NCBI RefSeq assembly: GCF_017968885.1
Contig: NZ_CP072913.1
Location: 2,898,001-2,962,000 of the forward strand
Length of the DNA stretch: 64,000 bases
Source of the DNA: Pseudomonas sp. Tri1
GTDB lineage: Bacteria > Pseudomonadota > Gammaproteobacteria > Pseudomonadales > Pseudomonadaceae
Direction of reading: 5' to 3'
Below are positions 1 to 64,000 of the stretch, piece by piece. Every line of letters begins with the position of its first letter. Position 1 is the stretch's first letter. Position numbers and translations under genes: made by a program. Under the pieces are notes generated by a model that saw only the letters and a program-made list of their open reading frames with translations, did no database searches and was not told the DNA's origin.

Positions 1-2
1 AA

Positions 3-314
3 GTGCGCGGCGTAATCAGCTTCTACCACGATTTTCGCACCACGCCGCCCGCACGCCATACCCTGCGCCTGTGCCGGGCCGAGTCGTGCCAGAGCATGGG
101 CGCCGAACGCCTGGCTGCACAGTTGCGCGAGCAGCTGGCGCTGGATGACCACGGCACCAGTGCCGATGGCAGCATCAGCCTGCGGCCGGTGTATTGCCTG
201 GGCGCCTGCGTTTGCTCGCCAGCCCTGGAACTGGACGGTGAACTGCACGCCCGGCTCACGCCCGAGCGCTTGCGCGAGCTGGTGAATGGCTGCATGGAGG
301 ATGGGGCATGCTGA
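3..314 (+). CDS. fdsG: Formate dehydrogenase gamma subunit (NuoE-like, 2Fe-2S), 5'-truncated
   Basis: This is the C-terminal part (about 103 residues) of a thioredoxin-fold [2Fe-2S] protein. The reading frame is already open at the window edge, so the true start lies outside; family members are usually about 150-180 residues. Two cysteine pairs expected of the NuoE/FdsG cluster are visible: LCRAESCQSMGA and CLGACVCSP. In soluble NAD-dependent formate dehydrogenases this subunit passes electrons between the molybdenum subunit and the FMN/NADH subunit. Its stop overlaps the ATG of fdsB, which indicates translational coupling. The call is secure as a family; the subunit name follows from the downstream fdsB and fdsA. 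Confidence 0.9.
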   Translation: MRGVISFYHDFRTTPPARHTLRLCRAESCQSMGAERLAAQLREQLALDDHGTSADGSISLRPVYCLGACVCSPALELDGELHARLTPERLRELVNGCMEDGAC

Positions 315-1867
315 CGCTCTATATCCCCCGCGATTCGGTGGCCCGTGCCGTCGGCGCAGACAAGGTGGCCGTTGCGCTGGTGCGTGAGGCCGAGCGTCGG
401 CAACTTCCACTGGACCTGCGCCGTACCAGCTCCCGTGGCCTCTATTGGCTGGAACCGCTGGTGGAGCTGGAAAGCGCTGGCGTCCGGCTCGGTTTCGGCC
501 CGGTCACGCCGCAAGATGTGCCGGCTCTGCTGGATGCCCTGACCGGCGATCCCGCCAGCCATCCATTGGCCTTGGGGCCGGTGGAGGAAATTCCCTATCT
601 CAAAAGTCAGCAGCGTCTGCTGTTCGCCCGCGCCGGGATTACCCAGCCACTGTCCCTGGACGATTACCGCGCCCAAGGCGGTTTCCTCGGGTTGGCCCGG
701 GCCCTCCAGATGGCTGGCGCAGACGTGGTTGCCAGCGTGCTCGATTCCGGCCTGCGTGGCCGGGGCGGCGCGGCGTTCCCGGCGGGCATCAAGTGGCGCA
801 CCGTGCGCGATGCCGTGGGGCCACAGAAGTATGTGGTCTGTAACGCCGATGAGGGCGACTCCGGCACCTTCGCCGACCGCATGCTGATGGAAGGTGATCC
901 CTTCCTGCTGATCGAAGGCATGATCATCGCCGGCATCGCCGTGGGCGCGACGATGGGCTACATCTATGTGCGTTCGGAATACCCGGACGCCATCAGCACG
1001 TTGAACGATGCTCTGCGCATTGCCCGTGACGCCGGTTATCTCGGCGCGAACGTGAGCGCTAGCGGCCGGGCCTTCGATATTGACGTTCGCGTGGGGGCCG
1101 GCGCCTATATCTGTGGCGAAGAAACCGCATTGCTGGAGTCCCTCGAAGGCAAGCGCGGCACGGTTCGCGCCAAGCCACCGCTGCCCGCCATCCAAGGCTT
1201 GTTCGGGTTGCCCACACTGGTTCACAACGTGGTGACCCTGGCTTCGGTGCCGGTGATCATGGAGAAAGGCGCGCAGTTCTATCGCGACTTCGGCATGGGC
1301 CGTTCCCTGGGCACGATGCCGTTCCAACTGGCCGGCAACGTCCGTCACGGCGGCCTGGTGGAGCGTGCCTTCGGCCTGAGCCTGCGCGAGTTGGTGGAAG
1401 GCTATGGTGGTGGAACCGCCAGCGGCCGGCCGCTCAAAGCCGCGCAAGTCGGCGGGCCGTTGGGCGCCTGGGTGCCTCCCGCACAGTTCGATACGCCACT
1501 GGACTACGAGGCGTTCGCCGCCATGGGCGCGATGCTCGGCCACGGTGGCGTGGTGGTCGCCGACGACACCCTGGACATGGCTCACATGGCCCGTTTCGCC
1601 TTGCAGTTCTGCGCCGAAGAGTCGTGCGGCAAATGCACGCCCTGCCGGATAGGTTCTACCCGTGGTGTCGAAGCTGTGGACCGCTTGATGGCCAGCACCG
1701 ATGCCGCTGCCCGTGAGGAACAGGTCCTGCTGCTCAAGGATCTCTGCGACACCCTGCAATACGGCTCGCTCTGTGCCCTCGGTGGGATGACTTCCTACCC
1801 GGTCGCCAGTGCCCTGAAGTATTTCCCCGCCGACTTCGGTCTGGCGACCACGGAGGCCGACCAATGA
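308..1867 (+). CDS. fdsB: Formate dehydrogenase beta subunit (NuoF-like, FMN/NAD-binding)
   Basis: A 519-residue NuoF-type flavoprotein that carries FMN, an NAD(H) site and a [4Fe-4S] cluster and reduces NAD+ with electrons from formate. The NADH-binding loop reads GRGGAAFPAG near residue 155. The acidic FMN loop reads NADEGDSGTF, and the cluster motif ESCGKCTPCRIGSTR with a later LCALGG supplies four cysteines near the C-terminus. About 100 N-terminal residues precede the NuoF core, as is usual for FdsB. The start overlaps the fdsG stop and its own end overlaps fdsA (ATGA at 1864-1867), so fdsG, fdsB and fdsA form a tightly coupled operon. Confidence 0.95.
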   Translation: MLTLYIPRDSVARAVGADKVAVALVREAERRQLPLDLRRTSSRGLYWLEPLVELESAGVRLGFGPVTPQDVPALLDALTGDPASHPLALGPVEEIPYLKSQQRLLFARAGITQPLSLDDYRAQGGFLGLARALQMAGADVVASVLDSGLRGRGGAAFPAGIKWRTVRDAVGPQKYVVCNADEGDSGTFADRMLMEGDPFLLIEGMIIAGIAVGATMGYIYVRSEYPDAISTLNDALRIARDAGYLGANVSASGRAFDIDVRVGAGAYICGEETALLESLEGKRGTVRAKPPLPAIQGLFGLPTLVHNVVTLASVPVIMEKGAQFYRDFGMGRSLGTMPFQLAGNVRHGGLVERAFGLSLRELVEGYGGGTASGRPLKAAQVGGPLGAWVPPAQFDTPLDYEAFAAMGAMLGHGGVVVADDTLDMAHMARFALQFCAEESCGKCTPCRIGSTRGVEAVDRLMASTDAAAREEQVLLLKDLCDTLQYGSLCALGGMTSYPVASALKYFPADFGLATTEADQ

Positions 1868-4740
1868 TCAACATCTTCGACCCCAGCAGCGATATCGACC
1901 TCGGCACTCCGGCTCGTGAGAGCGACGTGCAGGTCAGCCTGACCATCGACGGCCGCGAAATCAGCGTTGCCTCCGGCACCTCAGTCATGCGTGCCGCAGC
2001 CTTGCTCGGCACCACCATTCCGAAACTCTGCGCCACCGACAGCCTGGAGGCGTTCGGCTCCTGCCGCATGTGCCTGGTGGAGATCGACGGCATGCGCGGC
2101 TATCCGGCCTCCTGCACCACGCCGGTGACCGAGGGCATGGTGGTGCGCACCCAGACCTCCAAGCTCGCCGATCTGCGGCGCAACGTGATGGAGCTGTACA
2201 TCTCCGACCACCCGCTGGACTGCCTGACGTGTGCGGCCAACGGCAATTGCGAGTTGCAGACCGTGGCCGGGCAGGTGGGCCTGCGCGAGGTGCGCTACGG
2301 CTACGAGGGCGCCAATCACCTGGCTGAAGCCAAGGACGTTTCCAACCCCTATTTCGAGTACGACCCGAGCAAGTGCATCGTCTGCAACCGCTGCGTGCGT
2401 GCTTGCGAAGAGATCCAGGGGACCTTCGCCCTGACCATCACCGGCCGCGGTTTTGACTCTCGCGTGGCAGCGGCGGGCGGCGACAATTTCCTCGATTCCG
2501 AGTGCGTCTCCTGCGGCGCCTGCGTGCAGGCTTGCCCGACCGCGACGCTGATCGACAAGAGCGTCGTGCAGATCGGCCAGCCGGAGCGCAGCGTGATCAC
2601 CACGTGTGCCTACTGCGGCGTGGGTTGTTCCTTCCGCGCCGAAATGAAAGGCGAGCAGTTGGTGCGCATGGTCCCGGACAAAAACGGCCAGGCCAACCAC
2701 GGCCACTCTTGCGTCAAGGGCCGTTTTGCCTGGGGGTACGCGACTCACCCGGACCGCATCACCAAACCGATGATCCGCAAACACATCAACGACCCGTGGC
2801 AAGAGGTCAGTTGGGAAGAGGCGGTGACTTACGCGGCCAGCGAGCTGCGCCGGATCCAGCTGAAGTACGGGCGTGACTCCATCGGCGGTATCACCTCCAG
2901 CCGTTGCACCAACGAAGAAACCTACCTGGTGCAGAAACTGGTGCGCACCGCGTTTGGCAACAACAACGTCGACACCTGTGCCCGCGTTTGCCATTCGCCC
3001 ACCGGCTATGGCCTCAAGCAGACATTGGGCGAGTCCGCCGGTACCCAGAACTTCGACTCGGTGATGAAGGCCGACGTCATCCTGGTGATGGGCGCCAACC
3101 CCACCGATGCGCACCCGGTGTTTGGCTCTCAGCTCAAGCGTCGCTTGCGCCAGGGCGCACGGCTGATCGTCATCGACCCGCGTCGTATCGATCTGGTGGA
3201 TTCGCCTCACGCCCGAGCTGACCTGCACCTGCAACTGCGTCCGGGCACCAACGTGGCAATGCTCAATGCGCTTGCCCATGTAATCGTCACCGAAGGCCTG
3301 GTGGACCAGGCTTTCGTCGAGGAACGCTGCGAGGCGGCGGACTTCACCCGTTGGCGCGATTTTGTCAGCCTGGCGGAAAACTCGCCCGAGGTGCTGGGCC
3401 CGGTGTGCGGTGTGCCGGCCGAGCAGATTCGCGCCGCTGCGCGGCTCTACGCCACTGGCGGCAACGCGGCCATCTACTATGGCCTCGGTGTCACCGAGCA
3501 CAGCCAGGGCAGTACCTCGGTGATGGGCATCGCCAACCTGGCGATGGTCACCGGCAACATCGGCCGCGAGGGTGTCGGGGTGAACCCGCTGCGTGGACAG
3601 AACAACGTCCAGGGTTCCTGCGACATGGGCTCGTTTCCCCATGAGCTGCCGGGCTATCGGCACATTTCCAACGAAACGGTGCGCGCCCAGTTCGAACAGG
3701 CGTGGAACGTGACCCTGCAACCTGATCCGGGCCTGCGTATCCCGAATATGTTCGAGGCTGCACTGGATGGCACCTTCAAGGCGCTGTATTGCCAGGGTGA
3801 GGACATCGCCCAGAGCGATCCTAACACCCAGCACGTGACCGCCGCCCTGAGCGCCCTGGAGTGCGTGATCGTCCAGGACATCTTCCTCAACGAGACGGCC
3901 AAGTTCGCCCATGTGTTCCTGCCGGGTAGCTCGTTCCTGGAGAAGGACGGCACCTTTACCAACGCCGAACGCCGCATCTCCCGCGTTCGCAAGGTCATGG
4001 ACCCGTTGGCCGGCAAGGCCGACTGGGAAGCCACCATCGCCCTGGCCGACGCTTTGGGCTACAAGATGCACTACAGCCATCCCTCGGAAATCATGGATGA
4101 AATCGCCCGCCTGACGCCGACATTCAGCCGCGTCAGCTACGCCGAACTGGAGCGGCATGGCAGCCTGCAATGGCCTTGCAACGATGCTGCGCCGGACGGC
4201 ACGCCGACCATGCACATCGATCAGTTCGTGCGCGGCAAAGGGCGTTTCATGCTCACCGGTTACGTGCCTACTGAAGAGAAGGTCAACAACCGCTATCCGT
4301 TGTTGCTGACCACCGGACGCATCCTCAGCCAATACAACGTCGGTGCCCAGACCCGACGCACCGACAACGTGGCGTGGCATGAGGAAGACCGCCTCGAAAT
4401 CCACCCGACCGATGCCGAGAACCGCGGCATTGTCGAAGACGATTGGGTCGGCATCGGCAGCCGCGCCGGGCAGACGGTACTGCGGGCGAAGGTCACCGAA
4501 CGGGTGGCGCCGGGCGTGGTTTACACCACGTTCCACTTCCCTGAATCGGGTGCCAACGTGATCACCACCGACAACTCCGACTGGGCCACCAACTGCCCGG
4601 AATACAAGGTGACGGCGGTCGAGATCGTGCGAGTCAGCCAGCCTTCGGAATGGCAGAAACGCTACCAGGCGTTCAGTGACGAGCAAGGGCGTCTGCTGAG
4701 GGAACGTCGCCATGCCGAGAAAGCCGAGGTGCGTCGATGA
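1864..4740 (+). CDS. fdsA: Formate dehydrogenase alpha subunit (molybdopterin, NuoG-like N-terminus)
   Basis: A 958-residue catalytic subunit that oxidises formate to CO2 at a molybdopterin centre. In order it shows a plant-ferredoxin-like [2Fe-2S] domain (GSCRMCLVEIDG), a His-Cys3 cluster (HPLDCLTCAANGNC), two ferredoxin [4Fe-4S] motifs (CIVCNRCVRAC and CVSCGACVQAC), and the Mo-bis-MGD domain opening with CAYCGVGC near residue 248. The likely molybdenum ligand is Cys376 in RVCHSP, the cysteine version of the selenocysteine found in some homologues. Length and order match the soluble NAD-linked enzymes. It overlaps fdsB upstream and fdsD downstream (ATGA). Confidence 0.96.
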   Translation: MINIFDPSSDIDLGTPARESDVQVSLTIDGREISVASGTSVMRAAALLGTTIPKLCATDSLEAFGSCRMCLVEIDGMRGYPASCTTPVTEGMVVRTQTSKLADLRRNVMELYISDHPLDCLTCAANGNCELQTVAGQVGLREVRYGYEGANHLAEAKDVSNPYFEYDPSKCIVCNRCVRACEEIQGTFALTITGRGFDSRVAAAGGDNFLDSECVSCGACVQACPTATLIDKSVVQIGQPERSVITTCAYCGVGCSFRAEMKGEQLVRMVPDKNGQANHGHSCVKGRFAWGYATHPDRITKPMIRKHINDPWQEVSWEEAVTYAASELRRIQLKYGRDSIGGITSSRCTNEETYLVQKLVRTAFGNNNVDTCARVCHSPTGYGLKQTLGESAGTQNFDSVMKADVILVMGANPTDAHPVFGSQLKRRLRQGARLIVIDPRRIDLVDSPHARADLHLQLRPGTNVAMLNALAHVIVTEGLVDQAFVEERCEAADFTRWRDFVSLAENSPEVLGPVCGVPAEQIRAAARLYATGGNAAIYYGLGVTEHSQGSTSVMGIANLAMVTGNIGREGVGVNPLRGQNNVQGSCDMGSFPHELPGYRHISNETVRAQFEQAWNVTLQPDPGLRIPNMFEAALDGTFKALYCQGEDIAQSDPNTQHVTAALSALECVIVQDIFLNETAKFAHVFLPGSSFLEKDGTFTNAERRISRVRKVMDPLAGKADWEATIALADALGYKMHYSHPSEIMDEIARLTPTFSRVSYAELERHGSLQWPCNDAAPDGTPTMHIDQFVRGKGRFMLTGYVPTEEKVNNRYPLLLTTGRILSQYNVGAQTRRTDNVAWHEEDRLEIHPTDAENRGIVEDDWVGIGSRAGQTVLRAKVTERVAPGVVYTTFHFPESGANVITTDNSDWATNCPEYKVTAVEIVRVSQPSEWQKRYQAFSDEQGRLLRERRHAEKAEVRR

Positions 4741-4958
4741 GTTCTGAAAGCCTGATCAAGATGGCCAACCAGATCGCGCAGTACTTCGCCAGCGAACCGG
4801 ACCACACACTGGCCGTCAATGGGGTACGGCAGCATATGAAGAGCTTCTGGACGCCGGGCATGCGCCGCGAGTTGATGGCTTGGCAGACAACACACCCTGA
4901 CGCGGTCCTGCACCCACTGGTGCTGGCGGCGCTGACAGAGTCGCAAGTGAGTGCCTAG
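4737..4958 (+). CDS. fdsD: Formate dehydrogenase delta subunit
   Basis: A 73-residue protein matching the small FdsD family (opening SSESLIKMANQIAQYF, with a conserved WTPGMR-like segment, here FWTPGMRREL). FdsD is a small accessory or structural subunit of the soluble formate dehydrogenase complex. It overlaps the end of fdsA by four bases. In many operons an FdhD-type sulfurtransferase gene (fdsC) sits between fdsA and fdsD; here it is absent, so cofactor sulfuration must use a copy elsewhere. Confidence 0.88.
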   Translation: MSSESLIKMANQIAQYFASEPDHTLAVNGVRQHMKSFWTPGMRRELMAWQTTHPDAVLHPLVLAALTESQVSA

Positions 4959-4962
4959 TGAG

Positions 4963-4986
4963 CCATGGGGGCACGCGCCCCCGTGG
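4963..4986. terminator. Strong stem-loop after the formate dehydrogenase operon
   Basis: CCATGGGGGC and GCCCCCGTGG form a ten-pair stem (one G-T pair) around the four-base loop ACGC, five bases after the fdsD stop. No T tract follows on either strand, so it may be a 3'-end stabiliser or an imperfect terminator shared with the convergent PchB-like gene. Confidence 0.5.
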
Positions 4987-5003
4987 TGAGGAAGAGTGGC
5001 GGC

Positions 5004-5324
5004 TCAGGTGTCGGATTGATGAGCCGTCCACTGCTTCATCTCTTCAGCAATGAAGTGAGTCACCAGGTCGCTGTACATCTTCTCGATGATATCCGGGTTC
5101 AGGCCTTCGGCCTCAGCCCACTCGCGCCGTGTCCCGAGCATGGTCTTGAAACGCTCCGGGGCCTGCACCGACGTCGCCGAGGTCTTGAATTTCGAGGCCG
5201 CCTGCACGTAGCCAAGGCGCTTGCCCAACAGCTTGATAATGGCCTGGTCGAGGGCATCGACTTCGCGCCGGATGTCCTCCATGCCTGCGCATTCCGAGGG
5301 TTGTAACGGAGGGGGGGCTTGCAT
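5004..5324 (-). CDS. pchB: PchB-like isochorismate pyruvate lyase / AroQ chorismate mutase
   Basis: A 106-residue all-helical AroQ-class protein. The sequence (DIRREVDALDQAIIKLL, RLGYVQAASKFK, APERFKTML, FIAEEMKQW) follows PchB of the pyochelin pathway closely, including a lysine in the mobile loop and the ending IAE-MK-W. PchB converts isochorismate to salicylate plus pyruvate and has weak chorismate mutase activity. The start at 5324 is preceded by AAGGAGTGACCTAC, a good ribosome site; a longer open frame to 5411 lacks one. No isochorismate synthase (PchA) is present in the window. It lies 58 bases downstream of the cysteine hydrolase gene and is probably cotranscribed. Lyase versus mutase as the main activity cannot be settled from sequence. 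Confidence 0.8.
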   Translation of the reverse strand: MQAPPPLQPSECAGMEDIRREVDALDQAIIKLLGKRLGYVQAASKFKTSATSVQAPERFKTMLGTRREWAEAEGLNPDIIEKMYSDLVTHFIAEEMKQWTAHQSDT

Positions 5325-5382
5325 GTAGGTCACTCCTTGGGGAAGAGGATCGGCCCAACTTGAGCCGCTCCTCTGCCATGGA

Positions 5383-5901
5383 TTAAAAGTACCACTCTTG
5401 AGCGTAGACAACTCGGCAGAAGGGGCCTGCCAGGGTTGTGTTGTGATGGGCGACGATCAGGTCCGCCTTCAAGTCAGAAGTGTCGGCGCAAGTATGGCCG
5501 TCGGCGATCAACACGGCATCAAAGCCCAGGTCCCGGGCCGCGCGGCAGGTGCTGTCGACACAATACTGGGTCTTCATTCCAGTGATAACCACCCCTTCGG
5601 CGCCACAGGCCTTCAATCGATTGGCCAGGTCTGTCATGGCAAAAGCATTGGGCCGACTTTTTTCGAAGATGACCTCGGCGCCTTCCAACAACAGCTCTGG
5701 CACCAGTTGCGTCAAAGGACTTCCCGGCTCGATGGGCGAGCCGGGTGGGCCGACGTGGCGCGCCAGGAAAATCGGTGCGCCGGCTTTGCGAGCCTTGATC
5801 AACAGGCCATTTAGCGTGTTGAGCAGCGCTTCGCCGGCCCAGGGTTTTTCCGGGCCATGAAACAGCCCAACCTGCATATCGAGAATCAACAGAGCATGCA
5901 T
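5383..5901 (-). CDS. Isochorismatase-family cysteine hydrolase
   Basis: A 172-residue protein of the isochorismatase-like cysteine hydrolase superfamily. The expected Asp-Lys-Cys triad is D8 (LLILDMQ), K81 (FEKSRPNAF) and C114 (MKTQYCVDSTCR). A nucleophilic cysteine points to an amidase- or nicotinamidase-type hydrolase rather than to isochorismatases that lack this residue. The start at 5901 is chosen because AAGGAAAGC lies just upstream and the domain begins immediately. It is the first gene behind the leader peptide and attenuator at 5936-6063, and the PchB-like gene follows. The substrate is unknown. Confidence 0.85.
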   Translation of the reverse strand: MHALLILDMQVGLFHGPEKPWAGEALLNTLNGLLIKARKAGAPIFLARHVGPPGSPIEPGSPLTQLVPELLLEGAEVIFEKSRPNAFAMTDLANRLKACGAEGVVITGMKTQYCVDSTCRAARDLGFDAVLIADGHTCADTSDLKADLIVAHHNTTLAGPFCRVVYAQEWYF

Positions 5902-5935
5902 CGTGCTTTCCTTGCGTTTGAGCCAGTGACACAAG

Positions 5936-5974
5936 GGCAAAAGAAAAGGCCCTTACCATCACTGGCGGGCCTTT
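5936..5974 (-). terminator. Intrinsic terminator (attenuator arm 3:4) before the cysteine hydrolase gene
   Basis: On the minus strand AAAGGCCC, a 14-base loop and GGGCCTTT form a perfect eight-pair stem, followed directly by TTTTCTTTT. It lies between the short leader ORF (5995-6063) and the ATG at 5901, so transcription must pass it to reach the two genes. The strand with the T run is the strand of those genes. Confidence 0.8.
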
Positions 5975-5994
5975 GGGATACGTGTGTTATTGGC

Positions 5995-6063
5995 TCACGA
6001 CACCTCACGACCCGCCTTGGCGGTCGTGGTCGTGGTGGTCGAGGCAATCTGTGACAGGTTCAT
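5995..6063 (-). CDS. Threonine-rich leader peptide (22 codons) of an attenuator
   Basis: A short ORF opening ATG AAC CTG and ending TGA. Codons 9-14 are ACC ACC ACG ACC ACG ACC, six threonines in a row. The same codons enter a stem (arms 6006-6016 and 6019-6028), as in classical amino-acid attenuators. The other two frames have either an in-frame TGA or no usable start. There is no clear Shine-Dalgarno sequence; a TTGCCA and TTAGTG pair spaced 17 bases lies just upstream, and if used would give an almost leaderless transcript. The peptide is presumably only a ribosome-position sensor. Confidence 0.7.
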   Translation of the reverse strand: MNLSQIASTTTTTTAKAGREVS

Positions 6064-6164
6064 GGTGCCGACACTAACGTCCGGCCGTCAGGTTTGGCAA
6101 GTGGGTATGTCAGCTTGCTTGCGAAAGCGGTGCGTCAGTTTGCGCAGATGTTGGTTCTGCCGCC

Positions 6165-6332
6165 GCCATCGCGAGCAAGCTCGCTCCCACATTTTGATCG
6201 GTGGCGCGTCTCGATTTTGCAGCAGCCCAAGTCCTCTGTGGGAGCAAAGTTTGCTCGCGATGCAGGCACCTCGGTTACCCGGACGACCGAGTCATCTTCA
6301 TCGCGGGCAAGCCTTACTCCCACGGGAGGTTT
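6165..6332. repeat. Cluster of three REP-like elements
   Basis: Three copies of the Pseudomonas intergenic repeat lie here. 6165-6191 (CATCGCGAGCAAGCTCGCTC) is inverted relative to 6235-6262 (GTGGGAGCAAAGTTTGCTCG), and a degenerate third copy lies near 6298-6332. Each folds into a short GC-rich hairpin. They fill the space between the attenuator-controlled unit and the epoxide hydrolase 3' end. No gene was seen among them. Confidence 0.8.
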
Positions 6333-6358
6333 GTTCTGAGCTTTTTTTCGGAGTTTTT

Positions 6359-7498
6359 CTAGCGACAATTGCGAAAAAACGCCCTGATATCCTCCGCCAA
6401 CAACTGCGGCTGTTCCAACGCCGCAAAGTGACCACCCCGGGGCATCACGGTCCAGCGCTTCACGTCGCAGCAGCGTTCCACCCAACTCCTTGGCGGCATG
6501 GGCAGTTCCTTGGGAAACAACGCCACCCCAACCGGCGGCTTCACCCGCTCGCCGCTGTTGAACAGCAACGGCCGCTTGCTACCTTCCACATATTGGCGAA
6601 ACGACGAGCCGATGCAGTTCGTCAGCCAGTACAACGTCACATTGGTCAGCAGCCAGTCATGATCGATGGCGGGGTGGGTATCGCACCAGGACAGGATCTT
6701 TTCCCCCATCCATGCCAGCAGCCCCGCCGGCGAGTCATTCAGGCCCACCGCCAGGCTCTGCGGTTTGGTTCGCTGGATGTGCCCATAGGCACCTTCGGCA
6801 TCGGCAAATGCAGCAGCGCGTTGCAGGAAGGTCGTTTCCGCCTCGGTCAGCGCTGGCTCGGTTTCGCCAAGGGGAGGGCGATAGGAGCCGGGGATGTAAT
6901 TGAGGTGAATGCCCGTCACTCGCTCGGGAAACCGTACGCCCAGCCAGCTCGATATGCCCGCGCCGATGTCCCCGCCCTGGGCACCGAACCGTTCATAACC
7001 GAGCCCCGTCATCAGCTCACTCCACAAACCGGCCACTTCATAAGGTCCCATGCCAGGTTGCTTGAACGGTGTGGAAAAGCTGTAGCCGGGTAGCGACGGC
7101 ACCACCACATCGAAGGCATCCGCAGGGTCGCCGCCATGCCTGGCGGGATCCGTCAGCAGCGGGATGATGCGCTGCATCTCGATGAACGAGCCGGGCCAGC
7201 CGTGAGTGAGGATCAGCGGCATCGGATTCGACCCGACGCCTCGCTGATGAATGAAGTGGACCTGCTGCTCGCCGATGTCGGCGACAAATTGCGGCAAGCG
7301 ATTGAGCGCCGTTTCCTGGGCGCGCCAATCGAACGTAGTCGACCAATAGGCGAGAAGCTCCCCCAGCACGTCCATGTCCATGCCCTCGTTCCAACCTTGC
7401 CCGGCCAAGGGCTCCGGCAGCCGGGTGTTCCTCAGGCGATGCCGCAGGTCTTCAAGGGCGTGTTCGGGGATGTCGATGGAGAAAGGTTTGATGAGCAT
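6359..7498 (-). CDS. Epoxide hydrolase, EHN-type alpha/beta hydrolase
   Basis: A 379-residue protein with the N-terminal epoxide hydrolase domain (about residues 1-110) and an alpha/beta hydrolase core. The oxyanion motif HGWPGS, the nucleophile loop GGDIGAG (Asp nucleophile) and the catalytic histidine in GGHFAALE are all present. It resembles microsomal/juvenile-hormone-type epoxide hydrolases, which add water to epoxides through an ester intermediate. It lies 65 bases downstream of a LysR-type regulator on the same strand. The natural substrate cannot be told from sequence. No signal peptide is evident, so it is probably cytoplasmic. Confidence 0.9.
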   Translation of the reverse strand: MLIKPFSIDIPEHALEDLRHRLRNTRLPEPLAGQGWNEGMDMDVLGELLAYWSTTFDWRAQETALNRLPQFVADIGEQQVHFIHQRGVGSNPMPLILTHGWPGSFIEMQRIIPLLTDPARHGGDPADAFDVVVPSLPGYSFSTPFKQPGMGPYEVAGLWSELMTGLGYERFGAQGGDIGAGISSWLGVRFPERVTGIHLNYIPGSYRPPLGETEPALTEAETTFLQRAAAFADAEGAYGHIQRTKPQSLAVGLNDSPAGLLAWMGEKILSWCDTHPAIDHDWLLTNVTLYWLTNCIGSSFRQYVEGSKRPLLFNSGERVKPPVGVALFPKELPMPPRSWVERCCDVKRWTVMPRGGHFAALEQPQLLAEDIRAFFRNCR

Positions 7499-7563
7499 GA
7501 CTACACCTTATGCCGTTGCACTCAGGAAATTTTGTGCATCGGGCGTTATCTGGAAACTGCCTT

Positions 7564-8493
7564 TCAGCTCGCGCGATCCGTTATCAAGCCTGTTGAAGCA
7601 ACGGCCGTCCCATCCTGCCGAATTTGAGAGAACATCCAATCGACAAAGACCTGCGTTTCGGCCGCGGCGTCCGGGGAAACACCGTAGTAGTAGCGGGTCA
7701 ACGGCAGGCGCAAGGTTGGCAGTGGACAGCTCAGGCGTCCGGTCAACAAGTCTTTGCCCAGCAGCGATGCCGGACACAAGGCCACGCCCAAACCGTCGAC
7801 AGCGGCTTGCAGCACCAGATGCATGTGATCGAACTGCAGGGTTGGCTGGTTGCTCAATCGTTTGATGCCGGCGTGCTTTGCCCACGTCTGCCAATCGCTG
7901 CTACGGGTTCTGCCTGACAACAGCGTGTGCCGGGCCAGATCGTGGACACTGTCCAGCGGCACGCCATGCAGCAGTGACGGGGCGGCGACCAGCAGCAGGT
8001 CGTCTTCCAGCAGGGGCTGGGGTTGGACATCGGGCGACCAGCCGGAATGTCCGCGGCGGATGACCACGTCGAACGTTTCGCCTGATTGATCCGGCGGCTG
8101 TGTGCGGGTGAGCACTTCGGGCTTGATGTCCGGATGGAGTGCCATGAACTCAGGTAACCGTGGGATCAGCCAGCGCACCGCAAAGGAGGGGCGCACGTTG
8201 ATGCTCACCTTGCGCTGGGAAGCACCGCGAGTCAGGGCGGCAGCGGCGTTGGCGATCTGGGTCAGTGCCGCGCTGACCTGTTCGTAAAAGGTTTGCCCCG
8301 CGGGCGTGAGCACGGACTGGCGGGTTCGGCGCTCGAACAGCAACACCCCCAAGCGTTCTTCAAGCAGCTTGATGTGCCGGCTGACGGCGCTGTGGCTGAC
8401 GTGCAGTTCTTCGGCTGCGCGGCTGAAACTCTGGTGGCGAGCGGCAGCGGCGAAGGCACGGACGGCGTTCAATGGGGGGAGGTTGGCAATCAT
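7564..8493 (-). CDS. LysR-family transcriptional regulator (GcvA-like)
   Basis: A 309-residue regulator. The N-terminal winged helix-turn-helix (NAVRAFAAAARHQSFSRAAEELHVSHSAVSRHI, residues about 8-40) is typical of the GcvA/AmpR branch. The rest is a periplasmic-binding-like effector domain. It is divergent from a LysE-family exporter gene at 8601 and is followed by the epoxide hydrolase gene, so the exporter is the likeliest target. The 107-base divergent region holds the promoters. The inducer is unknown. Confidence 0.9.
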   Translation of the reverse strand: MIANLPPLNAVRAFAAAARHQSFSRAAEELHVSHSAVSRHIKLLEERLGVLLFERRTRQSVLTPAGQTFYEQVSAALTQIANAAAALTRGASQRKVSINVRPSFAVRWLIPRLPEFMALHPDIKPEVLTRTQPPDQSGETFDVVIRRGHSGWSPDVQPQPLLEDDLLLVAAPSLLHGVPLDSVHDLARHTLLSGRTRSSDWQTWAKHAGIKRLSNQPTLQFDHMHLVLQAAVDGLGVALCPASLLGKDLLTGRLSCPLPTLRLPLTRYYYGVSPDAAAETQVFVDWMFSQIRQDGTAVASTGLITDRAS

Positions 8494-8600
8494 GTGTCTA
8501 ATTTAGTCACATATGAGGTGCAATTAAAGCGTTTGTCAGCGTTGCGGTGTCACGCCAATCTGCAGGCCGGATCAATGCGCCCTTCAACGTGGAGTGATTA

Positions 8601-9209
8601 ATGGTCAGTTACGGACTTTTTCTGATTCTGGCGACCCTGACGGTGCTCAGCCCAGGCCCGGGTGTGGTGCTGACGATTTCCAATGCCTTGCGTCATGGCT
8701 GGAGCGGTGCGCTGCCGGGTATCTTCGGGATCGCCGCGGGCGCTTTTATCGTGGCGGGTATTTGCGCCAGTAGCCTGGGGTTGGTCCTGGCCGCCTCGGC
8801 GACGGCCTTCACGGTGCTCAAGTACATCGGGGCGCTGTACTTGTTGTACCTGGGCATCAAGATGTGGCGCACCCAGCGTTTCATTCCCGAACTCAACGCC
8901 ACGTCGCCGCGTCCATGGCGGCGATTTATCGAAGCGTTGTCAATTCAGTTGTTGAACCCCAAGGCGGGTTTCTTCTTCCTGGCTGTCTTTCCCCAGTTCA
9001 TCAAGCCGGCGGGTGACTACTACAGCCAGTTTTTCTTGCTGGTGTCGTCTTACAGTTTGCTCGTCGTATTGGTGCATTCCGGTTATGCCCTGACGGCCCA
9101 AGTCGCAAGAGGCTGGCTCTCCACGAGCAAGGGCGCGAGGATTGCTGGCAAGCTGTCGGGGATCACGTTCATGGGTTTCGGCGTGCTGATGGCCTCTGCC
9201 AGCAAGTGA
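8601..9209 (+). CDS. LysE/RhtB-family amino acid exporter
   Basis: A 202-residue membrane protein with about six hydrophobic segments and the LysE-family signature LSPGPGVVLTISNALRHGW near the N-terminus. Family members export amino acids or homoserine lactone-like compounds. It is divergent from the LysR-type regulator at 7564-8493, a common arrangement for inducible exporters. It ends only ten bases from the convergent xylH 3' end. The substrate cannot be assigned. Confidence 0.88.
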   Translation: MVSYGLFLILATLTVLSPGPGVVLTISNALRHGWSGALPGIFGIAAGAFIVAGICASSLGLVLAASATAFTVLKYIGALYLLYLGIKMWRTQRFIPELNATSPRPWRRFIEALSIQLLNPKAGFFFLAVFPQFIKPAGDYYSQFFLLVSSYSLLVVLVHSGYALTAQVARGWLSTSKGARIAGKLSGITFMGFGVLMASASK

Positions 9210-9219
9210 CGCATACGGG

Positions 9220-10356
9220 TCAACGCCGTCCCGTCCGGGTACTCACATCCACCCAAACCGCCAACACCAGGATGCTGCCCTTGACGATCATCTGCCAATA
9301 ACTGTCGACGTCGAGCATGGACATGCCGTTGTCCAGGCTGGTGATGACCAGCGCGCCGAGGAGGGCGCCGTAGACGGTGCCGGAGCCGCCACGCATGGAG
9401 GTGCCGCCGATGAAACAGGCGGCGATGGCGTCGAGTTCGCCCATGTTGCCGGCCGAGGGCGAGCCAGCGGCCAGGCGTGCGGTGTTGACCATGCCAGCGA
9501 GGGCGCACATCACGCCCATGATGCCGAAGATCCACAGTTTCACCGCTTGCACGTTGATGCCCGACAGGCGCGTGGCTTCCATGTTGCTGCCCACCGAGTA
9601 GACGCGGCGGCCGAACACGGTCTGGCTGGTGACGTAGCTGAACACCCCCAGCAGGACCAACAAGAGCAGCACCGGCACCGGGATGCCGTCGTAGCTGTTG
9701 AGGGTATAGACGAACCCGGCCAGCACCGCGCCGATCAACACCACGCGCAATACGTCACGCACCAGTGAGTGCGCCGCCAGGCCATGCAGGGCCCGATTGC
9801 GCCGCTGTTTCCAGGTCAGGAACAGGGTCAGGGCGAACAGCAGGATGCCGAGCCCGGTCCCGACTGTATGTGGCAAGTAACCTTGGCCGACGTAGACCAG
9901 CTCCGGTGACACCGGGGCAATGGTGGTGCCGCCAGTCACCCCCAGTAGGATGCCGCGAAAGGCGAGCATGCCGCCCAGGCCGACAATGAACGATGGGATG
10001 CGCAGGTAGGCGGTCATGTAGCCGTTGCCCAAGCCAATCACCAAACCGCACAAGGCGACCAGGCTCAGGTTCGCCAGCAACGGAATGTGATAGACCACGT
10101 CGAGAATCGCCGCCAGGCCACCGAGCAGCCCCAGCAATGAACCCACCGACAGATCGATCTCGCCGCTGATGATCACCAGCACCATGCCGCAGGCGAGGAT
10201 TCCGGTGATGGACATCTGCCGCAGCAGGTTGGAGAGGTTGCGCGGGGTCACGAACCCGCCGTCGGTCTGCCAGCTGAAGAACAGCCAGATCACCGCCACG
10301 GCGATCACCAGGGCGAGCATTTTATAGCGGCTGAAAAGTTGTTTGACCTGATTCAT
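9220..10356 (-). CDS. xylH: D-xylose ABC transporter permease
   Basis: A 378-residue inner-membrane permease of the ribose/xylose (BPD_transp_2) family with about ten hydrophobic segments. Conserved features include ISGEIDLSVGSLLG and VYSVGSNMEATRLSGI. It forms the membrane channel of the xylose importer with XylG and XylF. It starts one base after the xylG stop. Specificity for xylose is assigned from its position in an operon with xylF and near xylA and xylR. Confidence 0.93.
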   Translation of the reverse strand: MNQVKQLFSRYKMLALVIAVAVIWLFFSWQTDGGFVTPRNLSNLLRQMSITGILACGMVLVIISGEIDLSVGSLLGLLGGLAAILDVVYHIPLLANLSLVALCGLVIGLGNGYMTAYLRIPSFIVGLGGMLAFRGILLGVTGGTTIAPVSPELVYVGQGYLPHTVGTGLGILLFALTLFLTWKQRRNRALHGLAAHSLVRDVLRVVLIGAVLAGFVYTLNSYDGIPVPVLLLLVLLGVFSYVTSQTVFGRRVYSVGSNMEATRLSGINVQAVKLWIFGIMGVMCALAGMVNTARLAAGSPSAGNMGELDAIAACFIGGTSMRGGSGTVYGALLGALVITSLDNGMSMLDVDSYWQMIVKGSILVLAVWVDVSTRTGRR

Positions 10357-11913
10357 CTACGCGGACTTCCGATCATTATTGTTATGGCCATCGGGCTGGC
10401 TGAGTGCGGCGGCGAGCACCTGTTCCTGGGTGAGTTCGTGGTTGATGAAGTCGCCGCGCAACTGGCCTTCGCCGATCACCAGCACGCGGTCGGATACCCC
10501 CAGCACTTCGGCCAGTTCCGAGGAGACCATGATGATCGACACGCCTTCGGCCGCCAGCGCGCCCATCAGCTTGTAGATTTCATATTTGGCGCCGACATCC
10601 ACGCCGCGGGTGGGCTCATCGAGAATCAGCACGCGGGGTTTGGTCAGCAGCATCTTCGCCAGCACGGCTTTTTGCTGGTTGCCGCCGGAAAGGCTGGTGA
10701 TCGGCAAGAACGGGCTCGCGGTCTTGAGGTGCATGCGCGAGATTTCCTTGTCGATGCTGCCCAGTTCGGCTTCGGCGTCGATGCGGGTCATTTTCGAGTA
10801 GTTGTCCAGCACGGCCAGGGTGATGTTCTGGCCCACCCCCAGGTCGGGAATGATGCCTTGTCGCTTGCGGTCTTCAGGAACCATGCACAGGCCGGCGCGG
10901 ATCGACTTGAGCGGCGTGCGCGTGTCGATTTGTTGGCCGTTGAGCCAGACTTCGCCTTCGTAGCGGCCGGGGTAGGCGCCGAACAGCGCCGATACCAGTT
11001 CCGTGCGACCGGCGCCGACCAGCCCGGCAATGCCAAGGATTTCCCCGCGCTTGAGCACGAACGAAATGTCGTCGACCCGTTTGCGCTTGGGGTTGTCGAC
11101 GTCGTAGCAGGTGAAGTGGCGCGCCTCGAATATCACCTCGCCGATGTCATGGGGTTCGGTGGGGTAGAGGTTGCTCATTTCCCGTCCGACCATCTGGGTG
11201 ATGATCTTCGGAATATCCATCTCGGTCATGGCGGTGGTGGCGATGTGTTTGCCATCGCGGATCACCGAAATGGTGTCGCACACGGCCGCCACTTCATCGA
11301 GCTTGTGGGAGATGTAGACGCAGGCAACGCCTTTGGCCTTGAGGTCGCGGATGATGTCCAGCAGCACCTCGATTTCCGAGCGGGTCAGGGCCGAGGAGGG
11401 CTCGTCGAGGATCAGCAGCCGTGCTTGCTTGTTCAGCGCCTTGGCGATTTCCACCAGTTGCTGGTAACCACCGCCGTACTGGGAAACCGGTAGCGAGACG
11501 TTCATGTCCGGCACTTTGAGTTCACGCATCAGGGCTTCGGCGCGATGGATCATCGCCGGGTAGTTCATGCGACCGCCGGGCAGCGTCAGCTCGTGGCCCA
11601 TGAAGATGTTTTCGGCCACCGACAGGTCGGGGACCAAGGTCAATTCCTGGTGAATGATGACGATCCCGGCGGCTTCGGTTTCGCTGATGGACTGCGCCTT
11701 GAGCGGCTGGCCGTCCCAGAGGATTTCACCGTCCCAGGTGCCGTAGGGATAGACCGCCGAGAGAACTTTCATCAGCGTCGATTTGCCAGCGCCGTTCTCG
11801 CCGCACAGGCCGACGCATTCCCCCGGCCGGACCTTGATGTCGATGCCATTCAGGGCTTTGACACCGCCGAAGGTTTTGACGATGCCGTTCATTTGCAACA
11901 GGTAGTCGGACAT
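10357..11913 (-). CDS. xylG: D-xylose ABC transporter ATP-binding protein
   Basis: A 518-residue protein with two tandem ATP-binding cassettes. The first Walker A reads [12 protein letters not shown] and the first Walker B ends [11 protein letters not shown]; the second cassette has [10 protein letters not shown], signature LSGGNQQKA and [11 protein letters not shown]. This duplicated form is typical of sugar importers of the XylG/RbsA type. The start at 11913 ([10 protein letters not shown]) is preferred over a start nine codons upstream because homologues begin there. It powers uptake through XylH. Confidence 0.94.
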
Positions 11914-11989
11914 GGCGAGGGCTCGTGAAAAAAGGCTCACTCAAAGCAGGGGGGCGGCCGTGGGCCAGACATCCCCTCGATCCAGTCAG

Positions 11990-12090
11990 TCCTCTGTGGG
12001 AGCGAGCTTGCTCGCGATAGCGGTGGTTCAGCTTGCATCAATATTGGATGTGCTGCCGCCATCGCGAGCAAGCTCGCTCCCACAGGGACT
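11990..12090. repeat. Inverted pair of REP-like elements between xylF and xylG
   Basis: GTGGGAGCGAGCTTGCTCGC (about 11997-12016) and its inverted partner GCGAGCAAGCTCGCTCCCAC (about 12063-12082) lie about 46 bases apart. Placed inside the operon, between xylF and xylG, the pair could form hairpins that hold back downstream transcription or protect the xylF message, giving more binding protein than transporter. Confidence 0.8.
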
Positions 12091-12111
12091 TTGCTTGATT
12101 GACTGGTTAGG

Positions 12112-13113
12112 TCACTGCCCGGCGATCTGCGCCTTGGTGTAGAACCCGTCCTTTTCCAGCAGGTCGATGTTGTCCTTGGTCAGCGGTGTCGGCGTGAGCA
12201 GGATGGTGTCGACTTTTTTGCTGCCATTGTCGTATTGCGAACTGAAGCTGGGTTTCTCGTTCCGCGCCAGTTGCACCGAGAGCTTGGCGGCTTCGGAGGC
12301 GATCAGTTTCAGCGGCTTGTAGACGGTCATGGTCTGGGTGCCATCGATCACCCGCTTGACCGCTGCCAGGTCGGCGTCCTGGCCGGAGATCGGTACCTTG
12401 CCGGCCATTTTCTGCGCGGCCAGGGCCTGGATCGCGCCGCCGGCGGTGGCGTCGTTGGAGGCGACGATGCCATCGATTTTGTTGTCGTTGCGGGTCAGGG
12501 CGTTTTCCACGATGCTCAGGGCTTCGGTAGGGTTCCACTCCTTCACCCACTGCTGGCCGACAATCTTGATGTCACCCTTGTCGATGGCCGGTTGCAGCAC
12601 CTTCATCTGGCCTTCGCGCAGGACCTTGGCGTTGTTGTCCGTGGGGGCACCACCGAGCAGGAAGTAATTGCCCTTGGGCGCGGCCTTGAGCACGCCGCTG
12701 GCCTGCATCTCGCCGACTTTTTCGTTATCGAAGGAGATGTAGGCGTCGATGTCGGCATTGAGGATCAGGCGGTCATAGGACACCACCTTGATCCCGGCCT
12801 TCTTGGCTTCAGCGACGGCGTTGGTCAGTACGGTGGCGTTGAACGGCACGATGACGATCACGTCGACGCCGCGGGAAATGAGGTTTTCGATCTGGGATAT
12901 CTGCTTCTGCTCGTTAGCGTCGGCCGACTGCACGAAGACCTTGGCGTCGAGTTTTTCCGCCGCCGCGACGAAGTAGTCGCGATCCCGCGACCAGCGCTCC
13001 AGACGCAGGTCATCGATGGAAAAACCGATCTTGGGGTGGGCCGCGTCGGCCATGACCGGAAGCGAGAGCAGGGCCAGGGCGCCGGCAAGTAATGTGCGTT
13101 GTATTTTTTTCAT
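12112..13113 (-). CDS. xylF: D-xylose ABC transporter periplasmic binding protein
   Basis: A 333-residue secreted binding protein. It opens with a clear signal peptide (MKKIQRTLLAGALALLSLPV, cleavage probably after MADA). The mature part has the peripla_BP_4 fold and segments such as KIGFSIDDLRLERWSRDRD and SGQDADLAAVKR. It captures xylose in the periplasm for XylGH. The start at 13113 has AAAGGACGCACCACA upstream; an open frame extending 45 codons further up is noncoding leader. It follows xylA by 146 bases. Confidence 0.94.
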   Translation of the reverse strand: MKKIQRTLLAGALALLSLPVMADAAHPKIGFSIDDLRLERWSRDRDYFVAAAEKLDAKVFVQSADANEQKQISQIENLISRGVDVIVIVPFNATVLTNAVAEAKKAGIKVVSYDRLILNADIDAYISFDNEKVGEMQASGVLKAAPKGNYFLLGGAPTDNNAKVLREGQMKVLQPAIDKGDIKIVGQQWVKEWNPTEALSIVENALTRNDNKIDGIVASNDATAGGAIQALAAQKMAGKVPISGQDADLAAVKRVIDGTQTMTVYKPLKLIASEAAKLSVQLARNEKPSFSSQYDNGSKKVDTILLTPTPLTKDNIDLLEKDGFYTKAQIAGQ

Positions 13114-13259
13114 TGTGGTGCGTCCTTTTATTGTTGTTTGAAAGACACTGCCTGACGATGAGCGTGGTGCGGATAGAACTGTAGAGACTCCCGGGGCGCC
13201 GCGGGCAGAGATTTGTCGCGAGAATGTAACAGCCTCTGCGCTGCGCACGCCGTCGGTTG

Positions 13260-14576
13260 TCAGGGGTAGATGAACCGGTTGACCACGTTTTCGAGCATCT
13301 CCTGCCGACCGCTGACGGCCTGGGGATTGAGTTCGTTGGCGAAGGCATGTTCGGCCAGTGACGCGAGACTGAACTCGCCCGCCAGCACCGCCTGGCCAAA
13401 TGGCTGTTGCCAGCCGGCGTAGCGTTGATCCTTGAATCGCTGGAGTTGATCGTCCTGCACCATGGCCGCCGCGCGCTCCAGGGCCAGGGCGAGGACGTCC
13501 ATGGCGCCGATGTGGCCGTGGAACAGGTCTTGTTCGTCGCTACTCTGGCGGCGGACCTTGGAGTCGAAGTTGAACCCGCCGTTGGTGAAACCACCGGCCT
13601 TGAGGATCTCGTAGGTGGCCAGGGTCATCTCTTCGACGCTGTTGGGGAACTGGTCGGTGTCCCAGCCGTTCTGCGGATCGCCACGGTTGGCGTCGATGCT
13701 GCCGAAGATCCCCAACGAGACGGCGGTGGCGATCTCGTGGTGGAAGCTGTGCCCGGCCAATGTCGCGTGGTTGGCCTCGATGTTGACCTTGATCTCGTTT
13801 TCCAGGCCGTACTGTTGCAGGAAGCCGAACACCGTGGCGCTGTCGTAATCGTACTGGTGCTTGGTCGGCTCTTGGGGCTTGGGTTCGATCAGCAGGTCGC
13901 CCTTGAAGCCGATCTTGTGCTTGTGCTCGACCACCATGCGCATGAAGCGGCCGAGTTGTTCGCGCTCGCGCTTGAGGTCGGTGTTGAGCAGGGTTTCGTA
14001 ACCTTCACGGCCGCCCCACAATACGTAGTTGGAGCCTTTGAGGCGTTGGGTGGCGTTCATGGCGCTGAACACCTGCGCAGCCGCGCAGGCGAACACCTGC
14101 GGGTCCGGGTTGCTGGCGGCGCCGGCGGCAAAACGCGGGTTGCTGAAGCAATTGGCGGTGCCCCACAGCAGCTTGACCCCTGTCTGTTCTTGATGGCGCT
14201 CCAGGTGGTCGACCATCTGTGCGAAGTGGTTGCGGTACTCCTTCAGCGAATGGCCTTCCGGGGCGACATCGGTGTCGTGGAAGCAGTAGTAGTCGATGCC
14301 CAGTTTGGAGAAGAACTCGAAGGCCGCTTCGGCCTTGCCGATAGCCAGCTCCATCGGGTCCCCGCTGCGCTGCCACGGGCGCTTGAAGGTGCCGGCGCCG
14401 AACACATCGGAGCCCGGCCAGACAAAGGTATGCCAATAACAGACCGCCATGCGCAGGTGCTCGCGCATGGGTTTGCCGAGTACCAGCTTGTCGGCGTCGT
14501 AGTGGCGGAAGGCAAGGGGCGAGTGGCTGGTGGGGCCTTCGTAGCGAATCTTGTCGACACCGGGGAAGTACGGCAT
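13260..14576 (-). CDS. xylA: Xylose isomerase
   Basis: A 438-residue TIM-barrel enzyme that converts D-xylose to D-xylulose with two divalent metals. Hallmarks include [12 protein letters not shown] (catalytic His), [26 protein letters not shown] (metal-binding Glu) and FDSKVRRQS. The length matches the class II isomerases. It heads the xylA-xylF-xylG-xylH unit and is divergent from xylR. No xylulokinase gene is in the window. Confidence 0.96.
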
Positions 14577-14640
14577 GGCGATTTCCTTATTGTTCTTGGC
14601 GGTGTCTCGATACTAACGCCGGGCCTGTGGCTGCTGATTA

Positions 14641-14671
14641 TGAAAATCACCAACGGGTAGTTCGATTTTGA
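14641..14671. promoter_or_regulatory. Possible XylR operator in the xylA-xylR intergenic region
   Basis: TGAAAATC and GATTTTGA form an imperfect inverted repeat spaced 15 bases, between the divergent xylA and xylR starts. Position and symmetry suit a regulator site, but no consensus was matched, so this is only a candidate. Confidence 0.3.
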
Positions 14672-14729
14672 GTATTGAGGTTCGACGTTGCGAGGCCTAG
14701 TCTGTTTGCACCGGCTTAGGGTAAAACCA

Positions 14730-15917
14730 ATGAAAACCGTCCCCCCCGTCCACCGCATTGCGCTGTTGTTCAACGGCAGCAAGATCTACGACCGTGGCAT
14801 CATCAGCGGTATCGGCAACTACCTGAGCAGCACCCGAGCGTCCTGGGATTTGTTTCTCGAGGAGGATTTTCTCTGTCGCTTGAAAGGGATCGAACGCTGG
14901 CAGGGCGACGGGATCATCGCCGACTTCGACGACCCGCTGATCGGCGAGGCGCTGGCCGGGATCAAATTGCCGGTCGTGGCGGTGGGGGGGTCTTATCAGG
15001 ATGCCCGCGCCTATCCCAAGGGTATTCCCTATGTTGCCACTGACAATGACGCGTTGATGAAATTGGCTTATGAGCACCTGATCGAGGCCGGATTGACACG
15101 CTTTGCCTGTTTCAGCCTGCCTGAAGCACAGGCCAACCGTTGGGCTCAGGAACGGGAAAAAGCCTTTCGCCGGTTGGTGCAGCGCGATGGCCTGCACGTC
15201 GAGGTCTATCGCGGCATGGGCACCAGCGCGCCACTCTGGGACAGCGCCGTCGAGCAACAGATCGCCTGGCTGCAAAGCCTGCCCAAACCCATCGGTATCA
15301 TCGCCGTGAGTGACGCCCGTGCCCGGCAGCTGCTGCAGGCCTGCCTGACCGCCGGCATCGCCGTACCCGAGCAGGTGGCGTTGATTGGTATCGACAACGA
15401 TCCGCTGACCCGCAGCCTGACGCGGGTGCCGTTGAGTTCGGTGATCCAAGGCACCGAAACCATGGGCCGCACCGCCGCGCGCCTGCTTCATCAGATGCTG
15501 CACGGCATGCCCTCCACCGGCACACAGGTGCTGATTCCTCCTGACGCGATCAACGTGCAAGCCTCGAGCCTGCATCAACCGTTGGGCAATCCCTATGTCA
15601 TGCAAGCGCTGCTGTTCATCCGCCAATACGCCTGCCAGGGCATCAAGACTGCCCAGGTGGCCGCGTATGTGGGGGTGTCGCGCTCATCGCTGGAGTCGCA
15701 CTTTCGCAAGGCGCGTGGCTGCAGCGTGCACGACGAAATCCTGCGCTTCAAACTGGCGGCGGCCGCCAGCGGACTGGAAAACACCGACTCGCCGATTGCC
15801 GACATCGCCCAGAATTGCGGTTTCAAATCGGCGCAGTACCTGCACACGGTGTTCCGCCGCGAGTTCGGCTGCACGCCGAGGGAGTATCAGCAGGGGGCTA
15901 ACGCAGCGACTCACTGA
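14730..15917 (+). CDS. xylR: Xylose operon regulator, AraC family with sugar-binding domain
   Basis: A 395-residue activator. Residues about 5-270 form a LacI/PBP-I-like sugar-binding domain (HRIALLFNGSKIYDRGIISG matches XylR openings). The C-terminal 100 residues hold two AraC-type helix-turn-helix motifs (VAAYVGVSRSSLESHFRKAR and IAQNCGFKSAQYLHTVFRRE). The start at 14730 aligns with homologues; the frame runs 14 codons further up. In the family, xylose binding allows activation of xylA and xylF promoters; the divergent arrangement supports that here. Confidence 0.92.
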   Translation: MKTVPPVHRIALLFNGSKIYDRGIISGIGNYLSSTRASWDLFLEEDFLCRLKGIERWQGDGIIADFDDPLIGEALAGIKLPVVAVGGSYQDARAYPKGIPYVATDNDALMKLAYEHLIEAGLTRFACFSLPEAQANRWAQEREKAFRRLVQRDGLHVEVYRGMGTSAPLWDSAVEQQIAWLQSLPKPIGIIAVSDARARQLLQACLTAGIAVPEQVALIGIDNDPLTRSLTRVPLSSVIQGTETMGRTAARLLHQMLHGMPSTGTQVLIPPDAINVQASSLHQPLGNPYVMQALLFIRQYACQGIKTAQVAAYVGVSRSSLESHFRKARGCSVHDEILRFKLAAAASGLENTDSPIADIAQNCGFKSAQYLHTVFRREFGCTPREYQQGANAATH

Positions 15918-15929
15918 TTCGCACCGTGG

Positions 15930-16781
15930 TCAGCGAGAGAGAAGCGCCGACAATACTTCTTTCAAACCAACATGTCCTTTGCGTGGAATACCTTCGAAGC
16001 GAATCCAGCCTTCATTGAAGCCATGGAGCATCTGGATGCGCGGATTGGGGTTGCTCATGCCTTGAGAACGGAACAGTGCCTCCCAGGTATCGCTGGGTAC
16101 CACTTCCATTTTCACGGGTTTATCCAGCAGCTGCGAAAAAGCAGCGGCGATGTCATTGGGCGTAACCGGGTGCTCGGATTCCAGCTCGACGATTCGCTTG
16201 CCGTACCACTCTTCCTGCAGCAGTTCGGCGCTTACCCTGCCGACGTCGGCTGTAGCGATCATGGGAACTGGCTTATCCAGTGGCTGGAGGAAGCTCGGGA
16301 TCACGCCGCTGCTCTTGGCGGGCTCGATGTCCCACAGGCTGTTTTCCAAGAACCAGGCAGGGCGCAGGAACGTGATGGGCAGGTCCAGCGTGCCAAAACT
16401 CTGTTCGAGGATTTGAAGCTGGTTCAGCAGATTTGGTTGACCTGCCTGGGCGCCAATCGTGGAAATGCACAGCACCTTTTCCGGCCGGGTTGTCTCAAGC
16501 GCTGTGCGCAGGTTTTCGATGATCTGGCGTGTCTCCGCAAAGCCTTCGGAAGGATCGAAGTTGGCAGGCAACAGGATGAACACGCCAGTACTGGCACTGA
16601 AGGCAGGGATCAGTGTGCTGATGTCATTAGCGTCAGCAATTGCGACTTCGCAACCTTTCGCGGCCCACGCTTTGCCTTTCTCAGCATCACGCACGACAAC
16701 TTTGACTCGCTTGTCTGCACCCAGCAGGTTGCGAGCAACTTCGGCACCTACCTGACCCGTAACACCCATAACCGTATACAT
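15930..16781 (-). CDS. NmrA-family NAD(P)-binding protein
   Basis: A 283-residue atypical short-chain dehydrogenase. The nucleotide-binding motif VMGVTGQVGAEVARNLL lies at the N-terminus, and the body has the NmrA-like pattern (FLRPAWFLENSLWD). Such proteins act as NADPH-quinone oxidoreductases or as redox sensors. The start at 16781 follows AAGAGGAATTGGT, a good ribosome site. It is divergent from a LysR-type regulator at 16893 that probably controls it. No specific substrate can be named. Confidence 0.85.
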   Translation of the reverse strand: MYTVMGVTGQVGAEVARNLLGADKRVKVVVRDAEKGKAWAAKGCEVAIADANDISTLIPAFSASTGVFILLPANFDPSEGFAETRQIIENLRTALETTRPEKVLCISTIGAQAGQPNLLNQLQILEQSFGTLDLPITFLRPAWFLENSLWDIEPAKSSGVIPSFLQPLDKPVPMIATADVGRVSAELLQEEWYGKRIVELESEHPVTPNDIAAAFSQLLDKPVKMEVVPSDTWEALFRSQGMSNPNPRIQMLHGFNEGWIRFEGIPRKGHVGLKEVLSALLSR

Positions 16782-16892
16782 ACCAATTCCTCTTGAAGAG
16801 CGACCTGTTGCCGCTATGGGTGAATTATTGCGCTGGCTCCAAGCTTTCTTCGATATCATGAGTCGCATTGCGTATATGACGGAGAATCATTA

Positions 16893-17798
16893 ATGAGCTT
16901 CGACGGGCGCTTGGTCAGCGGTATGGGCGTACTCTCGGCGGTGGTCGATAGCGGAAGTTTCGTCAAGGCTGCGGATGCACTGGATATGACTCAGTCCGGG
17001 GTCAGCAGGGCAGTCGCGCGTCTCGAAGCGAGACTGGGAATTCGCTTATTCGACCGGACTACTCGCTCGGTGAAGCTCACAGATGAAGGACGCCGCCTTT
17101 ACGAAGAAATAGCGCCATTGCTCGCCGGATTGGAGGAGGCGGCGACGGTCGCATCTGGCAGTGCTACGGCTGTACGGGGACGGCTCAGGGTCAATGTTGA
17201 CCCGTATTTCTCCAGGCTGATCCTGGCGCCCGCGCTTGGCAGCTTCATGGCAACCTACCCCGCGATCGAGCTGGATCTAGTGACCCGTGAGCAGATGGGG
17301 GACCTGGTGGCCGATGGCGTTGACCTGGCTGTGCGCTTTGGCGAGCAACCTTCCTCTTCACTGATCGGCAGGCAGTTGCTGCAAACTCGGGTGCTTACCG
17401 TCGCGTCCCCGGCTTACCTGGAAAAACACGGTCGTCCGCTGCATCCGTCCGAGCTTGAGCGCGCGGAGCATGTATGCGTGGACTTTCGAAATCCTCAAAC
17501 AGGCAAGCCTTTCATTTGGGAATTCCATCGAGGTGCCGAGCGTTTGAGTGTCAAAACGCACGGAAGACTGATGGTCAATGATGTAGGCACCATGCACCGA
17601 ATCTGTGAGGAAGGTCATGCCGTTGCCCAGGTGTTGGAATTGGGGCTAGACGCGGCCCTACGTGAAGGAAGGCTCATCGAACTCTTTCCGGATTGGCCTG
17701 ATGAATATTTTCCGCTCTACGCTTTGTACCCTTCAAGGCACTTGCCGCCGGCCAAGGTGCGAGCGTTCCTAGAGTTTGTGGTGGCGCTCAGCCGATAA
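16893..17798 (+). CDS. LysR-family transcriptional regulator
   Basis: A 301-residue regulator with an N-terminal winged helix-turn-helix (SFVKAADALDMTQSGVSRAVARLEARLGIRLFDR) and a substrate-binding domain. It belongs to the large DhcR/YafC-like group. The 111-base divergent region shared with the NmrA-family gene makes that gene its likely target. Effector unknown. Confidence 0.9.
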   Translation: MSFDGRLVSGMGVLSAVVDSGSFVKAADALDMTQSGVSRAVARLEARLGIRLFDRTTRSVKLTDEGRRLYEEIAPLLAGLEEAATVASGSATAVRGRLRVNVDPYFSRLILAPALGSFMATYPAIELDLVTREQMGDLVADGVDLAVRFGEQPSSSLIGRQLLQTRVLTVASPAYLEKHGRPLHPSELERAEHVCVDFRNPQTGKPFIWEFHRGAERLSVKTHGRLMVNDVGTMHRICEEGHAVAQVLELGLDAALREGRLIELFPDWPDEYFPLYALYPSRHLPPAKVRAFLEFVVALSR

Positions 17799-17915
17799 TA
17801 GGATCAATGATTTAGCGTCATCGACTATCTAACGAATACACTACGCAGGTATGGATTGGTGCTGGATAGGGCTGCGGCAAGGCGCTGGCTCATCGACTTA
17901 TTAGGGAAGCATTGA

Positions 17916-19043
17916 ATGGCGTTCAGGGTGTTGGTGATCGGTGGGTATGGCAACTTCGGCAGCATCGTTTGCAGGCACTTGGTGGCGATGCCCGATATAG
18001 AGCTGGTGCTTTCGGGCCGTGATCCCAAGAAGTTGCTACGCAAAGTCGCTGAGTTGAAAACCCAATCAGGCGCTGTCTGCGAAAGTTGGTGCGGCGATGC
18101 CATGGGCCCTGAGTTCAAATCCGTCCTGGGCTCGATGAACATCCAGCTGGTCATCCATACCGGCGGGCCGTTTCAGGGGCAATCCTATGCAGTGGCCGAG
18201 AGCTGTATCGACGCAGGCGTGAACTACTGTGACCTGTCCGACTCCAGGGCTTTCGTCACCGGCATTGGCGCTCTCGATGCCCGGGCAAAGCAGGCGGGCG
18301 TGGCGATCCTCAGTGGTTGCAGTTCAGTGCCGACGCTATCGGCCGCGATCATCGATCAGCAGCGCTATCGCTTTAAACGCATCGACTTGATCGAGCATGG
18401 GATCTCCTCTTCGGCCAAGATGCCGGGACTGTCCACCGTCGAAGGCGTCCTGGCCTACGCCGGCAAGCCGATCAAGCAGCTCAAGAACGGCCAAGTGCAC
18501 GAGGTGTTGGGCTGGCAGGATCTTGAGCTGCGCAGAATGCCGCACATGGGCACTCGGCTGTTAGCTAATGTCGACGTGCCGGACATGGACATCTTTGCCG
18601 GCCGCTATGGCGCACAAACCCTGAGTTTCAAGGCCGGTTCAGGCCTTAAGCTCGGAGGCCTGGCCAACTACCTGCTGGCCCAGGCACTGCGCAAAGGTAT
18701 CGTCCGTGACCATGCCCCTTGGGCCGCAAGGCTTCATCGCTGGGGGCTGTGGTTCGAACGATTCGGCGATGGCAAAAGCGCGATGTACATCGATGTCCAG
18801 GGCATCGGGCTCGAAGGAAAACCGTTGTTCATGACGGCGCAGCTCACGGCCTTGAATGACAAAGGCCCGGAGATTCCCAGCTGCGCCGCCGTCGCCTGGG
18901 CCGCAAAACTCGCCCAGGGCTACTTGCCCGCACCCGGCGCCCGCGCGTGCGTCGGCGAAATCACCGTTGACGAATACATGGCCGCGATCAACGATCCGGA
19001 AAACCTGAGCCTGTCCGTGCACTTCTCTGACGGGCAGGGCTGA
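17916..19043 (+). CDS. Saccharopine dehydrogenase-like NAD(P)-binding protein
   Basis: A 375-residue protein with an N-terminal Rossmann motif (VLVIGGYGNFGSIVCRHLV) and the saccharopine dehydrogenase NADP-binding pattern (VIHTGGPFQGQSYAVAESC followed by GVNYCDLSDSRAFV). Bacterial members of this group are mostly uncharacterised oxidoreductases, not lysine-pathway enzymes. It is followed after two bases by a DUF2269 membrane protein gene, so the two are probably cotranscribed. Confidence 0.85.
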   Translation: MAFRVLVIGGYGNFGSIVCRHLVAMPDIELVLSGRDPKKLLRKVAELKTQSGAVCESWCGDAMGPEFKSVLGSMNIQLVIHTGGPFQGQSYAVAESCIDAGVNYCDLSDSRAFVTGIGALDARAKQAGVAILSGCSSVPTLSAAIIDQQRYRFKRIDLIEHGISSSAKMPGLSTVEGVLAYAGKPIKQLKNGQVHEVLGWQDLELRRMPHMGTRLLANVDVPDMDIFAGRYGAQTLSFKAGSGLKLGGLANYLLAQALRKGIVRDHAPWAARLHRWGLWFERFGDGKSAMYIDVQGIGLEGKPLFMTAQLTALNDKGPEIPSCAAVAWAAKLAQGYLPAPGARACVGEITVDEYMAAINDPENLSLSVHFSDGQG

Positions 19044-19045
19044 CC

Positions 19046-19537
19046 ATGCTCTACCTGTGCCTGAAGTACGTTCACATCATCGCCGCTGTTTTCCTGTTCG
19101 GATTCGGCATGGGCTCCTACCTCTATCTGATCGCCGCCAGCCGCACGGCCAACCCTCAAGTGATCGCGCACGTGGCCAGGACGGTCGTGCAGTTCGACAC
19201 CTGGATTACCACGCCGGCCGGCTTTATTCAGATCATCACGGGCTACCTGCTGCTGACGCTCGCCGGGCTTCCCCTGACCACCGAATGGGTGCTGACCTCG
19301 CTGATCATCTTCCTGTGCGTGGGGGCGCTTTGGTTGCCGGTATTGGTGCTGCAGAAGCGGTTGTACGTGATGGCTTCAAGCGCGGTCGAAGCTGGAAAGA
19401 CGCTCGATAATCAGTACCTGCCCGTGTATCGAAAATGGTTCTGGTTGGGTGTCTGCGGATTTTCCGGGATGTTTGTGATCGTGATGATCATGGTGACCAA
19501 GATGACGCCATGGCAGTTGGTTGGGTTATTGGGGTAG
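19046..19537 (+). CDS. DUF2269-family integral membrane protein
   Basis: A 163-residue protein with four predicted membrane segments and the DUF2269 pattern (KYVHIIAAVFLFGFGMGSY, TTPAGFIQIITGYLLL, VYRKWFWLGV). Conserved histidine and arginine residues lie in or near the helices. The function of the family is not established. It directly follows the saccharopine-dehydrogenase-like gene and may be its membrane partner; that pairing is inferred from spacing only. Confidence 0.85.
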   Translation: MLYLCLKYVHIIAAVFLFGFGMGSYLYLIAASRTANPQVIAHVARTVVQFDTWITTPAGFIQIITGYLLLTLAGLPLTTEWVLTSLIIFLCVGALWLPVLVLQKRLYVMASSAVEAGKTLDNQYLPVYRKWFWLGVCGFSGMFVIVMIMVTKMTPWQLVGLLG

Positions 19538-19649
19538 GCACGCGGGGCCGATGGTTTTGGGTATCCCCGAGTAATACTTGTTTGCCAATTAGGGTCTGCT
19601 TTACAGCCGGATGAAATGTTTGGCTGGTAGACGTGGGAGCATCAGAAAG

Positions 19650-20198
19650 CTAGGAATTATCCTCTGAACCGGTAGCGTACTGGTGACTCTCCTCAATCCA
19701 CAGGCCAAACCGATAATCGCGCTCTATCCCTTCGTGCAGCGCTAATTGCTCGATCAGGAAACCACACCGTTTGAGGACTTTGGCCGAGGCGATATTGCCA
19801 GCGTAGACGTGGGCTACCAATCGGTTAAGGCGCCAATGCACTTGCGCCTGCTGGATCAGATGCTTCACCGCCAGTGTCGCCAGTCCTTGTCCGCAGGCGC
19901 TTTGGGCTATCCGATAGCCGACCTCTGCTGACCCCTCGGCCAGGTCGATGTCTTTGAGGTTCGCTCGGCCCACTATTTTTCCCTCGGGATCCTCAATGAC
20001 AAACGGGTGCCAGGCTCCGGCGGCGAAATCAGCCAGATACGTTGCGATGTGCTCGGTGACGCCCTGCACCGAGTAGAAAGCCGGATCGCGAGGGTCAATG
20101 TGGCGCTCGAACCACTCGCGGTTGTCCCGCTCGAAAGCCAGTAACGCCTCAGTATCAGTACTGCGCAAGGTACGAATGCTGACGGGCTTCATGCTCAT
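19650..20198 (-). CDS. GNAT-family N-acetyltransferase (RimJ/RimL-like)
   Basis: A 182-residue acetyltransferase. The acetyl-CoA loop reads RIAQSACGQGLATLAV, followed by LNRLVAHVYAGNIASAKVLKRCGF, the classic RimJ/RimL pattern. AAGGAGGCAATC upstream supports the start at 20198 rather than the second ATG two codons later. These enzymes acetylate protein N-termini or small amines. Target unknown. Confidence 0.9.
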   Translation of the reverse strand: MSMKPVSIRTLRSTDTEALLAFERDNREWFERHIDPRDPAFYSVQGVTEHIATYLADFAAGAWHPFVIEDPEGKIVGRANLKDIDLAEGSAEVGYRIAQSACGQGLATLAVKHLIQQAQVHWRLNRLVAHVYAGNIASAKVLKRCGFLIEQLALHEGIERDYRFGLWIEESHQYATGSEDNS

Positions 20199-20210
20199 GA
20201 TTGCCTCCTT

Positions 20211-20588
20211 CTATCGACCCACTAATGGGTAGTGCTTGATGCGACAGGCATAGCTGTTGCCGTCGCCTTTACACATGCCGTCCAGATACCGGTAATCGAT
20301 ACGTACCGACTGGCCTTTCTTGGGCCAATGCCGGCGGGGGAGCGTGGCTTGGTAATCGGTCGTTTCTGGCGTGAACGTGAGCGTGGCCCCTGCCTCCGGG
20401 CATTCTACGGTGGTCGATGCCGGTCTGACTTTCAGGACCCGGGCCTGTAGCTGCGGATACGGTTGTTTCAGCACTTCAACGATACGCAGTTCCAAGCGGC
20501 AAATTTGCCACGTTGCTGCTTGTACGGGCTCGCCCACGGCTGAAAGTGCCAAAATGGCCAGGGTATATCCCCTAATATGATTTTTCAT
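20211..20588 (-). CDS. Conserved exported protein of unknown function
   Basis: A 125-residue protein with a signal peptide (MKNHIRGYTLAILALSAVGE, cleavage likely after VQAA) and four cysteines in the mature part (ICRLE, ECPEA, MCKGD, ACRIK), suggesting disulfides in the periplasm. I do not recognise a functional family. The start at 20588 is chosen at the signal peptide; the frame runs 16 codons further up. It lies 12 bases upstream of the acetyltransferase gene. Confidence 0.7.
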   Translation of the reverse strand: MKNHIRGYTLAILALSAVGEPVQAATWQICRLELRIVEVLKQPYPQLQARVLKVRPASTTVECPEAGATLTFTPETTDYQATLPRRHWPKKGQSVRIDYRYLDGMCKGDGNSYACRIKHYPLVGR

Positions 20589-20672
20589 TGTTACCAAGGC
20601 CTGGAGTGGTGATGTACGGCCGAAGAACCAGGACAAGTTGCCTGGCCAGCCGAGAAGTCAGGTACTTGTAGA

Positions 20673-21392
20673 TCAACTGTAAAGCCCCAGCAGGCGCAAA
20701 GCCCCGTCAGTGGTCAGGGCAACAATCTCCGCCAGCGAGTGCAGCAGTATCGGGACCAGCAGGCCACCGCTGTTGATTCTCGCGATGGCGAACACGCATC
20801 CACAAGCAAAGAGCAGCGCGATGGTTGTCCAATTACCGTATTGGATGTGAATGCCAGCAAAGATGGCCGACGTCACGATGACTGCGATCCATTTCCAGGC
20901 AGGGCTGTTCTCGTAGGGGAACAGTCGCAGCAGGTAATGGCGGAAATACAACTCTTCGGCGATGGGCGGAAACACGATCAGCGAGGCGATTTTGATCGCG
21001 CCTTGCCAACCGCTGAGGCCGGCCAGGAGCTCGGCCATGAAGGCCTCTTGAGGCAAGCCCAGCACGACGATGGCGACCCCGCAAAGCAGGTAGGACGCAA
21101 TGATCCCGAACGCACCGATCCGCAGCGGGTTGCGGATGGCGTCACCGCGCAGTTGGGCGCCTGAATCGGAGCGGTATTGCCAGGCGAACAGGGCGAGGAG
21201 AATGAGCGCGATTGGGCCCATCGTGGCGGCAAACGACAGGTATGACTCTGCCGGTATGAGGAGAACCGCGGGTATTGCGGCTAGGAAAAACACCAGGCTG
21301 GCAAGAACGAACATGCCCAATCGGCGAAAGAAGCGGTAATCCGCAAAGGTGGAGGCGGGTAGCAACACAGGGGCGGCACCAAGATTCGTCAC
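20673..21392 (-). CDS. CPBP-family intramembrane metalloprotease (CAAX protease-like)
   Basis: A membrane protein with about seven hydrophobic segments and the Abi/CPBP signature: EELYFRHYLLRLFP (EExxxR), then HIQYGN and HSLAEIVAL, which give the histidines. Members are putative intramembrane endopeptidases. A GTG start at 21392 is proposed because GGAG lies five bases before it and the protein then begins VTNLGAAPVLLP; the frame is open to an ATG at 21488 without a good ribosome site. Confidence 0.8.
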   Translation of the reverse strand: MTNLGAAPVLLPASTFADYRFFRRLGMFVLASLVFFLAAIPAVLLIPAESYLSFAATMGPIALILLALFAWQYRSDSGAQLRGDAIRNPLRIGAFGIIASYLLCGVAIVVLGLPQEAFMAELLAGLSGWQGAIKIASLIVFPPIAEELYFRHYLLRLFPYENSPAWKWIAVIVTSAIFAGIHIQYGNWTTIALLFACGCVFAIARINSGGLLVPILLHSLAEIVALTTDGALRLLGLYS

Positions 21393-21542
21393 AGTCACTC
21401 CATGAGTGCAAAGAAGGAAAGGTATGCTGCCAGTATTCTTGGCTGCCTGGTACGGGTTCCGACTGGTTTTGTGGAAAAGTTGGCGCATGGTTCAAGGCCA
21501 AGCGCAGGCATAGGCTGTGCGACGGTTTAAAAACCGCCGGGA

Positions 21543-22097
21543 TTAATTCCGATAGACCGCCGCACTCCAATATTGGCTGCCATTGCGCTTTTGACGAGTC
21601 CAGCCGTCCGCCTTCAATTGCTTGGCGATCATGCGATTCATCCAGCCATGCCCCAGCAGCAGGACCGGGCCATTGCCGGCAAGTGCCTGCAGCCGTTGCG
21701 CTGCGCTGTTGGCACGCAGCTTCGCGGCACCTGCGGACTCAACCCGGCGGGAGTACCCGCACAACCATAAGACCCGCAGAACAAACGCCCAGGTAAACGG
21801 TGAGAGCCTTGGCCATTTCCAGCGGCCATACGGCAGTTGCGCTTCACAGAAAAGCGCGTCGACGACGGTGGGTTCCAGGCCCAATGCCAGGGCAGAGGCC
21901 AGCGCACGAGGCGCGGAGCTTGAAACGATGACCGTGGCGGTCGCGGCGAGCTGTTGGCTGGCGTCCGGGGCGGGGTGATGAGTGATTTCCGAGCGGTCGT
22001 AGAGTTCGATCCAGTCTTTCATATCGAGCGCTGATACTTTGGCGGTCGCGGCCAGTTTTGGCTGGCCATGGCGCATCAGGATTATTTCTCTGGGCAC
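21543..22097 (-). CDS. Histidine phosphatase (phosphoglycerate mutase-like) family protein
   Basis: A protein of about 184 residues with the phosphohistidine motif LMRHGQPKL at its N-terminus and a second histidine in LLLGHGWMN near the C-terminus. The GTG at 22097 (VPREIILMRHG) is the likely start: it places the RHG motif at the usual position and lies seven bases after the stop of the upstream gene, whose last codons contain AAGGACG. The substrate is unknown. Confidence 0.8.
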   Translation of the reverse strand: MPREIILMRHGQPKLAATAKVSALDMKDWIELYDRSEITHHPAPDASQQLAATATVIVSSSAPRALASALALGLEPTVVDALFCEAQLPYGRWKWPRLSPFTWAFVLRVLWLCGYSRRVESAGAAKLRANSAAQRLQALAGNGPVLLLGHGWMNRMIAKQLKADGWTRQKRNGSQYWSAAVYRN

Positions 22098-22104
22098 AGT
22101 CTTT

Positions 22105-23160
22105 CTACGTCCTTGTGTCAGTGGTCTGTCTGGCCGGCACACTGTAATTTTTGAACCAGCCGTGATCACGGTACCACGCCACGGTATCGCTGAGGGTCCG
22201 CTCCAGCGTACGGAAGCGTACACCGAGCTCGTGTTCACTTTTGCTGTGATTGAAACGGCTGCGGTCTGCTTCTCGCACCAATAGGCGCAGGGTGGCCAGG
22301 CTCAGCAGGACGGGTTTGCGGGTGATACGTGCATAGAGTTCTTGCACGGCCGCCAAGAGGTATAGAAGGGGCAGCGGTACTTGTCGAGCCGGTGTCTTGA
22401 CGCCCGCGATGCGTCCAAGGACAGGCACCAGTTCGCCCATGGTCATATGCCGGCCAGCGGCGAGATAGCGTTCCCCCCGGCGTCCATGATTGGCAGCGGC
22501 AATCTGCGCCAGTGCCACGTCGCGGGCATCGACCACGGAAAAGCTGCCGGGGATCAGGCCGGGCAATTTGCCGTTCACGACATCGTTGACCAACTGCCCC
22601 GAGGAGGTCGGTCCGATGTCGGCGGGGCCCCACATCCAGCCAGGCAGGACCATGCAGGCATGCATTTCGGGATGGTCTTGCAGAAACGACAGGATGACCC
22701 TGTCAGCGAGAATCTTGCTGCGGTAGTAGTCATCCGCATCGGCCTCGGCGCGCAGGCAGGTCTCGTCGATGGATGTGCCGGGCGCCCCGTCGAGCACGGC
22801 GATGGATGAGGTATGGATGAACCGCCGTATGCCGGCGCGGAAGGCCTGGTCAATCAGATCCCGCGTACCGCTGACGTTGATCTTTTCCAAGGCTTTCCAG
22901 TGGCTGCCGCCCTTGTAGTTGTCGCGAAAGAATGCCGCCGTGTGAAACACCGTATCGCAGCCTTGCAGCGCCGGTGCGAAGGCCTCTACGTCGGCCATGT
23001 CTCCCACGACCAGTTCCACCCGTGGCAGCTTGCTGAACTGCTGTTCACCCTTGGCTCTTGATCGGACCAGGGCTTTGACCGCATAGCCTCGAGCGATCAG
23101 TTCACGCACCAGGTTGTTGCCCAGTAAGCCTGTGGCGCCAGTGACGAAGACGCTGTACAT
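22105..23160 (-). CDS. NAD-dependent epimerase/dehydratase family (extended SDR) oxidoreductase
   Basis: A 351-residue extended short-chain dehydrogenase. It opens with the nucleotide motif VFVTGATGLLGNNLVREL and has the active-site pair YYRSKILAD (YxxxK), with SSIAVLDG upstream. It resembles dihydroflavonol-reductase-like enzymes. The start at 23160 follows AGGAAGGTTCGAAC. It is divergent from a LysR-type regulator at 23278 and is coupled to the downstream phosphatase gene. Substrate not determinable. Confidence 0.87.
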   Translation of the reverse strand: MYSVFVTGATGLLGNNLVRELIARGYAVKALVRSRAKGEQQFSKLPRVELVVGDMADVEAFAPALQGCDTVFHTAAFFRDNYKGGSHWKALEKINVSGTRDLIDQAFRAGIRRFIHTSSIAVLDGAPGTSIDETCLRAEADADDYYRSKILADRVILSFLQDHPEMHACMVLPGWMWGPADIGPTSSGQLVNDVVNGKLPGLIPGSFSVVDARDVALAQIAAANHGRRGERYLAAGRHMTMGELVPVLGRIAGVKTPARQVPLPLLYLLAAVQELYARITRKPVLLSLATLRLLVREADRSRFNHSKSEHELGVRFRTLERTLSDTVAWYRDHGWFKNYSVPARQTTDTRT

Positions 23161-23277
23161 GTTCGAACCTTCCTGTTGTTTCGACGGCGTGTAGATATAC
23201 CGCCCAGGCCTCTCGCGAAAAATGGCGACTGCTGCATAATGGCTTTGCATATATGCAGACCAGGGAAGGAATGACGC

Positions 23278-24147
23278 ATGGCGTTGCAAGCAAATTGGGA
23301 TGATCTTCGTCTGCTGTTGGCGGTTTCGCGGCGCGGCAGCTTTCTTCAAGCGGGCCAGTTACTGGGGATGGCGCCGTCTACGGTGTCCCGACGCTTGACC
23401 CAGCTTGAAAGCGCCCTGGGCGAACCGCTGGTGGAGCGGGGCGTGGAAGGATGTTGGTTGACCCCGCGCGGCCAGTCGCTTCTGGAGGTTGCCCAGGCTG
23501 CTGAATCGGGCTTGCGACGGCAAACCTTGGCGGCCCTGTCCGAGCGGCCCACGGAGCTATCGGGCAGTGTTGTCGTCAGTGCCGGGGAGGGGTTTTCATC
23601 TGCCGTGCTGGAGGCTGCCAGTCGCTTCACTGCTTTGCATCCGCGCTGTTCGGTGGAGTTGCTGTCAACACCGGACTTTCACAAGATCGTTCGCGGAGCC
23701 GCAGACATTGCGGTACGCACGGCCCATCTGGGCGAACCGTCGTTGATTTATCGTCCTCTCGGCAAATTCGCCTACGGTGTCTTCGCGGCAGCAAGTTATC
23801 TGCAGCGCTTTCCGGGAATGACGCTGGCCACTGCGGGCAACATTGCCTTGCTGCCTCCATTGGACATGTTGCCGCAAATGCGTGCAGCAAAAGCCGCGGG
23901 CCTGGAACGGGCACAGATCAGCGTGAGCTCCTTTACCGCGCAGCTTGAATCGGTGAAACGCGGCATGGGCGTGGGGGTGTTGCCGCGTATTCTAGCGAAA
24001 GACCTGGTCGAGGTGTTCCCGCAGATCGAACTTCCAGACATGGAGGTTTATCTGGTGACCCGGCCCCAGGTATTGAAACAGGCTCATATCAAATGTTTTT
24101 TTGCCATCCTGGAACAGGTGCTGATCGAAGCCGTTTCCATGAATTGA
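23278..24147 (+). CDS. LysR-family transcriptional regulator
   Basis: A 289-residue regulator with an N-terminal helix-turn-helix (GSFLQAGQLLGMAPSTVSRRLTQLE) and a C-terminal LysR substrate-binding domain. It is transcribed away from the SDR gene across a 117-base region and is the likely regulator of that gene and the phosphatase behind it. Effector unknown. Confidence 0.88.
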   Translation: MALQANWDDLRLLLAVSRRGSFLQAGQLLGMAPSTVSRRLTQLESALGEPLVERGVEGCWLTPRGQSLLEVAQAAESGLRRQTLAALSERPTELSGSVVVSAGEGFSSAVLEAASRFTALHPRCSVELLSTPDFHKIVRGAADIAVRTAHLGEPSLIYRPLGKFAYGVFAAASYLQRFPGMTLATAGNIALLPPLDMLPQMRAAKAAGLERAQISVSSFTAQLESVKRGMGVGVLPRILAKDLVEVFPQIELPDMEVYLVTRPQVLKQAHIKCFFAILEQVLIEAVSMN

Positions 24148-24157
24148 AGTGGAACGC

Positions 24158-24200
24158 GGAGCGTCCCTGGCGACATTCCCACGCGGAGCGTGGGAACGAT
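24158..24200. repeat. REP-type hairpin element
   Basis: A perfect nine-pair stem TTCCCACGC-GGA-GCGTGGGAA (24176-24196) is preceded by a related GGAACGCGGAGCGTCC unit. This is a second class of Pseudomonas intergenic repeat, different from the GAGCAAGCTCGC class. It lies between convergent genes and may also terminate transcription. Confidence 0.7.
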
Positions 24201-24221
24201 CAATCCTTGCAGGTACAGCCC

Positions 24222-25466
24222 TCAGCCTTGCTTGGACCCTCTGCCAATTTGCCAGACATACGGTGGTTCCGTGCCATTGATTTCCCAGTCGCCAATGATG
24301 CGCTCCTTATAGATCAGCGGATTGTGCGAGGCGGCGGTTCGCGCATTGCGCCAGTGGCGGTCGAGGGCTTTGCCAGTGCTGGTGGCCGACGCGCCGAGGG
24401 CGTTGAACAGGTCGCTGGTGGCACGCAGTACCAGGTCGGAGATCACCACCTGGGCTTGGGCGGACTCCAGTTCGGCGGCGATGTTGGCGATGTGCTCGGC
24501 CTCGGTGTTACGGCCAAAGCGGCTTTCGTAGGCGCGTTGCGAGGCCGCTGCGGCACGCAGGGTGGTAGCCTCGGCAGCATAGACTTGGGCCGAGGCCTTG
24601 CCGACCACTTGCTGCACTTGTACGTCCTGGCTCACTTGGCTGGCATTGCCGGTGCTGAATATCCGTGTGCGTTTGTTCACCTGCTCGGTGATGTCGCGCA
24701 CGGCTGCGCGGCCTGAGCCGGTCAGCACCGCCAGCAAGACCAGTTGATAGAACGCCGTCTGGTACTTGAAGCGGGTGGCGAAGTCGATGAGGTTTTCGGC
24801 CTCGACCACGGCATTCTCGAACACCGACGTCCCGCTGCCGGTGGTGCGTTGGCCAAAGCCGTCCCAATCGTCACTTTGCTTGACGCCCGGCTGGTGGACA
24901 TTGACGGCGGCGATCACGTCGCTGCCGTTGTCGTCACGCTGGGCGTACAGGTCGATCCAGTCGGCAAAAATACTGCCGGTGCTGTAGTACTTGGTGCCGT
25001 TGACGACCCATTGATCGCCCAGACGGGACACGCGGGTGCCGACTTCGCCGATTTTCACCGCGCCGATTTCGGTCCAGGCATTGCCCACCAGGTCGCCCTC
25101 GACGAAGCGCTTGAACCAGATGTCCTGCGGACTGCTGGCGTGGGCATTGAGGCGATCCTCGACAAAGGCGAAGTGGCCGCGCAGGGCCTGGGGCAGGTTG
25201 GAGTCGGCTTCGGCCAGTTCGATCAGCAGTTGCAATAACTGCGGCAGCGAAGCCCCCGCACCACCGAACTCGACTGGTACGCGCACGGCGCCAAAGCCGG
25301 CTTCCTTCAACCATTTCACCTGTTCGAAAGGCAGGCTACGGGTTTGTTCACGCTCCAGGGCGCCGGCTTGGATGCGCGCGAAAATCGGCCGAAATCGCTC
25401 GACCAAGGCTTGATAGTCAGTGCCGGTGGAGAGGACAGGCGGCAGGTGTTGTTGCTGTGCGGTCAT
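24222..25466 (-). CDS. Acyl-CoA-dehydrogenase-like flavin monooxygenase (SfnB/SfnC/DszC type)
   Basis: A 414-residue protein of the acyl-CoA dehydrogenase fold. The segment EFGGAGASLPQLLQLLIELAEAD and the C-terminal RNARTASHNPLIYKERIIGD match the sulfur-acquisition branch (SfnB, SfnC, DszC) rather than beta-oxidation enzymes. Members are thought to use reduced FMN to oxygenate organosulfur compounds. It is divergent from msuE-sfnG, and a -24/-12-like element lies 42-57 bases upstream of its ATG. Reduced flavin would come from the neighbouring MsuE. The exact substrate is unproven. Confidence 0.85.
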   Translation of the reverse strand: MTAQQQHLPPVLSTGTDYQALVERFRPIFARIQAGALEREQTRSLPFEQVKWLKEAGFGAVRVPVEFGGAGASLPQLLQLLIELAEADSNLPQALRGHFAFVEDRLNAHASSPQDIWFKRFVEGDLVGNAWTEIGAVKIGEVGTRVSRLGDQWVVNGTKYYSTGSIFADWIDLYAQRDDNGSDVIAAVNVHQPGVKQSDDWDGFGQRTTGSGTSVFENAVVEAENLIDFATRFKYQTAFYQLVLLAVLTGSGRAAVRDITEQVNKRTRIFSTGNASQVSQDVQVQQVVGKASAQVYAAEATTLRAAAASQRAYESRFGRNTEAEHIANIAAELESAQAQVVISDLVLRATSDLFNALGASATSTGKALDRHWRNARTAASHNPLIYKERIIGDWEINGTEPPYVWQIGRGSKQG

Positions 25467-25507
25467 GACGGTGTTCCTTCTGATGACGAGAGGGTAGCTG
25501 GAGCCAT

Positions 25508-25523
25508 TGCACGGTCCATGCCT
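25508..25523 (-). promoter_or_regulatory. Candidate sigma-54 promoter for the acyl-CoA-dehydrogenase-like gene
   Basis: Minus-strand AGGCATGGACCGTGCA keeps GG at -24 and GC at -12 with correct spacing. Transcription would begin about 30 bases before the ATG at 25466, which has AGAAGGAACACC as ribosome site. Control by SfnR (33824-34927) is inferred. Confidence 0.5.
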
Positions 25524-25752
25524 GACGTGAAATGCCCGTAGAACCTGGGCTGCACGGCTTTTATGGGCGAAAGGGTTGTCGGCCTGCGGACAATCTGTTG
25601 CGCGACTGTGTGCTGGGCAACAGTCATCACCGTGAGCAACGACACCGCGGGGTGTTGGCCAGGCAACAGCGTAGCAACAGCTTGTCTGTAAGACGACAGC
25701 GCAGTGATTTCGTTATTTGGTTAAATAATTGATTAATAAGTAAATATAAAGC

Positions 25753-25768
25753 TGGCACGGTTGCTGCT
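25753..25768 (+). promoter_or_regulatory. Candidate sigma-54 promoter for msuE-sfnG
   Basis: TGGCACGGTTGCTGCT fits the sigma-54 consensus (TGGCACG, then TGC at -12), 50 bases before the msuE start. It faces away from the matching element at 25508-25523, so the 353-base gap holds a divergent pair. A sigma-54 activator gene (sfnR) lies at the end of the same cluster. Confidence 0.65.
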
Positions 25769-25818
25769 CTAGACCTTGTGCGGACGCTGCGACAGCGTCT
25801 ACTGGCATGAGGTAAGTG

Positions 25819-26382
25819 ATGAACAAGCAATTCAAAGTGGTGGCAGTGTCAGGCAGCGTGCAGCAACCGTCGCGCACCCTGGTCCTGCTTAACGCGCTGG
25901 TGGAAGGGCTCGGGCAGCAATTGCCGATCGAAGTGCGCTTGGTCGAACTGGCCAAAATCGGCCCACAGTTCGCCGGCGTACTGCGTCGTGAGGCGTTGCC
26001 CGCCGCCGTGCAAGAAGACCTGCAGGCCATTGAAAGCGCTGATCTGCTGATTGCGGCGAGCCCGGTCTATCGGGCGTCGTACACCGGCCTGTTCAAGCAT
26101 CTATTCGATTTCGTTCATCACGAAGCCCTTAAAAACGTACCGGTGCTGCTGGCCGCGACCGGGGGCTCCGATCGCCATGCCTTGATCATCGATCACCAGT
26201 TGCGGCCGCTGTTCGGCTTCTTCCAGGCCCTCAGTCTGCCCGTGGGGGTCTATGCCAGCGAAACCGATTTCACTCACTACGGGATCTCCAGCGCGCAGGT
26301 GCTGGAGCGCATCGAGCGCGCTGTCGAGTCGGCGCTGCTGAGCCTTGCCCCGGATGCGCGGCGCAACGTCAGCGCCGCCTGA
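25819..26382 (+). CDS. msuE: NADH-dependent FMN reductase
   Basis: A flavodoxin-fold reductase of about 187 residues. VVAVSGSVQQPSRT at the N-terminus is the FMN phosphate loop, SPVYRASYTGLFKHLFD is typical of MsuE/SsuE, and LLAATGGSDRHALIIDHQLRP follows MsuE closely. It supplies FMNH2 to two-component monooxygenases, here most likely SfnG and the divergent acyl-CoA-dehydrogenase-like protein. GAGG six bases before the ATG at 25819 supports this start over a GTG one codon earlier. Confidence 0.92.
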   Translation: MNKQFKVVAVSGSVQQPSRTLVLLNALVEGLGQQLPIEVRLVELAKIGPQFAGVLRREALPAAVQEDLQAIESADLLIAASPVYRASYTGLFKHLFDFVHHEALKNVPVLLAATGGSDRHALIIDHQLRPLFGFFQALSLPVGVYASETDFTHYGISSAQVLERIERAVESALLSLAPDARRNVSAA

Positions 26383-26420
26383 TCAATCAATTCAATTCAA
26401 CGAGCCGTGGAGTACATGCA

Positions 26421-27518
26421 ATGAGCCAGGACACGATCAAATTTGCTTACTGGGTGCCCAATGTCAGCGGAGGTCTGGTGGTCAGCAAGATCGAACAGCG
26501 CACCGACTGGGGAATCGACTACAACCGCAAGCTTGCGCAAATCGCTGAGGATGCGGGCTTCGACTACGCCCTGTCCCAGGTGCGTTTTACCGCCGGGTAC
26601 GGTGCCGAATACCAGCATGAATCGGTGGCGTTCAGTCACGCCTTGCTGGCCGCCACCACACGCCTGAAAGTCATCGCCGCCGTGTTGCCGGGGCCATGGA
26701 CGCCGTCGGTGCTGGCCAAGCAGATCGCAACCATCGATCACCTGACCGGTGGCCGGGTGGCGGTCAACATCGTGTCGGGCTGGTTCAAGGGCGAGTTCAC
26801 CGCCATTGGCGAGCCGTGGCTGGAGCACGATGAGCGCTATCGCCGTTCCGAGGAATTCATCACGGCACTCAAGGGCATCTGGACCACCGACAACTTCACC
26901 TTTCGCGGTGACTTCTACCGCTTCCATGACTACACCCTCAAGCCCAAGCCGTTGCAGCAGCATCCGGAAATCTTCCAGGGCGGTAGCTCACGTGCCGCCC
27001 GGGACATGGCCGCCCGTGTCTCCGACTGGTATTTCACCAACGGCAATACCGTTGAGGGGATCAAGGCCCAGGTCGATGACATCCAGGCGAAAGCCGCGGC
27101 CAACAACCACAAGGTCAAGGTCGGGGTGAACGCGTTCGTCATCGCCCGCGACACCGAGGAAGAGGCGCGTGCGGTGCTGGCCCAGATCATCGACCAGGCC
27201 GACCCCGAAGCGGTCAATGCCTTCGGTGATGCGGCGAAACAGGCCGGCAAGTCCAGCCCGGAAGGCGAGGGTAACTGGGCCAAATCCAGCTTCGAGGACC
27301 TGGTGCAGTACAACGACGGCTTCAAGACCAACCTGATCGGTACGCCGCAACAGATCGCTGAACGCATCGTCGCGCTCAAGGCCGTGGGAGTCGACCTGGT
27401 GCTCGCGGGCTTCTTGCACTTCCAGGAAGAAGTCGAGTATTTCGGCCGCAAGGTCCTGCCGCTGGTGCGTGAACTGGAACAACGCCAAGTGACGTCCAGA
27501 ACAGCGGCAGTCGCTTAG
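26421..27518 (+). CDS. sfnG: FMNH2-dependent dimethyl sulfone monooxygenase
   Basis: A 365-residue luciferase-fold (bacterial-luciferase-like TIM barrel) monooxygenase. The opening KFAYWVPNVSGGLVVSKIEQ, the run NIVSGWF and the segment QGGSSRAARDMAARVSDWYF agree with SfnG, which converts dimethyl sulfone to methanesulfinate using FMNH2 and oxygen during sulfur limitation. It follows msuE by 38 bases. Expression is probably from the sigma-54-type promoter upstream of msuE. Confidence 0.94.
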   Translation: MSQDTIKFAYWVPNVSGGLVVSKIEQRTDWGIDYNRKLAQIAEDAGFDYALSQVRFTAGYGAEYQHESVAFSHALLAATTRLKVIAAVLPGPWTPSVLAKQIATIDHLTGGRVAVNIVSGWFKGEFTAIGEPWLEHDERYRRSEEFITALKGIWTTDNFTFRGDFYRFHDYTLKPKPLQQHPEIFQGGSSRAARDMAARVSDWYFTNGNTVEGIKAQVDDIQAKAAANNHKVKVGVNAFVIARDTEEEARAVLAQIIDQADPEAVNAFGDAAKQAGKSSPEGEGNWAKSSFEDLVQYNDGFKTNLIGTPQQIAERIVALKAVGVDLVLAGFLHFQEEVEYFGRKVLPLVRELEQRQVTSRTAAVA

Positions 27519-27532
27519 GCCCGGGAGGAAAC

Positions 27533-28687
27533 ATGGTCACGTTCACCGACACACGGCACGCGGTTCCGGCCAGTTTGCCCCAGTGGCTGCTGCAGCAGGC
27601 ACTGGGGCAGGGCCGCGGTATTGCCCTGCGCCATAAGCACCTGGGCGTTTGGCAGGAGCGAACCTGGCGCCAGTTGGCTGACGAGGTGCAGAGTCTGGCG
27701 AGTGCCTTGCAGGGCCTGGGCTTTTCGGTGGGCGCGACCCTGACGATCATCAGCCGCCCGCGGCCGCAGGCGCTGCTGGCAGCGCTGGCTGCGCAGTGGT
27801 TGGGCGGCGTGGCGAGCCTGATCGATCCGGTGGACCTGTCGAGCACCTCACTGCTCGGCGAACTGCAACCGGACTTCGTACTGGCCGAAGGGCACGAGGA
27901 AATCCTTCTGCTGTGTGCTGCACGGGTGACGCCGCAGGTTGGGATCTATCTCGACAAGCGTGGCCTGTCGGATGCCGTTGCGTTCGATCGAATGCTGGAC
28001 TACTCGACGTTGGTTGCCCAGCGCACGTCCCCTGAACTGGCGCCGCAAGCGCGGCCGCTGCATACGGCTTTTGTCTTTTACCGCCAGGGCCCGCAGGCCA
28101 TCGAGCAACAACGCATCAGTCACGCCGAGCTGTTGCAGGAAGGTCGGCGTCTGGTGCAACGGGAAGGATTGGGGCGCCAGGAAGAAGCGCTGGCGGCCCG
28201 GGCCTTCGCCTCTGGCGGTCAGGCGCGCTATCTGTTGGCGCCTTGGCTGATTGCCGGCTTTCGCCTGAATTTCCCGGAGAACCTGGCGACCCGTGATCGC
28301 GACCGGCGCGAGCTGGGCCCGACGCTGGTGGCGGGTACGCGTGAGACCTACGCGCGCCTGCACAGGGATGTACTTGAACGCTTGTCGGAACCGGGCAGTT
28401 GGCAGCGCCGGCTGGTGGACTGGGCCTTGGCAGCGCGCCCGGGTCTGTTGCAACGCTATTTGGGGCACTGGTTGGTTCGGCGCCCCTTGCGCGACGTCCT
28501 GGGCTTTTCTCGCACCCGCGCGCCGTTGCTGGTGGGGGATGCCTTGAGCGCCGACACCCAGACGTTTTTCGAAGCCTTGGGGATCCAGGTTCGCCATTGG
28601 CACGACTCGGCCCAGTGGGATGCGCCAGAAACTCCCGTGAAACAAACCACCGACGATTGGATAGAACGCCATTCGCAATTGGCCTGA
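27533..28687 (+). CDS. Truncated, motif-poor AMP-binding (acyl-CoA synthetase-like) protein
   Basis: A 384-residue protein that resembles only the N-terminal part of long-chain acyl-CoA synthetases found with LIV-type transporters (TWRQLADEVQSLASALQGLG; later LRDVLGFSRTRAPLLVGDAL). Full enzymes are about 600-650 residues. The ATP-binding P-loop is degenerate: where TSGTTGxPKG is expected it reads FYRQGPQAIEQQRISHAEL. The frame ends near where the next adenylation motif (YGxTE) should appear. No frameshifted remainder is seen: the next ABC gene begins 13 bases later. It may be a non-catalytic relic or a repurposed subunit. It sits inside the sfnG operon. Confidence 0.7.
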   Translation: MVTFTDTRHAVPASLPQWLLQQALGQGRGIALRHKHLGVWQERTWRQLADEVQSLASALQGLGFSVGATLTIISRPRPQALLAALAAQWLGGVASLIDPVDLSSTSLLGELQPDFVLAEGHEEILLLCAARVTPQVGIYLDKRGLSDAVAFDRMLDYSTLVAQRTSPELAPQARPLHTAFVFYRQGPQAIEQQRISHAELLQEGRRLVQREGLGRQEEALAARAFASGGQARYLLAPWLIAGFRLNFPENLATRDRDRRELGPTLVAGTRETYARLHRDVLERLSEPGSWQRRLVDWALAARPGLLQRYLGHWLVRRPLRDVLGFSRTRAPLLVGDALSADTQTFFEALGIQVRHWHDSAQWDAPETPVKQTTDDWIERHSQLA

Positions 28688-28700
28688 GAGGAGGCGACCC

Positions 28701-29483
28701 ATGACACACACGGCCGCCACGCATTTGCTGGAGCTGGAGCATATTTCACTGTCATTCAAAGGCGTCAAGGCGGTTACCGACATCAGCTTTCGGGTTGCCA
28801 GCGGTGAGATCTGCGCCTTGATCGGCCCCAACGGTGCCGGCAAGAGTTCGCTGTTGAATGTCATCAGCGGTGTGTACCAGGCCCAGGACGGGCGCATCCG
28901 TTTTGACCGGCAAGATCGGCGCCGGATGCGCGCCCACGATGTGGCGGTGCGCGGCATCGCCCGGACGTTCCAGAACATCGCCTTGTTCAAGGGCATGAGC
29001 GTGCTCGACAACGTGCTCACCGGACGCAACCTCAAGCGTCGCAGCAGCTGGTTTGAACAGGCCCTGCGCATCGGTCGGGCCCGGGCCGAGGATGACATCC
29101 AGCGCGAAGCGGCGGAGCGGGTCATCGAGTTCCTGCACTTGCAGCCCTGGCGCGACGCTTTGGTCGGCAAGTTGCCCTATGGCCTGCAGAAGCGGGTGGA
29201 GTTGGCCCGGGCCATGGCGGCAGAGCCTCGGCTGTTGCTGCTGGACGAGCCCATGGCCGGGATGAATGCCGAGGAGAAGCAGCAGATGAGCCGCTTCATC
29301 GTCGACATCAATCGAGAGCTGGGCACCACTGTGGTGTTGATCGAGCACGATATCGGTGTGGTCATGGACATCAGCGACCACGTGGTGGTGCTCGATTACG
29401 GCCGCAAGATCGGCGATGGATCGCCTGAAGAGGTACGACAGAACCCCGAGGTCATTGCGGCCTATCTGGGCACGCGCCACTAA
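28701..29483 (+). CDS. LIV-type ABC transporter ATP-binding protein (LivG-like)
   Basis: A 260-residue ATPase of the branched-chain amino acid/amide transporter group. Walker A is GPNGAGKSSLLN, followed by the LivG-like GIARTFQNIALFKGMSVLDN, a modified signature LPYGLQKRVELARA, and Walker B LLLLDEPMAGM. It is the first of five genes (to 33762) for one importer. The signature LPYGLQKR in place of LSGGQ is common in this subfamily. Confidence 0.9.
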   Translation: MTHTAATHLLELEHISLSFKGVKAVTDISFRVASGEICALIGPNGAGKSSLLNVISGVYQAQDGRIRFDRQDRRRMRAHDVAVRGIARTFQNIALFKGMSVLDNVLTGRNLKRRSSWFEQALRIGRARAEDDIQREAAERVIEFLHLQPWRDALVGKLPYGLQKRVELARAMAAEPRLLLLDEPMAGMNAEEKQQMSRFIVDINRELGTTVVLIEHDIGVVMDISDHVVVLDYGRKIGDGSPEEVRQNPEVIAAYLGTRH

Positions 29484-29552
29484 CCCTGGGCATTCGAAGG
29501 CTTCTCCGTCTGGAGAGGGCAGGCAAGTTGCGCCCGCAAAACAGGAACAGGC

Positions 29553-30434
29553 ATGGAATTTTTCTTTGAAGTATTGATTGGCGGACTGTTGGCGGGGGTG
29601 ATGTACGCCCTCGTGGCGATCGGTTTTGTCCTGATCTACAAGGCCTCCGGCGTGTTCAATTTCGCCCAGGGTGCGATGGTGCTGTTCTCGGCACTGACCT
29701 TCGTCAGCCTGCTGGAGCGCGGTGTGCCGTTCTGGCTGGCGTTTGTCATCAGCCTGGTGGCCATGCTGCTGATCGCGGTGGCGGTGGAGCGCGTGGTGCT
29801 GCGGCCGTTGGTCAACCGCTCACCGATCACCCTGTTCATGGCCACCCTCGGGCTTTCCTACGTCATCGAAGGTTTCGCCCAGGCGCTGTGGGGCGCCCAG
29901 GTGCACGGCCTGGAGCTGGGCATCAGTGATGAACCGCTGGAGCTGGGTGGGATGTTGTTGTCGCAGTTCGACATTTTTGCCGCGCTGACGGCTGCTGCGT
30001 TGGTGCTGCTGTTGTCCTGGCTGTTCAACAAGACCCGGCTGGGGCTGGCGTTGCGCGCGGTGGCCGATGACCCATTGGCGGCGTTGGCCGTGGGCATCCG
30101 CTTGCAGCGGGTCTGGGTGGTGGTGTGGGCGGTGGCGGGGTTTGTCGGGCTGGTCGCCGGCTTGCTCTGGGGCGCTCGCCTGGGTGTGCAGTTCTCGCTC
30201 TCGCTGGTGGTGCTCAAGGCCCTGCCGGTGTTGATCATCGGCGGTTTTACCTCCATCAGCGGGGCGATTGTCGGTGGGTTGATCATTGGCGCTTCAGAGA
30301 AGCTTGCAGAGGTTTACCTCGGGCCCTTTATCGGCAGTGGTATCGAGAACTGGTTTCCCTATGTGCTGGCGCTGCTGTTCTTGCTGGTGCGTCCGGCGGG
30401 GCTGTTCGGCGAGCGGGCCATCGAACGAGTCTAG
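29553..30434 (+). CDS. LIV-type ABC transporter permease (LivH-like)
   Basis: A 293-residue membrane protein with about eight hydrophobic segments. GVMYALVAIGFVLIYKASGV and FNFAQGAMVLFSAL are LivH landmarks. It forms half of the channel of the importer whose other parts are encoded by the adjacent genes. A 69-base gap separates it from the ATPase gene. Confidence 0.9.
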   Translation: MEFFFEVLIGGLLAGVMYALVAIGFVLIYKASGVFNFAQGAMVLFSALTFVSLLERGVPFWLAFVISLVAMLLIAVAVERVVLRPLVNRSPITLFMATLGLSYVIEGFAQALWGAQVHGLELGISDEPLELGGMLLSQFDIFAALTAAALVLLLSWLFNKTRLGLALRAVADDPLAALAVGIRLQRVWVVVWAVAGFVGLVAGLLWGARLGVQFSLSLVVLKALPVLIIGGFTSISGAIVGGLIIGASEKLAEVYLGPFIGSGIENWFPYVLALLFLLVRPAGLFGERAIERV

Positions 30435-30446
30435 GGGAGAAACCAC

Positions 30447-31514
30447 ATGTTTTATCGAGAAGCAGGTCAGTTCAACACCCGTTACGCCGAGGATCGCCGT
30501 GTCTTTGCCTTGCGCCAGGATCGCCACGGACTCGCCGTATTATTGCTGGTTGCGTTCGTCGTGGTGCCCTGGCTGGGGAATGACTATTGGTTCAGCGCGA
30601 TCCTGATTCCGTTCCTGGTGCTGTCCTTGGCCGGGCTGGGGCTCAACCTGCTGACCGGCTATGCCGGGCAATTGTCCCTCGGCTCCGCAGCGTTCATGGC
30701 GGTGGGGGCCTTTGCCACCTACAACCTCGAACTGCGTGTCGCCGGCTTGCCGTTGTTGTTCAGTATCGCCCTGGGCGGGCTGACGGCGGCGCTGGTGGCG
30801 GTGCTGTTCGGCCTGCCGAGCCTGCGGATCAAGGGTTTTTACCTACTGGTCTCGACCCTGGCGGCGCAGTTCTTCGTGACCTGGGCGTTGACCCGGTTCA
30901 GCTGGTTTTCCAACAACAGCGCCTCGGGCGTGATCACCGCGCCGCGCCTGGACGTGTTCGGGGTGAACCTGGACGCACCGGCCGGCCGCTATCTGCTGAC
31001 CCTGACGGTCGTGGTGGCGCTGTTCTGGCTGGGCAAGAACCTGGTGCGCAGCGAGCTGGGGCGCAACTGGATGGCGGTGCGTGACATGGACACCGCCGCA
31101 GCGGTGATCGGCATCCCACTGGCGAAAACCAAGCTGCTGGCCTTCGCCATCAGTGGCTTTTTCCTCGGGGTGGCCGGTGCCCTGTGGGCCTTCGCCTACC
31201 TGGGCACCGTGGAGCCCCATGGCTTCGATCTCAACCGGTCGTTCCAGATCCTGTTCATCATCATTATCGGTGGCCTCGGCAGCCTGTTGGGCAACTTTCT
31301 CGGCGCGGCTTTCATCGTGCTGTTCCCGGTGTTGCTCTCCAACCTGGTGGCGCTGCTGCCCGGCGGGCTGGTGGACGCCGGCCAGGTGGAGAACCTGCAG
31401 AAGATGATATTCGGCGCCCTGATCATCCTGTTCCTGATCAAGGAACCAGAGGGCCTTGCACGCCTCTGGCAGCGATTTCGCGAGCGCGCACGGCTGTGGC
31501 CGCTGCGCTATTGA
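30447..31514 (+). CDS. LIV-type ABC transporter permease (LivM-like)
   Basis: A 355-residue permease. The segments GLNLLTGYAGQLSLGSAAFM and MDTAAAVIGIPLAKTKLLAF are LivM hallmarks, with about nine hydrophobic segments. It pairs with the preceding LivH-like permease. It follows that gene by 12 bases. Confidence 0.9.
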   Translation: MFYREAGQFNTRYAEDRRVFALRQDRHGLAVLLLVAFVVVPWLGNDYWFSAILIPFLVLSLAGLGLNLLTGYAGQLSLGSAAFMAVGAFATYNLELRVAGLPLLFSIALGGLTAALVAVLFGLPSLRIKGFYLLVSTLAAQFFVTWALTRFSWFSNNSASGVITAPRLDVFGVNLDAPAGRYLLTLTVVVALFWLGKNLVRSELGRNWMAVRDMDTAAAVIGIPLAKTKLLAFAISGFFLGVAGALWAFAYLGTVEPHGFDLNRSFQILFIIIIGGLGSLLGNFLGAAFIVLFPVLLSNLVALLPGGLVDAGQVENLQKMIFGALIILFLIKEPEGLARLWQRFRERARLWPLRY

Positions 31515-31585
31515 GCGAACCGCTCAAGGCGATTTTCAGCTCCATTTTGTTGGCTTATCACTGGCTTCATCACAAGGAAAATCCG

Positions 31586-32911
31586 ATGTTCAAACGATCA
31601 TTCGCCAGCAGCCTGGCGCTGGCCCTGAGCCTCACCGCCGCGGCCTTTACCGTCCAGGCGGACAATGAACAATACTTCCCGCTGCAAAGCTATCGCGTCG
31701 GTCCATATGCGGCCGGCGGGACCGGTTTTTTCGGCGGCTTCATCGACTACCTCAAATACGTCAACGCCAATGGCGGGGTGAATGGCGTCAAGCTGACCTG
31801 GAGCGAGTGCGAAACCGAGTACGTGGTGGAAAAAGGCGTCGAGTGCTACGAGCGCCTGAAGAAAGGCTTGAACGGCGCCCCAGCGGCGGCGACAAACCCG
31901 CTGTCGGTGGGCATCGCCTATGCCACTTTGGAGCGTTCGACGGCCGACAAACTGCCGCTGATCACCATCAACCATGGTCGCACGGATTCCACCGACGGCA
32001 GTGTGTTTCCCTACGTTTTCCCGTTGCAGTTGAACCCGTATTCCGAGGTCTCGGCGATCATCAATTACATCGGCCAACGGGCTGGCGGGTTGGACAAACT
32101 CAAGGGCCTGAAGATCGTCACGCTGTATCACGGCTCGCCCTATGGCAAGGAAACCAATGAGGTCTTGCAGACCCTGGCCGACAAATACGGCTTTACGCTG
32201 ACCTTGCTGGAAGTGCCGCATCCAGGCAATGAACAACAGTCGCAATGGCTGAATATCCGTCGGGAAAAACCCGATTGGGTGATCTTGCGTGGCTGGGGCG
32301 TGATGAACCCGGTGGCGCTGAAAACCGCGCAGAAAGTCGGTTTTCCGGCCGATCACATCATTGGCAATATCTGGAGCAACTCCGAGGACGACGCGGCGCC
32401 GGCCGGTGCTGCGGCCAAGGGCTTCATCGCCATCACCACCCACCCTTCAGGCACCGATTTCCCGGTTCTGCAGGGCATCAAGCAGCAAGTGGTCGATGCC
32501 GGTCATGGCGACCTGGCCGATCCCAAGCGGTTCGGCACCGTGTATTACAACCTCGGCGTGGTCAACGGCATCCTCAACGTTGAAGCCGTGCGCATTGCCC
32601 AGCAGAAGTTTGGCAAGCAGCCGCTGACCGGTGAGCAGGTGCGTTGGGGGTTCGAGAACCTCAAGCTCGACGACGCCCGACTCAAGGAGCTGGGGGCGCT
32701 GGGCCTGGTGCAGCCATTGCAGTTGTCGTGCTCGGACCATGAAGGCGGTGGTGCGGTGCGCTTCCAGCAATGGGACGGGACCCGGTGGAAGCTGATCAGT
32801 GACTGGGTACAGGCCGACCGTGCCTTGCTGCGGCCGATCATTGAAGCCTCTTCGCATCAGTACGCCCGGGAAAAAGGCATTACCCCGCGTGATTGCAGCA
32901 AGGAATCCTGA
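31586..32911 (+). CDS. LIV-type ABC transporter periplasmic substrate-binding protein
   Basis: A 441-residue exported protein. A signal peptide (MFKRSFASSLALALSLTAAA, cleavage probably after VQA) precedes a type I periplasmic-binding fold (YAAGGTGFFGGFIDYLKYVN, GVNGVKLTWSECE). It is a Leu/Ile/Val-type receptor longer than classic LivJ, like those for aromatic or short-chain acids. The start at 31586 follows AAGGAAAATCCG; an open frame extends much further up but overlaps the permease gene. With msuE and sfnG next door, the ligand could be an organosulfur compound, but that is inferred. Confidence 0.88.
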   Translation: MFKRSFASSLALALSLTAAAFTVQADNEQYFPLQSYRVGPYAAGGTGFFGGFIDYLKYVNANGGVNGVKLTWSECETEYVVEKGVECYERLKKGLNGAPAAATNPLSVGIAYATLERSTADKLPLITINHGRTDSTDGSVFPYVFPLQLNPYSEVSAIINYIGQRAGGLDKLKGLKIVTLYHGSPYGKETNEVLQTLADKYGFTLTLLEVPHPGNEQQSQWLNIRREKPDWVILRGWGVMNPVALKTAQKVGFPADHIIGNIWSNSEDDAAPAGAAAKGFIAITTHPSGTDFPVLQGIKQQVVDAGHGDLADPKRFGTVYYNLGVVNGILNVEAVRIAQQKFGKQPLTGEQVRWGFENLKLDDARLKELGALGLVQPLQLSCSDHEGGGAVRFQQWDGTRWKLISDWVQADRALLRPIIEASSHQYAREKGITPRDCSKES

Positions 32912-32967
32912 GGCATCGCAGCGACCCGGACGCTTGCGTCCGGTCGCTCCCTGAAGAGGCGAAAAGC

Positions 32968-33762
32968 ATGACCACGCAAGTGCCGATCCTGCAGATCGAC
33001 GACATTGAAGTGCTCTACGAACAAACCATCCTGGCCGTGCGCAGCGTGTCGCTGAAGGTGGTGAAAGGGCAAGTCGTGGTGCTGCTGGGCGCCAACGGCG
33101 CAGGCAAAAGCACGACCTTGAAGGCGGCCTCCAACCTGGTGCGCGCCGAACGGGGCGAAGTGGTGCGGGGGCGGATTGTGTATCAGGGAAAGGAGGTGAC
33201 CCACAGTGCGCCTCACACGCTGGCGGCAAACGGATTGGTGCAGGTGCTGGAGGGCCGGCATTGCTTTGCCCAGTTGACCGTGGAAGAAAACCTCTTGGCC
33301 GGCGCCCTTGCGCGCCAGGTTCCGCGGCGCCAGCTCCTGGCCGACCTGGAGTGGGTCTACGCGCATTTTCCGCGCCTGAAATTGCGGCGCAAGAGCCTGG
33401 CCGGCTACACCTCGGGCGGCGAACAGCAGATGATCGCGCTCGGGCGTGCGCTGATGGCCAAACCACAACTGGTGCTGCTCGACGAGCCGTCGATGGGCCT
33501 GGCGCCGCAGATCGTCGAGGAAATCTTCGAGATCGTCCGCCAACTCAACCAGCGCGATGGCGTGAGCTTTTTGATCGCCGAACAGAACATCAACATCGCC
33601 CTGCGTCATGCCCACTATGGCTATGTATTGGAAAGCGGTCGCGTGGCCAGTGAAGGCAGCGCCGAACAACTGGCAGCCCGCGGCGATCTCCAGGATTTTT
33701 ATCTGGGGACGCGGGCTAGGGGGCAGGAAGCTGCCGGGATTGAAGAGCAGCGCTGCCCATAA
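32968..33762 (+). CDS. LIV-type ABC transporter ATP-binding protein (LivF-like)
   Basis: A 264-residue ATPase. Walker A is GANGAGKSTTLK, the signature is TSGGEQQMIALGRALMA and Walker B is LVLLDEPSMGL, all LivF-like. The start at 32968 follows GAAGAGGCGAA. It completes the importer begun at 28701. Its end faces the sfnR 3' end, separated by a stem-loop. Confidence 0.92.
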   Translation: MTTQVPILQIDDIEVLYEQTILAVRSVSLKVVKGQVVVLLGANGAGKSTTLKAASNLVRAERGEVVRGRIVYQGKEVTHSAPHTLAANGLVQVLEGRHCFAQLTVEENLLAGALARQVPRRQLLADLEWVYAHFPRLKLRRKSLAGYTSGGEQQMIALGRALMAKPQLVLLDEPSMGLAPQIVEEIFEIVRQLNQRDGVSFLIAEQNINIALRHAHYGYVLESGRVASEGSAEQLAARGDLQDFYLGTRARGQEAAGIEEQRCP

Positions 33763-33787
33763 ACGAGCACACCGCCGAATTGCTTTT

Positions 33788-33815
33788 GTGGCGAGGTAGC
33801 TTGCTCCCTCGCCAC
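33788..33815. terminator. Stem-loop between convergent livF-like and sfnR genes
   Basis: GTGGCGAGG (33788-33796) and CCTCGCCAC (33807-33815) form a perfect nine-pair stem. It resembles another Pseudomonas REP hairpin and lies between convergent genes, so a bidirectional terminator role is likely though there is no T tract. Confidence 0.55.
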
Positions 33816-33823
33816 GGGGAAAT

Positions 33824-34927
33824 TCAGGTAGACAGGTTGACCACCCGGCCATCCCGTGTGTCCAGTGCCGGGCGCCGTCGATTGACCACCAGCTCGCCAA
33901 TCCGGATCAGCAGCGTGCGCGTCACATTGCGACTGAGGCCCAACAGACTGGCCGTATGCACTTGATTGCAATTGGCGTAGCGGTAGGTGGCGCGCAGTAG
34001 CGCTGCTTCGACCTGCTCATGAAGGTTGCCGTGCTCCTGCTCGAGCAGTTTTTCAAAGGCTTTTTGCAACAACGCCTCTGCGTTTTGTGGGACGCATTCC
34101 TGTGGGTTGTCCTGACGTTCGATGCGAAAATTCGACAGGTGCAGGTCCTGTTCGCCAATCACTTTGTTACGGCAAATCAGCAGTGTGTGGTGAATGACGT
34201 TTTCCAGCTCGCGGATATTGCCCGGCCAGGAATAGTCGAGCAGTTTGCGCTGCGCCTGGGCGTCCAGCGTCACCTCGCCGTGACCCAGCCGGCGGCTGTA
34301 CTCGGCGATGAAATGGCGGATCAACGGCAGGATGTCGCCGGGTCGTTCGCGCAAGGGTTTGAGGACCAGGCTGACTACGTTCAGGCGGTAATAGAGATCT
34401 TCGCGAAAGTGTCCGGCGTTGATGGCTTTTTCCAACTGCACGTTGGTGGCCGCCAGTACCCGCACATTGATCTTGATGCTCTTGCGCGAGCCCAGGCGGA
34501 CCACTTCACGTTCCTGTAGTACCCGCAGCAACTTGACCTGGATCGGCAGCGGCAAATCACCGATTTCATCCAGGAACAGCGTGCCACCGTCGGCCTCCTC
34601 GAACCAGCCGGCCTTGGCCGTCAATGCGCCGGTGAAGGCGCCTTTTTCATGGCCGAACAGCTCGGCTTCCACCAGTGTTTCGGAAAACGCCCCGCAGTTG
34701 ACCGCAACGAACGGCTTGTCGCGGCGAGTGCTGAGGTTGTGCACATGGCGGGCCACCAGCTCTTTGCCTGTCCCGGTCTGGCCGATGATCAATACACTGG
34801 CATCGCTGGGCGCCACTCGTTGCAGATGCGCCAACAGCGCCTGGGAAGTAGGGTCTTCAAAGACCTGGGCCGTGGCGCGAATCGAGGTGGCCAGGCTGGG
34901 CGAGGGAGGAAGCGTGAGGAGCTGCAT
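33824..34927 (-). CDS. sfnR: Sigma-54-dependent activator, SfnR-like (no receiver domain)
   Basis: A 367-residue enhancer-binding protein with only a central AAA+ domain and a C-terminal helix-turn-helix. Walker A is GQTGTGKELVARHVH, the sigma-54 contact loop is GAFTGA, and the end reads ASLLGLSRNVTRTLL, a Fis-type helix-turn-helix. Absence of an N-terminal sensory domain matches SfnR, which activates sulfone-utilisation genes in Pseudomonas under sulfur starvation and is itself controlled by CysB in studied strains. Two sigma-54-like promoters at 25508 and 25753 are likely targets. Confidence 0.88.
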   Translation of the reverse strand: MQLLTLPPSPSLATSIRATAQVFEDPTSQALLAHLQRVAPSDASVLIIGQTGTGKELVARHVHNLSTRRDKPFVAVNCGAFSETLVEAELFGHEKGAFTGALTAKAGWFEEADGGTLFLDEIGDLPLPIQVKLLRVLQEREVVRLGSRKSIKINVRVLAATNVQLEKAINAGHFREDLYYRLNVVSLVLKPLRERPGDILPLIRHFIAEYSRRLGHGEVTLDAQAQRKLLDYSWPGNIRELENVIHHTLLICRNKVIGEQDLHLSNFRIERQDNPQECVPQNAEALLQKAFEKLLEQEHGNLHEQVEAALLRATYRYANCNQVHTASLLGLSRNVTRTLLIRIGELVVNRRRPALDTRDGRVVNLST

Positions 34928-35028
34928 GACGGTGGCCCGTTAATGAGAGTGCAGTGACTGATGGTGAGTGCCAACGCTCCTTGATGGCATCACCGCGCGG
35001 AGCCATTGGGCTTAAGACTTAATCTAAA

Positions 35029-35047
35029 TGATCTAAAAAACAGATCA
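35029..35047. terminator. Weak AT-rich hairpin after the efflux operon
   Basis: TGATCT and AGATCA pair across a seven-base loop. It lies 48 bases past the hlyD-like stop on the minus strand, where it is followed by a short T-containing stretch. The stem is short, so a terminator role is uncertain. Confidence 0.3.
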
Positions 35048-35094
35048 CAAAGAACTTTAAGTTATTTGCTTAGGGCTTCATCTGCATATGCGCA

Positions 35095-36126
35095 CTATCC
35101 ACCGATACGAATACGCGGCGTGACGGACATGCCCACGCGCAATTTCGCCGCCACCGGCTGGTCGGGGTCGATGCGAATGCGCACGGGCAAGCGCTGGACG
35201 ATCTTCGTGAAGTTGCCGGTGGCATTGTGCGGCGCCACGGCGGAGTAGCTGACGCCACTGGCCGGCCCCAGGCTTTGTACCGTGCCTTCCAGCACCTCGC
35301 CCGGCAAGGCATCCACTTCGATATCGACGACTTGTCCCGTTTCTACGCGCGCCAGTTGCGTCTCGCGGAAATTGGCGGTGATGTAGACGGCGTCCAGCGG
35401 AACGATCGCCAGCAAGGGTTTTCCAGCATTGACGAAAGCACCGACGCGTACCGATTTCTGCCCGATCGTGCCACTGATCGGTGCGGTGATGCGGGTATAG
35501 GATAGTTTCAGTTCGGCGATGGCTTGCACCGCCTGCGCGTGGGCCTGGGCCGCTTTGGCTTTTTCCAGGTCGGCCTTGAGGATATCCACTTGTTGCCGGG
35601 CAGCCTGCAGACCGGCCTGGCTCTTATCCTGGCTGGCCAGTTGAACGCTCAATTGCGCTTCGGCCTGCTGCTGCGCTTGCACGGTTCCCGAGCCGTCGGT
35701 GGCCAGATTGCGATAACGCGCGTGATTGGCTTTGGCCAGCTTGACTGCCGCCTCGTCTGCGGCTACCGCTGCTTGGGCCTGGCGTATGGCGGTTTCCTGT
35801 TGGATCAGGTGCGCTTGCAGGCTGGCGATGCTGGCCCGGGCGCTGGCGACCTGGGCTTTCGCCGCGTTCACGGCTGCAACGAAATCACGGTCGTCGATGG
35901 TTGCCAGCAGGTCGCCTTTCTTCACCGGTTGGTTGTCTTCGATCAAGACCTTCTCGACCGTGCCCGACACCTGCGGCGCTACTGTGGTGAAGTCAGCGTG
36001 GACGTAGGCATCGTCCGTAGACTGTATCGCGGCGCTGGATTCAGGACGGTTGAAATACAGAACAGCGCCGATGGCCGCGGCAAGCAGCACGGCACTGATG
36101 ATCTGGGCTTTCTTCGGTAATGCCAT
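35095..36126 (-). CDS. HlyD/EmrA-family membrane fusion protein
   Basis: A 343-residue periplasmic adaptor. One N-terminal membrane segment (IISAVLLAAAIGAVLYF) is followed by a biotinyl-lipoyl half (DAYVHADFTTVAPQVSGTV), a long coiled-coil rich in Ala/Gln/Lys (about residues 80-190) and the second lipoyl half (ITAPISGTIGQKSVRVG). It connects the DHA2 transporter to the outer-membrane channel. The true start is the ATG at 36126; the frame stays open far upstream only as an overlap with the transporter gene. Confidence 0.92.
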   Translation of the reverse strand: MALPKKAQIISAVLLAAAIGAVLYFNRPESSAAIQSTDDAYVHADFTTVAPQVSGTVEKVLIEDNQPVKKGDLLATIDDRDFVAAVNAAKAQVASARASIASLQAHLIQQETAIRQAQAAVAADEAAVKLAKANHARYRNLATDGSGTVQAQQQAEAQLSVQLASQDKSQAGLQAARQQVDILKADLEKAKAAQAHAQAVQAIAELKLSYTRITAPISGTIGQKSVRVGAFVNAGKPLLAIVPLDAVYITANFRETQLARVETGQVVDIEVDALPGEVLEGTVQSLGPASGVSYSAVAPHNATGNFTKIVQRLPVRIRIDPDQPVAAKLRVGMSVTPRIRIGG

Positions 36127-36131
36127 GATGG

Positions 36132-37697
36132 TCACCCGTGTGAGGAGGAAGGTGATGAGGCTGCCTGCATGACCGGTGCGGGGATGTAGGTCAGACGCAA
36201 CACCAGAGGAATCAACAGCAACGCCAACAGGCCCAGCACGCGATAGGCATCGGCGATCGACAGCACCAGCGACTGCTGGCCGATAATGCTCATCCATTGC
36301 GCTGGCCCAGGCACAGACGCCAGGCTGTTGTCTGCCAGTGCCCCGTGGTCCAGCAACATTTCTCCGTGAAAGCGACCCCGCACGGTCATGAGCTGGCCAA
36401 CCACCGCAGCACCGGCCAGCGACCCGAAGGCGCGCAACGTGTTGATCGTGCCGGACACATAGGGCCCTTCGGGGGGCTGCACCACGCTGGTGATCAGGAA
36501 CAACATCGAGACCACCGCCATGGGCTGTCCGAGGGCTTGCAGCGTTTGCGCCATGACGAACTGGTCGCGGTTCCAGTCGCTGGTCAATTGCGCGCCGCAA
36601 AGGCATGCCAGGGCAATCAGGAACAGCCCCAGCGCGAATACGACACGCGCATCGACCCACTTCTGGTACAGCAACAGCGCCACAAGAGGTCCCAGGATCA
36701 GTTGCGGCAACGCCACGATCAGCCCGATCGGCGCCATCTGGAAGACGCGATAGTTCTGCAGTGGGCCGAGATAGCTGGCCGGTAACAGTGAGCTGGACAT
36801 CAGCACCACCAGCAGCGCGAAGAACAGAGTGCAGCCCAGCCCCAGGTTGCGGCGTCCGAGGATCTGCAACTTGATGAAAGGCGAGGGGTGGTACCACTCC
36901 GTCAACAGGTAGACAGCCAGCAATGCCAGGCCAGCCACCAACGAAGAGCTGATCAACGGCGAATGAAACCAGTCCAGGCGCACGCCTTGATCCAGTGCGA
37001 CGGTCATCAGGCCGAATGCCGGTACACCGCAGGCCATGCCAAACCAATTGGCTTGCCGAAAGCGTAGGGCCTGGATGGGTTCCTTCGGCAGCCCCCAGGC
37101 GATCAAACCGGCGGCGATGAAGGTCAGGGGAATGATCTGCCAGTACACCCAGCGCCAGTCCTGCAAGCCGTCCGTCCAGTGCCCGGCGAGCCAGATGGAC
37201 AGGTTCGGTGCGAAGGTCGCAGTCATGGCATACAGCGCCAGGCCATACAGCCGTATGGGGGGCGGCAGGAATTTGAGTGCCGCCATCATCAACAACGGGA
37301 TCGTGGTGCCGCTGGCGATGCCTTGCACAAAACGCAAGGTCAGCAACAGCTCCAGGTCGTGGATGAAGGGCAGGATCAAGGCGAGCAGGGTGCATGTACC
37401 GAGCATCCACAACTCGAGGCGACGGACCGAGAGGGTGATGGCAAACCACGCGGAAAAGGGCATGGCAATCAGCTCGCCGGCGCTGTATGCGGTGGTGAGC
37501 CAGGAGCCGTCGTCGAAGCCCAGGCCCATTGCGCCTCTCACATCTGCCAGGGCCAATGCGCCGACCCGGATATTCAACCCCGCCATCATGGCCGCGAGAA
37601 AAATGCCAACCAGGCCGACCAGCGGCCGTTTCGAGGAGGAAACTGGGGGCGCTGCGCTGGCCGCGACGGCTGTTGGCAACAATGCGATGCCGTTCAT
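36132..37697 (-). CDS. DHA2-family (EmrB-like) MFS drug transporter
   Basis: A 521-residue major facilitator with about 14 membrane segments. Recognisable family motifs include LADVRGAMGLGFDDGSWLTTAYSA-type opening segments and RFVQGIASGTTIPLLMMA. It would drive proton-coupled export of hydrophobic or acidic compounds with its HlyD and NodT partners. The ATG at 37697 follows GGAGG at seven bases and overlaps the stop of the outer-membrane gene (ATGA), which is evidence for coupling. Confidence 0.92.
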   Translation of the reverse strand: MNGIALLPTAVAASAAPPVSSSKRPLVGLVGIFLAAMMAGLNIRVGALALADVRGAMGLGFDDGSWLTTAYSAGELIAMPFSAWFAITLSVRRLELWMLGTCTLLALILPFIHDLELLLTLRFVQGIASGTTIPLLMMAALKFLPPPIRLYGLALYAMTATFAPNLSIWLAGHWTDGLQDWRWVYWQIIPLTFIAAGLIAWGLPKEPIQALRFRQANWFGMACGVPAFGLMTVALDQGVRLDWFHSPLISSSLVAGLALLAVYLLTEWYHPSPFIKLQILGRRNLGLGCTLFFALLVVLMSSSLLPASYLGPLQNYRVFQMAPIGLIVALPQLILGPLVALLLYQKWVDARVVFALGLFLIALACLCGAQLTSDWNRDQFVMAQTLQALGQPMAVVSMLFLITSVVQPPEGPYVSGTINTLRAFGSLAGAAVVGQLMTVRGRFHGEMLLDHGALADNSLASVPGPAQWMSIIGQQSLVLSIADAYRVLGLLALLLIPLVLRLTYIPAPVMQAASSPSSSHG

Positions 37698-39142
37698 TGG
37701 GCAGCCTCCGAATTCCAACCGCCACCCAGGGACTTGTAGAGATTGACCACGGTGAGCGTCGCGTTGGTCGCGCTGGCATTGAGGCTGGTTTGGCTGGCAA
37801 GCAGGTTGAGTTGGGCCGTCAGTACACTCAGGTAGTCGGCGGCGCCTTGCTGATAACCTCGCTCGGCGGTGTGCAACGCCTGCTTGTTCTGTTCGTAGGA
37901 AACCAGCAGTTCATCGTGCTGACGCTGTTGAGCCGACCAGGCGTCCAGGGCATTGTCCACTTCATGCCAGGCTCGCAAGACGGTTTGGCGATACGCGAGC
38001 GCTGCCGTTCTTTGCCGTGATTCGTTCAGGGCCAGGCGCTGCATCAAACGTCCGCCCTGGAAGATCGGCAAGTAAACCGTGGGGCCGATGGAGAAGACCC
38101 GGGAGTCCCAACTGGCGAGATCGCCACTTTCGAAGGCTTCCACGCCGATTCGTCCTTTCAGGCCGATGCGTGGGTAGAAATCAGCCTTGGCCACACCGAT
38201 GGCGGCTGTGGCGGCATGCAGCTGGGCCTCGGCGCGCAGGATGTCGGGGCGCCTGTGGGCCAGCTCGGACGGGACGCCCACCGGAACGCCGGTGGGCAGG
38301 GAAGGCAGGGGCAGCGCCTTGCCCAGTTGCCCATCGAGGGCGCGGGGCTGTTCCCCCATCAGCAAAGCCAGTGCATTCATCTGGGCGTTGCGACGTTGGT
38401 CCAACTCGGGAACCATGGCCTTGATTGTGGCCAACTGCGCCCGAGCGGACGAGGTTTCGAAGCGCGTCGCGACGCCATTACGCTCGCGGCTTTCAGCCAG
38501 GCCGAGGGTGCGCTGTGCGACCGTCAGGTTTTGCCGGGTGATGTCCAGTTGCGCCTGGGTTCCGCGCAATTGCAGATAGGTCCGCGCTACTTCGGCGGCC
38601 AGGGCCACCCGTGCGGCTTCGCGATCATAAACCGTGGCCTCCAGTGTCGCGGCAGCGCCTTCGCGGGCTCGTTGTGCACGGCCCCACAGATCGATTTCCC
38701 AGCTGGCATCGAAGCCCAGTTGCCAGAAATTCTCGGGGCCGGTCGGGGCACCCAGTGCAGCGAACTTGCCATGTTCGCTGAGGGCCTCACGGGTGTAGCT
38801 GGCATTGGCCCCTACGCTGGGCAGCAGCTGCGAAGCTGCAATGCCCAATTGCGCCCGGCTTTGTTCGATACGCTCGGCTGCCATCTGCAGGTCCAGGTTG
38901 CCCGCCAGTGCGCGCGATTGCAGCCCGGTGAGCACGGCGTCATTGAACAGCGTCCACCATTGGGCTGGCACCGCCGCGGCGGACATCGGGACGCCGCTTG
39001 CGTGCTCTTGGCGGGGCGCCAGCTGTACGGTGCCAAGCCCGTTCTCAGGTTTCACGAAGTCGGGACCGACGGTACAACCGGCCAGGAGGATCACGCCGAT
39101 GAAGTTCAAAATGCGCTGGGGTAACCCAAAGAAAGCCGACAT
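37694..39142 (-). CDS. NodT/OprM-family outer-membrane efflux lipoprotein
   Basis: A 482-residue TolC-superfamily channel protein. A lipoprotein signal ends in the lipobox LLAGCTVGPDF, so the mature protein is lipidated at that cysteine. Two outer-membrane efflux repeats follow (ERIEQSRAQLGIAASQLLPS and HRRPDILRAEAQLHAATAAI). It is first in the operon, followed by the DHA2 transporter and HlyD-like adaptor. An inverted repeat at 39299-39314 lies upstream. Confidence 0.93.
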   Translation of the reverse strand: MSAFFGLPQRILNFIGVILLAGCTVGPDFVKPENGLGTVQLAPRQEHASGVPMSAAAVPAQWWTLFNDAVLTGLQSRALAGNLDLQMAAERIEQSRAQLGIAASQLLPSVGANASYTREALSEHGKFAALGAPTGPENFWQLGFDASWEIDLWGRAQRAREGAAATLEATVYDREAARVALAAEVARTYLQLRGTQAQLDITRQNLTVAQRTLGLAESRERNGVATRFETSSARAQLATIKAMVPELDQRRNAQMNALALLMGEQPRALDGQLGKALPLPSLPTGVPVGVPSELAHRRPDILRAEAQLHAATAAIGVAKADFYPRIGLKGRIGVEAFESGDLASWDSRVFSIGPTVYLPIFQGGRLMQRLALNESRQRTAALAYRQTVLRAWHEVDNALDAWSAQQRQHDELLVSYEQNKQALHTAERGYQQGAADYLSVLTAQLNLLASQTSLNASATNATLTVVNLYKSLGGGWNSEAAQ

Positions 39143-39298
39143 AGCCCGTTCCCCGCAAGGTGGCTGCGTCGCTCGACGAGCGTACGCCAGGGGTCAATGA
39201 ATCAGCGATTCGCTCGCTGTAAGTGCATGGTATTGAGGGGGGCTTGCAGGCGCACTTCTACATCGGTTCAGTGAAACCATACGTCAGTGGAGGGGGAT

Positions 39299-39314
39299 AC
39301 ATACCAAGGTATGT
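39299..39314. promoter_or_regulatory. Inverted repeat upstream of the efflux operon
   Basis: ACATACC-AA-GGTATGT is a perfect seven-pair inverted repeat 157 bases before the efflux operon start. Its core ATACCWAGGTAT is shared with the palindrome at 39786-39799. Such symmetrical sites suit FixJ/NarL-type response regulators. Confidence 0.5.
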
Positions 39315-39342
39315 CGGGCGCGCAGATGGTGGGGCAACGATC

Positions 39343-39720
39343 TCAGTGGCGTTGGCGCAGGGCAGCTTCGATGCAGTTCAACAGCCGGTCGGTTTCACAG
39401 GGTTTGGGCAGGCAGGCAACCAGCCTGGGTGTGTTGGCGCCAAGGTGCGGGTAAGCGGTGATGAATATGGTGGGGATCTGAAACCCCATGGCACCGAGCT
39501 GCTCATGCAGCTCCAGGCCGCTCATCCCCGGCATCTGGATGTCGGAAATCAGGCAGTGCGTATCCGCCGGGGCGTTTGCGTCGAGGAAGTCCATGGCGCT
39601 GCAATAGGTTCGAACGTGATAACCGCTGGACCGTAGCAGGCTTTTCAGGGCTGTGCGAACGGACTCGTCATCGTCGACAACGGCGATAGTCGTCGTATTG
39701 CGCATCGGGGTGTCATGCAT
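39343..39720 (-). CDS. Single-domain response regulator receiver (FixJ-like)
   Basis: A 125-residue CheY-like receiver with no output domain. The acidic pocket is VVDDDES, the phosphoacceptor is in LISDIQMPGMSG, the switch threonine in FITAYP and the lysine in LPKPC. The sequence is closest to FixJ/TodT-type receivers. It may act as a phosphate sink or relay for the large histidine kinase encoded divergently at 40117. A second start five codons downstream is possible. Confidence 0.88.
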   Translation of the reverse strand: MHDTPMRNTTTIAVVDDDESVRTALKSLLRSSGYHVRTYCSAMDFLDANAPADTHCLISDIQMPGMSGLELHEQLGAMGFQIPTIFITAYPHLGANTPRLVACLPKPCETDRLLNCIEAALRQRH

Positions 39721-39785
39721 ATCGGGTCGCTCGCAGCAGCGCCTGTCGTCATTACAAGATACGCGGTCTCATAGGCCGCAAAAGT

Positions 39786-39799
39786 ATACCTAGGTATAG
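39786..39799. promoter_or_regulatory. Perfect palindrome TATACCTAGGTATA between receiver and sensor kinase genes
   Basis: A 14-base perfect palindrome 66 bases before the receiver gene start and about 320 bases before the kinase start. It shares its core with the inverted repeat at 39299-39314. The rest of the 39721-40116 gap shows no gene or other structure that I can support. Confidence 0.55.
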
Positions 39800-40116
39800 C
39801 TCGCTAAGACCAAAGGGTCGGTGTTGGATCCAGCCGTTTGCCCGCGGGCTCAATACAAAAAAACGGTGGCGAGTTAATTCGGCGTTCGCCAATGAAATCA
39901 CTTGAAGGGCTTTCGTGAGGGGTTAATCTAGACATCGGCAACACGACCCGTTCTGGATCCCGACAGAGCCCCATCATGATCGGGTATCCAGCGCAGCCAC
40001 GGAAGCCGCCCCATGGCGACGACATTGGCAACTGCGACGTGACACTGGACGCCAGCCCGACGGCAAAGTGCGGCAGATACAAACTACAGATTGCTTCCGT
40101 GCCGATGGATAACCAC

Positions 40117-43100
40117 ATGCAGATTTTATGGGACGATGGTGAACGTGTCTTCTCTCGGGAACTGCGTTCGGGTGTAGACGGCGATGGCAGTGTATTGGTC
40201 GCACGGCCCGCCGCCGAACAACCGCGTCCCGGCTGCCTTGGCCGTCTGGCCCACGAGTTTGGCCTGAAGGACGAGCTGGAGGGAACCTGGTCGGTGCGCC
40301 CGCTGGAGATGGTCCGCGAAGGCGCCCAGATGCAGTTGGTGCTGGAGGATCCAGGCGGCACGCCGCTCGTGCAGCTGCTGATTGCGCCCATGGAAACGGC
40401 GACTTTTTTGCGTCTGGCCATCAGCATTGCCGTGGCACTGGGCAAGCTCCACCAGCGCGGCCTCGTGCATAAAGACATCAAGCCCAGTCATATCCTGGTG
40501 AACTGCCTCGACGGGCAGGCCAGGCTGACCGGGTTCGGTCTTGCCTCGCGGCTGCCACGGGAGCGGCAGGCGCCCGAGACCCTCGCCGGTACGCTCGCTT
40601 ATATGGCTCCCGAGCAGACCGGCAGGATGAATCGTTCGATTGATTCACGCAGTGACCTCTATTCCTTCGGCGTCACGCTCTACCAGATGTTGACCGGTTC
40701 GTTGCCGTTCACGGCATCCGACCCCATCGAGTGGGTGCACTGCCACATCGCCAAAAGGACCTTGCCGCCCTGCGAACGGATCGAAACCATTCCAAAGGTA
40801 CTTTCTGACATTGTCATGAAGCTGCTCGCCAAGACCGCCGAGGAGCGCTACCAGACGGCCGCGAGTGTCGAGCATGATCTGCGGCGCTGCATTGTGGACT
40901 GGCGGCAACAGCAACGCATCGATGCCTTTGCGCTGGGTGAGCACGGCACCTCCGACCGGCTGCTGATCCCCGAGAAACTCTATGGGCGCGAGCGTGAGGT
41001 CGAGACCCTGGTCGCTGCGTTCTCTCGGATCGTTAACAGCGGCGCGCCGGAACTGGTGCTGGTCACCGGCTATTCCGGCATAGGCAAATCCTCGGTGGTC
41101 AATGAACTGCACAAGGTATTGGTCCCGCCGCGGGGCCTCTTCGCCAGCGGCAAGTTCGATCAGTATCGGCGCGATATCCCTTACTCGACCCTGGTGCAAG
41201 CATTCCAGAGCCTGGTGCGCACGCTGCTGGGCAAGAGCGACACAGAGCTGGCGAGCTGGCGTGACGCGTTGCAGGAGGCACTGGACGCCAATGCGCGGCT
41301 GATGACCGACCTCATTCCCGAATTGAAGCTCATCATCGGCGAACCGCCACCGGTGCCGGCGCTCGCGCCCCAGCAGGAACAGCACCGCTTTCTGCTGGTG
41401 TTCCGCCGGTTTATCGGGGTGTTTGCCCGGGAAGAACATCCGTTGGCGCTGTTTCTCGACGACCTGCAGTGGCTCGACGCGGCAACGCTCGACCTGTTGG
41501 AGGATCTGCTGACCAGTTCGGATGTCCAGCACTTGATGCTGGTGGGTGCCTACCGCAGCAACGAGGTGGATGTCACGCACCCTTTGACCGGCAAGCTGCA
41601 GGCCATTCGGAACGCGGGGGGCAAGGTCGATGAGATCACGCTGGCGCCGCTCGCCAAAGTGCATATCGAGCAGTTGATCTGCGAGGCGCTCCGTGACGAG
41701 TTCAAGCGCATCGAGCCCCTGGCGCAGTTGGTGCTGGATAAAACCGCCGGCAACCCATTCTTCGTGATCCAGTTTCTGCAGGCGTTGGCCGATGAGCAAT
41801 TGTTGACCTTCGATCATGACGCGCGGCAGTGGTGGTGGGACCCTGACCGCATCCATGCCAAGGGCTACACCGATAACGTCGTGGACCTGATGGTCGGCAA
41901 GTTGATCCGCCTGCCGGCCGAGACGCAGCAGGCGTTGCAGCAGCTTGCCTGCCTGGGGAACGTCGCCGGGCTCAAGGCGCTTTCCACCGTCCTGGGCATT
42001 CCCAGGACGCAGGTTCGCACGGTGCTGTGGGAGGCGATCCGCCAGGAGCTGGTGGAGCGGCGGGACGGCGCCTATGGTTTTGTTCACGACCGTATTCATG
42101 AAGCCGCCTATTCACTGATCCCCAAGGATTCGCGCGCCGAGGCCCACCTGCGAATCGGCCGGCTGCTGGCCGCGCAGACATCCCCGCAGGTGTGGGAGGA
42201 GGCGATTTTTGAAATCGTCGGCCAGCTCAATCGCGGCGCCAGCCTGCTCACCGACCCGGCTGAGCGGGAGCAATTGGCGGAATTCAACCTGATGGCGGGC
42301 CAACGGGCCAAGGCGTCGACGGCCTATGCTTCGGCGCTGAACTACCTCTCCACTGGGGCACAGTTGTTGGACGACGACTGCTGGGTGCATCGGCATGAAC
42401 TGATGTTTGCGCTGGCGTTGAACCGGGCCGAATGCGAGTTTCTGACCGGACAGCTCGCTGTCGCGGACGAGCGCTTGACGGCGTTGTCGCATCGCGCCGA
42501 GACGGTGATCGAACGCGCCAGCGTCGCCTGCCTGTTAATGGATGTCTATCTGCTCCTGGATCGCAGCGACGGCGCGGTCGCGGTCTGCCTTGCCTACCTG
42601 CGACACGTGGGGATCGAGTGGTCGGCCCATCCGAGCGACGATCAAGTGCGCCAGGAGTACGACCGTATCGGGGCGCTGCTGGGGGACCGGGCAATCGAGG
42701 AGCTTATCGACTTGCCGTTGATGGAGGACGCGACGTCCCTGGTGACCGTCAACGCCTTGAGCAAGCTGTTCCCGCCAGCCTTGCAGACCGATGCGAACCT
42801 GACGTGCCTGTTGATTTGCAAGGCGGTTACCCTGAGCCTCGAGCAGGGTAACTGCGATGCTTCCTGTGTGCTCTACGCCAACGTCTTCAGGGTTGTCGGG
42901 CGACGGTTTGGTGATTATCAGGTGGGGTTGCGCTTCGGTCAGCTCGGCTGTGAACTCGTTGATCGGCGGGGCCTGAAGCGATTCGAGGCGAGCACGTATC
43001 TTTGCTTCTCGAATTTTGCCGTGCGCTGGATGAAACCGGTGGGGCAATGCCGTGACTTGTTGCGCCGTTCGTTTGTCGCGGCGAACCAGATCGGCGACCT

Positions 43101-45606
43101 GCCGTATGGTGCCTATGCCGGCAACAGCCTTACTTCCGATTCTCTCTTCGCCGGTGCCCCGTTGTCCGAGGTGCAAGATGAAGCCGAGCGGGGCCTGGCG
43201 TATGCCAGAAACGTACGCTTTGGCCTGGTGGTTGATTTTATCGCCACGCAACGGGGGCTGATCCGGATGCTCCGGGGCTTGACGCCAAGCTTTGGCAACC
43301 TCGACGACGGCGAGTCCGGCGAGGCGGGCACCGAAGCTCACTTGTCCAGCAACCCGGATCTGGCATTGGCTGAATGCTGGTACTGGATCCGCAAATTGCA
43401 GGCCCGCTACATGGTCGACGAGCCTCAGGCGGCGCTGGAAGCCGCCGCACAGGCGCAGCGGCTGCTCTGGACTTCCCACTTGTTTTTCGAAGAAGCCGAG
43501 TTTCATTTCTATGCTGCCCTGGCTCGGGCCGCCCACTGCGATAGCATCCCGGTGGACGAGCATGGGCAGCACTTGCCCGCGATCGTTGCCGACCAGCAGT
43601 GGCTCCAGACCTGGGCACAGCAGTGTCCGGAAAACTTCGCCAGCCGTGCCGCGCTGGTCGCTGCTGAAATCGCTCGGGTTGAAGGACGCGTGATCGACGC
43701 CGAATTGCTTTACGAACAGGCGATCGATACCGCGCAAGAGAGTGGCTTTGTACACATCGAGGCGCTTGCCAACGAACTCGCGTCACGCTTCTACGCGGCG
43801 CGGGGCTTTGGGAAAATCGCCCGGGTCTATTTGCAGGATGCCCGTTACGGTTACCAACGTTGGGGCGCCGAGGGCAAGGTGCGGCAACTGGAGAACAAGT
43901 ATCCATCGCTGAGGGCCGAGGAGCCTGCACTCGGCCCGACGACAACGATGGCAACACCGGTCGAACACCTGGATCTCGCCACGGTACTCAAAGTCTCCCA
44001 GGCGGTGTCGGGAGAAATTGTCCTGGAGAAGCTGATCGATATGGTGATGGGCACGGCGATCGAACAGGCCGGCGCCGAACGCGGGCTGTTGATTCTCCCG
44101 GACGCTGGTGAGTATCGGGTTGTGGCGCAGGTGACCACCGGCGACAACGCAACGCAATTGCACAATGTCCCGGTGAGCGCGGCCCTGTTACCGGAGTCGA
44201 TTTTTCACCAGGTCCTGCGCACCCGGGAGAGCGTTTTTCTTGACGATGCCGTGAGTGCGTCGCCGTTTGCCGCAGACCCTTATATCCGTCAACACCGCGC
44301 CCGTTCGATCCTCTGCGTGCCGTTGATGAACCAGGCCAAGCTCGTCGGCGTGCTCTATCTGGAAAACAACCTTGCCGCCTGCGTGTTCAGTCCAACCCGG
44401 ATCGCCGTGTTGAAGCTGGTGGCCTCTCGGGCAGCCATCTCGCTGGAAAATGCCCGTTTGTATCGTGAGGTGGCTGAGCGCGAAGCGAGGATCCGGCGTC
44501 TGGTGGACGCCAACATCATTGGGATTATCTTCTGGAATGCCGACGGTGAGATCATCGAGGCCAACGAGGCCTTTCTGCGCATGGTGGGCTACGAGCAAGC
44601 AGATCTCGCCTCGGGTCGCCTGCGCTGGAGAGAGCTGACGGCCCCGCAGTTTCTTGAACTCAGCGACCGTTCATTCGCCCAGGCTCTGTTGACCGGGCAT
44701 GCCCGGCCTTTCGAGAAGGAGTATGTGCGCAAGGACGGCAGTCGCCTGCCGGTCATCGTCGGTTTGGCGATGTTCGAGGCCAGTAGCAGGGAAGGGGTGG
44801 CCTTTGTACTGGACCTGACCGAGCGCAGGCAGGCGGAGGAAAAAATCCGTGAAAGCGAGCGACGTTATCGCGAGGTGCAAACCGAACTGGCCCACGCCAA
44901 CCGCGTCGCGACCATGGGACAGTTGGTGGCGTCGATTGCCCACGAAGTCAACCAGCCGATTGCGGCGGCCATCCTCAACGCCGATGCCGCATTACGCTGG
45001 TTGAACGCCCAACCGCCCGAGATCGAAGAGGTCCGGCAGGTCCTGGGCCGTCTCATCTTCGATGCCAATCGAGCGGCGGACGTGCTGGGCCGCATCCGTG
45101 GGCATATCCGCAAGGCGCCACCGCAGAAGGGGCTGGTAGACATCAATGCGGCGATTGGCGAAATGATCGACTTCACCCGTGGCCAGATCAGCAAGAGCGG
45201 TGCCTCGATACAGACGCAACTGATGGACGACTTGCCCTCCATCGAAGGTGACCGCGTAGAGCTGCAACAGGTGTTGCTCAACCTGATCATGAATGCGCTC
45301 GAGGCAATGAGCGGTGTCAGCGAAAGCGAACGGCAATTGCTCATCTGCTCGACACTGGATGTTGCGGGTTGCGTGGTCGTGAGTGTCAGTGACACGGGGC
45401 CGGGGTTCACCTCGGACAGTACCGATCTGGTCTTCACTTCGTTCTACACCACTAAACCCGCAGGCCTGGGGTTGGGCTTATCGATCTGTCGCTCGATCAT
45501 CGAATCCCATGGCGGCTGTTTGATGGCCCGCACCAATCCACCTCGCGGTGCCACTGTTCAATTCACGCTGCCCATCGCCGCATTGAGTTCAACGACACCT
45601 GCTTGA
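40117..45606 (+). CDS. Giant kinase-like / AAA ATPase / GAF-PAS sensor histidine kinase
   Basis: A protein of about 1829 residues. Domains in order: Ser/Thr kinase-like (HKDIKPSHILVN, but GFG in place of DFG, so probably a pseudokinase); AAA/STAND-type ATPase (LYGREREVETL, Walker A GYSGIGKSS, Walker B LALFLDDLQWLD); a long helical repeat region; GAF (about 1290-1440); PAS; HisKA (SIAHEVNQP, phosphorylatable His); HATPase (NALEAM, DTGPGF, GLGLGLSICRSI). The frame is open back to 39976; the start at MQILWDDGERVF matches the usual opening of this family. It has no membrane segment. FixJ-type regulators encoded at 39343 and 46425 are the probable partners. Confidence 0.88.
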   Translation: MQILWDDGERVFSRELRSGVDGDGSVLVARPAAEQPRPGCLGRLAHEFGLKDELEGTWSVRPLEMVREGAQMQLVLEDPGGTPLVQLLIAPMETATFLRLAISIAVALGKLHQRGLVHKDIKPSHILVNCLDGQARLTGFGLASRLPRERQAPETLAGTLAYMAPEQTGRMNRSIDSRSDLYSFGVTLYQMLTGSLPFTASDPIEWVHCHIAKRTLPPCERIETIPKVLSDIVMKLLAKTAEERYQTAASVEHDLRRCIVDWRQQQRIDAFALGEHGTSDRLLIPEKLYGREREVETLVAAFSRIVNSGAPELVLVTGYSGIGKSSVVNELHKVLVPPRGLFASGKFDQYRRDIPYSTLVQAFQSLVRTLLGKSDTELASWRDALQEALDANARLMTDLIPELKLIIGEPPPVPALAPQQEQHRFLLVFRRFIGVFAREEHPLALFLDDLQWLDAATLDLLEDLLTSSDVQHLMLVGAYRSNEVDVTHPLTGKLQAIRNAGGKVDEITLAPLAKVHIEQLICEALRDEFKRIEPLAQLVLDKTAGNPFFVIQFLQALADEQLLTFDHDARQWWWDPDRIHAKGYTDNVVDLMVGKLIRLPAETQQALQQLACLGNVAGLKALSTVLGIPRTQVRTVLWEAIRQELVERRDGAYGFVHDRIHEAAYSLIPKDSRAEAHLRIGRLLAAQTSPQVWEEAIFEIVGQLNRGASLLTDPAEREQLAEFNLMAGQRAKASTAYASALNYLSTGAQLLDDDCWVHRHELMFALALNRAECEFLTGQLAVADERLTALSHRAETVIERASVACLLMDVYLLLDRSDGAVAVCLAYLRHVGIEWSAHPSDDQVRQEYDRIGALLGDRAIEELIDLPLMEDATSLVTVNALSKLFPPALQTDANLTCLLICKAVTLSLEQGNCDASCVLYANVFRVVGRRFGDYQVGLRFGQLGCELVDRRGLKRFEASTYLCFSNFAVRWMKPVGQCRDLLRRSFVAANQIGDLPYGAYAGNSLTSDSLFAGAPLSEVQDEAERGLAYARNVRFGLVVDFIATQRGLIRMLRGLTPSFGNLDDGESGEAGTEAHLSSNPDLALAECWYWIRKLQARYMVDEPQAALEAAAQAQRLLWTSHLFFEEAEFHFYAALARAAHCDSIPVDEHGQHLPAIVADQQWLQTWAQQCPENFASRAALVAAEIARVEGRVIDAELLYEQAIDTAQESGFVHIEALANELASRFYAARGFGKIARVYLQDARYGYQRWGAEGKVRQLENKYPSLRAEEPALGPTTTMATPVEHLDLATVLKVSQAVSGEIVLEKLIDMVMGTAIEQAGAERGLLILPDAGEYRVVAQVTTGDNATQLHNVPVSAALLPESIFHQVLRTRESVFLDDAVSASPFAADPYIRQHRARSILCVPLMNQAKLVGVLYLENNLAACVFSPTRIAVLKLVASRAAISLENARLYREVAEREARIRRLVDANIIGIIFWNADGEIIEANEAFLRMVGYEQADLASGRLRWRELTAPQFLELSDRSFAQALLTGHARPFEKEYVRKDGSRLPVIVGLAMFEASSREGVAFVLDLTERRQAEEKIRESERRYREVQTELAHANRVATMGQLVASIAHEVNQPIAAAILNADAALRWLNAQPPEIEEVRQVLGRLIFDANRAADVLGRIRGHIRKAPPQKGLVDINAAIGEMIDFTRGQISKSGASIQTQLMDDLPSIEGDRVELQQVLLNLIMNALEAMSGVSESERQLLICSTLDVAGCVVVSVSDTGPGFTSDSTDLVFTSFYTTKPAGLGLGLSICRSIIESHGGCLMARTNPPRGATVQFTLPIAALSSTTPA

Positions 45607-45608
45607 TT

Positions 45609-45648
45609 AATACTTAGGTTTAAGACCCGTATATCAACGGGTCACTTA
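45609..45648. promoter_or_regulatory. Degenerate CTAGG-type site overlapping a stem-loop after the kinase gene
   Basis: AATACTTAGGTTTA (45609-45622) matches the palindrome at 39786 in 11 of 14 positions. Next to it GACCCGT-ATATCA-ACGGGTC (45624-45643) forms a seven-pair stem that can extend into the flanking TTAAG/CTTAA. It could be an operator for the LRAT gene, a terminator for the kinase gene, or both. Confidence 0.4.
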
Positions 45649-45722
45649 AATCAGTCCCATGTACAAATGAAACCCTGCAACCCCGGCGATACAGTCTCTT
45701 CAAGGGTTGCGGAGTTTCTCTC

Positions 45723-46331
45723 ATGAATAATCTAACCGCCGTTGCAGTGGATAAATTTTCATCCCTGCGTTGCATTGCGCTTATTTGCCTGGCACTCATG
45801 ACCACGAGTGTCTTCTATCGCTTGAGCGCACCAATGCCCCAAAACCAGCGACCTGTTGAACCCCGTCACTGGGGCAAATTGCCGAAGGGCTTGCTGGATG
45901 TTTCATTGAAACTGGTCAACCTCGAGCAAGCCCCAGGCGGCGTGCCTGTAGGGGCGCACCTGGTCAGTCCACGCAGGTTCTACCTGCACCACGGCATCTA
46001 CCTCGGCGGCGCAGAAGTTGCGCACTATTCGGGGTTCAGCGGCGCTCTCAAGTCAGGTCCTATTGAAGTCACCGATCTCGAACACTTCGCCAACGGCAAG
46101 CCCGTGTGGATCGTTGATGGGCAATTTGAATATTGCGCCGAAGAAGTCGCCAATCGGGCGCGTTCCAGGTTGGGCGAAGAGCAATACAGAATCTTCTCCA
46201 ATAACTGCGAGCACTTTTGCAGTTGGTGCACCACCGGCGAAAGCTACAGCGCTCAAATCAACGCGTACTTGCATCGCCCGCGTTATCTTCTTGCGCTGAT
46301 TTCAGCCTTGGAACCCCAGCTTATTGCATAG
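45723..46331 (+). CDS. LRAT-domain (lecithin:retinol acyltransferase-like) membrane-anchored protein
   Basis: A 202-residue protein with one hydrophobic N-terminal segment (about residues 17-33) followed by an LRAT/NlpC-P60-type papain-like domain. The probable catalytic residues are H90 (YLHHGIYLGG), H101 (EVAHYSGF) and C162 (SNNCEHFCSWC), in the LRAT order His-His-Cys. Eukaryotic members are acyltransferases or phospholipases on membrane lipids; bacterial ones are largely uncharacterised. It lies between the sensor kinase gene and a FixJ-type regulator gene on the same strand. Confidence 0.82.
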   Translation: MNNLTAVAVDKFSSLRCIALICLALMTTSVFYRLSAPMPQNQRPVEPRHWGKLPKGLLDVSLKLVNLEQAPGGVPVGAHLVSPRRFYLHHGIYLGGAEVAHYSGFSGALKSGPIEVTDLEHFANGKPVWIVDGQFEYCAEEVANRARSRLGEEQYRIFSNNCEHFCSWCTTGESYSAQINAYLHRPRYLLALISALEPQLIA

Positions 46332-46424
46332 CGTGTGCTTGATCGGTCGGGTCGTTGCTTGCGCACTTTTCCAGCAAAAGCGCTGTGCTACACTTTTTTC
46401 GTCCATCCCCCAAGAGGATCGTGC

Positions 46425-47075
46425 ATGAACGGCAATCCCCCATCCAATGAGCCGGGCAGCAAGGATTCAATAGTGTTCGTGGTGGATGACGATGCCTCAA
46501 TGCGCGATGCATTAAGCAATCTTTTGCGCTCGGTCGGGATGCGCGTCGAGACGTTCGCGTCCACTGCGGACTTTCTTCGCCAACCCAAGACCGAAGGCGC
46601 CAGCTGCCTGGTGCTGGATGTACGACTCCAAGGTAGCAGTGGCCTGGACTTCCAACGTCAGCTGGCGGGGTCGAACTCCACCATCCCGATCATTTTCATC
46701 ACCGGCCATGGCGACATCGAAATGTCGGTCAAGGCCATGAAGGCCGGCGCCGTGGATTTCCTGGCCAAACCCTTCCGTGAACAGGACTTGTTGGACGCGG
46801 TGTCAGCGGCGCTTGAGGCTGACGTCAAGCGCCGGGCCGTCGAGCGTCAGCTTTCGGACCTGCATACCCGCTACGAAACACTGACGGTCCGTGAAAAAGA
46901 GGTGATGGCCCTCGCCGCCAAAGGCCTGATGAACAAGCAGATTGCCGGGCAGATGAACCTGAGCGAAATCACGGTGAAAATCCATCGCGCCCATGCGATG
47001 AAAAAAATGCACGCCAAATCCTTTGCTGACCTGGTTCGAATGGCTGAGTCATTAGGCGCCGGGCCAGGCCGCTGA
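46425..47075 (+). CDS. FixJ/TodT-type response regulator
   Basis: A 216-residue two-domain regulator. The receiver has VFVVDDDAS, the phosphoacceptor in LVLDVRLQGSSG, and the lysine in FLAKPF. The output is a LuxR/FixJ helix-turn-helix (LTVREKEVMALAAKGLMNKQ then NLSEITVKIHRAHAMKKM). AAGAGGATC before the ATG at 46425 fixes the start. It is the likely partner of the histidine kinase at 40117, with TodS/TodT as a known analogue. Inverted repeats with a CTAGG or CAAGG centre nearby are candidate targets. Confidence 0.92.
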   Translation: MNGNPPSNEPGSKDSIVFVVDDDASMRDALSNLLRSVGMRVETFASTADFLRQPKTEGASCLVLDVRLQGSSGLDFQRQLAGSNSTIPIIFITGHGDIEMSVKAMKAGAVDFLAKPFREQDLLDAVSAALEADVKRRAVERQLSDLHTRYETLTVREKEVMALAAKGLMNKQIAGQMNLSEITVKIHRAHAMKKMHAKSFADLVRMAESLGAGPGR

Positions 47076-47436
47076 GCAAAACGCCAGATCGGAATAACCG
47101 CTCATTTCCTCTGCAAAATACTTAACTGAGTAATCCTTAAAGCATTCATTTCGCCAATGACCGATTGGGTGCGCGCGTTTTTGGCCCAGGGCAGACGCAC
47201 CAAACTGGGCAAGAGGCCATGCCCGATCTGGCGAGATCAGGCACAGAGGCGGCGTGTACAGGTAACTAACTCGGCAGGGAAGGCGGGTAACGTGGCCCAA
47301 CTTTTCACCGCAGTGCGCAAGTTCGTGAGGGGTGGATCAAACATCTCGATGTGTCGCTTTCAGGAGGGGGCGAAAACCAGAAGCACCGACCGTTCCTCCG
47401 CGCGCCTCAAATGTCGACCATCAAGAGAACAAGAAA
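47076..47436. other. Intergenic region without recognised gene
   Basis: About 360 bases between the response regulator and the amino acid permease genes. Open frames here are short or continue into the permease in the wrong frame. I see no REP element, strong terminator or clear promoter; it presumably holds the permease promoter. Confidence 0.5.
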
Positions 47437-48837
47437 ATGACCAGCCCCAGTTTCAAGGATTCGAACGGCCATTTGGCACAGGGCTTCAAGCCTCGTCACG
47501 TCACCATGCTGTCCATTGCCGGGATTATTGGCGCAGGTCTATTCGTTGGCTCGGGCCATGCCATCGCAGCCGCTGGGCCGGCCGTCATGCTGGCCTATCT
47601 TTTCTCCGGCCTGTTGGTGGTGCTGGTCATGCGCATGCTGGGCGAGATGGCGGTTGCCAACCCGGACACCGGCTCATTTTCCACCTATGCCGACCAGGCC
47701 ATCGGCCGCTGGGCCGGTTTCACCATCGGTTGGCTCTACTGGTGGTTCTGGGTGCTGGTGATCCCCATCGAGGCGCTTGCCGCCGGTCATGTGCTGAACC
47801 AATGGTTTCCCGCCATCGATGCCTGGCTGTTCGCCTCGGTGTCGATCATTGCCTTGGCGGTGACGAATCTGTTCAGTGTGTCCAAGTATGGGGAGTTCGA
47901 ATTCTGGTTCGCGATGGCCAAGGTCGTGGCGATCATCGGTTTCATTTCCCTGGGGTTCGCCGTGTTGATGGGCTGGATTCCCGAGCGTGAGGCCAGTGGC
48001 CTGAGTCGATTGATGGAGGCGCATGGCGGGTTTGCTCCCAATGGCCTGTCGGCGGTGGTGGGGGCCTTCATCACCATCATGTTCAGCTTCATCGGCACGG
48101 AGGCGGTGACCATTGCCGCGGCCGAATCCAGCAACCCCGCACAGAACATCGCCAAGGCTACGCGCTCGGTGATCTGGCGCATCGGCGTGTTCTACCTGCT
48201 GTCGATCTTCGTGGTCATTTCAGTGGTGCCCTGGAACGATCCGCTGCTGGCTTCAGTGGGTTCCTATCAGCGGGCCCTGGAGCTGATGAACATCCCCCAC
48301 GCCAAATTCATGGTGGATGTGGTGGTGTTGATCGCCGTGGCCAGTTGCATGAACTCCTCGATCTATATTGCCTCGCGCATGTTGTACTCGCTGGGCCGAC
48401 GTGGCGATGCACCGAAGGCGGTGGAAGTGACTTCGTCGGTCGGCGTGCCAAGGGCCGCAGTGGTCGCCAGTACCGTGCTGGGATTGGGTGTCACGTTATT
48501 CAGCTTCTTCATGCCTGCGGGATTGTTCCAGTTCCTGCTCGCCAGTTCCGGCGCCATCGCCTTGCTGGTGTATCTGGTGATTGCGGTATCCCAGTTGCGC
48601 ATGCGGCGGATGCTCGCGCGCCAGAATGTGGAGCTGCCCTTGCGCATGTGGTTGTTTCCCTGGCTCACCTGGCTGGTCATTGTATTCATCTCGGCAGCCC
48701 TGGCCGTCATGATGGTGACGCCTGAGCACCGCAGCGAGGTGAGTACCACCCTCGGCCTGGCCCTGGTCATTTCCTTGATCGGACTGGTGACGTCGCGCCA
48801 TTCGCCTCAGCCGCAGAGGGCTGCTTCCCTCGGTTGA
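47437..48837 (+). CDS. Amino acid permease, GABA permease-like (AAT/APC family)
   Basis: A 466-residue transporter with about 12 membrane segments. SIAGIIGAGLFVGSGHAI near the N-terminus, MLGEMAVANPDTGSFSTYAD and ESSNPAQNIAKATRSVIWRI are AAT-family landmarks most like GabP. It would import GABA or a related amino acid with protons. The start at 47437 follows AAGAGAAC; an upstream in-frame stretch of 35 codons lacks family similarity. No gabD or gabT gene is adjacent, so the substrate is uncertain. Confidence 0.85.
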   Translation: MTSPSFKDSNGHLAQGFKPRHVTMLSIAGIIGAGLFVGSGHAIAAAGPAVMLAYLFSGLLVVLVMRMLGEMAVANPDTGSFSTYADQAIGRWAGFTIGWLYWWFWVLVIPIEALAAGHVLNQWFPAIDAWLFASVSIIALAVTNLFSVSKYGEFEFWFAMAKVVAIIGFISLGFAVLMGWIPEREASGLSRLMEAHGGFAPNGLSAVVGAFITIMFSFIGTEAVTIAAAESSNPAQNIAKATRSVIWRIGVFYLLSIFVVISVVPWNDPLLASVGSYQRALELMNIPHAKFMVDVVVLIAVASCMNSSIYIASRMLYSLGRRGDAPKAVEVTSSVGVPRAAVVASTVLGLGVTLFSFFMPAGLFQFLLASSGAIALLVYLVIAVSQLRMRRMLARQNVELPLRMWLFPWLTWLVIVFISAALAVMMVTPEHRSEVSTTLGLALVISLIGLVTSRHSPQPQRAASLG

Positions 48838-49145
48838 ACCGTTTCGTTTTGCCCGGTTGGCGTCACGTTACTGGCGCCAACAAACCCGCCTAAAAAGCCC
48901 GTTGCAGACGCAAAAGCCGTCGTCTTCAAGCGCGGCACTTCCGCCTGTCACCCACTTGCACGCCAAGCCCCGCGAACCGGCACTAACCCGCCGTTGCGTT
49001 GTCAGTAATTGGCGCTTGTAGGGACGAGGATCGCCCCTGTCAGCGGCACGTCAGCTAAATTGAGTTTTTCTCGAGCACCTTCGGGAAAAAGCCTTGCGAT
49101 GGATTGCGTCCTGGACCGACTATTTCTCTTGCAGGCTGATTTCCT
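48838..49145. other. Intergenic region upstream of the type I secretion operon
   Basis: About 308 bases without a gene. It holds a seven-pair stem GTTGGCG...CGCCAAC (48857-48882, 12-base loop) shortly after the permease stop, a possible terminator without a T tract. The rest presumably contains the secretion-operon promoter, but no motif could be assigned. Confidence 0.45.
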
Positions 49146-50867
49146 ATGGGTTTTCTACTCGATCCACGCCATGACATTGATGCGGCTCTGCTCAGCTATC
49201 GTCGGGTGTTCGGTTCGCTGGCGCTGTTCAGTGGCGTGATCAACCTGCTGGTGTTGGTGCCCTCGCTCTACATGATGCAGGTTTACGATCGGGTACTGAC
49301 CAGCCGCAACGAAACCACCTTGTTCATGCTTACCTTGATCGCCCTGGGCCTGTTCATGTTCAGCGCCCTGATCGAGTGGGTGCGCGGCCAGGTGATGATT
49401 CGCATGAGCGCGGGGCTGGACGATGCCTTGGGCGAGCGGATTTTCGACGCCGCTTTCGCCCGCAGCCTGCGTGAGCACAACGCCAACCCCGCGCAGGTGC
49501 TCAGCGACCTGGCGACGCTGCGGCAGTTGATCACCGGGCAGGGCTTGATCGCCTTGCTCGACGCGCCGTGGTTGCCGATCTTCTTGCTGGTGGCGTTCAT
49601 CTTTCATCCGTGGTTCGGGGTGCTGACCCTGGTGCTCGCCTTGGTGCTGATCGGCCTGGCGCTGTGGGGCGAGCTGGCGACCCGGGCGCGCCTGGGGGAG
49701 GCCAATCGACTGGGCGTGCAGTCGTCGATCTATGTGAACAGCACGCTGCACAATGCCGAGGTCATCCAGGCGCTGGGCATGCTCGGGCCGTTGCGCCAGC
49801 GCTGGAGCTTGCTGCAACAACGCATCATTGCCGCCCAGGCCCACGCCAGCGACCGCAGTGCCCGTATCACCTCGACGACCCGTTTCGTGCGCATCTCCGG
49901 GCAGTCGCTGGCCCTGGGGCTTGGGGCGTTGCTGGTGCTCGAAGGCCAGCTGTCAGCGGGCATGATGATTGCGATGTCGCTGCTGCTGGGGCGGGCCTTG
50001 GCACCGGTGGAAATCGCCATCGGTTCGTGGAAACAGTTCAACTCCGGGCGCCAGAGCTACCAGCGCCTGAGCCAACTACTGACCCAGCATCCGCGTGATC
50101 GCCTGCGCATGCCCTTGCCCCCGCCCAGCGGCGCGGTGCGCCTGGAGCAGGTGTATGTCGGCCCGCCCGGGGCCACACAGCCGATCCTGCGGGGGATCAA
50201 TTTCAGCCTGGCCAAAGGTGATGTGCTGGCTATTGTCGGCGCCAGCGCCAGTGGTAAATCGACCCTGGCCAGGGCATTGGTCGGGGTATGGCCGGCCATG
50301 GGCGGATCGGTGCGGCTGGACGATGCCGAGATCAGCCAATGGTCCCATGACGCCTTGGGCCCACACCTGGGCTATCTGCCACAGGACATCGAGCTGTTCG
50401 ACGGCAGCGTGGCCGACAACATTGCCCGTTTCGGCGAGCAGGATGCCGACAAAATCATCGCCGCCAGTCGTCACGCCGGTATCCACGAGATGATCCTGAG
50501 GTTTCCCAAGGGTTACGACACGCCGTTGGGGCCCGGCGGGCTTGGTTTGTCCGGTGGCCAGAAACAACGCCTCGGGCTGGCCCGTGCGCTGTATGGCCAT
50601 CCGACGCTGATCGTGCTCGACGAGCCCAATTCCAATCTCGATGAAGCCGGTGAGTTGGCGTTGCTGCAGGCCATCAACGCCCTCAAGGCCGCTGGCAGTA
50701 CGGTGGTGCTGATTACTCACCGGCCGAATGTGCTGGCGGTGGTCGATCACATCCTGGTGCTCAAGGACGGCACCCAACACGCATTCGGCCCACGGGACCG
50801 GGTGCTCAAGGCTTTGATGCCAGCGCCCAGGCCGACCGCGGTAAGGGAGGCTGGCGGCGATGCGTGA
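49146..50867 (+). CDS. Type I secretion ABC transporter (AprD/PrtD/EexD-like)
   Basis: A 573-residue exporter half-transporter. An N-terminal membrane domain (six segments, about residues 20-300) precedes an ATPase with Walker A GASASGKSTLARAL, signature LSGGQKQRLGLARAL and Walker B LIVLDEPNSNLD. There is no N-terminal peptidase domain, as in PrtD-type exporters of RTX proteins. It is coupled to the next gene by an eight-base overlap. The RTX epimerase encoded opposite at 53882-59497 is its probable cargo. Confidence 0.93.
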   Translation: MGFLLDPRHDIDAALLSYRRVFGSLALFSGVINLLVLVPSLYMMQVYDRVLTSRNETTLFMLTLIALGLFMFSALIEWVRGQVMIRMSAGLDDALGERIFDAAFARSLREHNANPAQVLSDLATLRQLITGQGLIALLDAPWLPIFLLVAFIFHPWFGVLTLVLALVLIGLALWGELATRARLGEANRLGVQSSIYVNSTLHNAEVIQALGMLGPLRQRWSLLQQRIIAAQAHASDRSARITSTTRFVRISGQSLALGLGALLVLEGQLSAGMMIAMSLLLGRALAPVEIAIGSWKQFNSGRQSYQRLSQLLTQHPRDRLRMPLPPPSGAVRLEQVYVGPPGATQPILRGINFSLAKGDVLAIVGASASGKSTLARALVGVWPAMGGSVRLDDAEISQWSHDALGPHLGYLPQDIELFDGSVADNIARFGEQDADKIIAASRHAGIHEMILRFPKGYDTPLGPGGLGLSGGQKQRLGLARALYGHPTLIVLDEPNSNLDEAGELALLQAINALKAAGSTVVLITHRPNVLAVVDHILVLKDGTQHAFGPRDRVLKALMPAPRPTAVREAGGDA

Positions 50868-52230
50868 TCTGACTCCAGGTACACAAGCGTACAGCGAGCA
50901 GGGGCTGAGCGTACTCGGTGCCCATACGCTGCCCACCGCCAGCACCGACGCTGGCGGTGCCGCCCGCTATGGCGTGGTTTTCCTGGTCCTGGCGCTGGGC
51001 GGGGCGCTGCTCTGGGCCTGCCTGGCGCCGCTCGACCAGGGTGTCGTCGGCAGCGGCACCGTGGTGGTGGCGGGTGAGCGCAAGGCGGTGCAGTCATTGG
51101 TCGGCGGAGTGGTGGAAAAGCTGCTGGTCAGCGATGGCGATCGTGTCGCCCAGGGGCAGTTGCTGGTGCAGCTCAATACCGTGCAGGCGCAGTCGCAGCT
51201 GGACGTGACCTTGGGCAAGTTGCTCAACGACCGCAGCGTCGAGGCGCGGTTGATTGCCGAGCGCCTGGGCAGTGCCGAGATCCAGTGGCCGGCCGAGCTG
51301 CTGGCGCACGCCGACGAGCCGCGGGTCAAGGCGGCCATGGCCTTGCAGAGCCAGTTGTTCCTGACCCGCCGTGCGGAGCTGGGCAGCCGCTTGCAGATCA
51401 TCGAGCACGAAGCTGTGGCGTTGCAGCAGCAGTTGCTTGGCTATGAAGGCGTCAAGCGTAACTACGACGCGCAGATGCGCTTCCAGCAACAGGAGCTTGA
51501 GGGGCTGCGTGATCTGGCCCGTGAAGGCTACGTTCCGCGCAACAAGCTGTTCGAAGCCGAGCGCAATGCGGCTCAATTGGCGGGGCAGATCGCTTCCGGC
51601 GTGGGCGATATCGGCAGGACTCGCCAGGCGATCAACGAAAGCCGGCTCAAGGCCTTGCAGGCGCAGCAGGAGTTCCGCCGCGACGCCGAAACCCAACTCA
51701 GCGAAGTGTCTGCCGAAGCGGCCGGCTATGCCGATCAGATTCGAGCGCTGCAGTTCGAAGTCGACAACGGGGCGATCCGTGCGCCTGTGGCCGGGCAGGT
51801 CATGGACGTGAGCATTCATACCGTGGGCGGTGTCGCGCAGGCCGGACAAACCCTGATGCAGGTGGTGCCGCTGGACGCGCCGATGGCGATCACCGCGCGT
51901 TTCGAGCCGCTGATGGCCAACAAATTGCGCCCGGGCTTGCCGGTGCATGTGCATTTCACCGCGCTGCAACGGGTGGATACACCGACCGTCATCGGCACGG
52001 TGACCACGGTGTCGGCGGACCAGTTGATCAATGAGCAGACACACCAGCCGTATTTCTCGGCCAAGGTCGAGATTCCCGCCGACACCGTCGCTTCGTTGCA
52101 GAGCGCCGGGCTGTTGGTGCGCCCCGGCATGCTCGCCGATGTCACGGTGGTGACGGGCGAACGGACCTTGATGAATTACCTGATGAAACCCCTGCGCGAA
52201 CGCTTGCTTGCGGCCTTCAAAGAGGAATGA
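50860..52230 (+). CDS. Type I secretion membrane fusion protein (AprE/PrtE-like)
   Basis: A 456-residue HlyD-family adaptor. A single membrane segment (about residues 43-60, VFLVLALGGALLWACLAPL) is followed by a lipoyl half (GTVVVAGERKAVQSLVGGVV), a long coiled-coil (about 110-300) and the C-terminal beta domain (NGAIRAPVAGQVMDVSIHTV). It links the ABC exporter to the outer-membrane channel. It overlaps both neighbours in the operon. Confidence 0.93.
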   Translation: MRDLTPGTQAYSEQGLSVLGAHTLPTASTDAGGAARYGVVFLVLALGGALLWACLAPLDQGVVGSGTVVVAGERKAVQSLVGGVVEKLLVSDGDRVAQGQLLVQLNTVQAQSQLDVTLGKLLNDRSVEARLIAERLGSAEIQWPAELLAHADEPRVKAAMALQSQLFLTRRAELGSRLQIIEHEAVALQQQLLGYEGVKRNYDAQMRFQQQELEGLRDLAREGYVPRNKLFEAERNAAQLAGQIASGVGDIGRTRQAINESRLKALQAQQEFRRDAETQLSEVSAEAAGYADQIRALQFEVDNGAIRAPVAGQVMDVSIHTVGGVAQAGQTLMQVVPLDAPMAITARFEPLMANKLRPGLPVHVHFTALQRVDTPTVIGTVTTVSADQLINEQTHQPYFSAKVEIPADTVASLQSAGLLVRPGMLADVTVVTGERTLMNYLMKPLRERLLAAFKEE

Positions 52231-52232
52231 GC

Positions 52233-53582
52233 ATGACCGACCGTTGCCGCTACCGCTCTCGTGTATTGCTAAGCCTGTATACCAGTTGGGCGGCGATCAA
52301 TCCTGTGTGGGCTGGCGAAGGAGGTCTGAGCCTGACCGCCGCCTACGATGCCTCACGCCTCAACGATCCAACCGTGCAATCGGCCGCCCATGCCTTCGAG
52401 GCTTCGCGGCATGAAGAAGACATCGGTCGCGGTGGTCTCTACCCGCAAGTGTCGTTGTCCTCGCGCTATGGCTATGGCGGGCGTACCGACGGCGGTGACG
52501 ACAGCGGCTACGTCAACAGTAACGATTACCAGGCCAACAACGTCACCCTGGCGGCGCAGCAACCGCTGTACGACAAGGGGCGTTGGGCGGCGTATCAAGA
52601 GGGCAAGGCCAGGGGGCAATTGGGCAGCCAGCTATTCGACGTCGCCGGCCAGACCCTGTTCGACCGGGTCGCCAAGGGTTATTTCGATGTCGCCCGGGCT
52701 GAGAACGAGATCAAGCTGATCGCCCAGCAGAAAACGGTCATCAATGGGTTGGTCACCCAGAGCAAAAAGCTCTATCAGGGTGGCCAGGGGGCGATCACCG
52801 ATATCGATGAAGCCCAGGCCCGGCTCGATCTGGTGGAGGCCCAGGAGACCGAAGCCCAGGCCCGCCGAGTGGCGGCGTTGCGGGCACTGTCCGGTCGTGC
52901 CAGCGTGCCCATCGATGATATCCAGCCGATGCGCGAAGAGATTGCCGCCGGTAGCCCGATCCCGCCGGAGCAGGATTTGGCTTACTGGACGGCGATTGCC
53001 CGTGAGGCCAGCCCCGACCTGGCCGCGCGGCTGGCGGCGGTGAAAGTCGCCGAGGCCCAGGCTGACAGTCAGCGTGCCGGGCATTACCCGACCTTGTCGC
53101 TGACCACGCAACTGACCCGTCGGGAAACCCGCCAGTACCAAGAACTCGACCCGCGTCAGGACACCTACTACGTAGGCGTGCAACTGGATATTCCGTTGTA
53201 TCGTGGCGGCGCGGTACGCGCCTCCGTGGCCAAGGCCGAAGCGCAATTGGCCGGCGCCCAGTCCGACTATGACGTGCAGCGGCAACAATTGGCCGAGGAT
53301 ATCGAAACCGATTATCTGGGTGTGGTGGCCGGGTTCGCCAAGAGCAAGGCGATGCAGCGCGCGGTGGAGTCCAATCAGCGGGCACTGACCTCCACGGAAA
53401 AAGGCTTCCAGGGTGGCGTGCGCTCCACGGTGGACATTCTCGATGCACAGCAACGGCTATTCCAGGCCCGTCGGGATCTGCTCAACACCAAACTCGACAT
53501 GCTGCAAAGCTATGTCAGCCTGCACACCCACACGGGCCAGATGAACCGCGCGGTCCTGGAGCAGGTGCAAAGTCTGTTTTGA
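52233..53582 (+). CDS. Type I secretion outer-membrane protein (TolC/AprF-like)
   Basis: A TolC-family protein of about 449 residues with an N-terminal signal peptide (ending near INPVWAGEGG) and two outer-membrane efflux repeats, including GGVRSTVDILDAQQRLFQARRD near the end. It completes the type I secretion operon. GAGG seven bases before the ATG at 52233 favours this start over an ATG two codons earlier that overlaps the upstream stop. Confidence 0.92.
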   Translation: MTDRCRYRSRVLLSLYTSWAAINPVWAGEGGLSLTAAYDASRLNDPTVQSAAHAFEASRHEEDIGRGGLYPQVSLSSRYGYGGRTDGGDDSGYVNSNDYQANNVTLAAQQPLYDKGRWAAYQEGKARGQLGSQLFDVAGQTLFDRVAKGYFDVARAENEIKLIAQQKTVINGLVTQSKKLYQGGQGAITDIDEAQARLDLVEAQETEAQARRVAALRALSGRASVPIDDIQPMREEIAAGSPIPPEQDLAYWTAIAREASPDLAARLAAVKVAEAQADSQRAGHYPTLSLTTQLTRRETRQYQELDPRQDTYYVGVQLDIPLYRGGAVRASVAKAEAQLAGAQSDYDVQRQQLAEDIETDYLGVVAGFAKSKAMQRAVESNQRALTSTEKGFQGGVRSTVDILDAQQRLFQARRDLLNTKLDMLQSYVSLHTHTGQMNRAVLEQVQSLF

Positions 53583-53589
53583 ATAGCCC

Positions 53590-53881
53590 AAATCCCTGGA
53601 TCCTTGTGGGCAGGGAATAAATCTCCTCGCCACATTGGTTCTCTGGTGAACCTCGATTTTTCAGGCTCAGCCAATCCCCTGTGGGAGCGAGCCTGCTCGC
53701 GATAGCGGTGGGTCGCTGCGCATCGATGTTGAATGTGCCGTCGCCATCGCGAGCAAGCTCCCCTCAGAAGATCTGTGCCAAACACAGGCTTTGTGTCCAC
53801 TAAAGACCCATTGTGGGAGCGAGCCTGCTCGCGATAGCGGTGGGTCGATCAGCATCCATGCTGAAGACTCACCCCATCAGA
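53590..53881. repeat. REP-element cluster between the secretion operon and the epimerase gene
   Basis: Three clear REP copies fill this convergent gap: GTGGGAGCGAGCCTGCTCGC near 53683-53702, an inverted copy GCGAGCAAGCTCCC near 53749-53762, and a third forward copy near 53814-53833. A CTCGCCACA fragment lies near 53625. They may terminate transcription from both sides. No gene was seen. Confidence 0.8.
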
Positions 53882-56800
53882 TCAGGCGGTAAAGTCGCTG
53901 GCGTGCAGCTCCTTGACGCCCACCAGTTCGAATTCGAACTCGGGGGTGGCGTCGGCGTTGGTACTGCCGTAGACAATGCCATCGGCAAAGCGCAGTTGGC
54001 CGGTGGCGTTAGCGGGGTCGAAGGCGTTGCTGCCGATGAACGTGAAGGCGTCGACAGTGGCGGTCAGCGGGTTGGCGTCCAGGCCGGTGAGGTCCAGATG
54101 ATCACCCTCGGTGGTCTTGAAACCGTTGATCACATCGCGCAAAGCGCCGACGCCCATGTCCGACAACGCGCCAAACGCGTAGGTATCCGCGCCCGTGCCG
54201 CCGGTGAGGTTGTCGGTGCCTGCGCCGCCAATCAGCCGATCATCACCCGAACCACCCACCAGCGTATCGTTGCCTGCGCCACCGTTCAGAATGTTCGCTG
54301 CGCTGTTGCCCGACAGGCTGTCGGCGTAGGCACTGCCGGTGAGGTTCTCGATGAACTTCAAGGTATCGAGGCCGGCCCCCACGGTGTTTTGTTGCGCAGA
54401 GGTCGAGAGGTTTACGGTAACGCCGGCCAGGGCACGTTCAAACGAGGCCGTGTCGTTGCCGTCGCGCCCATCCAGTACGTTGTTGCCGGCACCAGCGAAC
54501 AGCGTGTTGTCCAAGGCGTTGCCCGTGCCATTGGCGGCGCCCGTGCTGTCGATATACAAATTCTCGACATTGTTGCCCAGGGTATAGGCCGCCAGGCTGC
54601 TGTGGACACTGTCGATGCCGCCGGGCACCGCATTGCTGTTGGTTTCGATCACCGCGTCATCGGCGTTGTCGACGTAGTAGGTGTCGTTGCCATCGCCACC
54701 GCTCATGCTGTCGGCCCCTGCGGCGCCATCGATCACGTTATTGGCGGCGTTGCCGGTGATGAAGTTGCGCCGCTCGTTGCCGGTGCCGTCGATGTCCGAT
54801 ACCCCGGTGAGCACCAGGTTTTCGAGATTGGCGCCCAGGGTCCAACTGACCGAGGCTTGCACGGTGTCGATCTGCGAGGTCGAAGTGTTGGTTTCCACCA
54901 CGCTATCGAACGCGTTGTCGACCACGTAGATATCGTTGCCATCGCCACCGGTCATGGTGTCGGCGCCGAGGTCGCCATCCAGCGTGTCGTTGCCCGAGCT
55001 GCCCACCAGGGTATCGTCCTGGTCGGTGCCGGCAATATGTCCGCCCTGGTTCTGTGCGTTATCGAATATGTCCTGCACGCTGTTGTTGTCGTTGGGGTTG
55101 CCCTGGAAGCCGAGGTCATCGGCGATGTAGTCGGCCAGGCGTTGCCCGACGATTTCCGCCGACTCCTCGTGCAGGTGCCAGACGTCGTCGGGATACACCA
55201 GCGGATCGACTTCATAGCGCAGGGGCAGGTCGGTGTAGTCCACCGCCAGCTTGACGTCGGCGCGCTCGGCGGCGATGGCCTCCTGGGCGGCACGGACGTA
55301 GCCGACACCCTCGACGATGGAGGCGATTTTCTCCTCCGAATAGCCACGGGCCCGGGCCGCATCCTCTTCGTAGTGACCGGTCTCCATCATGTACACGCTG
55401 AAATTGCCGAACTGGGCATGCAGGTAATCAAACACCTTCAGCGTCGCGGCCTTGTAAGCCGCAGCTGCCGCCGCTTTGTCCGTGGACCGAGCGATCTCTT
55501 GGGCGGCTTCCTCGCCCTGGCCCCAAATGATGCCCATGGTGACGTTATCGATCGATTGCAGTTCGGTGAGTTGCTCGCGCAGCAGCGTCACGGCCCGCAA
55601 CAGCGCGGGCCCCGGTTGGTTGGTGTCGGTCAACCACCAGCACAATTTGAGCTCATCGGGCCCCAGGGTGGACAGGCCGTTGACCGTGCTACCGCCGACG
55701 GCGATGTCGATGCCATTGCCGTCGGCATCGGTGAACTGGCTGCGCACGTCATAGGTGGTGTACCGGTCCAGGTCATTGACCAGCATCGAGGTGCCGGACT
55801 GGTCGTCGTCCTCGGTCATGCGCAGCAGGCGCGCATTGGATTGGCCAAGGGTCGGCAGGTAGAGGATGTCCTGCTGGGCGCGTTCGCCGAACACGAAATC
55901 ACTGGCGGTCAGCGTGTTGAGGTAGTTGCCGTTGAGGGCGATTTCAAAGCGATTGCCATCGGCGTCAGCCTCGGCGGATTTGATGTAGGTCTTGTCACCA
56001 GCCGCGTTCAGGGTCATGTACAGCGTGCCATTGCTGCCATCGCCAAGGCCGAGAAAGCCCAATCCTGAAACGTCGATTTTGTCGACGCCCACGGTGAAGT
56101 CATAGATCGTGTCGGTGGCGGTGACGCCGCCGGTGTCGTAGTCGCGGTAGCTGTCGAGCACGTTGGTGTAGCGGAAAGTGTCGGCACCGTCTCCACCGTA
56201 CAGCGAGTCGCGTCCGGCGCCGCCATCGACAACGTCTGCGCCGGTGCCGGCCTTGATCGTGTCGTTGCCGCCGAGGCCGAGGATCAGGTCCGCGCCAGCC
56301 GTGCCATTGAGGGTCTCGGCGTTATTGGTGCCGGTGACGGTGTTGGCGGGGGCATCGGCGACGACCAGGGCGAAGCTGTCACTGACCGATGCGCCTGACG
56401 GATCGGTAGCCTTGACCAGCACGTTGTAATTGCCGGACGCAGTGCTGGTGGGCGTACCGGTGAAGGTCAGGTTGCTGGCATTGAAGCTCAGCCAGGTGGG
56501 CAGGGCGCTGCCATCGGCCAGGGTCGCGGTGTAGGTCAACACGTCCTGGTTGGCGTCGGTGAAGCTGTCGTGAGTCACGGTGTAGCTGAACGGCGTGCTT
56601 TCGGTGGCATTCTGGTCGAGGAGCGGTATGGCCACGACCGGCGCCACGTTGCTGGGTGTGTTCTGGTCGGCGAAGACAAAATGACTGGCGGTCAGGCTGC
56701 TCACCAGATTGCCCGCCAGCGACACCTCGAAGCGGTTGCCGTTGGCATCGACCGTGAGGTCCTTGAGGTAGGTGCGATTGGAGGAGGCGCTGTAGGTCAC

Positions 56801-59497
56801 TTGCAGTGTGCCGTTCAGGCCATTGCCCAGGCCGGTGTAACCAAGTGCCGAGACGTCGATCTTGTCGGCGGCCACGTCGAAATCGAGGATCTGGTCACTG
56901 GCGCTGGTGGAGCTGGTGCGGTAGCTGTCGAGCTTGGAGGTATAACGGAAAACGTCGGCCCCCGCGCCGCCGGTGAGTTTGTCCACGCCGGTACCACCCA
57001 CCAGGATGTCGTTGCCCGCTCCGCCGTTAAGGGTGTCGTTGCCGGCGCCGCCAAACAGTTGCTCGTTGGCCGCAGTGCCGGTCAGCGTGTCGTTGTTCGG
57101 CGTGCCGTTGATGATTGTTGGGGGCGCGGGTACATCCTGCACCGCGAGGGTAAAGCTGTCGCTGACGGTGGCATTGCTGCCGTCGGTCGCGGTGACCTGT
57201 ATGGAGTAAGTGCCCGATGCAGTGTCGCTGGGCGTGCCGCTGAAGGTGCGGGTGGCTGCATCGAAAACCAGCCAACTGGGCAGCGCACTGCCATCGGCCA
57301 ATTTGGCGGTGTAGCTGAGGCTGTCGTTATCTGGGTCGCTGAAACTGGTGGCCGGCACCACGTAGCTGAACGGGGTGTTTTCGGTGGCGTTCTGATCCAG
57401 CAATGCCGTTGCCACCACTGGCGCATGGTTGACCGTTGGCGAAGTGGCAAACACGAAGTTGGCGCTGGTCAGCGTGTTGAGGTAATTGCCGTCCAGCGCT
57501 ACTTCGAAGCGGTTGCCATTGGCATCGGCCTCCAGGGACTTGATGTAGGTCTTGGTCCCGGCACTGTTGAGCACCAGGTACACGCTGTTGTTCTTGCCAT
57601 CCCCCAGGCCGGTGAAGCCCATGGCCGAGAGGTCGATCTTGTCGGCGCTGACATTGAAGTCGGTGATCAGGTCACCGAGGTTGGCGCCGCCGGTGTTGTA
57701 GTTGCGGTAGCTGTCCAGGCGATTGGAAAACACAAAGGTGTCCGCCCCGGCGCCGCCGGTGAGGGTGTCCATGCCGGCACCGCCGTCGAGTTTGTCGTCA
57801 CCGGCGCCGCCACTGAGGCTGTCGTTGCCCGCAAGGCCGAGCAGGGTATCGGCCGAATCGCTACCCAGCAGCGAGTCGCTGCCGCTGGTGCCGGTGACCA
57901 CCCGATTGAAGATGAAGTTGCTGGCCGTCAGCGTGCTGGTCAGGTTGCCCGTGAGGATCAGTTCGAAGCGATTGCCGCTGGCATCGGCATCGTAGTCCTT
58001 GATGTAGGTGCGGTTGCTGCTGGCGCTGTAACTGACCTGCAAGGTACCGCCACGGCCATTGCCCAGGCCAGTGAAGCCGAGACCGGCGAGGTCGATCTTG
58101 TCTTGGGTGACATCGAAATCGGTGATGGTGTCATCGAAACTGGAGGTGGCGTTGCGGTAACTGTCGGATTGAGCGACGAAGCGGAATGTATCGGCACCAG
58201 CGCCGCCGGTGAGTTTGTCGATGCCCGCGCCGCCCACCAGAATATCGACACCGGCCCCGCCATTGATGGTGTCGTTGCCGGCCCCACCATAGAAAATCTC
58301 GCTGGCGGCGCTGCCCAGCAGGGTGTCGTTGCCCGCCGTACCTTGCACAGTGGTCATCGGTACCGTGTCGCTGACGTAGCTGCCATCGCCATAGACCAGC
58401 GTGGCGCCCTTGCTGGTGTGGCTGATGGTGTTGCCGATAATCGCGTTGCGATCGGTGCCGTCTTCGTTGCGTTCGGCGACGCCATAGGTCGACAGGTCGC
58501 TGCCGCTGATGATGTTGCCCTGGATGGTGTTATCGCTGCCGTTGAAGTACTTGCCGGATACGCCCAGGGTATCGTCGTAGGACTGGATGATGATTTCCGG
58601 TACGGCGCCGCCCAGGGAGTTGTTGTTCAGCGTGTTGTCGAGGATCTCGACGTGGTTGCTGCCGTAGATACGAATCCCGGCGCTGCTGTTGTCGTGGATG
58701 TCGACGTCGCTGACGGTGATTTCGCTGGACAGCTTGATCAGCACCCCTTCGGCGCCGTTGCCATACACCTCGCCACCGGTAATGGTGACGTTGCTGGGGG
58801 AGGGAATGTCCTCGCTGCCGCGCTGGACCACGATGCCATTGCCGCCGTTGTCGTAGGCGACGTTATTGGTCATGGTGAAATCGTGGGTGCTGGTGACGAT
58901 GTTGAAACCGTGGCGGTCGTTGTCGTAGGCCACGTTGTTTTCGAACGTGCTGTCGCTGAGGAAGTCAGCAACGAAGCCGTCCAGGCCGTTGCCGTGGGAC
59001 ACACTGTTCTTGATGACCATGTTGACGGTCTGCTCGTGAGGGTCGAAACCGTACCCTGAGCAATCCTTGATCTCGACACTGTCGAGGGTGACGTTGGAAT
59101 CGTAGCCTTCTTCGCCAGGGATGTAGCCGTTGAACCAGCCGTCGATCTTGCCGGTGGTGTTGTCGCGGTTGCCGTCGATGGTGAGGTTGCTGACCCCGAA
59201 ATCGTGGGTTTCCTCGCCATAAGCCGAGCGGATGACCCCGGTGATCTTGGTGTCGGAACCATCAGCCACCTTGACTGTGGTTTCGCCCATGCCGTCGCCG
59301 TACAGATAGACGTTGCTTTTAAGCATCAAACAGCCGTCGGACGGTTCCTCGCCTGCCGAAACGATATAAGTCCCGGTCGGCATGTACACCTGACCTCCAC
59401 CTGCCGCGGCCGCCGCATCAATCGCACTTTGTATCGCCGCCGTGTCATCGGTGATGCCATCTCCTTTGGCGCCAAAATCTTGTACGTTGAAAATCAT
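53882..59497 (-). CDS. psmE: Secreted mannuronan C5-epimerase with acetylesterase domain (PsmE-like RTX protein)
   Basis: A 1871-residue extracellular protein. Residues 1-385 form an AlgE-type A-module (right-handed beta-helix) that converts mannuronate to guluronate in alginate; Y149, D152 and H154 (GYGFDPHEQ) and D178 stand exactly where AlgE4 has its catalytic residues. Four RTX R-modules follow (about 386-530, 531-690, 794-946, 1051-1202; [15 protein letters not shown] nonapeptides), with two cadherin-like modules inserted (about 686-792, 950-1050). An SGNH/SASA-type esterase domain (about 1206-1470; GQSNA with S1220, WGQGEE, DDVWHL) precedes a C-terminal RTX block. The start at 59497 follows GGAGATAAGCTC. 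Export is presumably by the type I system at 49146-53582. A combined epimerase/O-acetylhydrolase, PsmE, is known in P. syringae. Confidence 0.92.
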
Positions 59498-59689
59498 GAG
59501 CTTATCTCCGTATCTGGCTAAAACCGCGCTAGATGCCAATATTCCATCGGCAGCCAAAGTGTTATGACCCAGCGGAGCGCAAAAGTTGTGACCGAATATC
59601 GGTGAAGTGTCAAAAAAACGGAGTAACTGATCAACGGTTGTGAGGTGTTTCAAAAAAGTAACGTTATGTTGACGCTTTCAGCGGCGTAA

Positions 59690-59790
59690 TCCTGTGGGAG
59701 CGAGCTTGCTCGCGATGGCGGTGTGTCAGGTAACACTAATGCTGCTGATCCGGCGCTATCGCGAGCAAGCTGGCTCCCTCAGGGGGCGGT
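59690..59790. repeat. Inverted pair of REP-like elements upstream of psmE-like gene
   Basis: GTGGGAGCGAGCTTGCTCGC (59695-59714) and an inverted, slightly changed copy GCGAGCAAGCTGGCTCCCTC (59760-59779) lie 45 bases apart. The remaining sequence between 59498 and 59903 shows no gene; it should hold the psmE promoter, which I cannot place. Confidence 0.78.
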
Positions 59791-59903
59791 GGTGTGGCTT
59801 ATACCGGACACACGCGTTCCTTGATTGGCATCAACCCCCTCGCACCGTCAGCGCGATAACCTCGTATAAACCGCCCGCTGAAGCAGGGTGGCCGAGGAGT
59901 CCC

Positions 59904-60347
59904 ATGAGTTATCCGCTGTTTTTGACCCTGCACCTGTTCGCCGCGCTGGTTTTCATCGGCACGGTGTTTTTCGAGGTGTTGTTCCTGGAGAGCATCCGCA
60001 AACAATTGCCTGCCAAGGTCATGGTGCTGTTGGAGCAAGGCATCAGCCAACGCGCGCGCCAGTTGATGCCTTGGGTGCTGTTGGTGCTGTTCGGCGCAGG
60101 TGGCGCCATGGTCTGGCTACGCTATTGGCCGTTGCTGTCGTCGCCGTTGCAATCATCTTTCGGTTTGCTGCTGGGGTTGAAGATCCTGCTGGCGGGCAGT
60201 GTGCTGGGACACTTTCTCTGGGCCATGTGGTTGTTCAGGAGTGCCCGCATGAACGCCCGTTACGTGCACATCATCCACACCAGTGTGTTTCTCCATATGG
60301 TGGCGATTGTGTTGTTGGCCAAGGGCATGTTCTACGTCACGTGGTGA
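59904..60347 (+). CDS. Small integral membrane protein (CopD/DUF-type)
   Basis: A 147-residue protein with four hydrophobic segments and conserved histidines (LTLHLFAALVFIG and YVHIIHTSVFLHM), reminiscent of CopD-like or haem-binding four-helix membrane proteins. The start at 59904 follows GAGGAGTCCC; the frame runs further up without support. It precedes the hemN-like pair by 96 bases on the same strand. The specific role is unknown; a haem or copper link is only a guess from the histidines. Confidence 0.75.
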   Translation: MSYPLFLTLHLFAALVFIGTVFFEVLFLESIRKQLPAKVMVLLEQGISQRARQLMPWVLLVLFGAGGAMVWLRYWPLLSSPLQSSFGLLLGLKILLAGSVLGHFLWAMWLFRSARMNARYVHIIHTSVFLHMVAIVLLAKGMFYVTW

Positions 60348-60373
60348 GCGATAACGGCGTGGTTCCAAGGCGC

Positions 60374-60387
60374 TTGATACAGGTCAA
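60374..60387. promoter_or_regulatory. Anr/FNR box upstream of the HemN-like pair
   Basis: TTGATACAGGTCAA matches the Anr/FNR consensus TTGAT-N4-ATCAA except at one position. It lies 56 bases before the ATG of the HemN-like gene. Anaerobic activation of hemN by Anr is established in Pseudomonas, so the two genes are probably induced at low oxygen. Confidence 0.7.
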
Positions 60388-60443
60388 GGAGCCCCGGCGG
60401 GTAACGTCGGACACTGTCGCTGTGCTGCCACTCGGAGATTGTC

Positions 60444-61817
60444 ATGTTCGACCTGTTTCAAACCCTCGGTGAGCGACCCGCGGGAAGTGCCCCGGCGGTG
60501 GCTGATGCCGATTGCCCGGTCGGCACGCGAAAATTCCATGGCGGCATCGGCTCGCTCGATCTGTTGCGCGGGTTGCGCGACAGCCGCCAGACGCGGCGCC
60601 CCCTGTCCCTTTCGGTGCATCTGCCTTCGCGTTTGAGACTGGCCTCGTGTTCGCCGTTGGCCAGCGTGTGCCGGTGCGGGGAAATCGAGGGCTATCTGCA
60701 ACGCCTGACGTACGAGATGGGCCTGGTCGGCTGTCACCTGGGCGCGGGGCGGCGGGTCGAACAGTTTTGCCTGACCGGTGGCACCCCCGTGATCGCGCAT
60801 TTGCAGAAGCTGATGAGCGATCTGCGCAAACGCTTCGACTTCTGCGAATACGACAGCGGCGATCACAGCATCGAAGTGGATCTGCACCACACCGACTGGT
60901 CGACCATGGGCCTGATTCGTGACCAGGGTTTCACCCATGTCAGCATAGGTGTGCCCGACATCGGTGCTGACTGTGATTTGCCGGTCGATTGCTACCAGAA
61001 CCCGGCCCCGATTCATTCGCTGATAGATGCCGCGCGCACCTTTGGTTTTCGCTCGATCAACATTGACCTTGGTTATGGCCATGCCTGGCAGACGCCCCAC
61101 AGTTTCGCCCTGAAGCTGGCCACGCTGATCGAGCTGGAGCCGGACCGGCTGCACGTTTTTGACTATGCCCGTGCGCCTTATCGTTACCGCTCGAAGAACG
61201 CCGGAGTGGCCGGCGCTTTTTGCAGCCAGGCGGACAAGGAGGCCATGCGGCGGATTTGCTGCGAGCAATTGATCGGCGCAGGTTATCACTACATTGGCCT
61301 GGGGCAGTTCGTCAGGGCCGACGATGACCTGGCGGTCGCCCAGGAGCACGGGCGCCTGCATCGCAATTGCCAGGGTTTTACCCGCCACGGTTGCTGCGAT
61401 CACGTGGGGTTTGGCTTGTCGGCTGTCACCCAGATCGAACACCTGTACGTGCAGAACACTGACGATCTGCTGCAGTACTGTCAGCAGTTGGACGCCGGGC
61501 AGTTGCCGGTGTGTCGTGGCTGGCGATGTGAGGCGCAGGATCAGGTCAGTGCGACCGTGATCGAACAGCTTTCCTGCGACCTGGAATTGGATATCCCGGC
61601 CATCGAGGCGCGTTTTGGCTTGCAGTTTCGCGAGCACTTTGCGTCGATCTGGCCGTTGCTGGAGGTGTTGCACGACAAGGGATTGATTGAACTGTCGAGC
61701 CGTTTTATCGGCATCCTGCCCGCTGGGCGCCTGAATGTGGACGCGATCTGCAATCTGTTCGATCCAGAGCTCGATGACGCAGGCCCACACACTTTTGAAA
61801 AGTTGAACCCTTCATGA
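60444..61817 (+). CDS. HemN-like protein lacking the radical-SAM CxxxCxxC motif
   Basis: A 457-residue paralogue of oxygen-independent coproporphyrinogen III oxidase. It aligns with the hemN product along its length (LTGGTP for LGGGTP; YHYIGLGQFV for YVYIGMDHFA; NCQGFTRHGCCDHVGFG for NFQGYSTHADCDLIGLG). Where HemN has HIPFCQSLCYYCAC, this protein has HLPSRLRLASCSPLASVCRC: the CxxxCxxC spacing that binds the SAM [4Fe-4S] cluster is gone and C69, C76 and C78 remain. It is unusually rich in cysteine. It overlaps hemN by four bases (ATGA). It may be inactive, regulatory, or carry a different metal centre. Confidence 0.8.
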   Translation: MFDLFQTLGERPAGSAPAVADADCPVGTRKFHGGIGSLDLLRGLRDSRQTRRPLSLSVHLPSRLRLASCSPLASVCRCGEIEGYLQRLTYEMGLVGCHLGAGRRVEQFCLTGGTPVIAHLQKLMSDLRKRFDFCEYDSGDHSIEVDLHHTDWSTMGLIRDQGFTHVSIGVPDIGADCDLPVDCYQNPAPIHSLIDAARTFGFRSINIDLGYGHAWQTPHSFALKLATLIELEPDRLHVFDYARAPYRYRSKNAGVAGAFCSQADKEAMRRICCEQLIGAGYHYIGLGQFVRADDDLAVAQEHGRLHRNCQGFTRHGCCDHVGFGLSAVTQIEHLYVQNTDDLLQYCQQLDAGQLPVCRGWRCEAQDQVSATVIEQLSCDLELDIPAIEARFGLQFREHFASIWPLLEVLHDKGLIELSSRFIGILPAGRLNVDAICNLFDPELDDAGPHTFEKLNPS

Positions 61818-63202
61818 ATGCTGCATCCGGTTTCAATCGTGCCCTGGTGGAAAAATACGACCGCCCGGGGCCGCGCTACACCTCTTATCCCACGGCCCCG
61901 CAGTTTCACCAGGCGTTTGCCATGGATGAATACCGCCACGCTGCCCAGCGCAGCAACCAGGCGCCAGTGCCCAAGCCGTTGTCGGTGTACATCCATATCC
62001 CGTTCTGCCAGAGCCTCTGCTATTACTGCGCGTGCAATAAAATCATCACGCGCAAGACCCACCGCGCCGCCGAATACCTAACGTACCTCAAGCGCGAGAT
62101 CGCCCAGCAGGCCACCTTGTTCGACCGCTCGCGCAAACTCACCCAATTGCACTTGGGAGGAGGCACACCGACTTACCTGACCCATGAGCAATTGGCTGAC
62201 CTGATGGACTGCCTGCACCAATCGTTCGACATGGATGACAGCGACGAGCATGAGTTTTCCATCGAGGTCGATCCTCGGACCATCGATGGCCAACAGATCC
62301 AAGGCCTGCGTCAGTTGGGGTTCAATCGCTTGAGCTTCGGCGTCCAGGATTTCGACGCGCAGGTGCAGGCGGCCGTCAATCGAGTGCAAAGCGTGGCGCA
62401 GGTGGCCGAGCTGGTGGCGGCGGCCCGCCTGGCGCGCTTCAAGTCTGTCAGTGTGGACCTGATTTATGGCTTGCCGCTGCAGACCATCGCCAGTTTCGAT
62501 GTCACCTTGAGCAAGATCATCGCGCTGCGGCCCGACCGCATTGCCGCCTACAGCTATGCGCATCTGCCACAACGGGTGAGGGCGCAGCGGATGATCCGCC
62601 CCGAAGACATGCCGCCGCCGGAGCGCAAGCTGGAGCTGCTCGAGCTGACCATCAATCGCCTTACCGAAGCCGGTTATGTCTACATTGGCATGGACCATTT
62701 CGCCTTGCCGGACGATGAGCTGGTGCGCGCCCGCGCCCAGGGTACGCTGCAGCGTAACTTCCAGGGGTATTCCACCCACGCCGACTGCGATTTGATTGGC
62801 CTGGGCGTGTCCTCGATCGGCAAGGTCGGCGACAGCTACAACCAGAACGTCAAGGAGCTTTCCCAGTATTACGCCCGTCTGGATCAAGGCCTGCTACCCG
62901 TGCAGCGCGGCTATCGCCTGAGCGACGACGATCGCTTGCGACGCGAGGTCATCAGCGAGCTGATGTGCCATGGACGGGTAGAGTTCGGCCAGATCGAGGC
63001 CGAGCACGGCATTCGTTTTACCGAGTACTTCGCCGATGCGCTGGAGCGGCTCCGCGAGCAGGTTCGCGACGGCCTGCTGGACATCACCGATCAAGCGCTG
63101 GTGCTGCTGCCCCAAGGGCAATTGATGATGCGCAGCGTCGCCATGGCTTTTGACGCGTATCTGGAGGTCGACAAGACGGTCCAGTATTCACGTACGGTCT
63201 GA
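61814..63202 (+). CDS. hemN: Oxygen-independent coproporphyrinogen III oxidase
   Basis: A 462-residue radical-SAM enzyme that decarboxylates coproporphyrinogen III to protoporphyrinogen IX without oxygen. The cluster motif CQSLCYYCAC gives C65, C69, C72 and the conserved C74; GGGTP binds SAM; the opening GPRYTSYPTA and the segment FNRLSFGVQDFD are HemN-specific. All features of an active enzyme are present, unlike the overlapping upstream paralogue. The Anr box at 60374 probably serves both. Confidence 0.96.
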   Translation: MNAASGFNRALVEKYDRPGPRYTSYPTAPQFHQAFAMDEYRHAAQRSNQAPVPKPLSVYIHIPFCQSLCYYCACNKIITRKTHRAAEYLTYLKREIAQQATLFDRSRKLTQLHLGGGTPTYLTHEQLADLMDCLHQSFDMDDSDEHEFSIEVDPRTIDGQQIQGLRQLGFNRLSFGVQDFDAQVQAAVNRVQSVAQVAELVAAARLARFKSVSVDLIYGLPLQTIASFDVTLSKIIALRPDRIAAYSYAHLPQRVRAQRMIRPEDMPPPERKLELLELTINRLTEAGYVYIGMDHFALPDDELVRARAQGTLQRNFQGYSTHADCDLIGLGVSSIGKVGDSYNQNVKELSQYYARLDQGLLPVQRGYRLSDDDRLRREVISELMCHGRVEFGQIEAEHGIRFTEYFADALERLREQVRDGLLDITDQALVLLPQGQLMMRSVAMAFDAYLEVDKTVQYSRTV

Positions 63203-63281
63203 CGACGCAGGTAAGAAAGAGCAGGGGGCATCGGACTGCCCTCGCTACAAGGGCTGGTGTTCGTCCCGATTCCCAGGTTCG

Positions 63282-63488
63282 CTAGGATCTTTCGCCGCCC
63301 GGGGTTCCGGAGATCGGAATCAAGTCGCGGATCGCATAGAAGCCTTGTACCAGGCGCTTCTTGGCCCGGTACTCGCACAGCAGCAGCAAGGTATCGGGCA
63401 ACTGGGAGATCGACGAAGAGTGTTTGACCACCATTGTTTTACCTCCCGAGCGTAGGCGTACAAGTGCCCCTGGTTCGAATGTGCCCAT
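63282..63488 (-). CDS. Small DUF2158-like protein
   Basis: A 68-residue protein opening MGTFEPGALVRLRSGGKTMV, the pattern of the DUF2158 (YodC-like) family, with a cysteine in the middle (LLLLCEYRAKKRLVQGF). Family function is unknown. It begins six bases after the stop of the NodT-type outer-membrane gene on the same strand, so it is probably the last gene of that efflux operon. Confidence 0.7.
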   Translation of the reverse strand: MGTFEPGALVRLRSGGKTMVVKHSSSISQLPDTLLLLCEYRAKKRLVQGFYAIRDLIPISGTPGGERS

Positions 63489-63494
63489 CTGCAG

Positions 63495-64000
63495 TCACCT
63501 CACAGTCACTTTGTTTGTGCGTTCTACCCAACCCCCGCCCAGGGCCTTGTACAGGTTGACCTCGGCCAGCAACTGCGACAGCCGGTCGACGATCAGGGTT
63601 TGTCGGGCGCTGAACAGCGAGCGTTGGGCATCCAGGAACGTCAGGCTGCTATCCACGCCAATGCGATAGCGTCGTTCCGCCAAGCGGTAGTAGTCCTGGT
63701 TGGCCTGGACCAGATCGCGTTGGGCGATCAATTGGTCTTTATAGGTCTTGCGCGCCGCCAAGCCATCGGACACTTCCTGGAAGGCGGTCTGGATGGCTTT
63801 CTCGTATTGCGACACGCGGATGTCTTTCTGGATCTTCGAATAATTGAGGCTCGCCCGAAGGCTGCCGGCATTGAAAATCGGCAGGTTGATCTGCGGTTGA
63901 AATGTCCAACTGCCCGAACCACCCTTGAACAACCCGGACAGTTCGCTGCTCGAGCTGCCGGCATTGGCGGTCAGGCTGATGCTCGGAAAGAACGCGGCAC
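63495..64000 (-). CDS. NodT/OprM-family outer-membrane efflux protein, truncated by the window edge
   Basis: The C-terminal part (about 167 residues) of a TolC-superfamily channel protein; the frame stays open to the window end, so the start is outside. Segments such as [40 protein letters not shown] and [10 protein letters not shown] are typical RND-partner outer-membrane repeats. The inner-membrane partners would lie beyond 64000. It is a different gene from the NodT-type gene at 37694-39142, with clear sequence differences. Confidence 0.92.

Follow-up and report, generated by a model that had tools for sequence, protein, structure and literature searches.

A short element on the minus strand of Pseudomonas sp. 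Tri1 is most probably a ribosome-mediated transcription attenuator that senses the charging of threonine tRNA (Thr-tRNA) and has a single gene, that of a cysteine hydrolase, as its target (probability about 0.85). It lies in a stretch of 64,000 nucleotides, here called the window (contig NZ_CP072913.1, positions 2,898,001 to 2,962,000). Textbooks present leader-peptide attenuation as a means of controlling amino-acid synthesis. In the present case it accompanies a single hydrolase gene, both in many Pseudomonas and in relatives from Pantoea, Duffyella, Burkholderia and Paraburkholderia, and a re-coded sister stands before an acetyltransferase. Very probably the attenuator is real and the hydrolase its target, a classical mechanism joined to an unexpected gene. 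The reading draws on the anatomy of the element, its conservation, its restriction to one hydrolase lineage and the counts of conserved pairing.

The minus-strand leader open reading frame (ORF, 6063-5995) has 22 codons, encodes MNLSQIASTTTTTTAKAGREVS and lies upstream of the isochorismatase-fold cysteine hydrolase gene (Table 1; letters checked). The initial annotation had described this ORF with its six threonine codons, accompanied by hairpins and a terminator with a T tract before the hydrolase. The letters agree with that description, as does the folding: RNA 6075-5920 reaches -61.4 kcal/mol, whereas its shuffles average -47.6 (sd 4.0), giving a z of -3.4, and 0/200 shuffles are equally stable. 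The hairpin placed over the threonine codons stood in part. Helix 1:2 (strand 1 with strand 2), helix 2:3 (strand 2 with strand 3) and the terminator share bases and are thus overlapping hairpins, but the window's own hairpin 1:2 prefers a shifted register on folding, the aligned register having a probability of 0.02. The T tract and the hydrolase ATG (5901-5899) are 37 nt apart.

Table 1. Features of the leader element, its downstream genes and its sister class; positions are those of the window unless loci are named.
Feature	Position	Strand	Basis or remark
-35-like box TTGCCA	6095..6100	-	predicted; TTG(C/A)CA kept about 36 nt 5' of leader ATG in 71 leaders
-10-like box TAGTGT	6071..6076	-	predicted; 7 nt 5' of leader ATG; alignment of 71 upstream regions
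Leader ORF MNLSQIASTTTTTTAKAGREVS and stop	5995..6063	-	homologous Thr-rich ORF in 160/165 distinct loci
Six consecutive Thr codons	6022..6039	-	letters checked in window
Strand 1 ACGACCGCC	6019..6027	-	alignment of leaders, letters
Strand 2 GGCGGGTCGT, partner of strand 1 or strand 3	6007..6016	-	alignment, folding model, letters
Strand 3 GGCCCGCC, antiterminator partner of strand 2	5964..5971	-	alignment, folding model, letters
Terminator hairpin AAAGGCCC (5974-5967) / GGGCCTTT (5952-5945)	5945..5974	-	folding, alignment; termination predicted
T tract TTTTCTTTT	5939..5947	-	letters; overlaps terminator 3' arm
TCACTGGC, complementary to terminator loop GCCAGTGA (5966-5959)	5922..5929	-	pairing count, letters
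Shine-Dalgarno AAGGA of hydrolase	5909..5913	-	picked out by eye
Isochorismatase-fold cysteine hydrolase, 172 aa, conserved target	5383..5901	-	PF00857 113.5 bits (cut-off 27); fold model mean pLDDT 86
PchB-like gene	5004..5324	-	NF005475 144.2 bits (cut-off 126); neighbour in 12/163 loci
Met-rich leader before GNAT acetyltransferase	L237-L254, L268, L270, L272, L274-L276, L219, L221

An Rfam scan of the window returned no family above its cut-off. At a lax threshold the element is weakly overlapped by Thr_leader (RF00506), at 19.8 bits against a gathering cut-off of 55. The enterobacterial thr operon leader that this family describes resembles our element in its Thr-run leader peptide, its two-partner hairpins and its terminator before the gene; it differs in controlling threonine synthesis genes, according to passages of PMC3766115, where the window has a lone hydrolase. 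The open literature, with most subscription papers outside its scope, yielded no paper on this leader, and the word isochorismatase is absent from the main text, as far as it was covered, of PMC2965389 and PMC3766115.

Conservation was assessed from both ends of the locus. Among 298 genomes of the genus, BLASTN with the leader matched in 84, and a protein search with the hydrolase matched in 172, paralogues counted; among the matches listed, identities to the hydrolase fall either at 51% or more or at 41% or less. The locus set combined the leader matches, orthologue places without a leader match (paired by eye with loci already collected) and 80 named loci identified solely through the protein search. 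Removed before counting were L001 (the same place as L002), L053, L064, L084 and L086 (no hydrolase) and L201 (50 nt upstream), and a further 35 of the remaining 200 loci, whose last 150 nt upstream were identical to those of a kept locus; 165 distinct loci were left. A leader was scored when an ORF of 8-50 codons within 300 nt upstream held at least four threonines in seven residues.

By this measure a Thr-rich leader ORF precedes the hydrolase at 160 of the 165 loci, nearly all of them from Pseudomonas (116/120 in the genus sample, 44/45 in the named set). Of the five exceptions, L054 has a broken hydrolase copy, L093 keeps the terminator without the Thr run and L095 has a degraded leader; upstream of the hydrolase at L100 and L186 we found no trace of a leader. 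The Thr run exceeds what chance would give: taking every ATG ORF of 10-50 aa from either strand of 80 loci (L127-L206), 84/12,918 have at least five threonines per seven residues, or about one per locus with the leaders themselves counted in. Leader-like sequences without a hydrolase downstream occur at L053, L256, L267 and L273 and are perhaps orphan or relic leaders, and at L064 (G099:C1:2433447-2433487) the terminator stem recurs ahead of a likely transposase gene, with neither leader ORF nor hydrolase.

For structural comparison, the search pattern missed two terminators (L065, L090), which left 158 leaders, 154 of them distinct and 71 non-redundant at a 90% identity cut. In all 71 an alanine codon follows the Thr run in frame and the codon just before it encodes threonine; the next one upstream does so in 67/71. 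Variation within the run is greatest at third codon positions (0.238, against 0.146 at first and 0.128 at second positions).

The surroundings of the hydrolase are less constant. Its neighbours are not conserved, the commonest other family appearing at 22 of the 80 loci with longer flanks, and no partner gene is common to most of these loci; the gene picker behind this count is crude, capturing the hydrolase's own cluster at 65/80. Some genomes are multi-copy, G220 for example having three hydrolase copies. Four hydrolase loci of P. frederiksbergensis assembly 36C6 are among those listed (L137, L138, L146, L174).

The leader is specific to this hydrolase lineage. Wider searches over 258 and 279 genomes supplied 25 loci for inspection (L294-L318), in which both orthologues (84% identity, at a locus already in the main set, and 68%) have the leader, and none of the 23 paralogue loci (34-46% identity, the paralogue of the window's own genome included) has a Thr-rich one. 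In a plasmid collection 54 records matched the hydrolase. Of six orthologues inspected there, five (two Pantoea, Duffyella, Burkholderia cenocepacia and Paraburkholderia) have a Thr-run leader and a terminator-like stem, and the Aeromonas caviae record has no leader; the Burkholderia (3.2 Mb) and Aeromonas (4.9 Mb) records may be chromosomes. Because of these Thr-run leaders in Pantoea, Duffyella, Burkholderia and Paraburkholderia, the association of leader and hydrolase extends to Enterobacterales and Burkholderiales.

Across the 71 leaders, hairpin 1:2 is paired in 89.4% of cells. Its paired percentage and covariation score are matched in 0/500 shuffles, as is the number of pairs or cells changed on both sides, and its pair types in 15/500. 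The terminator is paired in 91.5% of cells despite two registers, and its covariation score exceeds that of all 500 shuffles; its double-change pairs are matched by 294/500 and its pair types by 494/500. Antiterminator 2:3 is paired in 85.6% of cells and lacks covariation in this set, with pairing and covariation below those of nearly all shuffles. All of these shuffle controls leave the relatedness among leader sequences in place. The predicted antiterminator is backed by conservation and position. Strand 2 has an extra G that is bulged in 1:2 and paired in 2:3, which is what one would expect if the strand has two alternative partners.

A further complementarity lies in the terminator loop, GCCAGYRA, which matches TYRCTGGC between the T tract and the hydrolase Shine-Dalgarno sequence in the window and related leaders. 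The best contiguous pairing averages 6.66 of 9 over the 71 leaders, against 4.15 with the downstream part shuffled (50 shuffles, maximum 4.58) and 5.98 (maximum 6.31) with the loops of other leaders swapped in. Since TYRCTGGC is transcribed later than the termination decision, it cannot steer termination.

To model the switch, each leader was folded up to strand 3, before the second arm of the terminator, with a ribosome hiding the 12 nt that start at the first base of the A-site codon. In this co-transcriptional model the antiterminator core pairs with a probability above 0.5 in all 71 leaders when the A site lies 2-4 codons ahead of the conserved alanine, in 66/71 at 5, in 60/71 at 6 and in 29/71 at 1. 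The corresponding figure is 16/71 without a ribosome and 0/71 with the ribosome at the stop codon, a zero by construction because strand 2 is then hidden. For the window's own leader the antiterminator probability is about 1.0 at 2-6 codons, 0.32 at 1 and 0.01 without a ribosome; L289 and L264 give 0.82-0.85 regardless of the stall. When the full terminator is folded to equilibrium with a stalled ribosome, the terminator wins in most leaders (mean probability 0.99 at the last threonine codon and 0.71 for a mid-run stall). The states are separated by the co-transcriptional fold that ends at strand 3. Because the complete terminator mostly wins at equilibrium even under a stall, the modelled switch depends on which helix can form first as the RNA is made.

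Upstream, the 71 aligned regions have no obvious Shine-Dalgarno sequence between the -10-like box and the leader ATG, and the predicted 5' end of the leader RNA falls on that start codon or next to it. According to passages of PMC7298713, the trpL RNA of Sinorhizobium meliloti likewise begins at the AUG of its leader ORF. That system is also a leader-peptide attenuator, though with Trp codons and a Trp synthesis gene in place of Thr codons and a hydrolase, and the AUG start in the window is a prediction. The T tract and the hydrolase start are separated by a median of 42 nt across loci, so a second promoter 3' of the terminator would have little room.

We infer promoter use, termination and the response to threonine in the cell, and propose the following course. 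RNA synthesis would begin on the leader AUG or right next to it. With Thr-tRNA plentiful, the ribosome would reach the stop codon and mask strand 2, strands 3 and 4 would pair, and RNA polymerase would terminate ahead of the hydrolase. With Thr-tRNA scarce, the ribosome would wait within the Thr run and strands 2 and 3 would pair; the terminator would then form too late and the hydrolase would be made. The claim of a threonine-type attenuator is supported by conservation and by the expected alternative pairings, of which 2:3 is conserved without covariation.

The same chassis also serves other genes. A covariance model built from the leaders was applied to those 298 genomes of the genus, to 198 from the family and to 30 selected ones. 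Besides the Thr class it retrieved a second class with Met-rich peptides, such as MTYTRRMNMMCSSMTASGGP, on the same GGCGGG and CCCCGCC chassis. Among 44 loci, 29 match one GNAT acetyltransferase, and at 28 of these (25 distinct) the chassis and a Met-rich leader lie 5' of the gene; as the RNA model served to pick these loci, 28/29 describes the picked set and need not hold for such acetyltransferases generally. Three of the 44 (L264, L265, L266) repeat the places of L255, L243 and L244. The codon two before the alanine and its strand 2 triplet are ACG/CGT in 47 of the 71 Thr leaders; in the acetyltransferase class they are ATG/CAT in 20/24 distinct leaders, ATG/CGT in two, ACG/CGT in one and ATG/TAT in one. 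A codon swap with a compensating swap in the partner strand is the pattern to be expected if a different tRNA came to be sensed. In the stall model the Met-rich class forms the antiterminator in 24/24 leaders at every position tested between 2 and 6 codons, in 14/24 without a ribosome and in 0/24 at the stop codon.

In one genome a Thr-run leader, MNIFFVTTTTTTTTTAIGGPRGGCAL, stands before an MFS transporter (PF07690, 108.9 bits; contig G079:C62, L255/L264), with a second, equal match at G079:C104; the search for a leader at this genome's hydrolase (L100) found none. A search with the chassis pattern matched in 102/298 genomes, against four matches for the reversed pattern, and about seven of the matches listed for the pattern look unrelated when judged by eye. 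The weak model matches inspected (about 25-40 bits) were likewise judged by eye to be mostly coding sequence with a terminator behind it. At L271 (G085:C63) the chassis carries an Ile-containing peptide, MHIIRSSIFAFGGA, and a different GNAT-like ORF lies 209 nt downstream. We do not claim an isoleucine version from this single case, which lacks the related acetyltransferase and may hold a decaying leader.

The hydrolase belongs to the isochorismatase-like superfamily by its PF00857 match, above cut-off. Residues D8, K81 and C114 are invariant in sets of 10 and of 26 sequences, and we take them to be the catalytic Asp-Lys-Cys of this superfamily. Five NCBIfam equivalog families match it, every one below cut-off (biuret hydrolase, RutB, YcaC, PncA and YecD-like). 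In a blind search of structure libraries many amidohydrolases tied without naming a substrate; the fold gives no substrate name because the model is about equally near to many of them.

What the hydrolase does can be suggested only tentatively. Its likeliest task would be to clear away some compound that depletes Thr-tRNA in the cell, for instance an inhibitor of threonyl-tRNA synthetase or an analogue of threonine that is toxic. With somewhat less than even confidence, we infer that poisons of tRNA charging induce the switch and that the downstream enzyme detoxifies them. The shared chassis, re-fitted with codons, might then amount to a set of stand-alone stress cassettes (Thr/hydrolase, Met-rich/GNAT and Thr/MFS), each sensing one uncharged tRNA and releasing an enzyme or pump against the poison responsible, for example an amino-acid analogue or an inhibitor of a synthetase. 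Protection is favoured over nutrition because no partner gene is common to the loci, place and copy number vary, and sister switches stand before an acetyltransferase and a transporter. If detoxification is true, the codons would label the class of toxin, a block of threonyl-tRNA charging for the hydrolase and of methionyl-tRNA charging for the acetyltransferase; the substrates of the two enzymes would become directly testable, and similar cassettes could be found from sequence alone. The Met-rich switches before the acetyltransferase hint at built-in sensors of amino-acid poisons.

Obafluorin contains an amide bond. It is a beta-lactone of P. fluorescens that inhibits threonyl-tRNA synthetase, and passages of PMC10619133 describe ObaO as a Pseudomonas determinant against this inhibitor; ObaO is a second, insensitive synthetase, unlike our hydrolase. 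No result of our analysis links the window hydrolase to obafluorin or ObaO. An isochorismatase-like hydrolase that inactivates an antibiotic is SttH, which opens streptothricin, perhaps not its native substrate; it is likened to ours by the superfamily name alone, and the relevant passages describe no attenuator (PMC11702664).

A nutritional role for the same Thr-tRNA switch, in which the hydrolase frees or saves threonine, for example from a Thr conjugate, is somewhat less probable than protection. Known Thr-run attenuators serve threonine synthesis, in the passages of PMC3766115, and the fold is near that of amidohydrolases acting on small amides and carbamoyl compounds to release them. Against this, no threonine-pathway neighbour is common to the loci, the presence of the system is patchy with several copies in some genomes, and the genes behind the sister leaders, for an acetyltransferase and a transporter, are not obvious suppliers of amino acids.

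Drugs can also stall translation directly. Chloramphenicol and linezolid stall ribosomes at Thr or Ala codons, and the erm and cat leaders are leader-peptide attenuators of antibiotic-resistance genes. A Thr run followed by alanine would suit a leader that senses such a ribosome-binding antibiotic, with the hydrolase acting on the drug, and drug-induced leader-peptide attenuators of resistance genes are a known kind (PMC5418344). We consider this improbable: the Met-rich sister class on the same chassis is more simply explained by a switch in the tRNA that is sensed. Should detoxification be the true role, the resistance leaders would be alike in tying a protective gene to translation stress through a translated leader; they differ in that a ribosome-bound drug stalls them, whereas the cognate codon run here suggests that tRNA charging is sensed.

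The initial annotation had taken the unit of control to be an operon of the hydrolase and a PchB-like gene, with a possible link to salicylate and pseudomonine-type siderophores. In the window the PchB-like gene, which passes the NF005475 cut-off, starts 58 nt beyond the hydrolase stop codon, but such a gene occurs within 800 nt downstream at only 12/163 loci, whereas the leader tracks the hydrolase (160/165). A search of the own genome with TIGR00543, which covers isochorismate synthase only, gave no match above cut-off and three weaker ones, and the absence of a partner gene common to most of the 80 loci with longer flanks also speaks against the siderophore link. Control of a PchB operon or of siderophore synthesis is rejected on this distribution, and the idea that the leader serves a PchB or salicylate pathway is largely refuted and very improbable. 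That annotation had named loci that keep both genes and lose the Thr run or the terminator as evidence that would count against its reading; the five leaderless loci include none of the 12 with a PchB-like gene.

Although short Thr-like runs do lie within coding sequence at L084 and L086, a chance low-complexity ACC/ACG run beside an unrelated terminator can be rejected, given a leader conserved over genera and found at 0/23 paralogue loci, an in-frame alanine codon in 71/71 leaders and a codon exchange compensated in the partner strand. Farther upstream on the minus strand of the window, between an epoxide hydrolase gene and the leader (6330-6160), lie GC-rich repeats, GTGGGAGCGAGCTTGCTCGCGATGG, presumably of the Pseudomonas REP type.
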